Of a DNA stretch of 64,000 nt, positions 1 through 64,000 are shown in pieces (within the stretch, counting starts at the first letter, position 1; the number at the start of each line of letters is the position of its first letter). The notes beneath the pieces are model-generated. The model was given only the letters and a program-made list of their open reading frames with translations. It was not told the DNA's origin and did not search any database. The DNA comes from Cryomorphaceae bacterium BACL11 MAG-121001-bin54. Its GTDB lineage: Bacteria > Bacteroidota > Bacteroidia > Flavobacteriales > BACL11. The stretch lies in contig CAJJAH010000001.1 in the NCBI GenBank assembly GCA_905182255.1, forward strand, positions 62,001 through 126,000, read 5' to 3'. The translations under genes and the position numbers were made by a program.

Positions 1-764
1 GCATCAGTAAGATTAAATACTCCATTTACTGTCAAGTCTGACATCCAGTCTTCTATTGATATACCTAACTCATCATCACCATAATCTTCAGTTTCCAAAT
101 CTTCTCCCCAATCATCCCATACCTTTACACGAACAACAACTTCTCTTCCATTTATAAACATGTCGTCAAAATAAGACATTAAAGTAGAATTAAAATTATC
201 AAGATGTGCCAAAACAGCTTCTTGCATTAATTCTGGAGTTGATCCAGAAGAAGGCTCTCCATTCCCAGTAGCAGTAGCGACCTGTTTATCTGTATAAGCA
301 TCAAGTCCTTGTAAAGTAAACTGAATAGAAGATTTAGGACCTTTCTTGTTTACATTGTAAGTGATCTGCATCCAAATATCAGCTTTAGCAACTTTTTTTA
401 ATTCATCAGTAGGACTTGAGCTAACGCTTCCTCCAGTTTTAGATGACATACGCATATTATCATCAGCAGCTTGTTTCTCCAAAGTTTTTAATGCACTTTC
501 TAGGTTTTTTAAAGGAAAACCTCTTTCTCCCATCATTCCATTTATTTGAGCGATTACTTGAAGTAAAGTAGGATCAGATTGCACGGCTTTTTTATAATCA
601 GGGATACGTACTATTGTTCCTTGATTATTAAACTCTTGCATAAATCCATTTTGATTACACCAAACATCACTAGGCACAATCATGATTGTCGGTTTTTTTG
701 CTTTCTGCGCAAGCGCTGCAAAACTAAATAATGCTATAAATATAGCTAAAGTAATTTTTTTCAT
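1..764 (-). CDS. DUF6175-like secreted protein, 3' end beyond window
   Basis: The open frame reads leftward from an ATG at 764 through 254 codons to the window edge, so the C-terminus is missing. It begins with a signal peptide (MKKITLAIFIALFSFAALAQ), followed by KKPTIMIVPSDVWC. Later segments are ERGFPLKNLESALKTLE, KKVAKADIWMQITYNV and a C-terminal part rich in Trp and acidic residues (VKVWDDWGEDLE). From memory these match the Bacteroidota family DUF6175, whose function is unknown. The alternation of a 'the component is an X' strand and a repeated 'KADI' strand is reminiscent of the CsgG/TolB N-terminal fold, but that is inference. It is the last gene of a four-gene minus-strand run, 4 bases after the stop of the preceding gene, so co-transcription is very likely. 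The family assignment is moderately sure; the role is unknown. Confidence 0.8.
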   Translation of the reverse strand, partial: MKKITLAIFIALFSFAALAQKAKKPTIMIVPSDVWCNQNGFMQEFNNQGTIVRIPDYKKAVQSDPTLLQVIAQINGMMGERGFPLKNLESALKTLEKQAADDNMRMSSKTGGSVSSSPTDELKKVAKADIWMQITYNVNKKGPKSSIQFTLQGLDAYTDKQVATATGNGEPSSGSTPELMQEAVLAHLDNFNSTLMSYFDDMFINGREVVVRVKVWDDWGEDLETEDYGDDELGISIEDWMSDLTVNGVFNLTD

Positions 765-768
765 TGTT

Positions 769-1245
769 TTATTGTTTTAATATATTATCTGTGATTAATT
801 TTTGTCTAATTTCCTCAACTTTTACACGTACTTTAATGCCATAAGAGGTTTGTTTTCTTGATTTCTTCAATGATTTGGGAGATTTCTCAATAGAAATATA
901 ATCCTTGTAATCAGAATTAAAAAAAGAATACACGTAACTCTTGTATTTTGTAGAAGCATTAACTTCTATGATTAATGGGCGCATCTGACATCCTTTATTT
1001 ATACCTTTAAATAAAATATCGTTAAGTACATTACGTTTTGCCTGGTCAATTGCTTCAGATTTACTACTTCCCTTTCCCCATGCTTGTAAAATAAAACTAC
1101 CATCCAATTTATCCTCTAAACATTCTGTTTCAACACCATAGTAGCTTGCTGTTTTCTTTTGTTTATTGAAAACCTGTCCAAAAACAGGAACGGAAACTAA
1201 AGTTATGATAGCTAGAATTGTGATTTTATTTATAATTTTTTTCAT
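769..1245 (-). CDS. Small secreted LPP20-like protein (paralogue of the next gene upstream)
   Basis: This gene codes for 158 aa with a signal peptide ending near VPVFGQ. The mature part contains GKGSSKSEAIDQAKRNVL followed by NDILFKGI, the 'AI-x-x-AKRNA' helix and following strand typical of the LPP20/FlgT-like fold. The same blocks in the same order occur in the neighbouring 1257-1778 product (VAIEAAKRNAVHGIIFKGI), so the two are paralogues from a local duplication. No lipobox Cys is visible after the signal sequence, so it is probably periplasmic or outer-membrane associated rather than a lipoprotein. It lies 11 bases after that paralogue and 4 bases before the DUF6175-like gene. No catalytic motif is visible and the function is unknown. 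Confidence 0.85.
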   Translation of the reverse strand: MKKIINKITILAIITLVSVPVFGQVFNKQKKTASYYGVETECLEDKLDGSFILQAWGKGSSKSEAIDQAKRNVLNDILFKGINKGCQMRPLIIEVNASTKYKSYVYSFFNSDYKDYISIEKSPKSLKKSRKQTSYGIKVRVKVEEIRQKLITDNILKQ

Positions 1246-1256
1246 AATTTAAATAT

Positions 1257-1778
1257 TTAGAATCTTGATCCCAAGCCTTTAATAATACCAGCAGCCTCTA
1301 AATCTTTTCTTAATAAAGATACGTTAACCGATACGTTTACTCCAACTTTAAATTCCTTTTTACTAACTTTAGTTACATCTCCAGCTTCAATAGCTCCATC
1401 TGTAGATGCTACAACAAATTTAGAGTACTTACCTCCGTTTGCAAAGAAATCTTTAAAGAAATCAGCTTTTTCTTGTTCTAAATTTGCACTTCTAGCAAGA
1501 GCAGGTTTATTAACGCATCTTCCTCCAGAAATACCTTTAAAGATAATCCCATGAACAGCATTTCTTTTTGCTGCTTCAATCGCAACTTTAGGTTTTTTTG
1601 AATATGAAAATACTTTAATTGCATAAGTACCTTGCTTCCCTTCACCAATACACTCAATTTCATACCTAAAATTATGAGTGTCTTTTTTTGATTTTTTCTT
1701 ACTAAACATCTGAGCACTTGAAGAGAAAGATGCAATTAGTAATACTGCCACTAATATTGATTTTATTTTTGTTTTCAT
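1257..1778 (-). CDS. Small secreted LPP20-like protein of the DUF6175 cassette
   Basis: The product has 173 aa with signal peptide MKTKIKSILVAVLLIASF and cleavage after SSAQ. It then has a short Lys-rich stretch (MFSKKKSKKD), shared in position with the MFNKQKK-type stretch of the downstream paralogue (QVFNKQKK). The core YEIECIGEGKQGTYAIKV, VAIEAAKRNAVHGIIFKGI and a C-terminal VSVNVSLLRKDLEAAGII define the family. I recall very similar proteins next to DUF6175 in gut Bacteroides, which suggests an old conserved gene set rather than a lineage-specific one. The gene is 16 bases downstream of 1795-3126 in the same run. Function unknown; an envelope role is inferred from the signal peptide and neighbours only. 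Confidence 0.87.
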   Translation of the reverse strand: MKTKIKSILVAVLLIASFSSSAQMFSKKKSKKDTHNFRYEIECIGEGKQGTYAIKVFSYSKKPKVAIEAAKRNAVHGIIFKGISGGRCVNKPALARSANLEQEKADFFKDFFANGGKYSKFVVASTDGAIEAGDVTKVSKKEFKVGVNVSVNVSLLRKDLEAAGIIKGLGSRF

Positions 1779-1794
1779 AGTTTGTTTTTTTAAA

Positions 1795-3126
1795 TTATTT
1801 TTTTTGTCTGATTAATAAGCCTGCATAATACTTCTTTTTACAACCTTTGAAATGAGTAGCCTGAATTTTTATTTCACCTTCAATTACTGGAGGATCAGAT
1901 GCATAAAATTGATTATCCCAAATATTTTTTTTGTCAATTTTTATAGTACCAATTGACTTATACTCTGTTAGACCTTCTTTATTTACAAACTGTTCAAGAA
2001 CATCAAACTTCTCTTTACCTGTCAACCCTTCTTTCAATCCAATTTTAGCTGTACAAAGTTTTCCTTTATTCTCAACTTGTGCAAGAGGTGTTTTAGGTTT
2101 AAAAACATCATATTCTTTTTGTAATTTAGCAAATACTTTGTTACCTGTTCTAATAGTTGCTTCGCCAATTATTTGTTGAGTTGTTAGATTCTCTGCTTTA
2201 AGATTAAGAACCATAACCGTAGCTTTTTCCATACCTACAAATTCCATAGTAAATAGATCAGTATTATCAAATAAATCCTTCTTTAGTTTTTTATCATCTA
2301 TTGACATAGATTCATCAACCCAATAATCAGTGTAAAAAATATCTGATATTGAATCATTCCAAGTTAATTTATATAAGAATGAACGAGTTCCTACAGTATA
2401 TCCCTTTCTAGTTCTTTCGTAAAGAGCCGCAGCAGCAACTTCTGCAGCCGTTTTAACAGCTATTTGCATAACATTCTCTTCTTTCATTGATGCAATTGCA
2501 AGTTTAGATGCTTCATAAAGAATAGCTGCACCTGCCTCATTTTCAATAAAATTTGCTTTATTAACTATTAAAAAAGTATTACCAATTAATTCATAACCGG
2601 CATCCTCCATTTGTGTACTTACCGTATTTGATTGCATCTTAGCCTTACTTACATCTAAGGTAGTTGCATCATAACTTCCTCTTTCAGCGATTAGTTCTGT
2701 TGAAAAGGAACCGTCATCCTTTCTACTAAACCATTTTGCAACTAATTTTCCAGCTACTGCTTCGTCCTTTAAAAATTTTTCAATTTTTTTATCAACTCCT
2801 TTTAATCTTTTATCTTGTTTTTTTTCTTTCTTAGATTTTTCTTCAACTTCCTCCCCTTCTTCCACTTCAGGAATAGGAATACTTAAAATATCATGTGAAG
2901 CAATACCAATATCATGATTATCATATTTATCTGGAAAATCTGCGTTAAGAAAAGTATTTACAATAATTTCCTTGTAGCGAGGATCAAGATCGTTATCTTC
3001 CATGAGCATTACATGAAGAGAACTTCTTCTATACTTAACATCATCAGCACTTTGAGCTAAAATTGTTGTAGGTGCTAGAATCGCAACTAAAATTGAAATG
3101 TAAATTATTTTTTTTATGTATTTCAT
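1795..3126 (-). CDS. Secreted protein of unknown function, first gene of the DUF6175 cassette
   Basis: The product has 443 aa starting with a signal peptide (MKYIKKIIYISILVAILA, cleavage near ILAQS). Residues about 90-125 form a highly charged Lys/Glu segment. After this come a helix-rich central part (AIKTAAEVAAAALYERTRKG type Ala-rich helix near residue 230) and a beta-rich C-terminal part ending in ATHFKGCKKKYYAGLLIRQKK-like basic residues. I recognise no enzyme motif. As the first gene of the run, 140 bases after ruvX and preceded by a TAnnTTTG element, it probably leads the transcript that also makes the two LPP20-like proteins and the DUF6175-like protein. It may be the largest partner of an envelope complex, which is inference from gene order alone. 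Confidence 0.85.
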   Translation of the reverse strand: MKYIKKIIYISILVAILAPTTILAQSADDVKYRRSSLHVMLMEDNDLDPRYKEIIVNTFLNADFPDKYDNHDIGIASHDILSIPIPEVEEGEEVEEKSKKEKKQDKRLKGVDKKIEKFLKDEAVAGKLVAKWFSRKDDGSFSTELIAERGSYDATTLDVSKAKMQSNTVSTQMEDAGYELIGNTFLIVNKANFIENEAGAAILYEASKLAIASMKEENVMQIAVKTAAEVAAAALYERTRKGYTVGTRSFLYKLTWNDSISDIFYTDYWVDESMSIDDKKLKKDLFDNTDLFTMEFVGMEKATVMVLNLKAENLTTQQIIGEATIRTGNKVFAKLQKEYDVFKPKTPLAQVENKGKLCTAKIGLKEGLTGKEKFDVLEQFVNKEGLTEYKSIGTIKIDKKNIWDNQFYASDPPVIEGEIKIQATHFKGCKKKYYAGLLIRQKK

Positions 3127-3229
3127 TATGATGATTATTTTGTTAAATTTTATTTATTTGAATTGACGCCAAATTAAATCATTAAAACATTAACATTTGA
3201 TACATACCTGATACATTTAAGTGTTTTGT

Positions 3230-3237
3230 CAAATTTA
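3230..3237 (-). promoter_or_regulatory. Candidate -7 element of the DUF6175 cassette
   Basis: On the minus strand the bases read TAAATTTG, an exact match to the Bacteroidota -7 consensus TAnnTTTG. It lies in the 139-base gap between ruvX and the cassette, about 100 bases before the first start codon. No TTTG was seen at the usual -33 distance, so the call rests on one element and the context. Confidence 0.4.
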
Positions 3238-3265
3238 AATTAAATAAAATAAGTTTAATACTCTA

Positions 3266-3676
3266 TTATTTATAATCCAAATAATTCTGTAAAATAATAG
3301 TTGCACTTACCTCATCAACAAGTGCTTTATTTTTTCTTTCTTTCTTCTTAATTCCACTAAGTAAAATACTATGCTTAGCAATCTTAGAAGTAAAGCGTTC
3401 ATCAATTTGATGAACAGAAATTTCAGGATATTTTTTCTGTAAGCGCTTAACAAAACCATTTACATGCCCAGTACTATCAGTATTACTGCCATCTAAATTT
3501 TTAGGATCACCTACGACAAAACATTCAATGCTTTCTTTCTGCACCAAATCAGCGATAAAATCATCTAATAAATGAGTAAGTACAGTCGTTAAACCACCTG
3601 CAATAAGTTGCATTGCATCAGTAATAGCAATACCTGTTCGCTTAGTACCAAAATCAATACCAAGAGCTTTTCCCAT
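3266..3676 (-). CDS. ruvX: Pre-16S rRNA processing nuclease RuvX/YqgF
   Basis: The product has 136 aa, the normal size for YqgF/RuvX. It has the RNase H-like fold signature GIDFGTKRTGIAITD at the N-terminus, with Asp8 as the first acidic catalytic residue. It also has VVGDPKNLDGS in the middle and HQIDERFTSKIA with the second acidic position, then an ALVDEVSATIILQNYL helix at the end. The family trims the 5' end of 16S rRNA precursor and was earlier predicted to be a Holliday-junction resolvase. Its ATG shares one base with the stop codon of the upstream gingipain-like gene (TAATG), which implies translational coupling to a secreted protease, an unusual partner for this housekeeping enzyme. 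Confidence 0.95.
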   Translation of the reverse strand: MGKALGIDFGTKRTGIAITDAMQLIAGGLTTVLTHLLDDFIADLVQKESIECFVVGDPKNLDGSNTDSTGHVNGFVKRLQKKYPEISVHQIDERFTSKIAKHSILLSGIKKKERKNKALVDEVSATIILQNYLDYK

Positions 3677-6600
3677 TATTGCTTTATAATCTGATATATA
3701 ACTCCTTCTGGCATTACTTTAATGGTATAGGTACCTGGTGAGTATTTCTTAATATCAAAAGAAGAAATCCCATTTTGATCTTCCATTTTTTCAATTAACC
3801 TTCCTACATTATCATATATTTCAACTCCATGATTTGTAAGATCATTAAAAGTAAGACTGAAACTACCCATAGTTGGATTTGGAAATAATTCAAAATCAAT
3901 TTTACTTTCAATTACACTAGTTGGAGCAATGTACATAGGAGGGAAAACAATGTAGTCAATCCAGGCACAATCTTGTCCTTCAGAAACTCCACCATCCTTA
4001 TCATACTCCCATCCTAAATCATGATTTCCTACATTGATTGGGAAAGAAACAAAACTCCAAGCGTTATCAATACCTGACCACTCTCCTTGCTTATTACCAT
4101 CAATATAAAATTGCAAGAAATCATAATCTTGCTCTGATGAAACAAATTTGAAGAAAGATATGTCTCCAGAAGCAGTTACATCAATACTTATGTCAAGGTG
4201 TGAAACTTCGCCATCAGGAACATAACCAGATTTTGATGAATTAACACCTTCATATATATTTGCATTATCAATTACCCAAGGATATACAGGATCATTAACC
4301 CAAGCATAATTTGTGAAATCACCTGTTTCATAATCCTCATTAATAATTCCTACTATAGCATTGAATGTATAATTGTGGTTATATACACCATCAGTTATGC
4401 TGTAAGGAAACTCAACATAAGTGCCAACCGGAGTATTTGCATCAACAGTAATATTAAATACAGTAGCTTGTTGCTGATTTATAATCATAGAAGCTAAATT
4501 TACAGATGAAGTGTTAACTGTTATATAAGAAGATAAACTACCTAATACAGCTGACAAATTATCTACATCAGCATGACCTAAATTTGTTGCATCAATTACA
4601 AGATCTAAAGTTTCACCAGCATCTAATCTTCCGTTTCCATTTCCTAAAGCCGCGTCATTAATTGTAAAAGTAGTATGATCTAATACAGGAGCATTTAACA
4701 ATACGTTAATAGTTGAATTCCAAGTATTACTTAAATTATCGGTCATTTCAAGTGTAAATTCCACTAAATGCTGATCAGTTATATTATTTGCAACTTGGAA
4801 GGTAAAAGGAACAGGAATACTTAAAATCTGTGATGGGTTAATTATACTAACTAATGCTGAATTATTAATTATTGTAATTGCTGGATCATTAGATGATAAA
4901 GTAACATTAACCGAATTTGCGTTTACTGAACCTACATTCTGAACATCAATATCTATATTAATTAACTCACTGTAATCAACCAAGGAGTTGTTATTTCCCG
5001 CAACATCATCAATTGTATTTGTTGCATAAATTACATATGGACCATTTGGAGAAATAATTTGAATAGAACCTTGATATGGCTGTTTAAATTGCTTAGTAAC
5101 TACGATATCTGCAGTACCAACATTGGCTATTGCAGAAAAAGTTAAATTAACATTACCAGTAACATCAGCTAATTGTGCATCTAAAAGTATGCCATTCATT
5201 GATATAGCTACATAAGCATTCTCTTCTGTACTAACTGACAAAGTAGTTGTACCAATAGGTGTTGCAGAAGCATGAGAAACAGAAAGCATTGTAGGAATTC
5301 CAATATACGGCATTAAAGATGGGTCTCCCATCAGATGGTAAATTTCCCAATAATATTGCTCAGAACCCCCAGCTTGCGTAACAGCTAAATTTCCTGAATG
5401 AATCATTTGCCCTGCAGTAATAAACCAATCAGCTTGCTGCTCACCATTTTCATGCATTATGCAATCAAAAAGTGCTAATCCTGTACCAGCATATGTAGGA
5501 TTTGCAGATATACTTCCATTACCAACAGCCCACCAGAAATCTTCATTCCAATAAGTATTGTTAGAACCACCGATATAACCTACAGCTCCTTTATTGTTTG
5601 CTCTTAAAAGACCCTCACCAAAACAAACTGGAACATCAAACTTATTAGACTGACAGCAATTACCCACCATAAAGCCATATTGATCATTATTTTGTAATCC
5701 TGAAATATCAGAAGTTGAAAAACTAGGATCTGACCAACCAGAAGAACCACAATGAGCTGTATAATTTGCAAAACCAACACCAGCACTCACATCAGCAATA
5801 ATAGCTGCTGAAGCTGATGACATATCAGAAGTAATTGGTGTTCCAGATCCATAAAGATAGTTATAGACCGTTAATCCATGAGCTGTATTAAAATAATTAT
5901 CTGTTCCATAATTAATTTGTCCATTCCCATATGTAGGTGCCATAGAAGCATCTACTCCAGCAACCAAGACTACCTCATCTAAAAAAGAAGGGTCAGAGAA
6001 AAGATATTTTTCATGTGTCAATGTTTTATTAACTTGCACTTCCACTTCTTCAGCAATAGTTGCTGAAAATCTCCCATAATACATTTCAGGATAAAAATCT
6101 CCTCCTCCATCAAACTCACAATAATACATATCAGATAAGTGATTACCATTATCAAAAGAAGGTACTTGAGCCTCGTCACCTACAAATAAAACATAAGTTG
6201 GAGAAATTCCATCTGAGGGATTATCATACATGTCTTTTAAATAAGTATGAATAGAAGATGTTGTATTTCCAACCAAAGAATTATTTGTGTACGCCTCAAC
6301 TACATGAAAACCTTTTTTAGTTTTCCATTGTACTAATGGTTGTAATGCAGATTGAAAAGCAGGATCAGAGATAATTACATATTTGACAGGATAAGTAGTA
6401 ATTAAATCCTTTTCTTGCATTGGCATATAATTCAAGCAACTTTTATACAAATGTTCGAATTCAGGAGAATAAAATCTTTTTTTATTCGCAAGATGTTCTG
6501 AAATATCAGTATTTTTAAAAACTACTTTCACCTCCATTTTAGTAATTACCTTAAGTTCATTAGTAACAGGATTGTATTGAAAAGGAGCAATTGAAATTCT

Positions 6601-7110
6601 AGCCAATTGGTGCCCTCTCATTTTACCTAAATATTCAGTGGTGATTAGTTTCTTCGTATAAAAAACATTTTTAGCATAATACTCTTTATTAAAATAAAAA
6701 GGAACATCATCAGCATTCTCTGCTTTTGAGATAGATGGTTGTGATGGGAAGATTAAATTATCAATTCCATAGTCCGATAAAGAAATTATTTTTTCTTCTT
6801 TATTTATGATTTTAACGCTCACATCTGACCCTAATGGAACATTGATTAACTCTTCCAATACAGGTAATTCTGCATTCCCTTTTAATGCATTTTCACCATA
6901 TCCTGAAACGATTAATTTTACAAAATCTCCATCATTGGATTTTACATTCATCGTCTGAATATCTGAAAGATGATTTATAAAAGTGAATTCCGTTAGGGTT
7001 TTTTCTGTTATTGTAAGCTGATTACCAGTGTCAGTAAGTTTAATGTCAGTTGCTGAAACTGTTAAACTTAATACAAGACTGATTACTAAAAATAGATTTG
7101 CAAATTTCAT
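3676..7110 (-). CDS. Gingipain-like C25 cysteine protease with T9SS type A sorting domain
   Basis: The product has 1144 aa. I chose the ATG at 7110, which begins a clean signal peptide (MKFANLFLVISLVLSLTVSA), over an upstream in-frame ATG that would add seven residues. Residues about 45-225 look like the C25 propeptide. The catalytic domain follows (about 240-620), with NYTAHCGSSGW giving His453 and GNCCQSNKFD giving Cys486; the 33-residue spacing equals that between His444 and Cys477 of Porphyromonas Kgp. Beta-sandwich repeats, a jelly-roll-like region near 950-1050, and a type A sorting domain (FELFPNPTMGSFSLTF to the end) complete it. It should be exported by Sec, crossing the outer membrane via T9SS, and act outside the cell. 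It is coupled to ruvX downstream. Confidence 0.93.
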   Translation of the reverse strand: MKFANLFLVISLVLSLTVSATDIKLTDTGNQLTITEKTLTEFTFINHLSDIQTMNVKSNDGDFVKLIVSGYGENALKGNAELPVLEELINVPLGSDVSVKIINKEEKIISLSDYGIDNLIFPSQPSISKAENADDVPFYFNKEYYAKNVFYTKKLITTEYLGKMRGHQLARISIAPFQYNPVTNELKVITKMEVKVVFKNTDISEHLANKKRFYSPEFEHLYKSCLNYMPMQEKDLITTYPVKYVIISDPAFQSALQPLVQWKTKKGFHVVEAYTNNSLVGNTTSSIHTYLKDMYDNPSDGISPTYVLFVGDEAQVPSFDNGNHLSDMYYCEFDGGGDFYPEMYYGRFSATIAEEVEVQVNKTLTHEKYLFSDPSFLDEVVLVAGVDASMAPTYGNGQINYGTDNYFNTAHGLTVYNYLYGSGTPITSDMSSASAAIIADVSAGVGFANYTAHCGSSGWSDPSFSTSDISGLQNNDQYGFMVGNCCQSNKFDVPVCFGEGLLRANNKGAVGYIGGSNNTYWNEDFWWAVGNGSISANPTYAGTGLALFDCIMHENGEQQADWFITAGQMIHSGNLAVTQAGGSEQYYWEIYHLMGDPSLMPYIGIPTMLSVSHASATPIGTTTLSVSTEENAYVAISMNGILLDAQLADVTGNVNLTFSAIANVGTADIVVTKQFKQPYQGSIQIISPNGPYVIYATNTIDDVAGNNNSLVDYSELINIDIDVQNVGSVNANSVNVTLSSNDPAITIINNSALVSIINPSQILSIPVPFTFQVANNITDQHLVEFTLEMTDNLSNTWNSTINVLLNAPVLDHTTFTINDAALGNGNGRLDAGETLDLVIDATNLGHADVDNLSAVLGSLSSYITVNTSSVNLASMIINQQQATVFNITVDANTPVGTYVEFPYSITDGVYNHNYTFNAIVGIINEDYETGDFTNYAWVNDPVYPWVIDNANIYEGVNSSKSGYVPDGEVSHLDISIDVTASGDISFFKFVSSEQDYDFLQFYIDGNKQGEWSGIDNAWSFVSFPINVGNHDLGWEYDKDGGVSEGQDCAWIDYIVFPPMYIAPTSVIESKIDFELFPNPTMGSFSLTFNDLTNHGVEIYDNVGRLIEKMEDQNGISSFDIKKYSPGTYTIKVMPEGVIYQIIKQ

Positions 7111-7128
7111 AATTAATTTTATTTTACA

Positions 7129-7136
7129 CAAAAATA
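7129..7136 (-). promoter_or_regulatory. Candidate -7 element of the C25 protease gene
   Basis: The minus strand reads TATTTTTG, matching TAnnTTTG, with 18 bases to the ATG at 7110. The same octamer at nearly the same distance precedes the DUF4293 and ispE genes in this window. No clear -33 TTTG is present. Confidence 0.42.
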
Positions 7137-7292
7137 AGCTATTTTAGTTTTGACAGCTAATTTCTAAGCAATTAATCTTATGTCTTCAAAGTACACAAAA
7201 TTTCCTTGAGCTTTTAAATTATTGCTAATATAGATTCGGGTTAAAATTGGAGCTTTTTTATTTAAACCTAACTTGTTTTGAAAAGATACAAA

Positions 7293-10082
7293 TTATCGCT
7301 TGCATATTGATTTGTAGTCACACCACTCACAAGCCTTCACATCAGCTACCTGAGTAAAATCGTCATTCTTGATTTGACTTAAAATAAATTCTAATTGCTG
7401 CTCCACCTCAATCATAACATTAGCATCAATACTAATTACCTCCTTTTGTCGGTTTCCAATTTTTTTACTCACTTTTATTAACCCTGATTTCAAATTCTTA
7501 AATGCGAAATTACCAGCAACTACTTCCATAACCATATAGTTTGGATTCATTTTCAAATATAAATAAGCATACATCAATAACTGAAAAGCTTTTGCTTTTT
7601 TATTATTAGAAGTAAGCTCATCATATTCTATAAACGCAACTTCAGCTTCTTCAACTTTACCCGTCTTATAATCTATAATTCTTAGAATATCTCCCTCAAA
7701 ATCTACTCTATCCGCCTTTCCAATTAATTTAAAATTAAGTCCATCAACCATTATGTCATATGCCAAATTCTCCTCCTTACTAAGCAACTTGATTTGATTA
7801 TTATTTACAGTTGCTTCCTTGATTAACCGTTGTTCTAGCTTTAAAAAATCCTTTGTTAATTTTTGAGCAATCTGAAGACTTAAATAATTTTTACCTTCCT
7901 GCATTCCTTGTTTAGAAAGAGCAGCAATAAAGTTATCCTCTATCTCTCTAAGAATAGTAGGTGTAATTTCCTTTATGATTTTTTCAGTAAGCACACCAAT
8001 AGGGTAGTGTTTTTCTAACGCATCATGTACAGCAGTTCCCATAGTACTCGAATCAGCATATTCCTCCACCTGATCGTCCTCTCGAATTTTAGCCAAATAA
8101 TGATAGTAAAAGGACAAACTACAATTAGTATATTTATTTAATGCAGACGGAGAAACTCCTTTTTCGGCCCAAGCCTTAATCTCCTTTTCTAATCCTTCAT
8201 TTTTAATTGTAATAGAAGCTACATTACTAATCTCCAAATCATCTCCTTTATAAACCAATTCATTAATTTCTCCAGGATATTCTGATAACAGCTGAGTAAT
8301 AAATCTACTTTTTTCTCCAGAACCAAAATCATCTGTTACAGAATTATAAATAAGAGTGATATTGTTTGCCCTTTGCAATAATCGATAAAAATGATAAGAA
8401 TACACCGCATCACTCTCATTGTAAGTGGGTAATTTAAAGTGACGTTTCATATCATAGGGAATAAATGAATTAACTGACTTTCCTTTTGGCAATTTACCTT
8501 CATTAACGCTTAACATAATTACATTTTTGAAATCAAGTGTTCTACTTTCTAGAATACCCATTAGCTGCACCCCTTTTAAAGGTTCACCCTTAAAAGGAAT
8601 ACTCTCTTTGGCCACCAACTGCTGCATAATAATCTGCAAAGTTTTTAGTTCAATTTCAAAATTATTTTCTTCAATTAGATTTTTTAAAACTGTAAAAGCA
8701 TTGTAAAAGGTAGCTAATATTTCTGATTCAATAGAACCTTTTTTATCTACTAAAGGTAATTTCAATTCCTCAATTAACTTGTTAAGTGTTTGTAAAGAAT
8801 CATCAACACTGCTCCAAAGTTGAAATACAAGCTTTATAGCATTACTACTCATAAAATATGTGTCAATATTACGCTGAGTAACAAATACAATATTACTCTT
8901 TTTAATAAAATTCATAAACGCAATTCCATCACTTATTTTTGTAATCTTAGAAAAATATGGATGTTCTATGACTGCAATAATATCTTTATAATAAAATGCA
9001 TTTCGATTGTACTTTATTGCATGAATTTGCAATTTAAAAATTGCTTCCACTAAAGAAAAAAGAGCGGTATTTTTAAGGGGGCTACCCATGGTTACATTCA
9101 GTTTTTTTATTTCAGAAGGCAAATTATGTAACATAGGAAAAAGCAAAGCTTCATCTGCCAAAATAATAGCGGTGTTGCTATTATCCAAATCTGATACTTG
9201 AAAACCTTTAACAACCTCAGCTGCCACCTTTGCCTGAGTAATATTTTTAGGACAAGCTACCACATTAAAACTTTCCTTTATCTTATTAAAATAATTTCCT
9301 ACTCCATTAAAGTCAATTTCAGACCACCTCTGTCTTTGTTCCCTTAAAAAACTACCAGCTTCATGCTGAGGGTTATCATAATAGAAATTATCTGCATCCC
9401 AAAATACTCGAGCAATATCTTCTTTTTTTAGGTAATCAATAATTTCTTGTTCCGACTTTGTAAGTGCATTTAAACCCACAAACCAAACTTTATTCCATTT
9501 TATTTCAGAAGTAGAAATATTTTTGGCTGCAAACTTATAAGCCATACCTTGATAGGCTGTTTGCTCTTCTAAAAGTGAATCGTTAAAATGTATATACCAA
9601 TCCAACATAACTTCAAAGAAACTGATATAATCGTGTTGCATATTAGAAAGGTTATCTTCAGCCAAACTCCAATTATCGACATCCCAATTTTCTAACTCTT
9701 TAACATTCTTCAAATTCGTATATATAGACCTCGCATCTACCAAGTTTCTATCTATCTCATTGAAATCATGCAACAGAACATTACTCCAACTTAAAAAATC
9801 ATCAAATGAATCTATTTTTTTAGGAGGAAAGGCAATATAAGATTGATACAATTTAAATTGTAAGGAAATATTATCTAAAACGGTTAGACCTGAAAGTTTT
9901 TCGGTAAACTCCTCAATAGAATAAAAATCAGGAAGAAAAATAGGTTGTTTAATTTTTTGTGACAAATAGTGTTTTAAAAAAACAACAGCACGCTTTGATG
10001 GCAATACAACAGCAACTCCTTCAAGACTTGTAGGGAATTTACTAAGTAATCTATCTGCAATTTTGTCTAAGAATGCCATCAT
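7293..10082 (-). CDS. addB: AddB-type nuclease/inactivated helicase subunit, PD-(D/E)XK family
   Basis: The product has 929 aa. The C-terminal third carries the RecB-like nuclease core: GKADRVDFEGDILRIIDYKTGK gives the Asp and the D-x-K of the PD-(D/E)XK site near residues 770-800. A Cys at NKYTNCSLSFYYHYL plus three Cys at the very end (CEWCDYKSICKR) form the four-Cys iron-sulfur pattern of AddB nucleases. The N-terminal helicase-like part lacks an obvious Walker A, as expected for this subunit. Its start overlaps the stop of the addA-like gene (ATGA), so the two are translated together. Role: with AddA, processing of double-strand breaks for RecA loading. Two consecutive ATGs (10082 and 10079) are possible starts. 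Confidence 0.88.
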   Translation of the reverse strand: MMAFLDKIADRLLSKFPTSLEGVAVVLPSKRAVVFLKHYLSQKIKQPIFLPDFYSIEEFTEKLSGLTVLDNISLQFKLYQSYIAFPPKKIDSFDDFLSWSNVLLHDFNEIDRNLVDARSIYTNLKNVKELENWDVDNWSLAEDNLSNMQHDYISFFEVMLDWYIHFNDSLLEEQTAYQGMAYKFAAKNISTSEIKWNKVWFVGLNALTKSEQEIIDYLKKEDIARVFWDADNFYYDNPQHEAGSFLREQRQRWSEIDFNGVGNYFNKIKESFNVVACPKNITQAKVAAEVVKGFQVSDLDNSNTAIILADEALLFPMLHNLPSEIKKLNVTMGSPLKNTALFSLVEAIFKLQIHAIKYNRNAFYYKDIIAVIEHPYFSKITKISDGIAFMNFIKKSNIVFVTQRNIDTYFMSSNAIKLVFQLWSSVDDSLQTLNKLIEELKLPLVDKKGSIESEILATFYNAFTVLKNLIEENNFEIELKTLQIIMQQLVAKESIPFKGEPLKGVQLMGILESRTLDFKNVIMLSVNEGKLPKGKSVNSFIPYDMKRHFKLPTYNESDAVYSYHFYRLLQRANNITLIYNSVTDDFGSGEKSRFITQLLSEYPGEINELVYKGDDLEISNVASITIKNEGLEKEIKAWAEKGVSPSALNKYTNCSLSFYYHYLAKIREDDQVEEYADSSTMGTAVHDALEKHYPIGVLTEKIIKEITPTILREIEDNFIAALSKQGMQEGKNYLSLQIAQKLTKDFLKLEQRLIKEATVNNNQIKLLSKEENLAYDIMVDGLNFKLIGKADRVDFEGDILRIIDYKTGKVEEAEVAFIEYDELTSNNKKAKAFQLLMYAYLYLKMNPNYMVMEVVAGNFAFKNLKSGLIKVSKKIGNRQKEVISIDANVMIEVEQQLEFILSQIKNDDFTQVADVKACEWCDYKSICKR

Positions 10083-13000
10083 AATACTTCCACTTTTATT
10101 TCATTAGTAATATATACCAAAATTCGTTTTGTATTTTTAAACCCCATAGCTTGTAAAGCAGATTCATAATCTGTAATTTGCGATATATCTTCCTTACGCT
10201 TTCCTCCAGTTTTGTAATCTATTATTACCACTTCATCAGTATTTTTTTCAAATAACAACCTATCAGGAATGTAAGTTCTTCCATTTTCCATTAAAATTTC
10301 TTTTTCGGTTTTTACTTTCCAATTTTCATCAAAATATGGAGCTATATTTTTATTACTTAACAATTGTTCAATCGTTATTTTTAACCTTTCAGCATCTTCT
10401 TTTGAACATCTACCTAACTTGTAAAAATTCTCAACAACCTTCTCTTTCTCTTCCAAATAATGAATTTCTGAAAGAACTAAGTGTAATAGTTTTCCCCAGT
10501 CCCTTCTTGCATTTACCGAATTAATATCCCAAATTTCTTCAGCAGTATGCTTTAACGAAATAACTTCTTTCCAATCTAGTTTAGTACGTTTGGTTACTAA
10601 AAAAGAATTCTCTACTTCCTTGTTAGATTGATGCATCATATCCGCATCCCCTATTTCAATTGGGAAATTATCATCATAGGCATATAAAAAGGAATTTAGA
10701 TAACCTTTATTTTTAAAATCATCAGAAATTTTATCAGGGAAATATTTTGAAAAAATATACAAACGCTCCTTAGGTCTTGTCATAGCAACATAGAGTTTAT
10801 TTAAGCTATCCAACAAGCTCATTTCTCTCTCTTTCTTATATTGTAAACTAAAATAAGATTGCTCTAGTTGTTTATTCCCATTTATTAATGCTACAGGTAA
10901 TTGTTTATTAAAATAAGCAGAAGTATTTACCCAAATATCATTTGTTTTTTTGGTTGCCCAATCAAACGGAATCATAACAACGTTAAAAGCTAATCCTTTG
11001 GACTTATGAATCGTCATAACCTGCACTGCATTAGTTCCTTCAGGAGTTACAATTGCTTCTTTATGCTTTCTTTCTTCCCACCAAATTAAAAAATCGGAAA
11101 GACTACTTCCTTTTTTTTCAGTAAAAGCCAATACAACGTCCAAAAAGAATTGCAAATAAATATCTTCATCAAATTTAAATAAACGAATAAGCTGTTCCAC
11201 CATTTCATACAAGGGCTCTTGCAATAATTTTTCATAATTGATAAATATATTTGCTCTCTTAAGCACTTCATTAAATCCTGCTTCAGTTTTAGCTTTTAGA
11301 TTTAATGTATGTAAATTTTCGTTCGATAAAATATGTGTAAATACATATACTAAAATTACTGATTTGGGAATATCTTCTTTAGGATTTTGTAAATAACGCA
11401 ATAGTGCGATTAATGCATTCACCTTATCAGACTTACTAATTAGTAAACCTTCATTTGAAATTACTGGTATCTTTGCTAAAGAAAGAGCCTCAGCTACCAA
11501 AGCCACTTTTTTTCCACTATTACATAATATGGTTACATCTTTGTAACTATAATTGTTTTCATCGACAAGCTTATGAATTTCAGATATCATCTTTTTTAGA
11601 ATCAAATCTTTAAAATCATGTTCCTTATCACCAAAAAGCTCAATACGCACATAACCTCCATCTTTTGCAAAGTCACTTTTCTGCTTCTGATTTTCATAAA
11701 TATCAAGAATATCATTAGAAAGCAATGATTTTATATTTCCAAAAAACTGGTTATTAAATTCTACTATATTCTTTCTGCTTCTGAAATTATTCAATAAATT
11801 ATCTGATTCAAAGTGCGATTCTAATTTTCTTTCCCAATCCTTTTTAAAAAGTAAATCTTCTCCCTTATAAATTTTTGGCAATTGAGAGAACTGTTCCACC
11901 TCCCCTCCCCTCCATCTGTAAATAGATTGTTTTCCATCACCTACAACCAAACTTTTTCCATAATCCAATGAATCAGTAATTAAAGGTAATATATTTTGCC
12001 ATTGTAATAATGATGTATCCTGAAATTCATCAATTAAATAATGATTGTATCGCTCTCCTAATCTTTCATAAATAAATGAGGAGGGCTGATTGACTACCAC
12101 CTTATGTATTTTCTTATTGAACTCTGAAATTTGCTCAATATTATTTTCTTTCTTAAAAGCTCTTATTTCACCCATCAATTCGTTAAGAACAGCAATAGAA
12201 TAAATATTTTTAAGGATTGCTTTTACAGAATTATACTCAGTGAGCAAATCCATTATGTCTGTAAAAAATTGATTTAAATTAGGCTTTAGGCGCTCTACTA
12301 AGTCTTTAATTTCATCTTTTTTCCCATCTGCATACCAAACATCATTAGCCATATTCCTAATCAGTGAATCAGTAGGATTCCATTTTTCATCTTGCTTATG
12401 ACCTACATTTTCAGTAAAATACTTATAAAAAGTTCCTCTTAAAAAATGATCTTTTGTTAAACCATTAGAATCAAAAAAAACACAAACCCTATCTGCTAAA
12501 TTCTCTACATCTTGTGTTATTCTTTTTTTATCTAATTGCAAATCCATTTTAACTTGCATGCATTCCTTAACTGTAAGTATTTTTCCATCACCAAAAGCAG
12601 CAATTTCATCTTTAAATAATTGCTTGGAAAACTCTTCTAAATCTCGCTCAATATTTGTGCTTTTTCCATCCTCTGCCTTTTGCATTGCAAAGTTTACTAA
12701 CGCATTAGATAAATCACCTCCTGAATCAGACATTTTACCTAGAAGCAATCCAACAACAGGTTGAATTATTTTATAAGAATCCATTTCCAAATCAAAATTA
12801 TGCGCCAAACCTAAATCGGAAGCAAAAGTCCTAACAATTTTATAAGTAAACTTATCAATGGTTAAAATCCCTAAATCAGCATAATGGTGCAAAATATGCT
12901 TATGAACAACAGCCGCTCTTTTAAAAATATCTTCCTTATTAAAATCAGTTTTTTCTAACAACCAATCCAATATTCCGTCTTTATCCTCTTTTATTGCTAA

Positions 13001-13198
13001 AGTATCCAAATATTCTAGCACCCTCTCTTTCATCTCAGCTGCTGCTTTATTGGTAAAAGTAATGGCTAAGATTTTTCTGTAATAATCAGCATAACCAAAA
13101 CGTCCTCCTTGCAATGCTAAAGCTATAAAACTTAGGGAAAGAGTGTAGGTTTTTCCACTTCCAGCTGATGATCGAAATACTTGAAAATTTTTACTCAA
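10079..13198 (-). CDS. addA: AddA/RecB-type UvrD-family helicase-nuclease
   Basis: The product has 1039 aa. Superfamily 1A helicase motifs occur in order. Walker A (SSAGSGKTYTLSLSF) is near residue 10. AITFTNKAAAEMKERV follows near 45, and Walker B is DEFQDTSLLQWQ near 391. VVGDGKQSIYRWRGGE comes next, and MTIHKSKGLAFNVV with LYVAMTRPKERLYIF lies in the last third. A C-terminal PD-(D/E)XK nuclease shows VVIIDYKTGGKR near residue 1000. This is the motor and second nuclease of a two-subunit AddAB-type complex, cytoplasmic, acting on DNA ends. It overlaps the addB-like gene by four bases. The 138-base gap upstream is shared with the divergent channel gene. Confidence 0.93.
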   Translation of the reverse strand: MSKNFQVFRSSAGSGKTYTLSLSFIALALQGGRFGYADYYRKILAITFTNKAAAEMKERVLEYLDTLAIKEDKDGILDWLLEKTDFNKEDIFKRAAVVHKHILHHYADLGILTIDKFTYKIVRTFASDLGLAHNFDLEMDSYKIIQPVVGLLLGKMSDSGGDLSNALVNFAMQKAEDGKSTNIERDLEEFSKQLFKDEIAAFGDGKILTVKECMQVKMDLQLDKKRITQDVENLADRVCVFFDSNGLTKDHFLRGTFYKYFTENVGHKQDEKWNPTDSLIRNMANDVWYADGKKDEIKDLVERLKPNLNQFFTDIMDLLTEYNSVKAILKNIYSIAVLNELMGEIRAFKKENNIEQISEFNKKIHKVVVNQPSSFIYERLGERYNHYLIDEFQDTSLLQWQNILPLITDSLDYGKSLVVGDGKQSIYRWRGGEVEQFSQLPKIYKGEDLLFKKDWERKLESHFESDNLLNNFRSRKNIVEFNNQFFGNIKSLLSNDILDIYENQKQKSDFAKDGGYVRIELFGDKEHDFKDLILKKMISEIHKLVDENNYSYKDVTILCNSGKKVALVAEALSLAKIPVISNEGLLISKSDKVNALIALLRYLQNPKEDIPKSVILVYVFTHILSNENLHTLNLKAKTEAGFNEVLKRANIFINYEKLLQEPLYEMVEQLIRLFKFDEDIYLQFFLDVVLAFTEKKGSSLSDFLIWWEERKHKEAIVTPEGTNAVQVMTIHKSKGLAFNVVMIPFDWATKKTNDIWVNTSAYFNKQLPVALINGNKQLEQSYFSLQYKKEREMSLLDSLNKLYVAMTRPKERLYIFSKYFPDKISDDFKNKGYLNSFLYAYDDNFPIEIGDADMMHQSNKEVENSFLVTKRTKLDWKEVISLKHTAEEIWDINSVNARRDWGKLLHLVLSEIHYLEEKEKVVENFYKLGRCSKEDAERLKITIEQLLSNKNIAPYFDENWKVKTEKEILMENGRTYIPDRLLFEKNTDEVVIIDYKTGGKRKEDISQITDYESALQAMGFKNTKRILVYITNEIKVEVL

Positions 13199-13313
13199 AA
13201 ATTTATTTTAATTTAAAAAATAATAATAATAAAAACTTAATAAAATATAAGAAAATCAGAAAAAAATATTACTAACATTATTTAATATTAATCTATGTTA
13301 TTAAAAAAAAATA

Positions 13314-13321
13314 TAGTTTTG
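13314..13321 (+). promoter_or_regulatory. Candidate -7 element of the K+ channel gene
   Basis: TAGTTTTG matches TAnnTTTG and ends 15 bases before the ATG at 13337, giving a predicted leader of only about ten bases. No good -33 TTTG is seen upstream. Confidence 0.42.
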
Positions 13322-13336
13322 TAAAAAATTATCAAA

Positions 13337-14161
13337 ATGAATAAGCAAAAGCTTAGAGAAATTATTTTTGGCTACAGAACTAAAGCTGGTAAAAGGTTCG
13401 ATGTCATTTTACTATTAGCAATTGTTTTATCAGTTATAGCTGTAATGCTAGACAGTGATAGAGAAATACACAAACAATATGGGAGGCTGCTTTTAATAGC
13501 TGAATGGGTTTTTACTTTATTATTTACTATTGAGTATATATTACGTATATACTGCTCAACTGATAAAAGAAAATATACCCTATCATTTATGGGAATTATA
13601 GATTTACTATCTATAATTCCAACTTATTTAATAATATTCTATGCTCCAATCGTAGCTTTAATTGATATTCGTGTACTTAGATTAATACGTATATTTAGAA
13701 TATTTAAACTATCACCTTACCTTAGAAGTGGACATACAATGCAAATAGCATTAAGATCGTCTAGGCCTAAAATAATTGTATTTATTCTTTCAGTTTCATT
13801 AGTTGTAATAATTCTTGGGACTCTTATGTATATAGTTGAAGGCCAGCAAAATGGTTTTGACAATATCCCTAAATCTATTTATTGGGCAGTAGTCACCCTT
13901 ACTACTGTTGGATATGGAGATGTAGTACCCATTACTACTCTAGGGAAAACAGTAGCTGTATTTATCATGTTGCTTGGTTATGCTATTATTGCTGTTCCTA
14001 CTGGAATTGTATCTTCAGAAATGAGTAAAAATAGAACTGATAAAGAACAACTAGAAAACCAAGAAGAAATTTTAGAAAAGGAGGAAGAAATAATAGCTAA
14101 AGACAACGAGATTTTAAAAAAGCTTGAAGCTCTTGAAAAGAAAATAGATCAATTGAAATAA
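13337..14161 (+). CDS. Voltage-gated potassium channel-like ion transporter
   Basis: The product has 274 aa with six predicted membrane segments. Residues about 22-40 form S1. A voltage-sensor S4 with regularly spaced Arg residues (IRVLRLIRIFRIFKL) lies near residue 115. The pore loop TTVGYGDVVP near residue 190 holds the K+ selectivity filter GYGD, followed by S6. The last 55 residues are a Glu/Lys-rich coiled coil, which could tetramerise the channel; no RCK or cyclic-nucleotide domain is present. It sits in the inner membrane and conducts K+. It is divergent from addAB and convergent with the next gene, so it is probably a single-gene transcript. Confidence 0.92.
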   Translation: MNKQKLREIIFGYRTKAGKRFDVILLLAIVLSVIAVMLDSDREIHKQYGRLLLIAEWVFTLLFTIEYILRIYCSTDKRKYTLSFMGIIDLLSIIPTYLIIFYAPIVALIDIRVLRLIRIFRIFKLSPYLRSGHTMQIALRSSRPKIIVFILSVSLVVIILGTLMYIVEGQQNGFDNIPKSIYWAVVTLTTVGYGDVVPITTLGKTVAVFIMLLGYAIIAVPTGIVSSEMSKNRTDKEQLENQEEILEKEEEIIAKDNEILKKLEALEKKIDQLK

Positions 14162-14171
14162 CATCTATTTT
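14141..14171. terminator. Candidate bidirectional terminator between convergent genes
   Basis: A perfect 9-base inverted repeat, AAAATAGAT then ATCTATTTT, surrounds the channel gene's stop codon with a 13-base loop. It lies between two convergent genes, and A/T runs on both sides allow it to work in either direction. The stem is pure AT-rich and the loop long, so this is tentative. Confidence 0.3.
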
Positions 14172-14197
14172 ATAAAGTTAGAAATTAATGGGAGAAA

Positions 14198-15532
14198 TTA
14201 ATCTACAACTATTTTTCTTTCCACAGATCCATCATTAAAAATATTTATAAAAGGTTTATTAATAGAAGGGGTAATATTTTCACCTAGTAAATTTACTGAT
14301 TTAATTAGTTTTTTATTATTTAAATTAAGACCTTCATTAACAGCACTAATTTGGGTTAATGTAGCATATAAAAAGTGTACTTCACGCGCAGTAGATGCTG
14401 TATAAACAACAGAGAAATTTCCTAAATAAGGACCCCCATAAGTAATATCAGGTTCAATTTTATGTCCAAAAGTAGCTGTATCTGAAATTATACCATTATA
14501 TAAACTTTTACCATCACTGCCAATTACACTATAAAAACAATCCTTATTTCCATTTCTATTTTCCTCCCAAACACTTACAAAATTATTTAAATCAGTAGCA
14601 ATCTCTACTTTATCTTGTAAAGAACTTCCTGATGATTCTACCTGAGAAAAATAAGACTTTTGTAAATCATCTTTATTTACATTAGACTTATACAACTCAT
14701 TTACACCAGAACCTCCATTACGTCTTACAACCATAATACTATCTCCAAGTACTGCCCCAACTGGTGAAGATGTAGGGCAAGCATTTAAAACCCAATTTAT
14801 ATCATCTAAATCCTGATTAGCAGAGAAACTTAAACCATTATCGGTTGATTGTGCTATATAAGTATTTCGCACATTACTATCATCATTTCTAAATAACAAA
14901 TACACATTATTTTCATAAGTAACCAAAGTAGACTGACAACAATCACAAGGCTCACCAGGTGCTAAAGCACTAACATCTGTTGCAGGGGAAAAACTCGTCC
15001 CAAAATTGAAGGAGGTTTTTACTACTTGCTTCCAATCTGTCCAATTTGGTAAACATTCCATATAAGAAACAACAGGGTTTCCATCATCACGAACAGATAT
15101 ATTTGGCATGGCAAATTTGTGCGTATTGGAATTATCTGAAACTCTAATCGTATCGGAAAACGTGAGTCCTCCATCAAAAGAACGCTTTAAATAAACAACA
15201 TGATTATTATGCAGTAATGATTCGAAAATAAGATAAACAGTGTCTCCCTTAGCTGAAATTTCAGGACCTATAAATCCAGTAGGCATCAAATCTGCATTCA
15301 CTAAATCAAAAGCACTATCGAAATTAGCACCATTCCATTTTCTTCCTTTAATTGCTTTAGGAGAAGATGCCTTTGACCAAATAACAAAAGGACTATTATT
15401 AGCAGTTACGACAACTCTTGGTCTTTCATAGCCTTCGGAAGGACCACTACTAAGAATATACAAAATACTAGGATTTAAGAATTGTGCAAAAGAAAAAAGA
15501 GGAAATAATAAAAATAAAAAAATGTATTTCAT
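14198..15532 (-). CDS. Secreted sialidase-fold (BNR-repeat) protein with short C-terminal sorting-like tail
   Basis: The product has 444 aa with signal peptide MKYIFLFLLFPLFSFAQ. The body has repeated BNR/Asp-box-like motifs (KRSFDGGLTFSDTIRVS near residue 120 and AQSTDNGLSFSANQD near 225), consistent with a six-bladed beta-propeller. The catalytic Arg triad and Tyr of true sialidases are not obvious, so binding rather than glycoside cleavage is as likely. The last 40 residues (KKLIKSVNLLGENI through NDGSVERKIVVD) resemble the tail of the unrelated cyclophilin at 33630-34325, suggesting a shared export signal. It lies 21 bases downstream of a broken adhesin copy and would be the last gene of the adhesin transcript. 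Confidence 0.8.
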   Translation of the reverse strand: MKYIFLFLLFPLFSFAQFLNPSILYILSSGPSEGYERPRVVVTANNSPFVIWSKASSPKAIKGRKWNGANFDSAFDLVNADLMPTGFIGPEISAKGDTVYLIFESLLHNNHVVYLKRSFDGGLTFSDTIRVSDNSNTHKFAMPNISVRDDGNPVVSYMECLPNWTDWKQVVKTSFNFGTSFSPATDVSALAPGEPCDCCQSTLVTYENNVYLLFRNDDSNVRNTYIAQSTDNGLSFSANQDLDDINWVLNACPTSSPVGAVLGDSIMVVRRNGGSGVNELYKSNVNKDDLQKSYFSQVESSGSSLQDKVEIATDLNNFVSVWEENRNGNKDCFYSVIGSDGKSLYNGIISDTATFGHKIEPDITYGGPYLGNFSVVYTASTAREVHFLYATLTQISAVNEGLNLNNKKLIKSVNLLGENITPSINKPFINIFNDGSVERKIVVD

Positions 15533-15543
15533 AAAAAAATATT

Positions 15544-16958
15544 TAAAATAAGTTTAACGAATAATAAAAATATGTCCCATATCTTGATGTTTCCAGCCTT
15601 CAAAATCTTGGAAATACACCTCATAAATATAGGTACCCATAGGTAAATCATTGCCTGTTTTATAATGTTTCCCATCCCAGCCATTTTCATTTAAGAAACA
15701 TTCTAAGTCAGCAATTTTTTCAGTAGCATATACTAAATTAGAAAAACGATCGTAAACATTAAAATAAAAAGTAGCCTCTCTAATCCCATTATGTGTTAAA
15801 CAAAATAAATCATTAATTCCATCATAATCTGGAGTGAATGAATTTGGAATATACATCCAATAATCATCCGCAACCCAGAGTTGCTTAAATGTAGTATCAC
15901 TGCAACCGACATCATCCGTAACAATTAGGTTTAATTGATAGATCCCTACTGAATCTTTAAAAACATGATAAGGGTCTGGAGTAAAATCATTGGGCGTGTT
16001 ATCTCCAAAATCCCAATTCCAAGCTACTATGTTCCCTAGCGAAAGATCATTTAACTGTACGGAGGGATACAAAACAGACAAGGTGTCACTAGCTGCAGAA
16101 AAAATTGCAGTGGGCGATTCAAAAACAGTAACTATAGCAGAGCCATTAATACTACCACTACTAATAGCATCTGAGAAATATGTCAATGTGTAGATCCCTT
16201 CTTTTTTAGTTTTAATGTGATAGGGATTATCATTTGTGGTTATGCTTGACTGGTTCACACCATTAATAGCATAAATAAAAGTATAAGGCAATGAGCCTGA
16301 AATAAAGGAAACTTCTACATCAGCCTGAGTTGAACTATTATCACAAACTACTTCATCTCCAGAAATAAATGCTGCTAGTGGAGGAATTAAACTAATTACC
16401 AACTTAACAGTATCGTTGTATGCTGAAATGAAAGAATTAACCTCAGAATTTCCATTTAACATAGTAATACTATCATAATCCCAACTTACAAAAGAATATA
16501 AAGGATCGATATTAGGTGTTAATGTAATGTTCTCATTATTATAATAAGATGTACTAGTTGGAAAAACACTCGTATTTATACCATTAATATCAATAGTTGT
16601 GCTTGTGCCAGTAGGAAAAATATCATAGACAATTGTTGGCTTTTTATAAATATTTAATCTTACAGTATCAGAAGAAGTAACACTAAAAGAAGCGTTAGCA
16701 GATATATTACTAGGTAAGATTGTAACAGTATTTGAACTCCAAGATGTAAAACCATACAGAGGATCAATAGTAGATGAAATATTTACACTAGAACCAACAT
16801 AATAACCCACAGAAACTGGAAAGGCACTAATCACTTGACCATCTACAGTAATACTAGAAGAAGTCGATAAATTATTAATAGTATAAACTACCCTTAAACC
16901 TAACCTCTGATGTACTACTGAATCAGTGAAAAGTGTATCACAGCCATCAATTGAAAGG
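15544..16958 (-). repeat. Near-identical 1.4-kb repeat, copy in the broken gene
   Basis: This segment matches 18578-19993 at an offset of 3034 bases. The 426 residues encoded by 15554-16834 are identical to the C-terminus of the intact neighbour, and I noticed one synonymous base change (near 16600) before a substitution near 16952 and a one-base deletion near 16958. Similarity continues further upstream of the genes but drops gradually to paralogue level. Confidence 0.92.
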
Positions 16959-18576
16959 ATTGCGTAGTAAAAATACCCGTATCTGATGGATTAAAAACCA
17001 TACTATCAGCAGCATAGATAGTATCATATGTATTATTAATTGTAAAGCTGCCAGGTGTCATGCTCATTTTCCATACAAAAATATCTTTCTTCCTGCCTGT
17101 TGCATCTAAGATGGTACCATCAAAATCAGCTAAATCTTCAAAAAAACCAACTGCGTATACATTACCAAAACCATCAGGACAAATATCACCTGTTCTATCA
17201 TCATCATCTGTATCAGAACCGGCCATCTTTGCCCAAACCCAATCTCCTGTATTTGTTGAGCCATCTAATTGTGCCACCCATGAAGAAGCTGTAGTATCAC
17301 CAGCGATTTGGGGACCAACTACTAATCCATTTGAAAAAGTCATTTCTCCTCTAGCAGTACCTCCTAGAAAAACCTGTTTATTTATATCTACAGACATTTG
17401 ATATGGTTTATCTGTACCTTCACTCCTTGCTCTTTTTGCCCATTTCCAATCACCTTGATTATTCATCTTTGCAACAAAAACATCTCTTTTTTGTTTATGA
17501 CTTAAAGTATCTGTTCCATTAGAAGCATTAGCCCCAGGAAAAACCATAGGGTTTCGATATTCTCCTGTTATATAAATATCATCACAAACATCAATAGCTA
17601 TACTATTTGCTCTATCTGTTTTATTACTACCAAATCCTTCTGCCCAAAGCCAATTTCCATCCTTATCCATCTTAAAAATAAAAGCATCCCACTCACCATT
17701 TGAAGTAATAGAATAAGGCCCATAATTAGCATTCTGACTTACTCCTCTTGAAAACCTCCGACAACATAAATATTTGAGAATTGATCAATAGCCAATCTAT
17801 TATCTCTTGATCCTCTTTGATCCTTAATGCCATCAAAATTATCTACCCAAAGCCAATTACCGCTAGGATCTAGCTTTCCAATATAGCCCATAGGCTGACA
17901 ATCATTACTCCAATCAGGATTTGTAATAGTAAACCCATCAAAATCTGCACTCAAAGCCTGAAAAGAATCCTGTAACATAAATAAATCCATCATCATCTAC
18001 TTTCACATCATATGAATGATCATCAGCATCATAAATTGGACCAGGACATTGCCCACCAGATGCATTCATCTCCTCCAAAACCAATTACCCATTCAGGATT
18101 TCCATCTGTATCAATTTTAGCAAGTAGAGAATTATCGTGATCATTTATTCCAGTACTTGGAGTTATAGTGCCAGGAGCTCCATTAACACCCAATTTATAA
18201 GAACTCCAAAAGGTGCCAGTAATAAAGACATCACCACCAGGAGTAACATGCATTCCTAACGCTCTATCATCACAACAACCACCTGTTGATTACCTCCTGG
18301 AATAGCCCACAACACATTTCCTAAAGAATCCATTTTAAAAACAAAATTTTCTTTATTATTTCCCCATGTGCTTTGACCAGAGTTTGCAAGTGTAATACTG
18401 CCAAAAGTTGCCTCATTATTATAAAAACCACTTACATAAATAAAACCTAAAGAATCTGTACCTATACTTATTCCTTTATCTGAATCAGTTCCACCAAAGG
18501 ACTTTACCCAATCAGTAGTTTGAGATGATAAATTAAGACTAAAGCAGAGAGATAGGAAAATTAAGAATTTCTTCAT
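15554..18576 (-). pseudogene. Frameshifted tandem copy of the SBBP/PKD T9SS type B protein gene
   Basis: This is a copy of the gene at 18588-21578, starting with its own signal peptide (MKKFLIFLSLCFSLNLSSQ) and the same WVKSFGG repeat, but reading is interrupted at least five times: near 18280, 18062, 17960, 17748 and 16958. Fragments between the breaks align in order to the intact neighbour. The 5' half is diverged at the protein level (for example GTDSDKGISIGTDSLGF versus GSKSDKGISIGADSLGF), whereas the 3' half is essentially identical. A full product cannot be made. True decay with later gene conversion from the neighbour is the simplest reading; errors from collapsing strain variants during assembly are the main alternative. 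It follows the intact copy by 11 bases. Confidence 0.88.
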
Positions 18577-18577
18577 A

Positions 18578-19993
18578 TAAAATAAGTTTAACGAATAATA
18601 AAAATATGTCCCATATCTTGATGTTTCCAGCCTTCAAAATCTTGGAAATACACCTCATAAATATAGGTACCCATAGGTAAATCATTGCCTGTTTTATAAT
18701 GTTTCCCATCCCAGCCATTTTCATTTAAGAAACATTCTAAGTCAGCAATTTTTTCAGTAGCATATACTAAATTAGAAAAACGATCGTAAACATTAAAATA
18801 AAAAGTAGCCTCTCTAATCCCATTATGTGTTAAACAAAATAAATCATTAATTCCATCATAATCTGGAGTGAATGAATTTGGAATATACATCCAATAATCA
18901 TCCGCAACCCAGAGTTGCTTAAATGTAGTATCACTGCAACCGACATCATCCGTAACAATTAGGTTTAATTGATAGATCCCTACTGAATCTTTAAAAACAT
19001 GATAAGGGTCTGGAGTAAAATCATTGGGCGTGTTATCTCCAAAATCCCAATTCCAAGCTACTATGTTCCCTAGCGAAAGATCATTTAACTGTACGGAGGG
19101 ATACAAAACAGACAAGGTGTCACTAGCTGCAGAAAAAATTGCAGTGGGCGATTCAAAAACAGTAACTATAGCAGAGCCATTAATACTACCACTACTAATA
19201 GCATCTGAGAAATATGTCAATGTGTAGATCCCTTCTTTTTTAGTTTTAATGTGATAGGGATTATCATTTGTGGTTATGCTTGACTGGTTCACACCATTAA
19301 TAGCATAAATAAAAGTATAAGGCAATGAGCCTGAAATAAAGGAAACTTCTACATCAGCCTGAGTTGAACTATTATCACAAACTACTTCATCTCCAGAAAT
19401 AAATGCTGCTAGTGGAGGAATTAAACTAATTACCAACTTAACAGTATCGTTGTATGCTGAAATGAAAGAATTAACCTCAGAATTTCCATTTAACATAGTA
19501 ATACTATCATAATCCCAACTTACAAAAGAATATAAAGGATCGATATTAGGTGTTAATGTAATGTTCTCATTATTATAATAAGATGTACTAGTTGGAAAAA
19601 CACTCGTATTTATGCCATTAATATCAATAGTTGTGCTTGTGCCAGTAGGAAAAATATCATAGACAATTGTTGGCTTTTTATAAATATTTAATCTTACAGT
19701 ATCAGAAGAAGTAACACTAAAAGAAGCGTTAGCAGATATATTACTAGGTAAGATTGTAACAGTATTTGAACTCCAAGATGTAAAACCATACAGAGGATCA
19801 ATAGTAGATGAAATATTTACACTAGAACCAACATAATAACCCACAGAAACTGGAAAGGCACTAATCACTTGACCATCTACAGTAATACTAGAAGAAGTCG
19901 ATAAATTATTAATAGTATAAACTACCCTTAAACCTAACCTCTGATGTACTACTGAATCAGTGAAAAGTGTATCACAGCCATCAATAGAAAGGA
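18578..19993 (-). repeat. Near-identical 1.4-kb repeat, copy in the intact gene
   Basis: This is the partner of 15544-16958. It covers the sorting domain, PKD domain and the Ser/Thr-rich repeats of the intact adhesin. The shared block begins a few bases beyond the stop codon (TAAAATAAG), so the repeat boundary is not exactly the gene boundary. Confidence 0.92.
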
Positions 19994-21578
19994 ATTGCGT
20001 AGTAAAAATACCCGTATCTGATGGATTAAAAACCATACTATCAGCAGCATAGATAGTTTCATATGTATTATTAATTGTAAAGCTGCCAGGTGTCATGCTC
20101 ATTTTCCATACAAAAATATCTTTCTTCCTGCCTGTTGCATCTAAGATGGTACCATCAAAATCAGCTAAATCTTCAAAAAAACCAACTGCGTAAACATTGC
20201 CAAAACCGTCAGGACAAATATCACCTGTTCTATCATCATCATCTGTATCAGAACCGGCCATCTTTGCCCAAACCCAATCTCCATTATTAGAAGCACCATC
20301 TATCTGAGCCACCCAAGCAGATAAAGTTGTATCTCCAGGAATTTGAGAATCAACTACTAATCCATTTGAAAAAGTCATCTCGTTTCCTGAAGTTCCACAA
20401 ATAAAAACTTGCTTATTGACATCAACAGACATCTGATAAGGTTTATCTGTTCTTGAACTTCTAGCTCTTTTTGCCCATTTCCAATCACCTTGATTATTCA
20501 TCTTTGCAACAAAAACATCTCTTTTTTGTTTATGACTTAAAGTATCTGTTCCATTAGAAGCATTAGCCCCAGGAAAAACCATAGGGTTTCTATATTCTCC
20601 TGTTATATAAATATCATCACAAACATCAATAGCTATGCCATTAGCTCTATCTGTTTTATTACTACCAAAACCCTTTACCCAAAGCCAATTGCCATCCTTG
20701 TCCATCTTAAAGATAAAAGCATCCCACTCACCGCTTGAAGTAATAGAATAAGGCCCATAAGTACCTGTCCCCTGAAATCCACCTACTACATAAATATTTG
20801 AGAATTGATCGATTTCCAAACGATTATCTCTAGAGCCTCTCTGATCTTTAATGCCATCAAAATTATCTACCCATAGCCAATTACCACTAGGATCTAATTT
20901 ACCAATATAGCCTTGAGGCTGACAATTTACCCAATTTGGATTATTCAATGTAAATCCTCCAGTAAATTCAGCTTCATCACCTGAGAAAAAACCAGTTACA
21001 TAGATAAAACCATCATCATCAACCTTCACATCATAAGAATGATCATCTGAAGAATAAATCCCACCACCACAAGAAGGTGAAAAAGTATTGTTATCATCAA
21101 TCAAAGATATTACAAACTCACAATTACCATCCTTATCGATCTTAGTTAACATAGAATTATCAGCTCCATTACTAGTCGGGTTTGAGACAGGACCTATTAA
21201 TGAAGGAAATTCAATATAAGACCAAAACGTTCCAGTAAGAAACACATCCCCTGCTGGAGTTACATGCATACCTAATGCTCGATCATCATAAGGCCCTCCA
21301 CCACCTGAAATAGCCCAAATAACTGTGCCAAATGAATCAAGTTTAGCAACAAACATATCTTTATTATTATTCTGGCTACCGTTATAAACAAGATTAAAAG
21401 ATCCAAAATCAGCATTATTATTAAAAAAACCACTTATATAAATAAAACCTAATGAATCTGCTCCTATCGAAATACCTTTGTCAGATTTTGAGCCCCCAAA
21501 TGATTTTACCCAGTCTGTTGTCTGAGATGATAAATTTAAACTTAGAAAAAGTGCTAAAAACAAAATTATTTTATTCAT
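18588..21578 (-). CDS. SBBP beta-propeller and PKD protein with T9SS type B sorting domain
   Basis: The product has 996 aa with signal peptide MNKIILFLALFLSLNLSSQ. Residues 20-490 contain repeated SBBP-type beta-propeller units (WVKSFGGSKSDKGISIGAD, LGFIYISGFF, DGFIYVTGFFSG, SNIYVVGGFQG). Two repeats with the pattern 'DPLYxFxSW' and 'VFPTS' near 570-690 look like bacterial Ig/repeat modules. A PKD domain (WNWDFGDNTPNDFTP) lies near 860 and a gliding-motility-type (type B) sorting domain (YIPNSFTPDYDGINDLF to the C-terminus) ends the protein. It should be exported by Sec then T9SS to the cell surface or medium. It is a member of a run of consecutive adhesin genes with gaps of 4-11 bases. Confidence 0.88.
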   Translation of the reverse strand: MNKIILFLALFLSLNLSSQTTDWVKSFGGSKSDKGISIGADSLGFIYISGFFNNNADFGSFNLVYNGSQNNNKDMFVAKLDSFGTVIWAISGGGGPYDDRALGMHVTPAGDVFLTGTFWSYIEFPSLIGPVSNPTSNGADNSMLTKIDKDGNCEFVISLIDDNNTFSPSCGGGIYSSDDHSYDVKVDDDGFIYVTGFFSGDEAEFTGGFTLNNPNWVNCQPQGYIGKLDPSGNWLWVDNFDGIKDQRGSRDNRLEIDQFSNIYVVGGFQGTGTYGPYSITSSGEWDAFIFKMDKDGNWLWVKGFGSNKTDRANGIAIDVCDDIYITGEYRNPMVFPGANASNGTDTLSHKQKRDVFVAKMNNQGDWKWAKRARSSRTDKPYQMSVDVNKQVFICGTSGNEMTFSNGLVVDSQIPGDTTLSAWVAQIDGASNNGDWVWAKMAGSDTDDDDRTGDICPDGFGNVYAVGFFEDLADFDGTILDATGRKKDIFVWKMSMTPGSFTINNTYETIYAADSMVFNPSDTGIFTTQFLSIDGCDTLFTDSVVHQRLGLRVVYTINNLSTSSSITVDGQVISAFPVSVGYYVGSSVNISSTIDPLYGFTSWSSNTVTILPSNISANASFSVTSSDTVRLNIYKKPTIVYDIFPTGTSTTIDINGINTSVFPTSTSYYNNENITLTPNIDPLYSFVSWDYDSITMLNGNSEVNSFISAYNDTVKLVISLIPPLAAFISGDEVVCDNSSTQADVEVSFISGSLPYTFIYAINGVNQSSITTNDNPYHIKTKKEGIYTLTYFSDAISSGSINGSAIVTVFESPTAIFSAASDTLSVLYPSVQLNDLSLGNIVAWNWDFGDNTPNDFTPDPYHVFKDSVGIYQLNLIVTDDVGCSDTTFKQLWVADDYWMYIPNSFTPDYDGINDLFCLTHNGIREATFYFNVYDRFSNLVYATEKIADLECFLNENGWDGKHYKTGNDLPMGTYIYEVYFQDFEGWKHQDMGHIFIIR

Positions 21579-21582
21579 TATT

Positions 21583-23548
21583 TTAATAAATTACATTTAC
21601 CTTACCTGATTTAACAAATAAATCGCCGTCCTCTCCATAAACCTCTATATTGTAAAAGTATGTACCTTGCTGAACCTTGTTATTCTTAAATGCTCCATCC
21701 CAATGCTTTTCTATAGAATTACTTTCAAATAACTCCTCACCCCATCTATCAAATATCTTTAAATTAAAAAGCTCAATATTTTCTCCAGAAATAACAAATA
21801 ACTCATTATGTTCATCATCATTTGGAGTAAACGAATTTGGAACAAAAAGTTGGGTAATAGGCACAAGATTAACTACAGCAATATTAGAAATAACAGAGCA
21901 TTCATTTTCATCTTCTATTATCACATAAAAACTTCCTGCATCAGTTACATTAATAACTTCTTCATTACTAATTAAAATATTATCTATATTATACCATTCA
22001 TAAAAAGAATAATTACCCACAGTTAATTCTATTTCTTGATTTTCATAAATGGTTACTTCAGAAGGTGAAATAATAGCTTCTGGCATAGGGAAAACTGTAA
22101 GATTTACCCCTTCACCTAAAATATCTGCTTCACATCCAATAGAGTCAGTTGCTACAACAATTTCATAATCTCCAGCGATACTTGTAATCAATGTATAATC
22201 TTGAGTGTTAATATTTAAAATAGTTGTGTTAACTAAACCATTTGAATATACTAAATCCCAAGGTAACGATCCATTAAATTTAAAATTAATATCTTCAAAG
22301 GAGAACCCATCGTCGCATATAGTTTTGTTATCAGAAGTTATTTCCGAAGTCGGAGTAATATCTTGTGTGATAATCACTTGGTCATTTGCAATACACCCGT
22401 TTACATCTGTAACTACTAAATCAAATATCCCATTACTAACATTAAGATTAGTACCATTAGTACCATCATTCCATAGATAATAATAAGGAGGATTCCCTCC
22501 TGTAAGATTAGGGTCAATAAGAAATGTAGATCTACATGGTAGCGCTTGATCTATTCCTAATGATAAAATAGGAATATCATTTACAATAATATTTTGATCT
22601 TGAGTATCAGAGCATCCATTAGCATCAGTTATATTGTAGGAAATAATATTTGAACCTAGTAAATTTACGTTAGGAGTAAATACTCCACTCATAACTCCAT
22701 TAACAGAATAAGTACCCCCAGACGGGGTTGCTGAATTTAAATTTATTGCATTTTCATCAACACACACTTCACTAAATGGAGGGAAACTAATGACAGGGTC
22801 AGTATTAATATTAATAATTAAATTAGCTGTATCATCAGGACAAGTAACTGTTGCTCCAGGAACTGGTATTCCGGGAACAATATAAGAAAAAACACCACTT
22901 AGAATATAATGATGGATCAAAAGTATTACCACCAAAATTTGTCCATACATCATTGTACCAACTACCCCCTGCATTTGGAGAGCCAATTAATTGATTCTCC
23001 ATAATAAAAGTAGGGTCACTACTACAAAATTCTACAGTATTATCAAGACCAGCATCACCGGCAATACAACAACTTGTATTTCCAAGTCCTCCATTTTGTG
23101 AGAAATCAATGTTACAATTTACATTTGAATAATTTGTAATTAATAGAATATAGTATTGACCAGTTATAGCATTTGTTATATTACAATCTTCAATTGCAGC
23201 TGTTGAATAACTGCAATCCTCAATATATGCTCCAGTTAAACTATCGCACATTGTGCTTGGATCCCCAAAAGGCCCCCAACATATGAAATCAATATCAACT
23301 AAAGGAGTGCTTTGCATAGTAACAGTTATATTACCAGGTTGATCAATTTGCAAAAAATAGAATGCTGGATTTGGTTGTGATCCTAAGCATCCATAATCAG
23401 GCCCTATTGGTGCTGTTGCATTGGTAGATGCAGGAAAACCTATAGGGGTACTTGTACAAAACGGTTGTGAATTTATACAGTCACTAGACTGAGAATACAC
23501 TAAAATACAACTAAATATTGAAATAAATAATAATAATTTTCTTTTCAT
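21583..23548 (-). pseudogene. T9SS type B adhesin gene broken by a single frameshift
   Basis: Two overlapping frames make one gene. The first (start 23548) gives a signal peptide (MKRKLLLFISIFSCILVYSQ) and a domain with DIDFICWGPFGDPSTMC, and runs to DPSLYS. The second continues with SGVFSYIVPG, SprB-like units, and a type B sorting domain (FVPNSFTPNDDEHNELF). Removing one A at 22899-22900 restores an unbroken frame, and the repaired residues DPSLYSSGVFSYIVP then align without gap to DPANDIGGTYMYIIP in the 43526-47449 product. An A6 run at 22887-22892 (minus-strand T6) is another possible site. Either a fresh mutation, phase-variation-like slippage, or a sequencing error; the rest of the gene is well preserved. 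Confidence 0.82.
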
Positions 23549-23552
23549 TTTT

Positions 23553-25790
23553 TTAATAAATTATGTTTAAACTTCCTGATAAATCAACATTTATATTATC
23601 GTCACCAAGAACCTTTACATTATAATAATACGTTCCTTCTTGAACTTTTTTATTTTTAAAAGTACCATCCCAACTTTTATCAATTGATTTACTCAAAAAC
23701 ATTAATTCTCCCCATCTATTAAAAATTTGAATACTAAATGTTTTGATGTTATCACCTATTATTGAGAAGAGTTCGTTATGATCATCACCATTAGGAGTAA
23801 AAGTATTTGGAATAAATAAATTTGTTTGGGGCTGGGTATTTACAATAGCAAAATTTGAAACTCCATCACATCCGTTAAAATCTTTTACTTCTACATAAAA
23901 AGTTCCAGAATCAGAAACAGTTAATTTATTAAAGTTACCTAAATCAAAACCATCAGAGTTATACCATTGATATATTTCATAATCACCAACTTCTAATTCA
24001 ATAGTTTCACCCTCGTAAATAAAAGATTCAGCAGGAGTAAGGGTTACAACTGGTAAAGGATTAACTATAACCTGAGCAGATCCAACAATATTTGCAAGAC
24101 AATCATTAAAATCATAAGCAACAACAACATCATAAATACCATTATTAGAAGTAGTAAGTGAATAATTAGATTCAGTAATACCTTCAATAGTTTGGCTGCT
24201 TAATCCATTTGTAAACTCTAAATTCCAGGGCACTGAACCATCAAAATTAAAATATACTTCTGTAGATTTATCTTCACAAATTATTCCACCACCACTTAAA
24301 ATAACTGTGCCTGGACCTTCTTGTGTGACTTCAATATCATCAGAATCAGAGCATGCATAAAAATCTGAAACAGTTATGGAGTAGCTCCCTTCTGAAATAG
24401 CTAAACTTGAATTTATTGAACCATCACTCCAACTGTAAGTGTAAGGCTGTGTGCCTCCAATAACATTAGGAATAAGTGTTGTAATTGTATTACATGCGAT
24501 AGCATAATCTGAACCTAAATCTACTACAGGAGGAGGATCATAAGTAATAGAAATACTTGAGGTATCTCCACAACCAAATAAATCCGAGACTATTAAATTA
24601 TAATTACCTTGATCTAAATTCTGTGAGCTAAGAGTTGAACCATTACTCCACGAATAATCATATGGAGCTGTACCACCTGAAACACTAGGTATAAGCAGAT
24701 AAGATGAATTACAAGCAATAACAGTATCAACTCCTAAATCTACAGTTGGAAAATCTCCTTCAATAACTATCAAAGTATCAGAAAGCACAGCACACCCTGA
24801 AATATCTGCAGAAACAACATACATTCCCTCTCCGACAGTTATACTTGAACTAGTGCTAATAACCAGAGAAGTAGAATCAAACCACTGATAAGTAGCGCCT
24901 AACCCTCCACTTGCAGTTAATGTAACTATTGAATTACAAGGAATATTCATTATTGTTGAATCTATTCCTAAATCATCTATAATTGACAAAGGAGGAGAAT
25001 AAAAACTTCCTGCCTCTAAAAAAACTCCAGAGTCATATGCAAAATCATTAACATCAGCTACTACAATCTTTATATGATATGTGTCACCACAATTTACAGC
25101 AGCAGTAGCTGTTAGAGGAGTTGTAAATCCATCAAATTGAATAACTGTAGGGTCTGAATTTTGTGGTGCTGTAGCCCCTGTTCCATTATCAACATAATAA
25201 GTAGAATTAGATATATTATTTACATTAAAAATCGACACAGGTGTATTTGTTGTGCCAGGTACTATAGCTAGATTCTGATCAACATAATTACCTCCAGAAG
25301 GATTAGGTCCTGAAAGGAAAAAACCAAAAGCATCATTAAATGATGTAACAAATTCTAGATATTCTTCTGAACCAAAAACATATTTAAAAGATATAACATC
25401 TGAAGTAGGAACAAAATCAAACTCTAAAACTGCGGCGTCATTTGTATAATCGATAGGTCCAACAACTAAATCTAATGTAGGGTCTCCAGCTCCAGAAAAT
25501 GGAGTAGATGTACTTCCACTTGAGTTAGGCCCAATTAATTCCAAAATATTTCCTGAACTTAAAACAACACCACTATCAATTGCTAAATTTGAATTAACAC
25601 CATTAAAAAAACCAATTTGATTGGGATCACCAATAAAAGAATGACTAGAACCAACTATGCCTCCACCAAGCAAAACATTATCAACAAGATAAGTTGCCGT
25701 ATTGAAAGGAGGATTATTATCTAACAAAATTTGGGATTTTGCCATTAATGAATATAAAAGAAAAGCTAGAAAAAAAATTAATTTATTCAT
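23553..25790 (-). CDS. Choice-of-anchor L, SprB-repeat protein with T9SS type B sorting domain
   Basis: The product has 745 aa with a signal peptide (MNKLIFFLAFLLYSLMAKSQ). Residues 25-270 form a choice-of-anchor L domain (VDNVLLGGG, VLEFDFVPTSDVISFKYVFG, DAFGFFLSGP, VNCGDTYHIKIVVADV). SprB-type repeats follow (SVSGGTAPYDYSWSNGS and VIGGTQPYTYSWSDGS). An Ig-like segment and a type B sorting domain (FIPNTFTPNGDDHNELF) complete it. SprB repeats are known from the Flavobacterium gliding adhesin SprB, so a surface-adhesion role is likely. The N-terminal domain is shared with the next gene upstream (25794-30413). It starts 3 bases after that gene's stop and ends 4 bases before the broken gene. Confidence 0.9.
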   Translation of the reverse strand: MNKLIFFLAFLLYSLMAKSQILLDNNPPFNTATYLVDNVLLGGGIVGSSHSFIGDPNQIGFFNGVNSNLAIDSGVVLSSGNILELIGPNSSGSTSTPFSGAGDPTLDLVVGPIDYTNDAAVLEFDFVPTSDVISFKYVFGSEEYLEFVTSFNDAFGFFLSGPNPSGGNYVDQNLAIVPGTTNTPVSIFNVNNISNSTYYVDNGTGATAPQNSDPTVIQFDGFTTPLTATAAVNCGDTYHIKIVVADVNDFAYDSGVFLEAGSFYSPPLSIIDDLGIDSTIMNIPCNSIVTLTASGGLGATYQWFDSTSLVISTSSSITVGEGMYVVSADISGCAVLSDTLIVIEGDFPTVDLGVDTVIACNSSYLLIPSVSGGTAPYDYSWSNGSTLSSQNLDQGNYNLIVSDLFGCGDTSSISITYDPPPVVDLGSDYAIACNTITTLIPNVIGGTQPYTYSWSDGSINSSLAISEGSYSITVSDFYACSDSDDIEVTQEGPGTVILSGGGIICEDKSTEVYFNFDGSVPWNLEFTNGLSSQTIEGITESNYSLTTSNNGIYDVVVAYDFNDCLANIVGSAQVIVNPLPVVTLTPAESFIYEGETIELEVGDYEIYQWYNSDGFDLGNFNKLTVSDSGTFYVEVKDFNGCDGVSNFAIVNTQPQTNLFIPNTFTPNGDDHNELFSIIGDNIKTFSIQIFNRWGELMFLSKSIDKSWDGTFKNKKVQEGTYYYNVKVLGDDNINVDLSGSLNIIY

Positions 25791-25793
25791 ATC

Positions 25794-28700
25794 TTAATTT
25801 ACACTTAATTTAAAGATTACTTTTTCTTTTTGTTCCACTTCGATTTCTATAAAGTAGATGCCACTTGCTTTGTTTTCTCTTTTTAATATATATTTATCTG
25901 TGTCTCTAACACTATGCTCCTGTATTAACTTGCCAAACACATCAACCACCCTAAGGCTTGCCTGTTTTACCTCTCTTCCAAAATCAACTGTCGTCTCTTG
26001 CTTAAATGGATTAGGGTAAATACTTAAAGCTATCCCAGAAGACAACTGACCAATACTCGTCCCAATATATTCGAAGATATTTGATTCTACAACACATCCA
26101 TTCGCATCTGTTACAATAACAGAATAAGATCCATAATTACCAACAGTATACGTTATAGCACTACCTATTGATATAAGTGGAAAAGTCTGCTCTATCCAAG
26201 AATAGGAATAAGGAGCTGTACCTCCTGATGGAGTACCTGCAGTTAGCACATATGAACTCTCAGTAATATTTACACTTAATGCTTGAGGTTCTGTTACATT
26301 ATAAGTGAAATCACGCTCACAATCATTACCATCTTCAACTGTTAACGTATAACTACCAGCGCTTAAATTATTCGCTAATGGCGTTATTTGACCCGAACTC
26401 CAAGCATAACTATAAGGAGAGATTGTACCAGAAGAAGAAGCTAATATACTTCCCGTAATACCACTATAACAATCTACATTATCTATCGTAACAGTATTCA
26501 TTATTGCTGAATACTCTATAATTTCTAAAGTATCAGTGACAGTACAACCAAACGTATTATTATAATCAGCTAATAAAACATAAACACCTGCAGATAAACC
26601 ATCCGCCTGTACACCAGATGAAATAATAACTCCTGTATTATTTGCATTCTCCCAACTATAACTATAACCAGCACTCAAATTAGGGTTTAAAACAGTTAAC
26701 ACCCCTGTTGAAGAAGCATTACAAATAGTAGTAGTAGCAGATATTGCAGCTACAGTATAAGCATCATAATTAACTACCTGCTGATTCACACCACCTGCAA
26801 TAACAGAGGAGGGACAATTATTAATATCTGTTAAAGAAACTGTATAATCTCCAGAACAAACATTCAATATATAATCATTATTAATAGAATGAGAAGTAAT
26901 GGATCCTGTCTGATTATCTGTGAGCAAAGCACTATACAAAGCAACCCCCCCAGATAAACTATCAACCAATATAGTACCATCACAAGCACCTAAGCAACTC
27001 TCTATAGTATTGATGGATGTATTAAAAGTCAAGCTAGAAGGCTCAGCTAAAACAATACTACCGTTTACCATACAGTCATTTGTATCTTTAATAGTTACTG
27101 AATAAAGTCCGGAATACAAATTATCAATAATAGCTGTTATAGCAGAAGAACCTCCATACCATTGATAAGTATAAGGTCCATGACCTCCAAAAGCAGTTAC
27201 CTGTGCACCTCCATCATTATAACCAAAACAGCTTACTTCATTACTATCTAAAACACCACTAGCGTACTGATATAAAGAAGTAACATTCACATCCATACTC
27301 TCTATATAAAAACGTAAGGTATCTGTACTCGCACTAGCAGTACACCCTTTATTATCTGTAACAGTAATAGTGTAAGAACTATCAGATGAATTATAATTAT
27401 CTGCCAGTAAAGAACTAGCAGTAGTTGTTGTTTGAGGTAAGTTTATGTTATCATCCCAAACATAAGTATAACCTGGAGTTCCCCCCTGAGCAACAGCAGA
27501 TAAACTAGCAGTATTAACACCAATACAATAAGGTAGTATGGTTTGAGAATCATCTATATCAATTACTAATTCTGTAGGCTCATTCGTAAATACTGTATCA
27601 CTTGCACTGCACCCTTTTGCATCTGTAACTACAACTATATGTAAGCCTGGAGTTAGTGTATTAATGGTATCTCCTACCCACTGCCCATTATCCCAATCAA
27701 AAACATAAGGCAAAGTCCCTCCTACTGCTGTTGCTGCTGCTAAACCATCATCAGCACCATAACAGTCTATCCGATCTAACTCAAACGCCTCCATACTCAA
27801 AGGCTCAGGCTCTGAAATGTAAATACTATCAACAACCTCACAGCCTAAAACATCTCTAGTAGTTACAAAATAACTACCCTGTAATAAACCTACTGCAGTA
27901 TCCAAATTAACACCAACACTCTGCTGACCTTGACTCCAAAAATAAGTATACCCACTAGAAAATCCACCAAACGAACTAATAGTAGCAATACCATCACTAT
28001 CTCCATAACAACTAACATTCTGAACAGTAGTTAAATCAGATTCTATCAAATCGTTCTCAGAAATATAAAGACTATCAATAACCTCACAACCCCAATCATC
28101 TGACAAAGTAACCGAATGATAACCAGAAGTTAAACCATTAGCAATAACTGAAGTCTCACCATTGTCCCATAAATAAGCATAACTAACCTGACCACCACTA
28201 GCATATAAAATAGCCTTACCTACACTATCACTATAACAAGCTATACCCTCAACAAGAACTAAACTATCAATACTTAAAGCAACAGGAGGCTCTGGAACAT
28301 TCAAAGTATAATCAACAAAACATCCCCTAACATCATAAATATGTAATACATAAATACCAGAAAGTAAATCAAACAAAGTATCGCGTTCAGTTGTGGTTGT
28401 CCCAGAAAATCTACTATCCAAAGTATCATTCTGAGAATCTAACCAATAATAAGTATAAGGACCCCAACCACCTCCAGCATCTCCAACTAACATACCCGTA
28501 TTATCACCCTTACAAGAAATACCAAAAATCTGAACAGAACCCTGAAGTGCAAGCTGAGGCTCAATAACATTAACAGAAGCAAAAGTATCACAACCATTAG
28601 CATCCTCAACAGATAAATAATAACTACCCGCAATCAAACCAACAGCAGTGTCATTATCACTAAAACTAACAGGATTACCACTCTCATACCAAGAATAAGT

Positions 28701-30413
28701 ATAGCCAGGAGTACCTCCAGCAGAAGAACCAACAACAACACCAGAACTACCACCATAACAAACAGCAACTTCCGAGGAAGCCAAAGCCTGTAATGGAAAT
28801 CCAGGAGCTGAAATAGTTACTGGAATAGTGATTTCACAAGATGCATTATCACTCACCTTAATATCATAAGTGCCAGTGCCTAAACCAAAAAAAGAAGTGT
28901 CAAGAGGAAATGCATTAGTATTTAAAACACCATCTAAATAAAAACTATAAGGACTTAATTGGACACTATTAACATCAATAGCAATGTAGCCATCATTGTA
29001 ATTCCAACAATTTACATTATTCGTTGAAATGGAAAAATCTATAGTGGTTAATGTATCTGAAGTCAAAGTAACTACACATTCTGATTCAGTAGTGACATAA
29101 TAAAATTGAGTACCTTGATTTATAGATGAACTTAAAAAGGCATAAGATGTTGCAGGAAAGTAAACATCATCAAGAAGGTAATAAGGACCACCTAAATTTG
29201 CAGAGCCCATTAAACGATACTTAGTTGTAGCAGATGCTCCAACAGGATGCTCCCATTCAAAATAAACAGAACCATTGCTTTCAGCAACACAGTTTAATAA
29301 TGTTGGAGGTAAAGAATCTCCTGCACTTGATAAAACTATTAAAGAATCAGAATAAAAAGTGCAACCTGAAATTGTTGCTGCTACAATATAATTTCCTGCA
29401 CCAACAAAGACAATAGAATCAGTACTAAAAACTACTGCATTAGAATCAAGCCATTGATAGGTTGCACTATCACCAGCATTTACTGTTAACATTATGTTTG
29501 CATCACATTCAATCAACATTGTAGTTGAATCTATACCTAAGTCATCAACAACATTAACAATTGGAGATGAAAAACTTCCTGCCTCCAGCCAAACATAAGA
29601 ACTTAAACCAGAATCTGTACCATCAGCAATAGCAAGTTTAATATGATACGTTGCTCCGCATTGAACAGTAGAAGTGGCTGTAAGGACAGTAGTAAAACCA
29701 TCAGCATCAGCAATTGTATTTAATCCATTCTGATTATCAACAAAAAACTGTGGATTCATAACAGCAGGAGGGAAAGCGGTTGGATCGTTACAAACGGATG
29801 AAATAGTAATAGGTAAAGGAGGTATTGTTCCTGGGACAACAGCTAAATTAACTGAACCATTAGGAAAAGCTACAGGAGAAGACCAAGGACCAGCTATTCC
29901 AGGACCAGAAAGGAAAAAACCAAATACATCATTATACTGAGTATTCTCAAATGCAAAATACTCTTGAGAACCAAAAGCATACTTAAATTCTAACAGATTT
30001 GATGAGGCCACAAAATCAAATTCTAAAATAGCCACATCATTAACTGAAGTTACCGTAAAGTTTTGCCCAATCATTCCTGGAACTGAGTTAGCCACCGCTA
30101 ACAAATCAGGATCAGTAACCGTATTAGCAATAAATGGGAAGCCTCCCCCATTCACAGGATCCAAAGCATAAACATCACCTGTAGAGAGTACGATACCTTC
30201 CGAAATACCTAAATTAGTATTAATGGCATTAAACCAACCTATTTGAGCGGAATCGCCTTGGAAAGAATGATTAGAAGCCACAACCCCACCACCTAGCAGA
30301 ACATTATCTACTAGAGAAACAGGACTATCATAAGGCGGTGTATTATCAATCACAATCTGAGATTGCATGTTTAAAAAAGAAAGTAAAGCAACGAGGAAAA
30401 GTAGATTTTTCAT
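25794..30413 (-). CDS. Large SprB-repeat adhesin, choice-of-anchor L, T9SS type A sorting domain
   Basis: The product has 1539 aa from an ATG at 30413 that opens a signal peptide (MKNLLFLVALLSFLNMQSQ); an upstream in-frame ATG at 30458 would spoil it. A choice-of-anchor L domain (VDNVLLGGGVVASNHSF, DVFGFFLSGPG) is followed by a fibronectin III-like module (YFEWEHPVGASATTKYRL, near 440). About ten SprB-type repeats follow (GGTPGYTYSWYESG, GGTLPYVFDWDNGQ, GGHGPYTYQWYGGS), each about 80-90 residues and with a Cys-containing link (SCYGDSDGIA). A type A sorting domain (LSIYPNPFKQETTVDF to the end) closes it. It leads the minus-strand adhesin cluster. The type A signal is odd among type B neighbours. 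Function: surface adhesion or gliding, inferred. Confidence 0.9.
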   Translation of the reverse strand: MKNLLFLVALLSFLNMQSQIVIDNTPPYDSPVSLVDNVLLGGGVVASNHSFQGDSAQIGWFNAINTNLGISEGIVLSTGDVYALDPVNGGGFPFIANTVTDPDLLAVANSVPGMIGQNFTVTSVNDVAILEFDFVASSNLLEFKYAFGSQEYFAFENTQYNDVFGFFLSGPGIAGPWSSPVAFPNGSVNLAVVPGTIPPLPITISSVCNDPTAFPPAVMNPQFFVDNQNGLNTIADADGFTTVLTATSTVQCGATYHIKLAIADGTDSGLSSYVWLEAGSFSSPIVNVVDDLGIDSTTMLIECDANIMLTVNAGDSATYQWLDSNAVVFSTDSIVFVGAGNYIVAATISGCTFYSDSLIVLSSAGDSLPPTLLNCVAESNGSVYFEWEHPVGASATTKYRLMGSANLGGPYYLLDDVYFPATSYAFLSSSINQGTQFYYVTTESECVVTLTSDTLTTIDFSISTNNVNCWNYNDGYIAIDVNSVQLSPYSFYLDGVLNTNAFPLDTSFFGLGTGTYDIKVSDNASCEITIPVTISAPGFPLQALASSEVAVCYGGSSGVVVGSSAGGTPGYTYSWYESGNPVSFSDNDTAVGLIAGSYYLSVEDANGCDTFASVNVIEPQLALQGSVQIFGISCKGDNTGMLVGDAGGGWGPYTYYWLDSQNDTLDSRFSGTTTTERDTLFDLLSGIYVLHIYDVRGCFVDYTLNVPEPPVALSIDSLVLVEGIACYSDSVGKAILYASGGQVSYAYLWDNGETSVIANGLTSGYHSVTLSDDWGCEVIDSLYISENDLIESDLTTVQNVSCYGDSDGIATISSFGGFSSGYTYFWSQGQQSVGVNLDTAVGLLQGSYFVTTRDVLGCEVVDSIYISEPEPLSMEAFELDRIDCYGADDGLAAATAVGGTLPYVFDWDNGQWVGDTINTLTPGLHIVVVTDAKGCSASDTVFTNEPTELVIDIDDSQTILPYCIGVNTASLSAVAQGGTPGYTYVWDDNINLPQTTTTASSLLADNYNSSDSSYTITVTDNKGCTASASTDTLRFYIESMDVNVTSLYQYASGVLDSNEVSCFGYNDGGAQVTAFGGHGPYTYQWYGGSSAITAIIDNLYSGLYSVTIKDTNDCMVNGSIVLAEPSSLTFNTSINTIESCLGACDGTILVDSLSGGVALYSALLTDNQTGSITSHSINNDYILNVCSGDYTVSLTDINNCPSSVIAGGVNQQVVNYDAYTVAAISATTTICNASSTGVLTVLNPNLSAGYSYSWENANNTGVIISSGVQADGLSAGVYVLLADYNNTFGCTVTDTLEIIEYSAIMNTVTIDNVDCYSGITGSILASSSGTISPYSYAWSSGQITPLANNLSAGSYTLTVEDGNDCERDFTYNVTEPQALSVNITESSYVLTAGTPSGGTAPYSYSWIEQTFPLISIGSAITYTVGNYGSYSVIVTDANGCVVESNIFEYIGTSIGQLSSGIALSIYPNPFKQETTVDFGREVKQASLRVVDVFGKLIQEHSVRDTDKYILKRENKASGIYFIEIEVEQKEKVIFKLSVN

Positions 30414-30420
30414 AATCCAA

Positions 30421-30428
30421 CAAAAATA
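30421..30428 (-). promoter_or_regulatory. Possible -7 element of the adhesin cluster
   Basis: The minus strand reads TATTTTTG, matching TAnnTTTG, but only 7 bases separate it from the ATG at 30413, which would make the transcript essentially leaderless. No other candidate is nearer the 57-base gap to the ABC gene. Confidence 0.3.
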
Positions 30429-30470
30429 CAAAAAAATTAAGTTACCTACACTAACCATAAATCGAAAACC

Positions 30471-32258
30471 TTACTTACTCAAAGTATCAGATTCCTGCAA
30501 ACTATACATTTCTGCATAAGCACCACCACTTTTTAATAAGAATTCATGCGAACCCTCTTCTAGTACTGATCCATTTTTTAGATGCAATATTTTATCAGCC
30601 TTAATAATAGTAGATAACCTGTGAGCAATAACAATAGTCGTTCTGTTTTTAGATAACTTTTCTAAAGCATTTTGTAACAACTGCTCAGTTGCGGTATCAA
30701 TAGAAGAAGTAGCTTCATCCAAAATTAAGATCTTAGGATTACGCACATACACCCTTAAAAATGCAATTAACTGCCTTTGACCTGCTGAAAGAGTAACGCC
30801 TCTTTCCCCAACCACATAGTCGTAAGTGTTTGGCAAAGTTTCAATAAAGCTGTGCACACCAATTTCCTTTGCAGCTTCAATAATTTTATCTCTAGTAATA
30901 TCATTATCAAACAAAGTAATATTATTCAGAATAGAATCAGAAAATAAGAATACCTCCTGCTGCACAAGAGCAATATTTTTTCTTAGATTAGATAATTTAA
31001 CAGTGTCAATATTTATACCATCAATAGAAATTATCCCTTTTTGAATTTCATAAAATCGATTAAGCACAGAAATAATAGAAGTTTTACCTGCACCTGTTCT
31101 TCCTACCAAAGCTAACATTTTCCCAGCTTTAATTTCAAAATTTAAATCCTTTAGTACCAACTCATCTTTTTTGTATGAAAAATTAACATCATTAAATGAA
31201 ATAGATCCCTCTACACTTTCAAGTGTATTTTTTCCTGAGTCAGTAATTTTTTCAACCTTATCCAATACTTTAAAAACTCGTTCGGAACCTACAATTCCCA
31301 TCTGCAAAATATTAAACCTATCGGCAAGTTGTCTAATTGGCCGGAACATCATGTGGATAAATAAAATAAAGGCAATTAACTCCCCTACTGTTATATCTTT
31401 TCCTGAGAGAATACCCTGCCCTCCATACCAAACAATCAAACCAATCGACATTGCCGAAAGCACCTCAACAATAGGAAAAAACACTGCATAATAGAAAATA
31501 GATCGCAAATGTGCATCTCTATGGGAACGATTAATCGCTTTGAACTTTTTATATTCTGCTTGTTCCCTATTAAAAATATGTACAATATTCATACCTACAA
31601 TATGTTCCTGTACAAAAGTATTAAGCTGAGATACTTGCTCCCTAACATTTTGAAAAGAAGCCTTAATATTTCGTTTAAACCAAGAAGTAGCTACCAATAA
31701 AATTGGAATTGTTAACATAGCAATAATTGCTAAGCGCCAGTCAGTATAAAACATCATAATTACTACAACTAACAATTTTAATAGTTCTGCAATAATCACC
31801 AAAAGACCTTGAGAGAAAATATCCGCAATAGTTTCAATATCTGAAACAGCACGCGTAACTAAAGTTCCGATTGGAGTATTATCGAAATACTTCATTTTAA
31901 GAGATAAAATATGCTTGAAAATTTTAGCACGTAAATCTTGTATAACATGTTGCCCTATCCAGGTGGAAAGATAAATATAAAAAAATTGTATGAAAGCTTC
32001 AATAAATAATAAACCCAACAACAAGGTAGTGATATTCCACAACTTTTCCTCATTAGGAATAAGAATATAATTATCAATAGCATAATTAATGAGCATAGGA
32101 CGAACAGGCCCTAAAACTGAAAGCAAAATAGCAGATATTGCCGCAATAGTAAATTGTAGTCGATAAGGTTCGGCAAATATTAAAACTCGTTTTAACAAAA
32201 CAAAGTCAATTACATTACCCGTATTGGATTTTGATTTATTAATCTTAGTTTTTGACAT
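30471..32258 (-). CDS. ABC exporter, fused membrane and ATPase domains
   Basis: The product has 595 aa. The N-terminal 320 residues hold six membrane segments of a type IV exporter fold (for example FTIAAISAILLSVLGPVRPM and LLLGLLFIEAFIQFFYIYL). The C-terminal ATPase has Walker A GRTGAGKTS near residue 390, Q-loop in VQQEVFLFSDSI, signature LSAGQRQLIAF, Walker B ILILDEATSSID and switch His in IAHRLSTI. It forms a homodimer or heterodimer in the inner membrane and exports lipid or drug-like substrate; the substrate cannot be read from sequence, though MsbA/LmrA-type exporters are the closest relatives. Its ATG follows the truA stop with no gap. Confidence 0.93.
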   Translation of the reverse strand: MSKTKINKSKSNTGNVIDFVLLKRVLIFAEPYRLQFTIAAISAILLSVLGPVRPMLINYAIDNYILIPNEEKLWNITTLLLGLLFIEAFIQFFYIYLSTWIGQHVIQDLRAKIFKHILSLKMKYFDNTPIGTLVTRAVSDIETIADIFSQGLLVIIAELLKLLVVVIMMFYTDWRLAIIAMLTIPILLVATSWFKRNIKASFQNVREQVSQLNTFVQEHIVGMNIVHIFNREQAEYKKFKAINRSHRDAHLRSIFYYAVFFPIVEVLSAMSIGLIVWYGGQGILSGKDITVGELIAFILFIHMMFRPIRQLADRFNILQMGIVGSERVFKVLDKVEKITDSGKNTLESVEGSISFNDVNFSYKKDELVLKDLNFEIKAGKMLALVGRTGAGKTSIISVLNRFYEIQKGIISIDGINIDTVKLSNLRKNIALVQQEVFLFSDSILNNITLFDNDITRDKIIEAAKEIGVHSFIETLPNTYDYVVGERGVTLSAGQRQLIAFLRVYVRNPKILILDEATSSIDTATEQLLQNALEKLSKNRTTIVIAHRLSTIIKADKILHLKNGSVLEEGSHEFLLKSGGAYAEMYSLQESDTLSK

Positions 32259-32999
32259 CTATAAAAAAATATCTTTTGGGTACTCAATTTTACTTAAAAA
32301 AAGTGCGTTTGCAGGTACTGAAGTGCCTGCCATACATCTATCGTTTTGAGCAATTATTTCCTTTACTTGTTCAACTTTAATTTTACCAACACCAACTTCA
32401 ATTAAAGTACCTACTATTGCCCTTACCATATTACGCAAAAACCTATCGGCTTTAATACTGAAAACAAGCTCATTATCATGCCACTGAAAACTCGCCAACA
32501 TTACATCGCAATTATTAGTAAAGGTTTGAGTATTAGTTTTAGAAAAAGAAGTAAAATCCTGCTTGCCTAAAATTGAATGACATGCTAAGTTCATTTTCTC
32601 AACATCTAATGGTTTATGTATAAAATAAGCGGTTTTTTTAAAAGGGCTTTTACACTGAACAATATTATAATTGTAAATTCTGCTTACAGCATCAAAACGA
32701 GAAGAAGCATCATCAGTTACATTAAAAAAAGAATGCACAGCAATGTCATTCGGCAAAAAGCTATTCAGCTTTATAATTGTAGTATGAAAATCAAATTTTT
32801 TATCACAATCAAAATGAGCAAACATTTGCTTAGCATGCACTCCAGCATCAGTACGACCAGCACCTGCCACCTCAATTTTGGAATTTAAAATAATACTAAG
32901 TGCTTTGTTTACTTCTGCTTGCACTGTATTAGCATTAGGTTGTATTTGCCAACCGTGGTAATTAGTACCATCGTAAGAAAGTTCAATGAAAAATCTCAT
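32259..32999 (-). CDS. truA: tRNA pseudouridine(38-40) synthase TruA
   Basis: The product has 246 aa, the normal length. The N-terminus FFIELSYDGTNYHGWQIQPN is the family start, and AGAGRTDAGVHAKQM holds the catalytic Asp near residue 52. KADRFLRNMVRAIVGTLIEVGVGK near 200 is the second signature. It isomerises uridines 38-40 in the anticodon arm of tRNA. The ABC exporter follows without a gap. A TAnnTTTG element sits only 5 bases upstream of the start codon, suggesting a leaderless mRNA. Confidence 0.96.
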   Translation of the reverse strand: MRFFIELSYDGTNYHGWQIQPNANTVQAEVNKALSIILNSKIEVAGAGRTDAGVHAKQMFAHFDCDKKFDFHTTIIKLNSFLPNDIAVHSFFNVTDDASSRFDAVSRIYNYNIVQCKSPFKKTAYFIHKPLDVEKMNLACHSILGKQDFTSFSKTNTQTFTNNCDVMLASFQWHDNELVFSIKADRFLRNMVRAIVGTLIEVGVGKIKVEQVKEIIAQNDRCMAGTSVPANALFLSKIEYPKDIFL

Positions 33000-33004
33000 A
33001 TTTG

Positions 33005-33012
33005 CAAAAGTA
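33005..33012 (-). promoter_or_regulatory. Candidate -7 element immediately before truA
   Basis: The minus strand reads TACTTTTG, an exact TAnnTTTG match, and then only five bases before the truA ATG at 32999. If used, transcription would begin at or next to the start codon. A -33 element is not evident. Confidence 0.4.
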
Positions 33013-33172
33013 GTAATTTTGCTATTTACTTTTTTAGTTTTCTCTGATTTAATCTTAAATAATATTATGGTCTTTATAAAAAATTCCTAGATCAAGAAAA
33101 TAAACAAACAAAAAACAAATTATTATTTAAGTTTAATACGCAGTTACATGTTCAATGAAATACAAAAAAAAT

Positions 33173-33180
33173 TAGTTTTG
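33173..33180 (+). promoter_or_regulatory. Candidate -7 element of the DUF983 gene
   Basis: TAGTTTTG matches TAnnTTTG and ends 20 bases before the ATG at 33201, the usual spacing for this window. Confidence 0.42.
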
Positions 33181-33200
33181 TAGTCATTAAAATATAAATT

Positions 33201-33596
33201 ATGAGACTACTTAGTAAAGGATCAAAGATGTATAGTGTTTTATTTAATAAATGTCCTAAATGTCATATTGGCAAGTTTTGGGCTACTAACAATCCGATAA
33301 AAAATATGCTTTTAAACTCTAAAAATACATGTCAAAAATGTGAATATTGCTCTTTAGACTATGAACTTGAAATAGGGTTCTGGTATGGATCAATGTATGT
33401 TAGTTACGCCATTAGTGTTGCAGTAATGGTTGTATTTTGGACCTTAACATCTTTGTTTTTTCCACTAATTAATATTTTCAATGAGATATTAATTATTGTT
33501 CTTGCAATTCTGCTAGCATCACCAATTAATTATCATATTTCCAGATTAATTTGGATTAATTTTTTCGTTAAATATATTCCAAATGACACTTATTAA
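33201..33596 (+). CDS. DUF983 family membrane protein
   Basis: The product has 131 aa. The N-terminal half carries two CxxC pairs (CPKCHIGKFW and CQKCEYCSLDYE), a likely zinc ribbon. The conserved IGFWYGSMYVSYAISV marks the start of the first of two membrane helices. This is the DUF983 arrangement common in Bacteroidota and Proteobacteria; the function is not known. A secreted cyclophilin gene follows 33 bases downstream on the same strand and may share the transcript. Confidence 0.88.
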   Translation: MRLLSKGSKMYSVLFNKCPKCHIGKFWATNNPIKNMLLNSKNTCQKCEYCSLDYELEIGFWYGSMYVSYAISVAVMVVFWTLTSLFFPLINIFNEILIIVLAILLASPINYHISRLIWINFFVKYIPNDTY

Positions 33597-33629
33597 TTAT
33601 CAATATATTTATAAATCAAAATAACTAAA

Positions 33630-34325
33630 ATGAAAAAAATTCTAATTACATTACTTTTCTTACCAATAATTTTGCTTTTAACTAAATTTAATGTCAATGC
33701 TCAAACTCAGGTTGATTTTCATACCAACTATGGAGATTTTAGAATACAGCTTTACGATTCTCTTGTTCCTGTTACTTCTTCTAACTTTATTAATCTTGTG
33801 AGCACAGAGTTTTATGATGGATCCCTTTTTCATAGAGTTATAGATAACTTTATGATACAAGGGGGTGATGTGTTACCTACACCTTCCATTATAGTTGATG
33901 AATTTAACAGTTCATTAAGCAATATTCAAAAGACTATATCTATGGCAAACTCAGGACCTAACACAGGAACATGTCAGTTTTTTATAAACCTTACTAATAA
34001 TACTTATTTGGATTTTGACAAAGCTCCATTTTCATCAAAACACCCTGTTTTTGGCATTACAATTAGTGGATTTAATGTCGTTCAAGATATTGGTAATGTT
34101 CAGACTAATTCCAATGATATGCCAATTGATGACGTAATAATGGATAGTGTACGTATTGTCGATGCGCTTCTCTCAAACAACAATATTTTCTTGGAAACAG
34201 TAACGAATAATAAATTGATTAGAATAATAGATATGTTTGGTAAAGAAATAACCAATAAAAAAAAGTCACCACTCTTTTACATCTATGAAGATGGAACAGT
34301 TGAGAAAAGAATAGTTATAGAGTAA
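33630..34325 (+). CDS. Secreted cyclophilin-type peptidyl-prolyl isomerase with C-terminal tail
   Basis: The product has 231 aa with a signal peptide (MKKILITLLFLPIILLLTKF, then NVNAQ). The cyclophilin domain (about 28-185) shows LFHRVIDNFMIQGGD with the catalytic Arg, SGPNTGTCQFFINL and FSSKHPVFGITISG. It catalyses cis-trans isomerisation of proline bonds and would act outside the cytoplasm. Beyond the domain there is a 45-residue tail (NNKLIRIIDMFGKEI then YIYEDGTVEKRIVIE) not part of cyclophilins. That tail is shared with the sialidase-fold protein at 14198-15532 and is probably a sorting or anchoring signal. Confidence 0.9.
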   Translation: MKKILITLLFLPIILLLTKFNVNAQTQVDFHTNYGDFRIQLYDSLVPVTSSNFINLVSTEFYDGSLFHRVIDNFMIQGGDVLPTPSIIVDEFNSSLSNIQKTISMANSGPNTGTCQFFINLTNNTYLDFDKAPFSSKHPVFGITISGFNVVQDIGNVQTNSNDMPIDDVIMDSVRIVDALLSNNNIFLETVTNNKLIRIIDMFGKEITNKKKSPLFYIYEDGTVEKRIVIE

Positions 34326-34431
34326 AACATATAGATCCAAGTTTTCTATATCTGTAATAATCATTTCCGTTAAGAAATGAACAAGCGAAAACCTAAAGAA
34401 AAATCAAAAATTTAAAATCTAATTAAGTAGT

Positions 34432-34455
34432 AAATAAGTAAACAATTACTTATTT
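34432..34455. terminator. AT-rich hairpin at the end of the CDGSH gene
   Basis: A perfect 10-base inverted repeat, AAATAAGTAA and TTACTTATTT with a 4-base loop, overlaps the stop codon of the small CDGSH gene. It could end that minus-strand transcript, or hinder read-through from the cyclophilin side. There is no GC in the stem apart from one pair and no strict U-run, so efficiency is uncertain. Confidence 0.4.
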
Positions 34456-34529
34456 GAATGTGAACCATCACAATTTCCACCAGAGTCCTTTGTTTTACCA
34501 CATTGACATTTATTTTTTTCACTAGACAT
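34446..34529 (-). CDS. Tiny CDGSH-type iron-sulfur protein
   Basis: The frame codes for 27 aa starting MSSEKNK, then CQCGKTKDSGGNCDGSH and a short SNK end. The C-x-C spacing, the Thr, and the terminal CDGSH are the three Cys and one His that bind a [2Fe-2S] cluster in CDGSH/MitoNEET-type proteins. One extra residue lies between the Thr and the third Cys compared with the CxC-x2-(S/T)-x3-P-x-CDGSH pattern, and the Pro is Gly; I recall such variants in small Bacteroidota proteins. An in-frame ATG at 34586 would give 46 aa and lies about ten bases after the candidate promoter, so either start is possible. Too short for most gene finders. Electron transfer or redox sensing is the family role. Confidence 0.75.
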   Translation of the reverse strand: MSSEKNKCQCGKTKDSGGNCDGSHSNK

Positions 34530-34601
34530 AATTTTTACAATTATGTTTTTTGGATTTGTTAAAGTTGAGCGAGTTGAGAAGTTCATAATATTATTTTTTG
34601 A

Positions 34602-34609
34602 CAAAACTA
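34602..34609 (-). promoter_or_regulatory. Candidate -7 element of the CDGSH gene
   Basis: The minus strand reads TAGTTTTG, matching TAnnTTTG. It lies 72 bases before the 34529 ATG and 15 bases before the alternative ATG at 34586. Confidence 0.45.
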
Positions 34610-34764
34610 AGAAAGTTAAAGTTATTAAATAAGTATAACTACATGATTTTAAGTAATTTATATTTAGAATAAATAAAAATAAAAATTGATCTCTGTTGAT
34701 TAATAAATAAATATTAAATTAGCAAAAAAATATAGGTTAATAAATAACTAAGAACATTAATAAT

Positions 34765-34869
34765 ATGTGGGATAAAATTCCGAAAGAGAAACAAGGTCAG
34801 CTAATGTTTTTGTCATTTTTTTTATTAGTTATTTGGTGTGTTTGGTCTATTTGGAGTAAAACTATTTAG
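34765..34869 (+). CDS. Possible 34-aa single-span membrane protein
   Basis: An ATG at 34765 opens 34 codons ending in TAG. The N-terminal 13 residues are polar and charged (MWDKIPKEKQGQL); the rest is one hydrophobic helix (MFLSFFLLVIWCVWSIW) and a short basic tail (SKTI). This layout is typical of small membrane proteins rather than chance ORFs in AT-rich DNA, but I recognise no family and no exact TAnnTTTG element lies just upstream. Confidence 0.4.
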   Translation: MWDKIPKEKQGQLMFLSFFLLVIWCVWSIWSKTI

Positions 34870-35276
34870 ATATTGTAAGTTTATTTAGATTTAAATAAGA
34901 CCATGAGAAACCTTTTCTTTAAATTAGTTTGATTGGTGTTGGGCATATAAACGAACAATCTCCACTTGATATTTTAATTAATGTTGTATTAGAAGTTACA
35001 TCAAATTACTTTTATCATAGAAATGATGTAGTTTATAATAATGAATTTAAAATTTCTACTAAAAAAAATTTATTGGAATAGTTCACAACTTATGAAATGG
35101 AAAATAATTGATCCTAAAGATTCATTAGAAATAATTCGTGATTTAAGGGACTTTAAAACAATAGATTAATGTGAGATTTTGAATTGGAATTAGCACTCTA
35201 GTTAGCTCATTATATCTACGGCATTTTAAAGGAGTTCGATATTTCATATACTATTTCAAAAAAAGTAACGTTCACA
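34870..35276. other. Gene-poor stretch with apparent remains of a coding region
   Basis: No intact gene is seen. A plus-strand frame without an ATG runs from about 34931 to 35080 (start-like TTG; segment NEQSPLDILINVVLEVTSN). Downstream, a 25-codon ORF at 35092-35169 (MKWKIIDPKDSLEIIRDLRD) is in another frame. Together they look like a decayed gene, but I cannot identify a parent family. Confidence 0.3.
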
Positions 35277-35307
35277 TTTGCAAATTAATTTACAAAACTT
35301 AAATTTG
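35277..35307 (+). promoter_or_regulatory. Bacteroidota-type promoter of the MoxR/Bat operon
   Basis: TTTG at 35277-35280 and TAAATTTG at 35300-35307 are separated by 19 bases. This fits the -33 TTTG and -7 TAnnTTTG elements of the Bacteroidota housekeeping sigma factor with normal spacing. The ATG follows 21 bases after the -7 element. It is the only place in the window where I found both elements well placed. Confidence 0.6.
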
Positions 35308-35328
35308 CGTTCGATAAAAAATTACAAT

Positions 35329-36330
35329 ATGACTGAAACAGTACAAACAGATTTAAAAGAATTAAACGAAAAGATAAACAAGGAAAGCGCTATAATTGAT
35401 ATGCTGATGTTAGAGCTCAACAAAGTAATAGTTGGTCAAAAACACATGAGTGAACGTCTTTTGGTTGCTTTGCTTTCTAATGGACACGTTTTATTAGAAG
35501 GTGTTCCTGGACTGGCAAAGACTCTAGCCATAAGTACACTTGCTAAAACAATTGACGCAAAATTCAGTCGTTTGCAATTTACTCCAGATTTATTACCTGC
35601 AGACATTATTGGAACACAAATATACAGCCCAAAAAATGAAACTTTCTCAGTAAAAAAAGGACCTATATTCGCTAACTTTATTCTTGCAGATGAGATAAAC
35701 AGAGCCCCTGCCAAAGTACAGTCAGCATTACTTGAAGCTATGCAGGAACGCCAAGTAACTATTGGTGGTGAATCTTATCCATTAGACAAACCTTTTTTAG
35801 TAATGGCAACTCAAAATCCTGTTGAGCAGGAAGGAACCTACCCATTACCTGAAGCGCAAGTTGACAGGTTTATGCTAAAAGTAGTAATTGACTACCCTAA
35901 AAAAGAAGAAGAGAAAATAATTATTCGCCATAATTTGGCAAAAACTTTCCCAACTGCAAATACGGTACTAAAAACAGATGCTATAATTCGTGCTCGTGAT
36001 TTAGTAAAGGAAGTATACATGGATGAAAAGATTGAGCAATACATTATTGATATTGTATTTGCTACAAGATTCCCTGAACAATATGGATTAGCAAAATTCA
36101 AAGATATGATTTCTTTTGGAGGCTCACCAAGAGCAAGTATTAACCTAGCTGCTGCAAGTAAGGCTTATGCTTTTATAAAACGTAGAGGTTATGTAATTCC
36201 TGAGGACGTTAGGGCCCTTTGTCACGACGTATTACGCCATAGGATTGGACTTACTTATGAAGCTGAAGCTGAAAATATTACTTCAGAAGATATTATTTCT
36301 GAAATTTTAAATTCAGTAGAGATCCCTTAG
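35329..36330 (+). CDS. MoxR family AAA+ ATPase
   Basis: The product has 333 aa from the ATG at 35329; an upstream in-frame start at 35278 would lie inside the promoter. Walker A is LLEGVPGLAKT near residue 55, Walker B is FILADEINRAP near 120, and ATQNPVEQEGTYPLPEAQVDRFML is the MoxR sensor and arginine-finger region. MoxR proteins act as chaperone-like ATPases that activate VWA-domain partners; here the DUF58, BatA and BatB proteins follow in the same operon. In Bacteroidota this operon is linked to aerotolerance and envelope stress. Confidence 0.95.
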   Translation: MTETVQTDLKELNEKINKESAIIDMLMLELNKVIVGQKHMSERLLVALLSNGHVLLEGVPGLAKTLAISTLAKTIDAKFSRLQFTPDLLPADIIGTQIYSPKNETFSVKKGPIFANFILADEINRAPAKVQSALLEAMQERQVTIGGESYPLDKPFLVMATQNPVEQEGTYPLPEAQVDRFMLKVVIDYPKKEEEKIIIRHNLAKTFPTANTVLKTDAIIRARDLVKEVYMDEKIEQYIIDIVFATRFPEQYGLAKFKDMISFGGSPRASINLAAASKAYAFIKRRGYVIPEDVRALCHDVLRHRIGLTYEAEAENITSEDIISEILNSVEIP

Positions 36331-36409
36331 CTAAAAAATAAACTAAATTGCTCTTAGCCAATATAACAATTATTAAGCAGTAATCAATAACTAAAAAACA
36401 GTAAACAGT

Positions 36410-37285
36410 TTGAGCACCTCAGCACTTCTAAAAAAAGTCCGTAAGATTGAGATAAAAACTAAGGGACTCTCCAATCATATTTTTGCTGGAGAATACCATA
36501 CGGCTTTTAAAGGGAAAGGTATGGCCTTTTCAGAAGTAAGAGAATACCAATCAGGAGATGATATACGATCAATTGACTGGAACGTAACTGCTCGTTATAA
36601 TTCTCCATTTGTAAAAGTATTTGAGGAAGAACGAGAGATGACCGTCATGCTACTAATTGATGTATCAGCATCTGGTAATTTCGGAACTCAGGAACAATTT
36701 AAAAGAGAACTAGCTAGTGAATTAGCCGCTATCCTAGCTTTTTCAGCTATTAAAAACAATGATAAGGTAGGCGTTATTTTCTTTACCGACAGTGTAGAGC
36801 AATTTATTCCTCCAAAAAAAGGAAAAAGCCATATTTTAAGAATTATTCGTGAAGTATTGGCTTTTGAGCCTAAAGGAAAAGGAACTGATATTGCAGGAGC
36901 ACTAGAATATTTTTCAGCTTTAATTAAGAAAAGAAGCATTTGCTTTATTCTCTCTGATTTTATGAGTAAGGAATTTGAAAAGCCATTAAAGATAACAAGT
37001 AAAAAACACGATTTAGTAGCTTTAAGAATACACGATACGAGAGAAGATACTTTACCTAATATTGGACTTGTACCTATGCAGGATGCTGAAACAGAATTAA
37101 TTCAATTTGTAGATACTTCAAGCAAAAAAGTTCGTGATAATTTTGCAAAAAATAGAGCCCTAAAAACTGAGAAATTACGCAAACTATTGCCTTCTAGTGG
37201 TGTGGACTTAATTGACATAATCACGGGAAAGGATTATGTAAAGCCCTTGATTAATTTTTTTAAAACTAGAGGAAAAAGAAGATGA
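36410..37285 (+). CDS. DUF58/VWA domain protein of the Bat operon
   Basis: The product has 291 aa. The start codon is TTG at 36410; the first residues (xSTSALLKKVRKIEIKTKGL) match the usual start of this family, and no ATG precedes the conserved part. FSEVREYQSGDDIRSIDWNVTAR is the DUF58 signature, and LLIDVSASGNFGT gives a VWA metal-binding DxSxS motif near residue 85. It is expected in the cytoplasm or at the inner membrane, working with MoxR. It overlaps the next gene by four bases (ATGA). Confidence 0.93.
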   Translation: MSTSALLKKVRKIEIKTKGLSNHIFAGEYHTAFKGKGMAFSEVREYQSGDDIRSIDWNVTARYNSPFVKVFEEEREMTVMLLIDVSASGNFGTQEQFKRELASELAAILAFSAIKNNDKVGVIFFTDSVEQFIPPKKGKSHILRIIREVLAFEPKGKGTDIAGALEYFSALIKKRSICFILSDFMSKEFEKPLKITSKKHDLVALRIHDTREDTLPNIGLVPMQDAETELIQFVDTSSKKVRDNFAKNRALKTEKLRKLLPSSGVDLIDIITGKDYVKPLINFFKTRGKRR

Positions 37286-38139
37286 AAAAATTAATCATAT
37301 TCCTATTTATTAGCAATTTCGCTTTCGCACAAACGTCTCTATTAGACACCAACTTTATTCTTATTGGAGAGCAAATAAACTTTACAATCAGCAATACTAT
37401 TAGTAAAACAGAAGTTTGGCCTACTTTTGAAGAGTTTTTAGTGAAGGGAGTTGAGATTATTGAGGAGGGTAAACTAGATACAATCGAAAATTTAATTTCA
37501 CAAAACTTCATCATCACCGCTTGGGATAGCGGAAGTTACTACATCCCACCTATTTCCTTTTCAGCAAACAGCAAAACCCAAGGATTACTCTTAAATGTAC
37601 AAACTATAATTTTAGAAGAAGGTGCAGAACTAAAAGACATAAAACAACCTATGGAAGCTCCTATTGGTTGGAGCGATATTTGGCCTTGGCTACTAACTTT
37701 TATTGTATTGTTCCTAGTTATCTTCTTGCTTAAAAAATATGTGTTCAATAAAAAAGAGAAAGAGAGGATTGAAAAGCCAGAATTAATTACCCCTGCTGAC
37801 ATTACTGCCCTACAACAGTTAACAAAACTGGATAAAGCACAGCTTTGGCAAGGGGGAAGTGTAAAAAAGTATCATTCTGAACTTTCAGAAATTATTAGGA
37901 GATATACTGAAGATAGATTCAACTTTATTGCCCTTGAATTAGCTACAGATGAGATAATAAGCGAACTGAAAAGCAAAGTAAATAACGAGCAGTTAGCGAG
38001 TATAACCATCCTATTACAAAGAGCCGATTTAGCAAAATTTGCCAAAAGCAAACCTGATGAGGATGAGAATAAAGAAAGTATGCAATTGGCTAAACATTTT
38101 GTTGGACAAACAAAAGAAAAGAAAATAAACAATGGCTAA
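37282..38139 (+). CDS. Membrane protein between DUF58 and BatA (DUF4381-like)
   Basis: The product has 285 aa with a signal peptide (MKKLIIFLFISNFAFAQ), an extracytoplasmic beta-type domain up to about residue 125, and one membrane helix (WLLTFIVLFLVIFLLKKYVF, near 145-165). A cytoplasmic helical tail follows, containing an 'YHSELSEIIRRYTEDRFNF' segment seen also in the cytoplasmic end of BatD-like proteins. This position in the operon is usual in Flavobacteriia. It overlaps DUF58 upstream and BatA downstream by four and eight bases. Its role is presumably structural in the Bat complex. Confidence 0.85.
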   Translation: MKKLIIFLFISNFAFAQTSLLDTNFILIGEQINFTISNTISKTEVWPTFEEFLVKGVEIIEEGKLDTIENLISQNFIITAWDSGSYYIPPISFSANSKTQGLLLNVQTIILEEGAELKDIKQPMEAPIGWSDIWPWLLTFIVLFLVIFLLKKYVFNKKEKERIEKPELITPADITALQQLTKLDKAQLWQGGSVKKYHSELSEIIRRYTEDRFNFIALELATDEIISELKSKVNNEQLASITILLQRADLAKFAKSKPDEDENKESMQLAKHFVGQTKEKKINNG

Positions 38140-39121
38140 TTATACTTTTGTAAACAGCGAATTTTTCTTCCTTTTGGTTCTGCCTTTAGCATTACTAATA
38201 TGGTATGTATTAAAACACAATAGCATTAGCAGCACTATTTTATTTTCAGGAACTCAGGCAATAAACACTAAGCCCACAATAAAACAACAATTACGCCACA
38301 TTCCTACTCTTTTGAAAATTGGAGCAGCTACGCTCATGATTATTGCTTTGGCTCGCCCACAATCGTCCACCAACTGGGAAGAAAGCACCACTGAAGGAAT
38401 TGATATTGTTTTGGCTATGGATATTTCAGGAAGTATGTTAGCTCAGGATTTAAAACCTGATAGATTAGAAGCTTCCAAGAATGTAGCCATGGACTTTATT
38501 AGTAAAAGAAAAAATGATAGAGTTGGCTTGGTTATTTTTGCAGGAGAAAGCTTTACTCAATGTCCTCTAACAACCGACCATAATGTACTCATAAATTTAT
38601 TTAAGGATGTGAAAAGTGGTATGGTGGATGACGGAACAGCTATTGGAATGGGATTAGCTACTGCAGTTAATCGGCTTAAGGATTCTGAATCGATTTCGAA
38701 AATAATTATTTTACTTACTGATGGAGTAAATAATAGTGGAATGGTTCCCCCGCTTACGGCTGCCGAGATTGCCCAGAAATTTGGTATTCGAGTTTACACA
38801 ATTGGTGTGGGTACTGAGGGCTTTGCTCCCTACCCTTTCCAAACTCCATTTGGGATACAATACCAAGAAGTTGAAGTGAAAATTGATGAAAAAACATTAC
38901 AAGATATCGCAACTCTAACAGATGGAAAATACTTCAGAGCTACAAATAATAATTCTTTAAAAGAGATATACAAAGACATAGACGCTTTAGAAAAATCAAA
39001 GATTGAAGTTACGGAATTTCATAAGCGTTCAGAAGAATTTTTACCTTTTGCATTATGGGCTTTAGGGTTATTATTTTTAGGATTTATTTTGCAAATCACT
39101 TATTTAAAACAGATTCCTTAA
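38132..39121 (+). CDS. batA: BatA, VWA-domain aerotolerance membrane protein
   Basis: The product has 329 aa. Two N-terminal membrane helices (FFLLVLPLALLIWYVL and TLLKIGAATLMIIALA) precede a VWA domain with MIDAS residues in AMDISGSMLAQDLKP near residue 95, the Thr in TDHNVLINLF-type loop, and ILLTDGVNNSG near 190. A C-terminal membrane helix (FALWALGLLFLGFILQ) follows. BatA is one of a pair of VWA proteins that with MoxR form the Bacteroides aerotolerance system. The next gene starts right after its stop. Confidence 0.93.
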   Translation: MANYTFVNSEFFFLLVLPLALLIWYVLKHNSISSTILFSGTQAINTKPTIKQQLRHIPTLLKIGAATLMIIALARPQSSTNWEESTTEGIDIVLAMDISGSMLAQDLKPDRLEASKNVAMDFISKRKNDRVGLVIFAGESFTQCPLTTDHNVLINLFKDVKSGMVDDGTAIGMGLATAVNRLKDSESISKIIILLTDGVNNSGMVPPLTAAEIAQKFGIRVYTIGVGTEGFAPYPFQTPFGIQYQEVEVKIDEKTLQDIATLTDGKYFRATNNNSLKEIYKDIDALEKSKIEVTEFHKRSEEFLPFALWALGLLFLGFILQITYLKQIP

Positions 39122-40159
39122 ATGTTAAGATACGAACATATCGAATATTTGAATTTTCTATTTGGAATTCCTGTTTTAATACTTGCCATGCTACTTTACA
39201 GTAGATGGAAGGCATCTGCCTTAATCCTTTTTGGAGAAAGGAAATTAGTAAACGAACTCATGCATTCGTTTTCCAAACGGAGAACACAAATAAAGAATAT
39301 GTTTACAATTCTTATTTTTATAGCACTCATTATTGGAATTGCAAACCCGCAAGTAGGTACAAAAATGGAAGAAGTAAAAAGAGAGGGTGTGGATTTAATG
39401 ATAGCAATTGACCTTTCCAATTCCATGATGGCAGAGGACATAAAACCTAACAGGCTGGAAAGAGCTAAGCTTGCTATCTCCCAATTAATTAATAAACTCC
39501 AAGGCGATAGAATTGGATTGATTGTTTTTGCAGGAGAGGCTTATGTACAATTGCCTATTACAACTGACTATTCAGCCGCCAAATTATTTTTATCCACAGT
39601 AAATACAAATATAGTACCAACCCAAGGCACTGAGATTGCAAAAGCTATTAATTTGAGCATGCAATCCTTTGACATGGAAAATGCACAAAATAAAGCCATC
39701 ATCATTATTACTGATGGTGAAAGCCATGATGAAAAAGCGATTGAAAGTGCAGAACAGGCCAATGAGCTAGCTATTTTTGTACATACCTTAGGAATGGGGC
39801 TCAGTAAAGGAGGACCTATCCCTATTTATAACAAATACGGAAATCGAACGGGATATAGAAAAGATAGAGATGGGAATACGATAGTCAGTAAGCTAAACGA
39901 AAATTTGTTACAGCAAATTGCCAATGCTGGAAAAGGAACTTATGTACGTGCCAACAACTCCAAAGCTGGACTATCCACTTTATTTGCTGAAATCAATAAA
40001 ATGGAAAAAAAGGAAATTGGTACTATGGTATTTACTGAATACAAAGACAGATTTCAATTGTTTATTGGCCTAGCATTACTGCTATTAATAATTGACTTAA
40101 TGCTTTTAGGAAGAAAAAATAAATGGAGTAATCGTATAAACTTTTATAAAAACCAATGA
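39122..40159 (+). CDS. batB: BatB, VWA-domain aerotolerance membrane protein
   Basis: The product has 345 aa, same layout as BatA: an N-terminal helix (YLNFLFGIPVLILAMLLYS), then MFTILIFIALIIGIANPQ, then a VWA domain with AIDLSNSMMAEDIKP near residue 96 and IIIITDGESHDEKAI near 205. A C-terminal helix (LFIGLALLLLIIDLMLLG) ends it. It overlaps the BatC-like gene by four bases (ATGA). BatA and BatB are paralogues. Confidence 0.93.
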   Translation: MLRYEHIEYLNFLFGIPVLILAMLLYSRWKASALILFGERKLVNELMHSFSKRRTQIKNMFTILIFIALIIGIANPQVGTKMEEVKREGVDLMIAIDLSNSMMAEDIKPNRLERAKLAISQLINKLQGDRIGLIVFAGEAYVQLPITTDYSAAKLFLSTVNTNIVPTQGTEIAKAINLSMQSFDMENAQNKAIIIITDGESHDEKAIESAEQANELAIFVHTLGMGLSKGGPIPIYNKYGNRTGYRKDRDGNTIVSKLNENLLQQIANAGKGTYVRANNSKAGLSTLFAEINKMEKKEIGTMVFTEYKDRFQLFIGLALLLLIIDLMLLGRKNKWSNRINFYKNQ

Positions 40160-40875
40160 AAAACACACTCTTCATATTATCTTTTTTAATGAGTTTTAAC
40201 GCCTTTGCTCAAAATAAGAAATCATACCTTAGAGATGGGAATGAACTTTATACTGACAGCAGTTACAATGAGGCAGAAATGCAATATCGAAAATCATTAG
40301 AAAAAGATCAAGATTATTTTAATGCTTCTTTTAATTTAGCAGATGCCATATACAAACAAGAACGTTATGAAGAATCTTCTTCACTTTTTGATGCATTAAA
40401 GGATAATGCTCCTACAAAAATTGATTTAGCAAAAGTGTATCATAACTTAGGTAATTCACTAGTTAAAGAACAAAAACTAGAGGAGGCTATTGATGCTTAT
40501 AAAAGTGCTTTACGGATTAATCCTAAAGATAAAGACACAAGACATAATTTAGCAATTACATATAAGAAGCAGCAACAAGAAAATAAAGAGGAAGAAAAAG
40601 AGAATAAGGAGCAAGAAAAAGAGAATAAGGAGCAAGAAAAAGAGAATAAGGAGCAAGAAAAAGAGAATAAGGAGCAAGAAAAAGAGAGTAAGGAGCAAGA
40701 AAATAAAGAACAACAAGAAAAAGAAAGTAAGCCAGAGCAAAAGAAAGAAGAAATGAGCAAAGAAGCGGCCGAAAAAATGTTAGAGGCAATACAACAAAAA
40801 GAAAAAGAGTTACAAGAAGAATTGCAGAAGAAAAAAGTAAAAGGAAAAAGAGTAAAAGTATTAAAGGATTGGTAA
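40156..40875 (+). CDS. batC: BatC-like TPR protein with Glu/Lys repeat tail
   Basis: The product has 239 aa with a signal peptide (MKNTLFILSFLMSFNAFAQ). Three TPR units lie near residues 25-130 (for example YNEAEMQYRKSLEKDQDYF, KVYHNLGNSLVKEQKLEEA, YKSALRINPKDKDTRHNLA). From about 140 a charged tail dominates, with five tandem copies of EKENKEQ encoded by a 21-base repeat, and a final coiled coil with KKKVKGKRVK. BatC proteins are periplasmic partners of BatA/BatB. The tail length is likely to vary between strains by repeat slippage. Confidence 0.9.
   Translation: MKNTLFILSFLMSFNAFAQNKKSYLRDGNELYTDSSYNEAEMQYRKSLEKDQDYFNASFNLADAIYKQERYEESSSLFDALKDNAPTKIDLAKVYHNLGNSLVKEQKLEEAIDAYKSALRINPKDKDTRHNLAITYKKQQQENKEEEKENKEQEKENKEQEKENKEQEKENKEQEKESKEQENKEQQEKESKPEQKKEEMSKEAAEKMLEAIQQKEKELQEELQKKKVKGKRVKVLKDW
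40594..40698 (+). repeat. Five tandem 21-base repeats in batC
   Basis: The unit GAAAAAGAGAATAAGGAGCA (plus A) occurs five times without spacers at 40594, 40615, 40636, 40657 and 40678; the first four are identical and the last has one A-to-G change. It encodes EKENKEQ. As a multiple of three, gain or loss of units keeps the frame. Confidence 0.95.
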
Positions 40876-40876
40876 A

Positions 40877-42631
40877 TTGAAAAAATTAAGCATCATATTA
40901 TTATTTTTTTGCAGTGCTTTATTACAAGCACAGCAACTAAAGGTGTCAGCTGACAAAAACCCAGCTATTGTCGGGGAGCAAATTGTTATTCAATATAAAA
41001 TTAACGATGAAGCGGATAACTTTATATCTCCAAATTTTAAAGGATTAAAAGTATTGAGTGGACCTAACCCTTCCACGCAAAGTAGTTATAGTTTTGTTAA
41101 CGGAAAAAGTCAATACAGCAGCTCTACTACTTATTCCTTTTATATAAAAGCAGTAAAAGAAGGCATATATAGTATAAGCCCAGCTAGCATTACTATTAAA
41201 GGTAAAAAGATACAAAGTAAGGCATACTCACTAAAAGTAGTAAAAGGAAGTGAAAAAAATAAAGCCCAACAAAAAGAGATAGGAGATAACTTATTTATTA
41301 AAGTTGAAGTAAGTAAAAGAAATATTATAGTTGGAGAACAAATTCTTGTCACATATAAATTATTTACTAGAATTGATTTACAGAATACTGAACTATCTTC
41401 ATTGCCAGCTTTAAACGGATTTTGGGCAAAGGATTTGGAGACTTCAAGTCGATTTAAACGAGATGTGATTGATGGTATTCCTTATAATGTAGCAACTATA
41501 AAAAAATCAGTACTAACTGCACAAAAATCAGGTGAACTAGTTATTGATCCTATGGAAATCAAGTGCAGTATCCGTATTCAAAAGCAAAGAAATAATCGTG
41601 ATCCTTTTGCTAACTTTTTTGGAGGAAGCTACAATGTTCAAGAAGAATTTATCAGTTCCAAACCAATTATTGTTAAAGTAAATGAATTATCCACTGCACC
41701 CACTAATTTTAAAGGTGCAGTTGGCGACATGAAAATCGAATCGTCAGTTGACAAGACAAACATAAATGCTAATGATGCCATTACATACAAATTAATAATT
41801 ACTGGTACAGGAAATATAGAATTAATAGAACCTTTAACCATTCAATTTCCTGAGGACTTTGAAGTGTATGACCCAAAAATTACCGACAGAATATTTGAGG
41901 GAGGGAAAAAAAGAAGCATCAAAACCTTTGAGTATCTTTTAATTCCAAGGTATAAAGGGAATTACAGCATTCCTTCTGCAAGCCTTATAGTTTACAACAC
42001 AAAAAATAAACGATACGAAACTAAAAAATCGAGTAAGCACGATTTAACAATATTAGCAAGCAAAAATAATGAACAAGAATCAGGAATAGTAAACAAGCAA
42101 AACGTTAGAAGGGAACAGAAAGACATTCACTATATTTTTACAGAAAGTAACTTGCAAGCAATAAAAGAAAGAATAATACACCAAAACCTTTTTTACACCC
42201 TTTTATTATTACCAATACTTTTACTTATCTTTTTATGGATTTACAATAAAATAGTTGGTAAAACTGACATGTCAGGCACTGAATGGAAAAACAAAAAAGC
42301 AAACAAAATAGCGCTAAAAAGACTAAAAACCGCACAAATATGTATAAAGTCTAATGATTTTGATTCATTTTTTGAAGAAATAGAAAAATCACTTTGGGGT
42401 TATTTTGCTGATAAATTCAAAGTTGAAAGAGCTGACTTATCCAAAGAAACAGTAAGTACTTTTTTCAAATCTTCTAATATTGATAATAATATTGAAATCA
42501 AGTTTATTAATTTGTTAGATGAATGTGAATTTGCACGTTATGCTCCTGAAAGTAATAAAAATGCACAAATGGATAAAGTACTTACAAAAGCAAAAAATAT
42601 AATTATTGAAGTTGAAACTGCCTTAAAATGA
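40877..42631 (+). CDS. batD: BatD family membrane protein
   Basis: The product has 584 aa. The start codon is TTG (40877), one base after the batC stop, and opens a signal peptide (MKKLSIILLFFCSALLQAQQ). Three immunoglobulin-like modules follow; recurring 'VGEQIxVxYK' strands (IVGEQIVIQYKINDEADNF and IIVGEQILVTYKLFTRIDL) mark the repeats. One membrane helix (LFYTLLLLPILLLIFLWIY, near 440) and a cytoplasmic helical tail end it. BatD is a conserved component of the operon, exposed to the periplasm. The ATG of the next gene overlaps by four bases. Confidence 0.9.
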   Translation: MKKLSIILLFFCSALLQAQQLKVSADKNPAIVGEQIVIQYKINDEADNFISPNFKGLKVLSGPNPSTQSSYSFVNGKSQYSSSTTYSFYIKAVKEGIYSISPASITIKGKKIQSKAYSLKVVKGSEKNKAQQKEIGDNLFIKVEVSKRNIIVGEQILVTYKLFTRIDLQNTELSSLPALNGFWAKDLETSSRFKRDVIDGIPYNVATIKKSVLTAQKSGELVIDPMEIKCSIRIQKQRNNRDPFANFFGGSYNVQEEFISSKPIIVKVNELSTAPTNFKGAVGDMKIESSVDKTNINANDAITYKLIITGTGNIELIEPLTIQFPEDFEVYDPKITDRIFEGGKKRSIKTFEYLLIPRYKGNYSIPSASLIVYNTKNKRYETKKSSKHDLTILASKNNEQESGIVNKQNVRREQKDIHYIFTESNLQAIKERIIHQNLFYTLLLLPILLLIFLWIYNKIVGKTDMSGTEWKNKKANKIALKRLKTAQICIKSNDFDSFFEEIEKSLWGYFADKFKVERADLSKETVSTFFKSSNIDNNIEIKFINLLDECEFARYAPESNKNAQMDKVLTKAKNIIIEVETALK

Positions 42632-43356
42632 AAAGATTAATTTTTATCCTAAGCTTATTTATTTACTCACAAAATTTTGCGAGTGAGAAGGTGTTTGAGC
42701 TAGGCAATAAGCAATATGTAAATGAAAATTACTCAGCAGCCATTTCACTTTACGACAGCATACTAATATCAGGAATGGAAAGCAGTGAACTATACTACAA
42801 CTTAGGCAATTGTCATTACAAAACAAATGATTGGGCTAATTCAATTTGGCATTATGAAAAAAGCTTACAACTTAACAATAATGAAAAAACAAAACATAAT
42901 TTGGAGTTAGTAAAGCTTAACATTATTGATCGGATTGAACCTCTACCTCAACTTTTTTATAAAAAATGGTGGATTGATTTAACACAGACTTTAAGCACTC
43001 AATTTTGGCAAATTCTAACACTCATTGGTATGGGGTTGATTTTTATATTGCAACTAATTAGTCAATTCACATCACTAAAAAGCAAGCGAATTACAAAAAT
43101 ATTTTCTGTCATAACATTAGTTATTTTGTTTGTTACACAAACTTCTTATTATAATAATTTTACTAAAAAGGAAGCCATTATTTTTTATGAAGCAATTACA
43201 GTAAATAGTGCTCCAACAAGAAATAGTACTAATTTATTTACATTACATAAAGGGAGTAAGGTTGAAATTGTAGATACTATTGGTAATTGGATTAACATTA
43301 AAATTGCTAATGGAAATAGGGGATGGATTACACGAAATTCTATCAAGGAGTTATAA
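42628..43356 (+). CDS. batE: BatE-like TPR and SH3b protein
   Basis: The product has 242 aa with a signal peptide (MKRLIFILSLFIYSQNFA), TPR units near residues 20-90 (YYNLGNCHYKTNDWANSIW), two membrane helices (ILTLIGMGLIFILQLISQF and IFSVITLVILFVTQT), and a C-terminal bacterial SH3 domain (VNSAPTRNSTNLFTLHKGSKV-like start near 190, ending GWITRNSIKEL). SH3b domains bind peptidoglycan or other cell-wall components. It is the last gene of the operon. Confidence 0.88.
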   Translation: MKRLIFILSLFIYSQNFASEKVFELGNKQYVNENYSAAISLYDSILISGMESSELYYNLGNCHYKTNDWANSIWHYEKSLQLNNNEKTKHNLELVKLNIIDRIEPLPQLFYKKWWIDLTQTLSTQFWQILTLIGMGLIFILQLISQFTSLKSKRITKIFSVITLVILFVTQTSYYNNFTKKEAIIFYEAITVNSAPTRNSTNLFTLHKGSKVEIVDTIGNWINIKIANGNRGWITRNSIKEL

Positions 43357-43445
43357 ACATTCAATCCCTACTTTTGAACACATAAGTTATTAAATCAAAC
43401 TTAAATATAATTTTATATTAACTATGCAAGCATAAGATTTTTTTG

Positions 43446-43453
43446 TACTTTTG
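43446..43453 (+). promoter_or_regulatory. Candidate -7 element of the first plus-strand adhesin
   Basis: TACTTTTG matches TAnnTTTG and lies 72 bases upstream of the 43526 ATG, in the 169-base gap after batE. The leader would be about 65 bases. Confidence 0.38.
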
Positions 43454-43525
43454 TGGAATAACTATCTAATAATCACTTATTTAGAATGATTATAGATAAT
43501 AAGCTAACTAATTAAAAGCCAATAA

Positions 43526-46500
43526 ATGAAGGGGAAATCAATACTATTTTTTATACTAATATTTATTTATACTTTTTCATTTGCCCAAAGCGACTCATGC
43601 GACATAAATATTCCAGAAATTTGTGCAAGTGCTCCTTTACAAACTTATCCAGCCAATACTAGCGGAACAGCATGGGCGCCCGGAGCTTCATTTTCTTGCC
43701 CAGGAACGCAACCAATTACTATGAATCCATCTTTTCTGTTTTTTGAAATTGGAGCTACTGGTGATTTTTCCATGACTATTAACCCTATTGATCCTTTTAC
43801 TGGAGCGCTACTAGTTGCGCCCAGTGATTTAGACTACATCTGCTGGGGACCTTTTACAAGTCCAGTAAATGCTTGCACACAATTACAAGTTCCAAATCGA
43901 TTTGATTGTAGTTACTCACAAGCTGTCTCAGAAACTGTCACTATTCCAAATGCACAAGCTGGAGACTTTTATGTTTTGATGGTGTCTAATTACGCCCAAG
44001 GAACTAATATCCCCCCTGATGCTAACCTTCAGTTTACAGCTAGCACTTCTGCATCGGGAGTAAATCCACTTGGAGGGGGAGGTTTTGCAGGAGCAGATGC
44101 ACAAATTACAGCATGTAGCTCTGATTTACCATTTAATCTTACTGATCAATTAAATGGTTTTCCTGATGATTGGGGGTTTTGGGTTGAATCAATTTCAGGA
44201 AATATAGTTGATACTATTTTTGATCCAGCTAATGACATTGGAGGAACCTACATGTACATTATTCCTCAGGGCAACTCTTGCGGAGGAGATACTGCTTTAC
44301 TTGAAGTGAATATTTTTAATTCATCAAGCATATCAATAACATCAACTCCAAATTCTTGTTCTAATGACCCAGGTATTAATCTTACAGCCTCTCCATCAGG
44401 AGGTATTTTTAGTGGTACTGATGTTATAGGTAATATTTTTACTCCATCATCTAGTAATATTGGAGTAAATATTATTTCCTATGAATACACCGCTACTGGT
44501 TGCACACCAATTATTGTTACTCAAAATTTAACAATAAATGAATCACCTTTAGTACTTGCAAGTGATATATCTATTACAAACCCATTGTGTTTTGGAGATT
44601 GTAACGGAACTGCTGTTATCACAGCATCTTCAGGCCTTGTTCCTTATACTTTTAATTGGTTTGGACAAAACCCTACAGGCCTTTGTGCTGGAGTTTTTAA
44701 TTATACAGTCAGTGATAATAATAATTGCACCTTTTCAGAAAACATAACCATATTTGACCCTCCAAATGACTTAGGAGTTCTCACTAGTTATAACATTAGT
44801 TGTTACGGAGAAGATGATGGTGAAATTTCAATAACGATGTTCGGTGGAACTACTCCTCCTGGAACAGTATCAGATCCTGATCCTGATGGGGACGGCATTC
44901 CTTATTGCCTCTCATCAACAGCTACTGGTATGATTAATTCTGGTGGAGGAATTAATCAAGATGCAACCATTGAAGAGGTAATTTTAATTGGAGATGTAGT
45001 TACAATTAATAATAATACTGCTGGAGTTATGGATTATTATGAAGATTACACAACAACTATGTATGCAGACATTACTGTTGGACAGTCTTATACAATTAAT
45101 CTTATTTTAGGAGACTTTACAGTGCCAATTGGAAGCTATCCAACTGGAGCAAAAGTTTTTATTGACTACAATATTGATGGTGACTTTAATGATGCTGGAG
45201 AAGAAATTGGAATGCTTAACGCAACTGGTTTCTCACCTAACATTGGATCAATTAATTTTACAGTTCCGGCAACTGGAGCTTTTGGAGCAACAAGAATGAG
45301 GGTTGTTTCTCAGGATGTAATCCTAACCTCAACTAGTGCAATAGGTCCTTGTGATTATTCCGATCCATCTATTTCAAATGCACAAGATGTTCCTTGGTTT
45401 GGAGCAACAGAAGACTATTCAATCGTCCTAAACTCACCAGTTGTTAATGCTACTTTTTTATGGGACAATGGACAAACTACTAGCGCTGTAGACAACTTAA
45501 GCCCTGGAACATACACTGTAACTATCACACCTAATAGTAGTGGTTGTGCAGTGCAAGATTCAGCAACTATTTCAGAACCAGATGAAATTACTTTCTCACC
45601 AACAATTACCCCAATTAGTTGTAATAGTTTTACAGATGGACAAATAACATTAAATCCTTCAGGCGGTAATGGTGGAGGATACTCTATTGACTGGGGAATA
45701 AATAATCCTTCAGCACTTGGATTTGGCAGTTATTTAGTTACAGTATCTGATCCTACTACAATTACTACAACAAACCTTATTGCCTGCGAAAATGACACTA
45801 CAATCGCAATAATTGAGCCTGAATATTTCAGCGTTGATTTTACAATATCATCTAATGAAATATGTTTGAATGACCCATTAACTTTAGATTTTAACTTCAA
45901 TCAAGGAGGAGTTTCTGACTTTATGATTAATTACACTGAAAACGGAATTCCTTTATCAGCAGGTCCTTTTAACTCAGGAATGCAACAAATAAGTGTTAAT
46001 CCAAATATAGGAAATAATACATACATTATTACTAGTATAACTGATGCTTTTGGCTGTATAAATCAAAATATAATTAATTCTCAAAGTGTTTATGTCAACC
46101 CTTTGCCCGATATTAATATTACAGTCGCTCCAAATCCAATTTGTGATGGAGATAATGCAACTTTACTATTTTCCACTCCAAATGGAACTCCACCTTATGT
46201 AGTTGATTATTTTAATGGAGGTATAGCTGCAACTGAAAATATTCCTGCTGCTGGCTCAAGTGTTTTAGTAAGCCCAACAATAACAACAGTTTATAAATTA
46301 AGCCTTGTAACTGACAGCAAAGGATGTAATTCAACCTTATCAGATAGTACAACTTTAGTAGTCTATGAAATTCCTGAATTAAATACTTCTTATCCAACTG
46401 AATTTTGTGAAGGAAAAGCAATAGAAATCGATCTTGATTTTAATTTAGGAAACCCACCTTTTATCATTGATTATACGTTTAACGGCACACCAACATCAAC

Positions 46501-47449
46501 AACAGTAAATAATCAGCAAGGCACCCTATCATTTGTTTCTACAAATCCAACTAACATAATAATTAATACAATTACATCTAATAATTGCACCAATTTAATA
46601 AATGAATCTATTGCAATCACTACTAATCCCTTACCTATTGCAGATATTAGTGGAAATTATGAACTGTGTGATGATGGTGAAGAGGCAGACATATTAATTG
46701 TTACTTCTGACGGAACACCTTTTTATAACATAGTTTACACTAATGGAATAAATATTGATAGCGTTACATACGCATCTGGAAATCAAACATTTAAAACCAA
46801 TTCAGCAGGGATTTATTCTTTACTTAGCGTGACAGATTCTAAAGGATGTGAGTCTATAGATATGAATGGATTTGCAACCGTAATTATTAATCCTTTGCCT
46901 GTAGTAAATATTTTGGTACGCCCTACCAATACCGAAATTACTGATCCTTTAATTTATTTTGATGACAGAAGTAGTAATCATGCATCAGGAATATGGGATT
47001 TTGATGATGGGCAAACACAAGCCTCCAATTTTAATACAATTAATCACATTTACAGCGATACAGGTACGTACCAAATCTCATTAACAACTACATCTTTAGA
47101 AGGCTGTGAAAATACAGCCTATCAAACAATTATTATTTCACCAACATTCACTATTTACATTCCAAATGCTTTTTCACCTAATAATGATTTAGACAATGAT
47201 TATTTCATGCCTATACTAGAAGGTGTTAGAGACTTTGAAATGAATATTTATGACCGTGGAGGACAAAGAATATTTAAAACAACAGAATATTCAAATCAAT
47301 ACTGCGTAACAGGCTGTAATTCTTCTTGGGACGGAACAGTAAACAATGGTGATTATGGATCTATTGGAGTTTATATTTATCATATAATTATTACTGATAT
47401 TAAGGGTAAATCAAGAAACTTTGAAGGTTCGGTTGCTTTAATCAGATAA
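43526..47449 (+). CDS. GEVED/PKD-domain surface protein with T9SS type B sorting domain
   Basis: The product has 1307 aa with a signal peptide (MKGKSILFFILIFIYTFSFAQ). The N-terminal domain (25-180) contains DLDYICWGPFTSPVNAC and is shared with the broken gene at 21583-23548. SprB-like units follow (LVPYTFNWFGQNP), then a GEVED domain (KVFIDYNIDGDFNDAGEEIG to WFGATEDYSIVL, near 530-640). Several Ig-like repeats with 'NGTPPYVVDYFNGG' and 'GTPFYNIVYTNGI' come next. A PKD domain (SGIWDFDDGQTQASNFN) and a type B sorting domain (YIPNAFSPNNDLDNDYF) complete it. Exported by Sec then T9SS; a surface or extracellular adhesin by analogy. Confidence 0.88.
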   Translation: MKGKSILFFILIFIYTFSFAQSDSCDINIPEICASAPLQTYPANTSGTAWAPGASFSCPGTQPITMNPSFLFFEIGATGDFSMTINPIDPFTGALLVAPSDLDYICWGPFTSPVNACTQLQVPNRFDCSYSQAVSETVTIPNAQAGDFYVLMVSNYAQGTNIPPDANLQFTASTSASGVNPLGGGGFAGADAQITACSSDLPFNLTDQLNGFPDDWGFWVESISGNIVDTIFDPANDIGGTYMYIIPQGNSCGGDTALLEVNIFNSSSISITSTPNSCSNDPGINLTASPSGGIFSGTDVIGNIFTPSSSNIGVNIISYEYTATGCTPIIVTQNLTINESPLVLASDISITNPLCFGDCNGTAVITASSGLVPYTFNWFGQNPTGLCAGVFNYTVSDNNNCTFSENITIFDPPNDLGVLTSYNISCYGEDDGEISITMFGGTTPPGTVSDPDPDGDGIPYCLSSTATGMINSGGGINQDATIEEVILIGDVVTINNNTAGVMDYYEDYTTTMYADITVGQSYTINLILGDFTVPIGSYPTGAKVFIDYNIDGDFNDAGEEIGMLNATGFSPNIGSINFTVPATGAFGATRMRVVSQDVILTSTSAIGPCDYSDPSISNAQDVPWFGATEDYSIVLNSPVVNATFLWDNGQTTSAVDNLSPGTYTVTITPNSSGCAVQDSATISEPDEITFSPTITPISCNSFTDGQITLNPSGGNGGGYSIDWGINNPSALGFGSYLVTVSDPTTITTTNLIACENDTTIAIIEPEYFSVDFTISSNEICLNDPLTLDFNFNQGGVSDFMINYTENGIPLSAGPFNSGMQQISVNPNIGNNTYIITSITDAFGCINQNIINSQSVYVNPLPDINITVAPNPICDGDNATLLFSTPNGTPPYVVDYFNGGIAATENIPAAGSSVLVSPTITTVYKLSLVTDSKGCNSTLSDSTTLVVYEIPELNTSYPTEFCEGKAIEIDLDFNLGNPPFIIDYTFNGTPTSTTVNNQQGTLSFVSTNPTNIIINTITSNNCTNLINESIAITTNPLPIADISGNYELCDDGEEADILIVTSDGTPFYNIVYTNGINIDSVTYASGNQTFKTNSAGIYSLLSVTDSKGCESIDMNGFATVIINPLPVVNILVRPTNTEITDPLIYFDDRSSNHASGIWDFDDGQTQASNFNTINHIYSDTGTYQISLTTTSLEGCENTAYQTIIISPTFTIYIPNAFSPNNDLDNDYFMPILEGVRDFEMNIYDRGGQRIFKTTEYSNQYCVTGCNSSWDGTVNNGDYGSIGVYIYHIIITDIKGKSRNFEGSVALIR

Positions 47450-47484
47450 CTTTACATTTTATACAGGCTTGAATAAATTAATAT

Positions 47485-47492
47485 TATCTTTG
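47485..47492 (+). promoter_or_regulatory. Candidate -7 element of the lectin-domain adhesin gene
   Basis: TATCTTTG matches TAnnTTTG and lies 91 bases before the ATG at 47584, in a 134-base gap between two co-directional adhesin genes. No good -33 TTTG. Confidence 0.35.
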
Positions 47493-47583
47493 TTGTTGAC
47501 ATTATCATGTTTTAGATGATTACATTAATGGTAAAGTGTTAAAAGCAAAAGAGCGGTTTAAATAAATTACATTTTATAATAGT

Positions 47584-50500
47584 ATGAATAAATTAATATT
47601 TATATTAATTCTACTCCCTTTACTTGGATTTGGACAAATTATTGACACTTTAACCATATGTAATGGAGATAGTGTGTATCTTTTTAATAATTGGGAAGAA
47701 CAAACAGGAAATTATAGTAATGGAATTGATATTACAACATTAATAGTCAATCCAACTCCAACAATAACAGGAAGTTTCATATTAAATGGCAATGCAACAC
47801 AACCAATAGCTAACACCTACCAACTAACTCAAGCCGCAGGAAATCAGTCAGGTTCTGCTTGGAACTCAGTTACATTAAATCTAACACAACCATTTAGTTT
47901 TGATGTTGATGTATTTCTTGGTTATAATAACGGAGGAGCAGATGGTCTTGCTTTTTTATTACAACAAGTTAGTACAAGTGTTGGTACTTCTGGAGGTGGT
48001 TTGGGATATCAAGGAATATCGCCATCTTTTGCAGTTGAGTTTGATACATGGCAAAATAGTTCTGATCCATCTTATGATCACCTTGCCGTACAAAAAAATG
48101 GAGATTTAAATCATAATGGAGCAAATAATTTAGTTCCATTTACAGGCTTTCCTCCAGGAAATAGTAATATTGAAGATGGATTATGGCATAATGTTGTTTT
48201 CTCATGGAACCCTAACACATATAATTTTAAAGTTGTCTATGATGGCGTTACACTTGTTAACTATACTAATAATATTGTAGCTAGTATTTTTGGTAATAAC
48301 CCTAATGTTTATTGGGGCTTTACAGCTGCAACAGGTGGAGCCAATAACATACAGCAGTTTAGAGTAAATTCTCTGGGGGTACAATTGTCAGATGAAACAA
48401 TCTGTTATTCAGACACTATTCAAATTGACCCTCAAATTAACACTTCTCTCTACTCATACCTTTGGACCCCTAACTACGATATTAATAATAATACTTTAGC
48501 TTCTCCTTTATTTTTTCCTGATACTACTACTACATATTATTTAGAGATTACAAATACGTATGGATGCTCACAAACTGATTCACTGACAATTAATGTAGAT
48601 AACTCTGCTTCTAATATTACATTTCCATTCCCTTCACAATTCTGCCTTGGATTAAACCCAATAAATTTAAATTCTGCAACACCAATTGGAGGAAATTATT
48701 TAATCAATAATAGTGCTTCAGCTATTTTTAATCCTAATGCAAATGATATTGGGGTCAATACAGTAACATATTCCTATACAAGTTCCAATGGATGCTCTAA
48801 TTCTCTTACAAATAACATAAGTGTTTATGATTCTCCAGTTGCTTTATGCACACCTACAAATGCTTCTTGCAATGGCTTTACTGATGGAAGCGCAATACTT
48901 TCAATATCAGGAGGAACACCTAACTACACTCCTAATTGGGGAGTAAATAACCCTACTACATTAGGTGCAGGAACTTATGGATACACTGTAACAGACGTAA
49001 ACTCCTGTACCTTTACAGATAGTGTAATTATTTATGAACCTGAAATTTTCACAGCTTCTATAAATACAACAAATGTAAGTTGTAATGGAGGTAATAATGG
49101 TACTGCAAACATCCAATTACAAGGATCTTCCACTCCTCCCGGAACTGTTTCTAATTTAAGCTACTGTACATCTACACCAGGATCAAATCTTAATTCTACA
49201 ATTGATAATATTCAATTAATAGGAGACATTGTAAGTATAAATAATAATACTTCAGGAATATGTGACCAATATGAAGATTACACTAACTTGTATGCTGATG
49301 TTACAGAAGGACAGTCCTACACTATTGATGTTGACTTAGGAGATTGCTCAAACAATAATTTTTCTTCTGGCGGGAAAGTATATGTTGATTGGAATATTGA
49401 TGGTGATTTTAATGATCCAGGAGAGGAGGTTGGCATTATTGCATATGGAATTTCTAGCTCAGCATCTATTCCTATAACAGTTCCTTTCTCTGGTGTTTAC
49501 GGGGCTACACGAATGAGGGTTATTTCTCAATATCAAATGTCAAGCAATACAAATTCTATTTCTTCATGTGATGCTGGCATATGGGCTCCTAGCTACATTG
49601 AACCTTGGTTCGGAGCTACAGAAGATTATTCAATTGTAATATCAGCTTCCAATATAACAGCAACATATAATTGGTCGAATGGATTAATATCAGACAGTGT
49701 TAGTGGACTATCTGCTGGAAATTACTCAGTTGATATTACTAACGAAAATGGATGTATGATAACCAACTATATTACTATTACTGAGCCCTCAATAATTACA
49801 GGAACAGACAATGTAGGGTCCCATTGTAATTCATACATCTGGCCGACAAATGGAATTATTTATAACTCTAGTAATAATACTGCAACAGAAACTTTAATTG
49901 CAACTAGTGGTTGTGATAGTATAGTTACTTTAAACTTAACAATTAATAATAGTACTACATCAACAGACACTCAAACTGCATGTGATTATTACACTTGGAT
50001 TGATGGGAACACCTATACCTCATCTAATAACTCAGCAACATTCATAAGTACAAATGCGGCAGGCTGTGATAATGTAGCTACATTAAACCTTACCATTAAT
50101 AATTCCACTAGCTCTATAGACACTCAAACTGCATGTGATTCTTACACTTGGATTGATGGTAACACCTATACTTCATCTAATAATTCAGCAACTTTTACAA
50201 GCACCAATGCAGTAGGCTGCGATAATGTAGCTACATTAAACCTTACCATTAATAATTCTACTAGCTCAACAGACACGCAAACAGCATGTGATTCTTATAC
50301 TTGGATTGATGGTAATAACTATACTTCATCTAATAATTCAGCAACTTTTACAAGCACCAATTCATTAGGATGTAATAATATAGCAACCTTAAACCTTACC
50401 ATTCTTAATTCAACAGCAAATACAACTAATGATGTTTCTTGTGATTCTTACACTTGGTTAGTAGATGGTAATACATACACAACAACTGGTATTTATACAG

Positions 50501-51819
50501 ATACTAATACTAATGCTGCAGGTTGCACGAATATTGAAACGCTTAATTTAGTGGTAGGCTATACAAATGAAGTTGATGTAGTAATAGCTGAAAATAATAT
50601 TAGTTGTTTTGGACATAATGATGGAATAATAAATTTAATTCCTAATGGAGGAACACCTCCTTTTCAATATTTATGGAGCAATGGATCTGATAACCAAAAT
50701 ATAAATGCATTATCTGCAGGGAATTATAGCTTTACAATTACAGATTCTAATGGCTGTAAATTAGATAGTATAGCTACAGTAAACGAAGCTAATCAAATAT
50801 TCTTAGATTTTATTGCTACTAGTCCAATTTGCAGATATGATGAATCAACACTTTCAATAAATATTTCAAATTCAACATCTAATATTTATACAATGTTATT
50901 ACAAGATTCTATTCTAAAATCATTTGAAATAGATACAAACGGATTTTTAATACCTGAAGGAATTCCAATTACTCTGTCACCAAACTTTAGTGGAAAGGCT
51001 TATATAGTTTCTCTTACAGATACTGAAGGGTGTGAAGGGATCTATAATGATGATGTTCATATTGAAGTAAAGCAGCTGCCTGAATTAGCACTTAATGAAG
51101 AAGACATGTGTATAGGAAATAAATCATTTACACTTAATAATGCAACACCAAGTGGTGGCTCTTATTCCATAAACAATGAGATAACTAACTATTTTGATGT
51201 TGAGAACTTAGATCCTGGACAATATAATATTGGATACAATTATACAGATCCAATAACCTCTTGCTCCAACCAATTAAATGAGGTGATTTCTATCCTTGAA
51301 TCCCCTAAAGCAGAAATGCTTTTTAGCCCTCAACCAACAGATATAGACAATCCTAATATCTACTTTAGAGATAATAGTAATGAAACAGTTCTTTACTCAG
51401 AGTGGAACCTAGGTGATGGGACAATTATTATTGATGAAATGAACTTTTGGCATACATATCAAGATACAGGCACTTACATTATTAAATATTATATTACAAA
51501 TTTATATCAATGTACTGATTCCATTATTAAAGACCTTGTAATAAATCCTATTTACTCAACTTTTATTCCAGATGCTTTTACTCCAAATAATGATGGTGAT
51601 AATGATTATTTTTTTCCAGTAAATATTGGAGAAAATGGATATAATATGAAAATATATAATAGATGGGGACAAATAATTTACAATAAAGATGATGGAATAT
51701 GGGACGGCTCTATAAATGGCAATGCAGTACAAAAAGGTTTATACTCGTATTCTATTTTGGTTAATGACTTTAAAAATAAACCCTTCGTATATACTGGAGT
51801 AGTCAATCTTATAAAATAG
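47584..51819 (+). CDS. L-type lectin domain adhesin with 51-residue repeats and T9SS type B sorting domain
   Basis: The product has 1411 aa with a signal peptide (MNKLIFILILLPLLGFGQ). Residues about 50-270 resemble an L-type legume-like lectin domain (PFSFDVDVFLGYNNGGADG, FAVEFDTWQNSSDPSYDHL, GLWHNVVFSWNPNTYNFKV). SprB-like units, a GEVED domain (VYVDWNIDGDFNDPGEEVG), five 51-residue repeats with ACDSYTWIDGNTYTSSN, another SprB unit (GGTPPFQYLWSNGS), a PKD domain (YSEWNLGDGTIII) and a type B sorting domain (FIPDAFTPNNDGDNDYF) follow. The lectin domain makes glycan binding a reasonable guess. The phosphoesterase gene starts at the very next base. Confidence 0.88.
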   Translation: MNKLIFILILLPLLGFGQIIDTLTICNGDSVYLFNNWEEQTGNYSNGIDITTLIVNPTPTITGSFILNGNATQPIANTYQLTQAAGNQSGSAWNSVTLNLTQPFSFDVDVFLGYNNGGADGLAFLLQQVSTSVGTSGGGLGYQGISPSFAVEFDTWQNSSDPSYDHLAVQKNGDLNHNGANNLVPFTGFPPGNSNIEDGLWHNVVFSWNPNTYNFKVVYDGVTLVNYTNNIVASIFGNNPNVYWGFTAATGGANNIQQFRVNSLGVQLSDETICYSDTIQIDPQINTSLYSYLWTPNYDINNNTLASPLFFPDTTTTYYLEITNTYGCSQTDSLTINVDNSASNITFPFPSQFCLGLNPINLNSATPIGGNYLINNSASAIFNPNANDIGVNTVTYSYTSSNGCSNSLTNNISVYDSPVALCTPTNASCNGFTDGSAILSISGGTPNYTPNWGVNNPTTLGAGTYGYTVTDVNSCTFTDSVIIYEPEIFTASINTTNVSCNGGNNGTANIQLQGSSTPPGTVSNLSYCTSTPGSNLNSTIDNIQLIGDIVSINNNTSGICDQYEDYTNLYADVTEGQSYTIDVDLGDCSNNNFSSGGKVYVDWNIDGDFNDPGEEVGIIAYGISSSASIPITVPFSGVYGATRMRVISQYQMSSNTNSISSCDAGIWAPSYIEPWFGATEDYSIVISASNITATYNWSNGLISDSVSGLSAGNYSVDITNENGCMITNYITITEPSIITGTDNVGSHCNSYIWPTNGIIYNSSNNTATETLIATSGCDSIVTLNLTINNSTTSTDTQTACDYYTWIDGNTYTSSNNSATFISTNAAGCDNVATLNLTINNSTSSIDTQTACDSYTWIDGNTYTSSNNSATFTSTNAVGCDNVATLNLTINNSTSSTDTQTACDSYTWIDGNNYTSSNNSATFTSTNSLGCNNIATLNLTILNSTANTTNDVSCDSYTWLVDGNTYTTTGIYTDTNTNAAGCTNIETLNLVVGYTNEVDVVIAENNISCFGHNDGIINLIPNGGTPPFQYLWSNGSDNQNINALSAGNYSFTITDSNGCKLDSIATVNEANQIFLDFIATSPICRYDESTLSINISNSTSNIYTMLLQDSILKSFEIDTNGFLIPEGIPITLSPNFSGKAYIVSLTDTEGCEGIYNDDVHIEVKQLPELALNEEDMCIGNKSFTLNNATPSGGSYSINNEITNYFDVENLDPGQYNIGYNYTDPITSCSNQLNEVISILESPKAEMLFSPQPTDIDNPNIYFRDNSNETVLYSEWNLGDGTIIIDEMNFWHTYQDTGTYIIKYYITNLYQCTDSIIKDLVINPIYSTFIPDAFTPNNDGDNDYFFPVNIGENGYNMKIYNRWGQIIYNKDDGIWDGSINGNAVQKGLYSYSILVNDFKNKPFVYTGVVNLIK
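49813..50560 (+). repeat. Tandem 153-base coding repeats in the lectin adhesin
   Basis: The period is 153 bases (51 codons): matching GACAC starts fall at 49966, 50119 and 50272. The three central copies are near-identical (TACDSYTWIDGN core), and one diverged copy flanks each side. Each unit holds two Cys, in the TACD and AAGCDN segments. Confidence 0.9.
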
Positions 51820-52326
51820 ATGAAAAATATAGTTCTACTATCTGACACTCACCATACATTAGATGATCGTTTTTTTCCACATTTTGAAAAAGCTGATGAG
51901 ATATGGCATGCTGGAGATATAGGCTCACTTTCTATTACTGATAAATTAAAATCCTTTGCGCCAATTCGAGTTGTTTATGGAAATATTGACGATAACACTA
52001 CACGCTCTGAATTCAAGGCAAACCTTTATTTTAAATGTGAAAAGGTAAATGTAATGATGACTCATATTGGAGGGTATCCAAATAGATATGACAAAAAGAT
52101 ACTAACTATAATTAAACAAGCTAATCCTGATTTATTTATTTGCGGACATTCACACATCTTAAAAGTAATGTACGATAATAAATACAAGCTACTGCATATG
52201 AACCCTGGAGCAATAGGTGATTTTGGAATACATACAGTAAAAACGATACTTTGCTTTAGTATTGATGGGAAGGAAATTAAAGATTTACGAGTAGTAGAAT
52301 TCCCTAGAAGTAAAGTACAACTCTAA
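51820..52326 (+). CDS. Metallophosphoesterase, YfcE/MJ0936 type
   Basis: The product has 168 aa. The metal-binding motifs appear in order: LLSDTHHTLD (D-x-H), IWHAGDIGS (GD), VYGNIDDN (GN-D), VMMTHIGGYP (H), and CGHSHILKVMYDNKYKLLHMNPGA (GH-x-H and NPG). This is the small calcineurin-like fold of the YfcE family, cytoplasmic phosphodiesterases. The ATG follows directly after the adhesin stop, so it might be co-transcribed with it; its function is not obviously related. It converges with DUF4293 with only three bases between stops. Confidence 0.92.
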   Translation: MKNIVLLSDTHHTLDDRFFPHFEKADEIWHAGDIGSLSITDKLKSFAPIRVVYGNIDDNTTRSEFKANLYFKCEKVNVMMTHIGGYPNRYDKKILTIIKQANPDLFICGHSHILKVMYDNKYKLLHMNPGAIGDFGIHTVKTILCFSIDGKEIKDLRVVEFPRSKVQL

Positions 52327-52329
52327 ATT

Positions 52330-52722
52330 TTAACGAATTCTGTCTGCTGACTTTACTAATTTGTCATCTTTCTTAATAAAAAAATTAGCAGCAATTAAAG
52401 CAATAAAGGGTACAATTAAGAGTATAATACCAATACCAAAAACCTCTTCATTTCTGTGTAAAAATACAATTAAGAAAAAAGCAATGGTTATCATTAACCG
52501 AGCAACAGAAGCAATTAGTTGTTGTACTTTTCTATTCTTGAATTTAAATATAGCAAATATAGAAAGTCCCGCTGAAAAAAACACAAACAAACGTGCATCA
52601 GCAAAATGCTCTTTTAATAAATAACTTGTCGTTTCGCTTTGTAACACTGGAAAAGTATACACAATAGTAATAGAACAAATAGCTGAAAAGAAAAAGAAAA
52701 GGGATTGGACTCTTTGAATCAT
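52330..52722 (-). CDS. DUF4293 family membrane protein
   Basis: The product has 130 aa, starting MIQRVQSLFFFFSAICSI, which is the typical start of DUF4293. It has four hydrophobic helices separated by short polar loops (LFVFFSAGLSIFAIFKF, LMITIAFFLIVFL, GIGIILLIVPFIALIAANF). It is predicted to be an inner-membrane protein of unknown function. Its divergent neighbour is rho, an arrangement I recall from other Flavobacteriia. Confidence 0.85.
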   Translation of the reverse strand: MIQRVQSLFFFFSAICSITIVYTFPVLQSETTSYLLKEHFADARLFVFFSAGLSIFAIFKFKNRKVQQLIASVARLMITIAFFLIVFLHRNEEVFGIGIILLIVPFIALIAANFFIKKDDKLVKSADRIR

Positions 52723-52740
52723 AGTGGTAAATATTTAATG

Positions 52741-52748
52741 CAAAAATA
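52741..52748 (-). promoter_or_regulatory. Candidate -7 element of the DUF4293 gene
   Basis: The minus strand reads TATTTTTG, matching TAnnTTTG, with 18 bases before the ATG at 52722, identical in sequence and spacing to the C25 protease promoter candidate. Confidence 0.42.
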
Positions 52749-52884
52749 ATTAAAATTGTAGAATTAGTACAATTCTTAAAAAATTTGTATCATTGCACAA
52801 CTTATCTAAGTAAGACCCCCTTAAAACACATCTTTAAATTCATATCTAAGACCGAGTTAAAGATTATTATATTAAAAAATATTT

Positions 52885-54600
52885 ATGTACAAATTAGAAG
52901 AATTAAACGCAAAAAAAGTTGCTGATTTAAAAATAATTGCAACAGAATTAAACCTCAAAAAATTTGAGAAATTAAAGAAAGAAGATTTGGCTTATGCAAT
53001 ATTAGATCATCAAGCAGAAAATACACCAACGAAATCTTCATCAGAAATTGAGAAAAAACAAAGAACAAGAACAAATCCAGTAGAAAAAAAAGAATATAAA
53101 AAAGCTGTAAATACTAATCTGCAAACTAAAGCTCCTCAACCAAATCAAAACCAAGGTAATAAATCAGAAAAACCTGAGCCTAATATTAATGGAAATGAGT
53201 CTAAAAAGCTGATTCACAATCACAAGAAAAATAATGATGATAATAATGTACCGAAGAAACCTGTACATAATCATCCAAAGAAAGATGATCAGATAAATGT
53301 TCCTAAAAAACCTGTTCATAACCATCAAAAAAATAATGAGGAACGAAATGCACCAAAAAAACCTGTGCACAATCATCCAAAAAAAGAAAATGAGCAAGCT
53401 AACTCACATCCAAAACCAAAACATAACAACAATAAAAATCAATTAACTAATAACACACCTCAATCAAAATATGACTATAACTTTGACGGTATAATTAATA
53501 CAGAAGGAGTAATTGAAATTATGCCAGACGGATATGGCTTTATGCGCTCAAGCGATTATCATTATTTATCTTCTCCTGATGATGTGTACGTTTCACATTC
53601 ACAAATTAAGTTATTCGGTTTAAAAACAGGGGATACAATTAAAGGTACAGTTCGTCCACCAAAAACTGGTGAGAAATATTTCCCTTTAATACAAGTTGAA
53701 AGTATTAATGGACGTGATCCAGGTATTGTTAGAGACAGGATACCTTTTCATCATTTAACTCCTCTTTTCCCTTATGAAAAGTTTAATCTTTTAGGAAAAG
53801 GACATAACAATATTTCTATTAGAATGTTAGATATATTTACTCCAATAGGAAAGGGACAAAGAGGGCTAATCGTAGCTCAACCAAAAACAGGGAAAACAGT
53901 ATTATTAAAAGATATTGCGAATGCAATTGCTGATAATCATCCTGAGGTTTATATGATTATATTATTAATTGATGAACGTCCAGAAGAAGTTACTGATATG
54001 GAAAGAAGTGTAAATGCTGAAGTAATTGCGTCAACATTTGATGAGCCAGCAAGTAGACATGTCAAAGTAGCTGATATTGTATTAGAGAAAGCCAAAAGAA
54101 TGGTAGAATGTGGTCATGATGTAGTTATTCTTCTAGATTCCATTACTCGATTGGCAAGAGCATATAACACAGTACAACCTGCTTCAGGTAAAATATTGAG
54201 TGGTGGAGTTGATGCAAATGCACTTCATAAACCAAAGCGTTTCTTTGGTGCAGCTCGAAAAATTGAAAAAGGAGGATCTTTAACTATTTTAGCAACTGCC
54301 CTTACGGAAACAGGAAGTAAAATGGATGAAGTAATATTCGAAGAATTTAAGGGTACAGGTAATATGGAACTGCAACTAGATAGAAAAATTGCTAACAGAA
54401 GGATTTACCCAGCAGTTGATTTAGTATCTTCATCTACGAGACGTGAGGATTTATTATTAGATAAAGAACACATACAAAGAATTTGGGTACTTAGAAATTA
54501 CTTAGCTGACATGAACCCTGTTGAAGCAATAGAATTTATGAAAGATAGATTACAAAAAACAAAAGATAATACTGAATTCTTGGTAACAATGAATGGATAA
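52885..54600 (+). CDS. rho: Transcription termination factor Rho with long disordered insert
   Basis: The product has 571 aa against about 420 for Escherichia coli Rho. Residues 1-45 are the Rho N-terminal helical domain ([19 protein letters not shown]). About 45-195 is a low-complexity Lys/Asn/His/Pro insert with repeats of KKPVHNH. The RNA-binding cold-shock-like fold is at about 205-265 ([20 protein letters not shown]). The ATPase shows Walker [12 protein letters not shown] near 332, Walker [17 protein letters not shown], the R-loop [20 protein letters not shown] and [13 protein letters not shown]. Rho is the hexameric helicase that ends transcription. Similar inserts occur in Bacteroidota Rho and in Bacteroides are reported to drive phase separation. 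Confidence 0.97.
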
Positions 54601-54628
54601 TTTCTGATTGAGGAGTAAGAAATTTATT

Positions 54629-54661
54629 AAAAAATCCCTACCAATTTGGTGGGGATTTTTT
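54629..54661. terminator. Strong bidirectional intrinsic terminator between rho and ispE
   Basis: AAAAAATCCC-T-ACCA pairs with TGGT-G-GGGATTTTTT around a 3-base loop (ATT): a 15-base stem with one wobble pair. The T-run follows on the plus strand and, by symmetry of the A-run, on the minus strand too. It sits between convergent genes (rho stop 54600, ispE stop 54701). Confidence 0.85.
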
Positions 54662-54700
54662 CTTAAAATAATTGCAATTAATCTCTATTAAACTAAAAAA

Positions 54701-55450
54701 TCAACTGACAAATACCCCATAAATCACACTTCCACTTCCTGTCATACTAGCGTAAATAGCTTTATCATCATAAAACTTTTCTTTAATTTTGTTAAGTTGA
54801 GGATACTTTACAAAAGCAGCAACTTCAAAGTCATTTTTTACTATTTTTTTCCAATTTTCAATAGGTTGATTTACTAAATCTAATAGACATTTTTGAGGTT
54901 GATTTGGAATAACACATTCATAAGCCTCAATACTAGAAATATGTATTTTAGGGAAAATAAATTTCAATTTATATGATGATAAGTCAAAATCAATACTCAT
55001 CATCTTCTCTCCTATTCCGGTTATATATTTGGGTGTATTTTCAATAAAAAAAGGACAATCAGCTCCTAATTGCAAAGCGTATTTTTCTAATTCAATACAA
55101 CTCAATTCAAGCTTAAAAAGTTCATTCAAAGCTTTTAGAACAAAAGCACCGTCAGAAGAGCCACCACCTAAACCAGCACCGATAGGAATTTGTTTATGCA
55201 AATGCATAGTCACATTATCAATTTTAAAATCTAAACGCAACAGTTCAAAAGCTTTAACACAAAGATTATTATTTCCCGGAATTGCTATTCCAGAACTAGA
55301 AAATGAAAAACCCTTTGAAGGAAAGATTTCTATTATATCAAATAATTCATTTACTGGATAGAAAATAGAGGATATTTGATGATAACCATCAACTTGTTTT
55401 TCAAGCACATTTAGGCCAATATTTATTTTAGCATTTGGGTATACTATCAT
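54701..55450 (-). CDS. ispE: 4-diphosphocytidyl-2-C-methyl-D-erythritol kinase IspE
   Basis: The product has 249 aa. It begins YPNAKINIGLNVLEKQVDGYH, the conserved family start, and the GHMP-kinase ATP-binding loop is PIGAGLGGGSSDGAF near residue 95. ASMTGSGSVIYGVF is the third GHMP motif at the C-terminus. It phosphorylates CDP-methylerythritol in the MEP isoprenoid pathway, cytoplasmic. Somewhat shorter than E. coli IspE (about 283). A single gene in convergent position to rho, divergent from accA. Confidence 0.95.
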   Translation of the reverse strand: MIVYPNAKINIGLNVLEKQVDGYHQISSIFYPVNELFDIIEIFPSKGFSFSSSGIAIPGNNNLCVKAFELLRLDFKIDNVTMHLHKQIPIGAGLGGGSSDGAFVLKALNELFKLELSCIELEKYALQLGADCPFFIENTPKYITGIGEKMMSIDFDLSSYKLKFIFPKIHISSIEAYECVIPNQPQKCLLDLVNQPIENWKKIVKNDFEVAAFVKYPQLNKIKEKFYDDKAIYASMTGSGSVIYGVFVS

Positions 55451-55471
55451 GATATTTCATAGTTTTCAACA

Positions 55472-55479
55472 ACAAAAAT
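55472..55479 (-). promoter_or_regulatory. Candidate -7 element of ispE
   Basis: The minus strand reads TATTTTTG (TAnnTTTG), ending 21 bases before the ispE ATG. Confidence 0.42.
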
Positions 55480-55520
55480 AATCAACTCAAATTTTATAGG
55501 CCTCCGCAAATCATTTTATT

Positions 55521-55528
55521 TAACTTTG
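55521..55528 (+). promoter_or_regulatory. Candidate -7 element of the accA-dnaB operon
   Basis: TAACTTTG matches TAnnTTTG, ends 24 bases before the accA ATG at 55553. It overlaps the TTG that would open a longer reading frame, supporting the ATG as true start. Confidence 0.45.
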
Positions 55529-55552
55529 TTTTCCTTTACAAATAAAACTACA

Positions 55553-56506
55553 ATGGATTATTTAGCATTTGAAAAACCAATTGAAGAACTGATTATTAAG
55601 CTTGAAAAGGCCAAAGAACTAGGTAAAGATGGCTCTGTTGATGTTGGCAAAACAGTTACTGATATTGAAACAAAGATTAAAAGTACTAGAAAAGAAATCT
55701 ATGGAAGTTTAACTTCTTGGGAAAAAGTACAATTATCAAGACACCCTCAAAGACCTTATACTTTGGATTACATTGATGCTCTTTCGGACGGTGATTTTAT
55801 AGAATTACATGGTGATAGAGGCGTAAAAGATGATAAAGCTATGGTCGGTGGATGGGGGACTATTGACAGTCAATCAGTTATGTTTATTGGGCAACAAAAA
55901 GGAAGAAACACCAAACAAAGACAATTCCGTAATTTTGGAATGGCAAATCCAGAAGGATACCGTAAAGCATTAAGGCTTATGAAAATGGCTGAAAAATTTA
56001 ATAAACCAGTCGTTTGTTTAATAGATACCCCTGGGGCATTCCCTGGACTAGAAGCAGAAGAAAGAGGTCAAGGAGAAGCCATTGCCCGTAACATACTTGA
56101 AATGACAAAATTAGAAGTTCCTATCATTGTAGTTATCATTGGAGAAGGAGCTTCAGGTGGTGCTTTAGGAATAGGAGTTGGCGACAAGATACTCATGCTA
56201 AATAACGCTTGGTATTCGGTTATCTCTCCTGAAAATTGCTCTACTATACTTTGGGGAAATTGGGATCATAAGGAAACAGCAGCTGATGCTTTAAAACTAA
56301 CTGCAACTAACATGAAGGAGATTGGTTTGGTTGATGAAATTATTAAAGAACCATTAGGAGGAGCTCATACTTTTCCTGAAGAAACCTTTAAAATAGTTAA
56401 AAAAGCAATTAATAAAGCAATTAAGGAATTTATTGATATTGAAAAAGATACACTAGTACATAACCGAATGGAAAAATTCTCCAATATGGGAGTTGTAAAC
56501 GAATAA
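55553..56506 (+). CDS. accA: Acetyl-CoA carboxylase carboxyltransferase subunit alpha
   Basis: The product has 317 aa, standard for AccA. The ATG at 55553 ([14 protein letters not shown]) is chosen over an upstream TTG inside the promoter. [27 protein letters not shown] is the family signature, and [18 protein letters not shown] forms the oxyanion-type loop of the carboxyltransferase fold. With AccD it moves carboxyl from carboxybiotin to acetyl-CoA, the first step of fatty acid synthesis. dnaB starts 4 bases after its stop, so the two are co-transcribed. Confidence 0.97.
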
Positions 56507-56510
56507 TCAG

Positions 56511-57995
56511 ATGGCTAAAAAAATAGGGCAAAGAACATTAAAAGCAACCACAACCTCAAAAATTGATGGAAAACTGCAACCTCAAGCAATTGAATTAGAA
56601 CAAGCTGTTTTAGGAGCTTTAATGATTGATAACGAATCATTATCCGATGCAATTGACTCACTTCAAGCAGAGTATTTTTACAAAACTGAACATCAAAAAA
56701 TTTTTGAAGCGATTGTAAACCTATTTAATCATACACAGCCAGTGGACATCCTTACTGTTTCAGAAGAATTGAAACGAATGGAAGAATTAGAATTCATAGG
56801 AGGTCTGTCATATATTTCAGAGTTAACCAATAATGTAGCTTCTTCTTCAAACACTGAGTTTCATGCACGAATCATAGCCGAAAAGTTTATTAAGCGTTCG
56901 CTCATTAGTATTTCTAATAATATTATTGGTGATGCTTTTAACGATTCTGTAGATATTTTTGATTTATTAAATACTGCTGAAGAAAAACTATTTACAGTAA
57001 CCGAAGGTACTCTTAGAAAAAGTTATGATAAAATGAGTACTTTGATTAAAGGTGCACTTGAAAGTATTGAAATCCTTAGAAATAAAGAAGATGGTTTGAG
57101 TGGAGTCCCCTCTGGTTTTTCAAACTTAGATAGAATTACCTCAGGCTGGCAAAAATCTGATTTAATAATTGTTGCTGCTAGGCCTGGAATGGGTAAAACA
57201 GCATTTGCTTTAACTATGGCAAGAAATGTTGCAGTTGACCATAATACTCCTATTGGATTCTTTTCTTTGGAAATGTCAGCTGAACAATTGGTAAATCGAT
57301 TAATTGCTAGTGAGGCAGAACTAGGAGCTAGTAAATTACGAAGAGGTGACTTAGCTGACCATGAAATGGTTCAGTTACACGAAAAAATAAAACATTTATC
57401 AGAAGCGCCTATATATATTGATGACACTCCAGGACTTACAGTTTTTGAACTGAGAGCAAAAGCAAGAAGGTTAGTTAAAAATAATGGAGTAGGAATCATC
57501 ATGATTGACTACCTGCAATTAATGAGTGCTGGAGGAAATGCAGGAAACAGAGAGCAAGAAATTTCTACAATTTCTCGTTCACTTAAAGGAATTGCAAAAG
57601 AGTTGAAAATTCCTGTTATTGCCCTATCTCAAGTGAATAGAGGGGTAGAAAGCCGAACTGGAATTGGCAGTAAACGACCAATGCTTTCTGATCTTAGGGA
57701 ATCTGGAGCAATTGAGCAAGATGCTGATATTGTAACTTTTATTTACCGTCCCGAATACTATAAGATCTACGAATGGGATAATGGCGATGATTCCAGAGGG
57801 CAAGGTGAAATAATTATTGCTAAACATAGAAACGGCTCTTTGGCCAATGTTCGTTTAAAGTTTACTGGTGATTTCGCAAAATTCTCTGATCTTGATTATT
57901 TTGATGGTAGTGAATTTGATGATGAGGGTGATAATTCTTCAATGATATCCATGTCATCAAGCATGAACAAAGAAAATGAAAATGCTCCATTTTAA
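56511..57995 (+). CDS. dnaB: Replicative DNA helicase DnaB
   Basis: The product has 494 aa. The N-terminal domain starts near residue 20 (PQAIELEQAVLGALMIDNESLSD). The RecA-like ATPase has Walker A ARPGMGKTAFAL near 225, Walker B IIMIDYLQLMS near 330, then VIALSQVNRGVESR and DLRESGAIEQDADIV. It is the hexameric helicase that unwinds DNA at the replication fork. No intein interrupts the motifs. Its 3' end overlaps the next gene by 20 bases. Confidence 0.97.
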   Translation: MAKKIGQRTLKATTTSKIDGKLQPQAIELEQAVLGALMIDNESLSDAIDSLQAEYFYKTEHQKIFEAIVNLFNHTQPVDILTVSEELKRMEELEFIGGLSYISELTNNVASSSNTEFHARIIAEKFIKRSLISISNNIIGDAFNDSVDIFDLLNTAEEKLFTVTEGTLRKSYDKMSTLIKGALESIEILRNKEDGLSGVPSGFSNLDRITSGWQKSDLIIVAARPGMGKTAFALTMARNVAVDHNTPIGFFSLEMSAEQLVNRLIASEAELGASKLRRGDLADHEMVQLHEKIKHLSEAPIYIDDTPGLTVFELRAKARRLVKNNGVGIIMIDYLQLMSAGGNAGNREQEISTISRSLKGIAKELKIPVIALSQVNRGVESRTGIGSKRPMLSDLRESGAIEQDADIVTFIYRPEYYKIYEWDNGDDSRGQGEIIIAKHRNGSLANVRLKFTGDFAKFSDLDYFDGSEFDDEGDNSSMISMSSSMNKENENAPF

Positions 57996-59256
57996 TCTCT
58001 TTAAAAAACTAAGTTTTTTTTTAATTTTCTGCAGTGTTATTTTATCAGCAGAAGCTGCTTATATTTTCATCCCAATGGATGAGAATCAAACAAATCATCT
58101 AAAAGCTTATGGAATTGCTTTTTATGCAATTAAAAGGGATGTAAAAGTAGATTGGCTACTTAATTACCAAGGTGGTAGCTTTATGATAAAACAACATTCT
58201 AGTATTGAAGATGAATGCAATATAAGAGGCGTTTCTTACCAATTAATTGCAGATATACAGTCTACACAAATACTACAATCTATTTCAAGCCCAGAAGTAA
58301 ATCAAGATGTTGTTCGTTTGGAGAAAGCTCCTAAAATTGCAATATATTCTCCTAATAACAAACAACCCTGGGATGATGCAGTAACTATGGCACTTACTTA
58401 TGCTGAAATTCCATATGATGTAGTTTATGATGAAGAAGTGTTAGGTAATTTATTACCACTTTACGATTGGCTTCACTTACATCATGAAGATTTTACAGGG
58501 CAATATGGAAAGTTTTATGCCAGTTTCAAAAATGCTTCTTGGTATAAAAACCAGAAAATAGCCTACGAAAAACTAGCAAATAAACTAGGGTATAATAAAG
58601 TTTCAGAAGAGAAATTAGCAGTTGCAAAAAAAATAAAAGAATTCGTAATCGCTGGTGGATTTCTATTTGCTATGTGCAGTGCAACTGACAGTTACGATAT
58701 TGCCTTAGCTAATGATGGTAATGATATATGTCAACATATGTTTGATGGTGATGCTGCTGACCCTTATGCTGAAGAAAAACTAGATTTTAGTAAAACATTA
58801 GCTTTTAAGGACTTTACTTTAGTAAAAAACCCTAATCAATATGAATTTTCTTCAATTGATGCTACACAAACAAGAAGAGTAAATCCAAAAATTGATTTTT
58901 TTACTCTTTTCGATTTCTCTGCAAAATGGGACCCAATACCCACTATGTTATGTCAAAACCATATGCAAGTTATTAAAGGTTTTATGGGACAAACTACAGC
59001 ATTTAAAAACCAACATATAAAGTCTGATGTTCTAATAATGGGTGAAACAAAAGCGAGTAACGAGGCGCGTTATATTCATGGAAAATTAGGGAATGGTACT
59101 TGGACTTTTTATGGAGGGCATGACCCTGAAGATTATCAGCATAAAGTAGGAGATCCAAAAACAGATCTTTCCCTACACCCAAATTCACCTGGATATCGCC
59201 TTATTTTAAATAATATTCTTTTTCCGGCAGCCAAAAAGAAAAAACTTAAAACTTAA
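57976..59256 (+). CDS. Secreted glutamine-amidotransferase-like protein (auto-named asparagine synthetase B)
   Basis: The product has 426 aa with a signal peptide (LFKKLSFFLIFCSVILSAEA, after a few N-terminal residues; ATGs at 57976 and 57982 are both possible). I recall its relatives being labelled asparagine synthetase B in Bacteroidota genomes. However, it has no Cys at position 2 and no ATP-pyrophosphatase loop, and it is secreted, so that reaction cannot be supported. PKIAIYSPNNKQPWDDAVTMA and the end (GTWTFYGGHDPEDYQHKVGD, SPGYRLILNNILFPA) resemble a class I glutamine-amidotransferase/ThuA-like Rossmann fold. It overlaps dnaB by 20 bases; a barrel-like protein gene follows 1 base later. 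True function unknown. Confidence 0.82.
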   Translation: MKMLHFNLFKKLSFFLIFCSVILSAEAAYIFIPMDENQTNHLKAYGIAFYAIKRDVKVDWLLNYQGGSFMIKQHSSIEDECNIRGVSYQLIADIQSTQILQSISSPEVNQDVVRLEKAPKIAIYSPNNKQPWDDAVTMALTYAEIPYDVVYDEEVLGNLLPLYDWLHLHHEDFTGQYGKFYASFKNASWYKNQKIAYEKLANKLGYNKVSEEKLAVAKKIKEFVIAGGFLFAMCSATDSYDIALANDGNDICQHMFDGDAADPYAEEKLDFSKTLAFKDFTLVKNPNQYEFSSIDATQTRRVNPKIDFFTLFDFSAKWDPIPTMLCQNHMQVIKGFMGQTTAFKNQHIKSDVLIMGETKASNEARYIHGKLGNGTWTFYGGHDPEDYQHKVGDPKTDLSLHPNSPGYRLILNNILFPAAKKKKLKT

Positions 59257-59257
59257 A

Positions 59258-60079
59258 ATGAATTTCAAAAATTTACTGTTGGCTTCTTTGTGTTTACTGT
59301 TTATTACAAATACTCAAGCGCAACAAAAAATAACTGGAAATAAAAAAGGAGATATTACTGTTTTGTGGGGATGGAATAGAGGCTGGTTTACAAATTCTGA
59401 CATTCAATTTACAGGAAATAATTACAACTTTACATTAAAGGATGTAGTTGCAAAGGACAGACAAACAAAATTTGACCCTGCAATCTATTTTCATCCAAAA
59501 TGGATTACTATTCCTCAAACTAACTTCAGAATTGAATATTTTCACAAAGAAAATTATTCCATATCAATTGGTGTTGATCACATGAAATATGTTGTTCAAC
59601 AAAATCAAGAAGTTTTAATTGATGGTAATATTGATAATTCTGGCACAGATTATGATGGTTATTATAGCAATGGAACTGTTGAAATTAATAATAGTTTGCT
59701 GAAGTTTGAACATTCCGATGGCTTAAACTATATTAATTTTGAATACAGAAGATTTGACAACTTATTGAAGTATAAAAAATGGCATTTAAATATAGCAGAA
59801 GGTTTAGGATCTGGATTTTTATTACCAAAAACTAATACTACTCTATTTAACAATAAAAGACATGATGAATTTCATTTGGCAGGATATGGATTCAATGCTG
59901 TAGTTGCATTAAATTTATCTTACAAGAGATATTTTATACAGTCGGAATTGAAAGGAGGCTTCATTAATATGCCTGACATCAGAACTACTGAATATAAATC
60001 AGATAAAGCAATTCAGTATTTTTTCTTTTCTCAACTTAACTTTTTAGTTGGTTATTCGTTTAGCTTAAGTAGAGATTAA
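59258..60079 (+). CDS. Outer-membrane beta-barrel-like protein of unknown function
   Basis: The product has 273 aa with a signal peptide (MNFKNLLLASLCLLFITNTQAQ). The rest alternates hydrophobic and polar residues in strands rich in Tyr, Phe and Asn (for example FRIEYFHKENYSISIGVDHM, SYKRYFIQSELKGGFI, YFFFSQLNFLVGYSFSLSRD). This fits a small outer-membrane barrel of about ten strands, though the final residue is Asp rather than an aromatic. It follows the amidotransferase-like gene by one base and probably works with it. Its stop overlaps the stop of the convergent acyl-CoA ligase gene in TTAA. Confidence 0.78.
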   Translation: MNFKNLLLASLCLLFITNTQAQQKITGNKKGDITVLWGWNRGWFTNSDIQFTGNNYNFTLKDVVAKDRQTKFDPAIYFHPKWITIPQTNFRIEYFHKENYSISIGVDHMKYVVQQNQEVLIDGNIDNSGTDYDGYYSNGTVEINNSLLKFEHSDGLNYINFEYRRFDNLLKYKKWHLNIAEGLGSGFLLPKTNTTLFNNKRHDEFHLAGYGFNAVVALNLSYKRYFIQSELKGGFINMPDIRTTEYKSDKAIQYFFFSQLNFLVGYSFSLSRD

Positions 60080-61707
60080 CTAAAAATAATCTTATCTCCT
60101 TCATACCAGGAAACATAATTTTTTTGGTAAATCTTTTCTATAGAATTACGTTTAATCTTCATAGTTGGAGTAAGTAATTCATTCTCTACAGTCCAATTTT
60201 CTTTAACTATAATTAAATTATGTATTTTTTCATGCCCATCTAATTTAGGATTAACTACTTGCAAAGTAGTTGTAAAACTATTAATCAAGTCCTCTCTAAT
60301 TTTTAATTTTCCTCTTTCAGAAAGTACAACTATCGCAATAGGTTGAGGAACTCCAATACCTACTACACAAACTTGCTCAATATTTTTATTAGCTGAAAGT
60401 TTCATCTCAATAGGAGATGGAGCTACGTATTTCCCTTTACTTGTTTTAAATAAATCTTTAACTCTGCCAGTAATCTTAAGAAAACCTTCATTATCTATCT
60501 CTCCTTCATCACCAGTATGTAACCAACCATTAATTATAGTTTTACTTGTCTCTTCTTCATTCTTATAGTATCCATCCATAAGAGCAATATGCTTAATCAG
60601 TATTTCTTTTCTATCTGACAATTTAACATCACAAAGTGGTAAGGCTTGCCCAACTGATCCAATATTTATATTATCATTATAACTCACGTGAGAATAACAA
60701 GTATTTTCAGTCATAGCATATGCTTCCTGAATATTAATTCCTAATCTAGCGAACCATTTAATTAGAGAAATTGGTGTAGGAGCAGCCCCTGTAAATACAT
60801 TAGTCGATTTATTAAGTCCTAATCCCTTTTTTATTTTACTTTTAATTAGTGTTGATATAATTGGAATTGAAAGTAGTACATTTAACTTATTCTGAGGTAA
60901 TTTTGTTAAAATTCCTTGCTGGAATTTACTCCAAATTCTAGGAACACCCAAAAAAACAGTAGGAGAAGCTTCTGATAAATTGGCTGCAAAAGTATCTAAG
61001 CTTTCTGCAAAATACACTTTACCTCCTGAGTATAAACTTCCCATTTGCACTAATAATCGTTCTGCGATATGGCAAAGAGGCAAGTAAGAAAAGAATGATT
61101 CGCTGGAAAAATGTAATGCCTTAGAAGCATGTGTAGTTGCAAAACTAAAATTAAAGAATTTATGCATAACTCCTTTAGGATCCCCAGTTGTTCCTGAAGT
61201 GTAAATTATTGTAGCTAAATCTTGTGGTTCACGAATAATATTTTCTTTACAGGGAGTAATCTCTTTTGTAACTTCATTCCACTTAGGATAATCTTCACTG
61301 TAAAAAGGAAAAGTAATACAAGGTAAATCAGATGGCACTCCAGGCTTCATGATAGAATAATCATCTAATTTACCAACAAATAATAATTTTGCTTCACTAT
61401 GCTTTAAAATTTTTTCTAATGATGCAGCATTTAAATTAGGGTATAAAGGAACAGATACATAGCCACTCATCATAATTGCCATATCTGTTATCATCCAATG
61501 AGCACAGTTCTTTGAAAGCAATGCAATTTTACTTCCATGAGAAAAATTTAAATCTTTAAGATATGTAGCCATTTTCCTGACTTCCATACCCACTTCCTTC
61601 CATGTCCAATTATGCCAAAACCCATTAATTGGCTGACTTAAATAAATTTCGTTTGGTTTTTCGTGCTCCCATTTATAGAGCATTTCTAATGGTGATAAAT
61701 AGTTCAT
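60076..61707 (-). CDS. Long-chain fatty acid-CoA ligase (AMP-binding)
   Basis: The product has 543 aa. The adenylation core motifs are TIIYTSGTTGDPKGVMHKF near residue 165 (P-loop), AYAMTENTCYSHVSYN near 325, and WLHTGDEGEIDNEGFLKITGRVKDLF near 405 with GKYVAPSPIE just after. A lysine near the C-terminus (PTMKIKRNSIEKIY) fits the catalytic Lys. It activates free fatty acids to acyl-CoA with ATP, cytoplasmic or at the inner face of the membrane. It is divergent from the marR-fadB-like pair, with two palindromes between, so it is probably controlled by that MarR. Chain length preference cannot be read. Confidence 0.9.
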   Translation of the reverse strand: MNYLSPLEMLYKWEHEKPNEIYLSQPINGFWHNWTWKEVGMEVRKMATYLKDLNFSHGSKIALLSKNCAHWMITDMAIMMSGYVSVPLYPNLNAASLEKILKHSEAKLLFVGKLDDYSIMKPGVPSDLPCITFPFYSEDYPKWNEVTKEITPCKENIIREPQDLATIIYTSGTTGDPKGVMHKFFNFSFATTHASKALHFSSESFFSYLPLCHIAERLLVQMGSLYSGGKVYFAESLDTFAANLSEASPTVFLGVPRIWSKFQQGILTKLPQNKLNVLLSIPIISTLIKSKIKKGLGLNKSTNVFTGAAPTPISLIKWFARLGINIQEAYAMTENTCYSHVSYNDNINIGSVGQALPLCDVKLSDRKEILIKHIALMDGYYKNEEETSKTIINGWLHTGDEGEIDNEGFLKITGRVKDLFKTSKGKYVAPSPIEMKLSANKNIEQVCVVGIGVPQPIAIVVLSERGKLKIREDLINSFTTTLQVVNPKLDGHEKIHNLIIVKENWTVENELLTPTMKIKRNSIEKIYQKNYVSWYEGDKIIFS

Positions 61708-61781
61708 TTTTTTCTTAATTGTTTTTTTTAAAAGTACACTTTTTTTAATTATTTAATACGAACAAATAATACCTCCACTTT

Positions 61782-61799
61782 TACTATGCACGCATAGTA
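61782..61799. promoter_or_regulatory. Palindromic operator candidate 1 (MarR)
   Basis: TACTATGCACGCATAGTA is a perfect 18-base palindrome. Its inner half-sites TATGC/GCATA are the same as in the second site at 61834. It lies on the ligase side of the gap, next to a near-match to a minus-strand -7 element (TATTATTTG, one base too long) at 61763-61771, where it would cover the -33 region. Confidence 0.65.
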
Positions 61800-61833
61800 T
61801 TATTTTATAAATTTGTAATCCAAAAGCTTAAGC

Positions 61834-61846
61834 TATGCAAAGCATA
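61834..61846. promoter_or_regulatory. Palindromic operator candidate 2 (MarR)
   Basis: TATGCAAAGCATA is a 13-base palindrome with the same TATGC/GCATA half-sites as candidate 1 and a 3-base centre instead of 2. It lies 20 bases upstream of the plus-strand -7 element at 61867, so a bound regulator would cover the -33 region of the marR promoter. Confidence 0.62.
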
Positions 61847-61852
61847 ACACTT

Positions 61853-61874
61853 TAATTTTGATAATTTAATTTTG
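61853..61874 (+). promoter_or_regulatory. Tandem -7 elements before the marR gene
   Basis: TAATTTTG occurs twice, at 61853-61860 and 61867-61874; both match TAnnTTTG. The second ends 23 bases before the ATG at 61898, the usual spacing here. Confidence 0.5.
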
Positions 61875-61897
61875 TCTAAATTAATTTAAAAATTCAT

Positions 61898-62326
61898 ATG
61901 GAACAAGAAGATACTATAGACTACAACATAAGAAAGACTTGGTATAATATCACCAAGATGTATAACAGAACTGCAACAGAATATATGGCAAGTATGGCAT
62001 TGGGAATGATTATATTAAATATTGATATTTCTGAAGGTACTCCTTCCACTCAATTAGGCCCAAGTATGGGAATGGAAGCTACCTCTCTATCCCGCTCAAT
62101 AAACAAACTAGAAGATGCAGGAGTTATTGAAAGAAAGGATGATCCAAATGATAAGCGTAAATCAGTTATCCACTTAACACAATTAGGCATGGACTGGCGT
62201 GAAGTAGCAAAGGGAGTAGTAATAGATTTTAACGAATCAATTCAATCACACTTTGAAGAAGAGGAAATGGAGACTTTCTTTGCAATACTAAAAAAGATAA
62301 ACAAAATTATAGATGAAAAAAAATAG
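61898..62326 (+). CDS. MarR family transcriptional regulator
   Basis: The product has 142 aa. A winged helix-turn-helix is visible: GPSMGMEATSLSRSINKLEDAGVIERK with the recognition helix near residue 65-80, then the wing DPNDKRKSVIHLTQLG. Flanking helices form the dimer interface. MarR proteins bind palindromes as dimers and are released by small ligands. The gene is followed by, and overlaps by 14 bases, a fatty-acid beta-oxidation enzyme, and is divergent from an acyl-CoA ligase, so acyl-CoA or fatty acids are the likely ligand. Autoregulation is expected from the operator candidates. Confidence 0.92.
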   Translation: MEQEDTIDYNIRKTWYNITKMYNRTATEYMASMALGMIILNIDISEGTPSTQLGPSMGMEATSLSRSINKLEDAGVIERKDDPNDKRKSVIHLTQLGMDWREVAKGVVIDFNESIQSHFEEEEMETFFAILKKINKIIDEKK

Positions 62327-64000
62327 ACACATTAATAAAGTAGCAGTTATAGGCTCTGGAATTATGGGATCACGAATTGCTTGCCATTTTGCAAATATTG
62401 GAGTAGAAGTTTTACTCTTGGATATTGTTCCTTTTGATTTAACAGAAGAACAAAAACAAGATAAAACAATAAGAAACTCCATTGTAAATGACGCTTTAAA
62501 AAGTACCTTAAAAAACAAACCCTCTCCTATATATAGTAAGGAGTTTGTAATTAGAATTACAACAGGAAACTTGGAGGATGATTTGCATAAAATTGCAGAT
62601 GTTGATTGGATTATTGAGGTAGTAATAGAAAGACTTGATATTAAAAAACAAGTTTTTGAAAAAATAGAAAAATTCAGAAAAGAGGGAACTCTAATTTCTT
62701 CTAACACTTCAGGGATTCCTATTGAAAGTATGATTGACGGAAGGTCAGATGATTTCCAAAAACACTTTTGCGGAACCCACTTTTTTAATCCTCCAAGATA
62801 TTTAAAATTATTGGAGATTATTCCTAGCACTAGAACTGACACTGAAGTTATTGATTTCTTAATGAACTATGGAGATAAGTTTTTAGGGAAAGACATGGTA
62901 CTTTGTAAGGATACTCCTGCATTTATTGCCAACAGAATTGGAGTAGCCAATATCATGTCACTATTTCATTTGGTAAAAGAGTTAGATTTAACAGTGGAAG
63001 AAGTAGATTCCTTGAGTGGACCAATTATTGGTCGTCCGAAATCTGCCACTTTCCGTACTTGCGATTTAGTAGGATTAGATACCTTGATTCATGTTGCCAA
63101 TGGCGTATATGAAAACTGCCCGGATGATGAAATGAGAAGTAATTTTGAATTACCTGATTTTATTACCAAGATGAGTAAGAATAATTGGTTAGGAGATAAA
63201 ACTCAACAAGGTTTTTATAAAAAATCGAAAGATGCAAATGGGAAAAGAGTAATTGAAGCGCTTAACTTAAAGACTTTAGAATACGCACCAAAACAAAGAG
63301 CTAAATTCGCAACTATTGGAGCAGCAAAACAAGAAGATGACCTTTTAAAGAGGTTGAAAATATTGGTAAATGGGAAAGATAAAGCCGGAGAATTTTACCG
63401 TAAATCTTTTTATTCCTCCTTTGCATATGTATCACACAGAATTCCTGAAATAACTGATGACCTTTACAAAATTGACAGAGCACTTTCTGCAGGTTTTGGA
63501 TGGGAAGTTGGTCCTTTTCAAATGTGGGATGCTTTAGATGTTGAAAAAACACTATACAAAATGGAGGAAGCAGGATACAAAGCTGCTGCTTGGGTTTATG
63601 AGATGGTAAAATCAGGAAAAAAATCTTTTTACACTACAGAAAATGGGACTTTAAATTACTATAACATTCCATCAAAAGCACAAGAGAAAGTTGCAGGAAT
63701 GGAGAATTTTATTGTTTTAGATCATATCCGTGAGAACAATACAATCTGGAGTAATTCAGGATGTAACCTTACTGATATTGGAGATGGAATTGTAAACCTA
63801 GAATGGAGAACAAAAATGAACTCTATCGGGGGAGAAGTTTTAGAAGGAATACAGAAATCCATAGAAATTACAGAGAAAAATCATAAAGGGTTGGTAATTG
63901 CAAACCAAGGAACTAATTTTTCAGTTGGAGCAAATATCGCTATGATATTTATGATGGCGATTGAACAAGAATATGAAGAAATTGATTTTGCTATTCGTGC
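62313..64000 (+). CDS. 3-hydroxyacyl-CoA dehydrogenase/enoyl-CoA hydratase, FadN-like, 3' end beyond window
   Basis: The open frame starts with ATG at 62313, inside the end of marR (14-base overlap), and runs 562 codons to the window edge. The NAD-binding loop is AVIGSGIMGSRIACHF at the start; HFFNPPRYLKLLEIIP and CKDTPAFIANRIGVANI define the hydroxyacyl-CoA dehydrogenase domain, with a second C-terminal-type domain about 350-440. From about 480 an enoyl-CoA hydratase (crotonase) domain begins (GEVLEGIQKSIEITEK, VIANQGTNFSVGANI), giving the dehydrogenase-then-hydratase order of Bacillus FadN rather than E. coli FadB. It performs two steps of fatty acid beta-oxidation in the cytoplasm. Probably an acyl-CoA dehydrogenase or thiolase follows outside the window. 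Confidence 0.93.
   Translation, partial: MKKNRHINKVAVIGSGIMGSRIACHFANIGVEVLLLDIVPFDLTEEQKQDKTIRNSIVNDALKSTLKNKPSPIYSKEFVIRITTGNLEDDLHKIADVDWIIEVVIERLDIKKQVFEKIEKFRKEGTLISSNTSGIPIESMIDGRSDDFQKHFCGTHFFNPPRYLKLLEIIPSTRTDTEVIDFLMNYGDKFLGKDMVLCKDTPAFIANRIGVANIMSLFHLVKELDLTVEEVDSLSGPIIGRPKSATFRTCDLVGLDTLIHVANGVYENCPDDEMRSNFELPDFITKMSKNNWLGDKTQQGFYKKSKDANGKRVIEALNLKTLEYAPKQRAKFATIGAAKQEDDLLKRLKILVNGKDKAGEFYRKSFYSSFAYVSHRIPEITDDLYKIDRALSAGFGWEVGPFQMWDALDVEKTLYKMEEAGYKAAAWVYEMVKSGKKSFYTTENGTLNYYNIPSKAQEKVAGMENFIVLDHIRENNTIWSNSGCNLTDIGDGIVNLEWRTKMNSIGGEVLEGIQKSIEITEKNHKGLVIANQGTNFSVGANIAMIFMMAIEQEYEEIDFAIR

Follow-up and report, generated by a model that had tools for sequence, protein, structure and literature searches.

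For Proteobacteria and Bacillus, textbooks describe the regulators of fatty-acid degradation: FadR of the gammaproteobacteria (GntR family), FadR of Bacillus (TetR family) and PsrA (TetR family) are acyl-CoA- or fatty-acid-responsive regulators of beta-oxidation genes. Within the MarR family, CouR controls a phenylpropanoid pathway. FadR and PsrA are treated in PMC5343134 and PMC9329746, and FabT is a MarR-family repressor of fatty-acid synthesis in Firmicutes (PMC9083066, PDB 6jbx). For Bacteroidota, the literature searched, with most subscription papers outside its scope, yielded neither a fatty-acid-degradation regulator nor a description of a MarR fatty-acid regulator or operator motif.

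The locus considered here is part of a window of 64,000 nucleotides, by which we mean the whole stretch of DNA that was analysed. Its source genome (G000; 1.04 Mb, 53% complete) belongs to a small-genome clade, and the closest named relatives are uncultured Flavobacteriales. A 190-bp intergenic gap (61708-61897) separates an acyl-CoA ligase gene from marR (Table 1), and the divergent arrangement of these two genes is syntenic throughout the window's family. The fadN-like gene, whose start overlaps the end of marR, encodes 796 aa in full; it scores 385 bits against the NCBIfam model Staph_FadB, below that model's cut-off. The adjacency of regulator, ligase and FadN-like enzyme, pointed out in a preliminary description of this DNA, is as described. 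Past the window, a thiolase gene comes after the fadN-like gene, then a PEP-synthase-like gene and one for an acyl-CoA dehydrogenase, the latter two named by reading the sequences without a family search. The operon order marR-fadN-thiolase-acyl-CoA dehydrogenase is syntenic, and the full operon is visible in locus L002, where the PEP-synthase-like gene occupies positions 7926-10436 (contig C1). In L080 and L087 the spacing from thiolase to acyl-CoA dehydrogenase is too small for this gene; where present, it could couple fatty-acid use to gluconeogenesis. We also note that two contig ends of the source genome (C2 1-9500 and C3 116700-126181) carry identical genes and sites in opposite orientation, a redundancy that makes the site counts for this assembly too high.

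The winged-helix domain of the MarR family is recognised in the regulator above the Pfam cut-off, and its AlphaFold2 model (pLDDT 92) adopts the MarR fold, with matches to 4lln (TM 0.85) and 3nrv (TM 0.86); the nearest structural matches include DNA-complex structures. The regulators of the FadR and PsrA type belong to other protein families. FabT shares the MarR fold and is likewise linked to fatty acids, but controls synthesis genes, whereas the window's protein is found at degradation genes; the latter scores 25.2 bits against the NCBIfam FabT equivalog model, whose cut-off is 200. CouR (PDB 5cyv) also has the MarR fold, with about 18% identity in the structural match, and its solved structure holds p-coumaroyl-CoA, a precedent for the class of CoA-thioester ligands proposed below.

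Table 1. Features of the marR locus (positions within the window)
Feature	Position	Strand	Basis
Acyl-CoA ligase (AMP-binding enzyme, FadD-like)	60076..61707	-	Pfam PF00501, 218 bits
Degenerate ligase-side MarR operator position (putative), TACGAACAAATA	61757..61768		6 of 10 defined bases retained; 28 bp before 61785 (relatives' copy 27-29 bp before the marR-proximal one)
Putative MarR operator (class 1), TAC-TATGC-AC-GCATA-GTA	61782..61799		exact core 5' of 77 of 80 marR orthologues
-7 box TAAATTTG of the marR-fadN promoter	61808..61815	+	11 bp after operator core
Class-2 palindrome TATGC-AAA-GCATA, probably another regulator's site	61834..61846		exact 20-bp offset to -7 box; family-restricted
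-7 box TAATTTTG of the second promoter 5' of marR	61867..61874	+	20 bp after class-2 palindrome, like other class-2 sites
marR, 142-aa MarR-family regulator	61898..62326	+	Pfam PF01047, 38.9 bits (cut-off 24.6)
fadN-like 3-hydroxyacyl-CoA dehydrogenase/crotonase	62313..64000, runs off window	+	Pfam 3HCDH_N, 148 bits

Two site classes upstream of marR

The gap contains two palindromes, as the preliminary description had noticed: the class-1 core TATGCACGCATA (TATGC-2-GCATA) at 61785-61796 and the class-2 palindrome TATGCAAAGCATA, with a 3-base spacer, further towards marR. Dinucleotide shuffles of the whole window give 0.09 (class 1) and 0.16 (class 2) expected matches; the chance of either site in the 190-bp gap is therefore about 3-5 in 10,000, and both palindromes are real and non-random. 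Their dimensions differ from the first account. The supposed 18-base perfect palindrome (61782-61799) is built as 8+2+8, TACTATGC-AC-GCATAGTA, with a central AC that is not self-complementary, and the separation, given as 45 bases, is 37 bp edge to edge or 49 bp start to start. The sites do not form a matched pair either: they have different spacers, lie at different distances from the -7 box (11 versus 20 bp) and are distributed differently among taxa, on which grounds a single motif was rejected. Both face marR, contrary to the assignment of one site to each divergent promoter.

The class-1 site recurs with its gene. An exact TATGCNNGCATA lies at most 190 bp upstream of marR in 77 of 80 orthologous loci (loci with named records), a palindromic operator at the regulator's own promoter as is characteristic of the MarR family, while the rest of these loci, 1.03 Mb in all, holds only 2 copies. 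A class-wide sample comprised 27 loci, almost all of them from other families; with mismatches allowed at the half-site edges, 25 of these have the operator, all with fadN downstream. Conservation in orthologous gaps, a prediction of the first account, thus holds for class 1 within the family, the order and the class, as does the placement of a MarR regulator with its own operator at a fatty-acid-degradation operon. The central bases prefer RY, and the flanks extend as TTTAY/RTAAATTT. In 66 of 78 sequences a -7 box of the Bacteroidota type (TAnnTTTG or TAnnTTCG) begins 10-12 bp past the core (exactly 11 bp in 51); given this fixed distance, the site overlays the -33 region, a repressor position. 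A match to the MarR protein occurs in 26 of 40 relatives, and most of these orthologues carry TATGCNNGCATA upstream. The operator is missing from four family members that do have marR (G014, G015, G021 and G023), and the nearest relative, G007, carries it with one mismatch (L011). Judged from these sequence comparisons, it is almost certain that the 61785 site serves the neighbouring MarR protein as its operator.

In most family members the marR-ligase gap contains two TATGCNNGCATA copies, 27-29 bp apart. The ligase-side copy is degenerate in the source genome, unlike in its relatives, and the ligase may here be uncoupled from MarR or controlled from 61785. The preliminary description's reading of the 61834 palindrome as a second MarR site is not supported, the palindrome being of a separate class. 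A further class-1-like site, TATGCAAGCATA, is located at 43423-43434, with TACTTTTG 11 bp later, in front of a gene for a 1307-aa secreted protein (SprB, GEVED, PKD and CHU_C domains); its central AA is outside the RY preference, and the arrangement is kept in G007 (L058). Class-1 matches inside genes (L055, L056) were treated as chance.

Class-2 sites, compiled from L004, L006, L007, L009, L060-L079 and L160-L189, are mostly TACTATGCTnAGCATAGTA, with TAnnTTTG at exactly offset 20 in 19 of those fetched. Of 31 genomes in the window's family, 26 have the full architecture, against 0 of 165 genomes from other families; the control gave 0 matches. Among the 80 marR loci, no class-2 site occurs within 300 bp before marR or elsewhere in the 1.03 Mb. 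The architecture is also found in G013 and G004, where the search found no marR; G013 is also without a close fadN, whereas in G004 fadN sits at a contig end, and marR may simply be unassembled there. The genes downstream encode mainly lipoproteins and exported proteins, as judged by their N-termini. The 61834 site fits this class exactly and would be centred near -42, in an activator-like position; its segment has a counterpart only in the closest relative, where one half-site is changed (L011). As a candidate class-2 regulator, the histidine kinase/NarL-type pair that G004 carries downstream of a class-2 promoter was rejected, because several class-2-rich genomes, such as G012 and G024, lack homologues. 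An insertion-sequence repeat, considered because some sites lie at contig ends, was not supported either: the flanks differ, and only the palindrome, the spacing and the -7 box are common.

Reach of the class-1 operator

A search for the operator together with the -7 box matched 68 of 196 genomes of the order, and the control pattern none. Most fetched matches precede marR; others precede acyl-CoA dehydrogenases of the operon kind and a fadN without marR in front, so that the operator is found 5' of beta-oxidation genes at three kinds of promoter (marR-fadN, acyl-CoA dehydrogenase and fadN) in several families. Further fetched matches lie before genes for patatin-like phospholipases (two families), for a secretory lipase and for a nitronate monooxygenase (NMO), and before those for a small number of unrelated or secreted proteins. 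This distribution lends good support to a lipid-catabolism regulon, and the term self-contained, applied earlier to the switch, is too narrow. In the window's genus, extra class-1 copies precede a BD-FAE-type esterase, the lipase and the NMO gene; their palindromes are conserved, while their flanks drift. G013 (99% complete) and G009 have no recognisable marR or close fadN, yet have esterase, lipase or NMO genes with class-1 sites, which may be relics or sites of another protein. In G013 the gene for the secretory lipase seems to be broken into fragments (L050, around 3400-3800), which, together with the absent marR and close fadN, suggests a recent loss of lipid use.

Proposed mechanism and alternatives

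We propose, with a probability of roughly 85%, that MarR is an autoregulating repressor of fatty-acid beta-oxidation that acts through 61785 and is released by an acyl-CoA-type ligand, and that 61834 is the class-2 site of another factor. A MarR dimer would bind TATGC-RY-GCATA at 61785, cover the -33 region of the marR-fadN-thiolase promoter and thereby keep its own operon off, until a fatty acid or a ligand derived from one, most likely long-chain acyl-CoA, relieves the repression. The regulon would extend past the operon to lipid-releasing and acyl-CoA-oxidising genes. At 61834 a separate, probably activating factor would drive a second marR promoter, one presumably acquired in the sub-lineage of the source genome.

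It is improbable that both palindromes are MarR sites, with 2- and 3-base spacers tolerated and each controlling one divergent promoter. The half-sites TATGC/GCATA are identical, and relatives do have two class-1 copies in the gap, one of them towards the ligase; however, the class-2 site is missing from all 80 marR loci, has a fixed promoter geometry of its own that faces marR and not the ligase, and is restricted to one family, where it also occurs in genomes without a matching marR. Slightly less probable still is that MarR activates the operon or acts as its dual regulator. MarR proteins can activate, and the relatives' ligase-side copy may precede a weak -7-like box by about 21 bp, a spacing like that of an activator, but that box is uncertain, and at the marR-fadN promoter the position over -33 in nearly all loci is that of a classical repressor.

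Palindromes are common between genes, and the contig-end location of some class-2 sites could also point to incidental sequence (chance, terminator or repeat DNA) without a regulatory role. We consider this highly implausible in view of the shuffle rates, the fixed distances to the -7 boxes, the zero control matches and the conservation upstream of marR, which across families refutes it. Repression by MarR from 61785 is retained as the preferred reading; the preliminary description had found a genuine, widely conserved regulator-operator pair, but had paired it with a look-alike of the other site class.

A precise operator motif with a fixed promoter geometry permits the regulon to be predicted and tested directly in many marine Flavobacteriaceae that can be cultured (Arenibacter, Maribacter, Zobellia, Muricauda, Flavobacterium), a group with a major part in breaking down organic matter. 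Genes with TATGCRYGCATA are predicted MarR targets and, if the repressor reading is true, would be derepressed without MarR; the class-2 promoter provides a second regulon to chase. A broader proposal, to which we give somewhat less than even odds, is that a MarR lipid-catabolism regulon exists throughout the class Bacteroidia and that in one sub-lineage marR was captured by a clade-specific class-2 promoter, with the site in activator position and otherwise found mostly at genes for exported proteins. If true, this capture of marR would wire fat degradation to the surface-protein programme.
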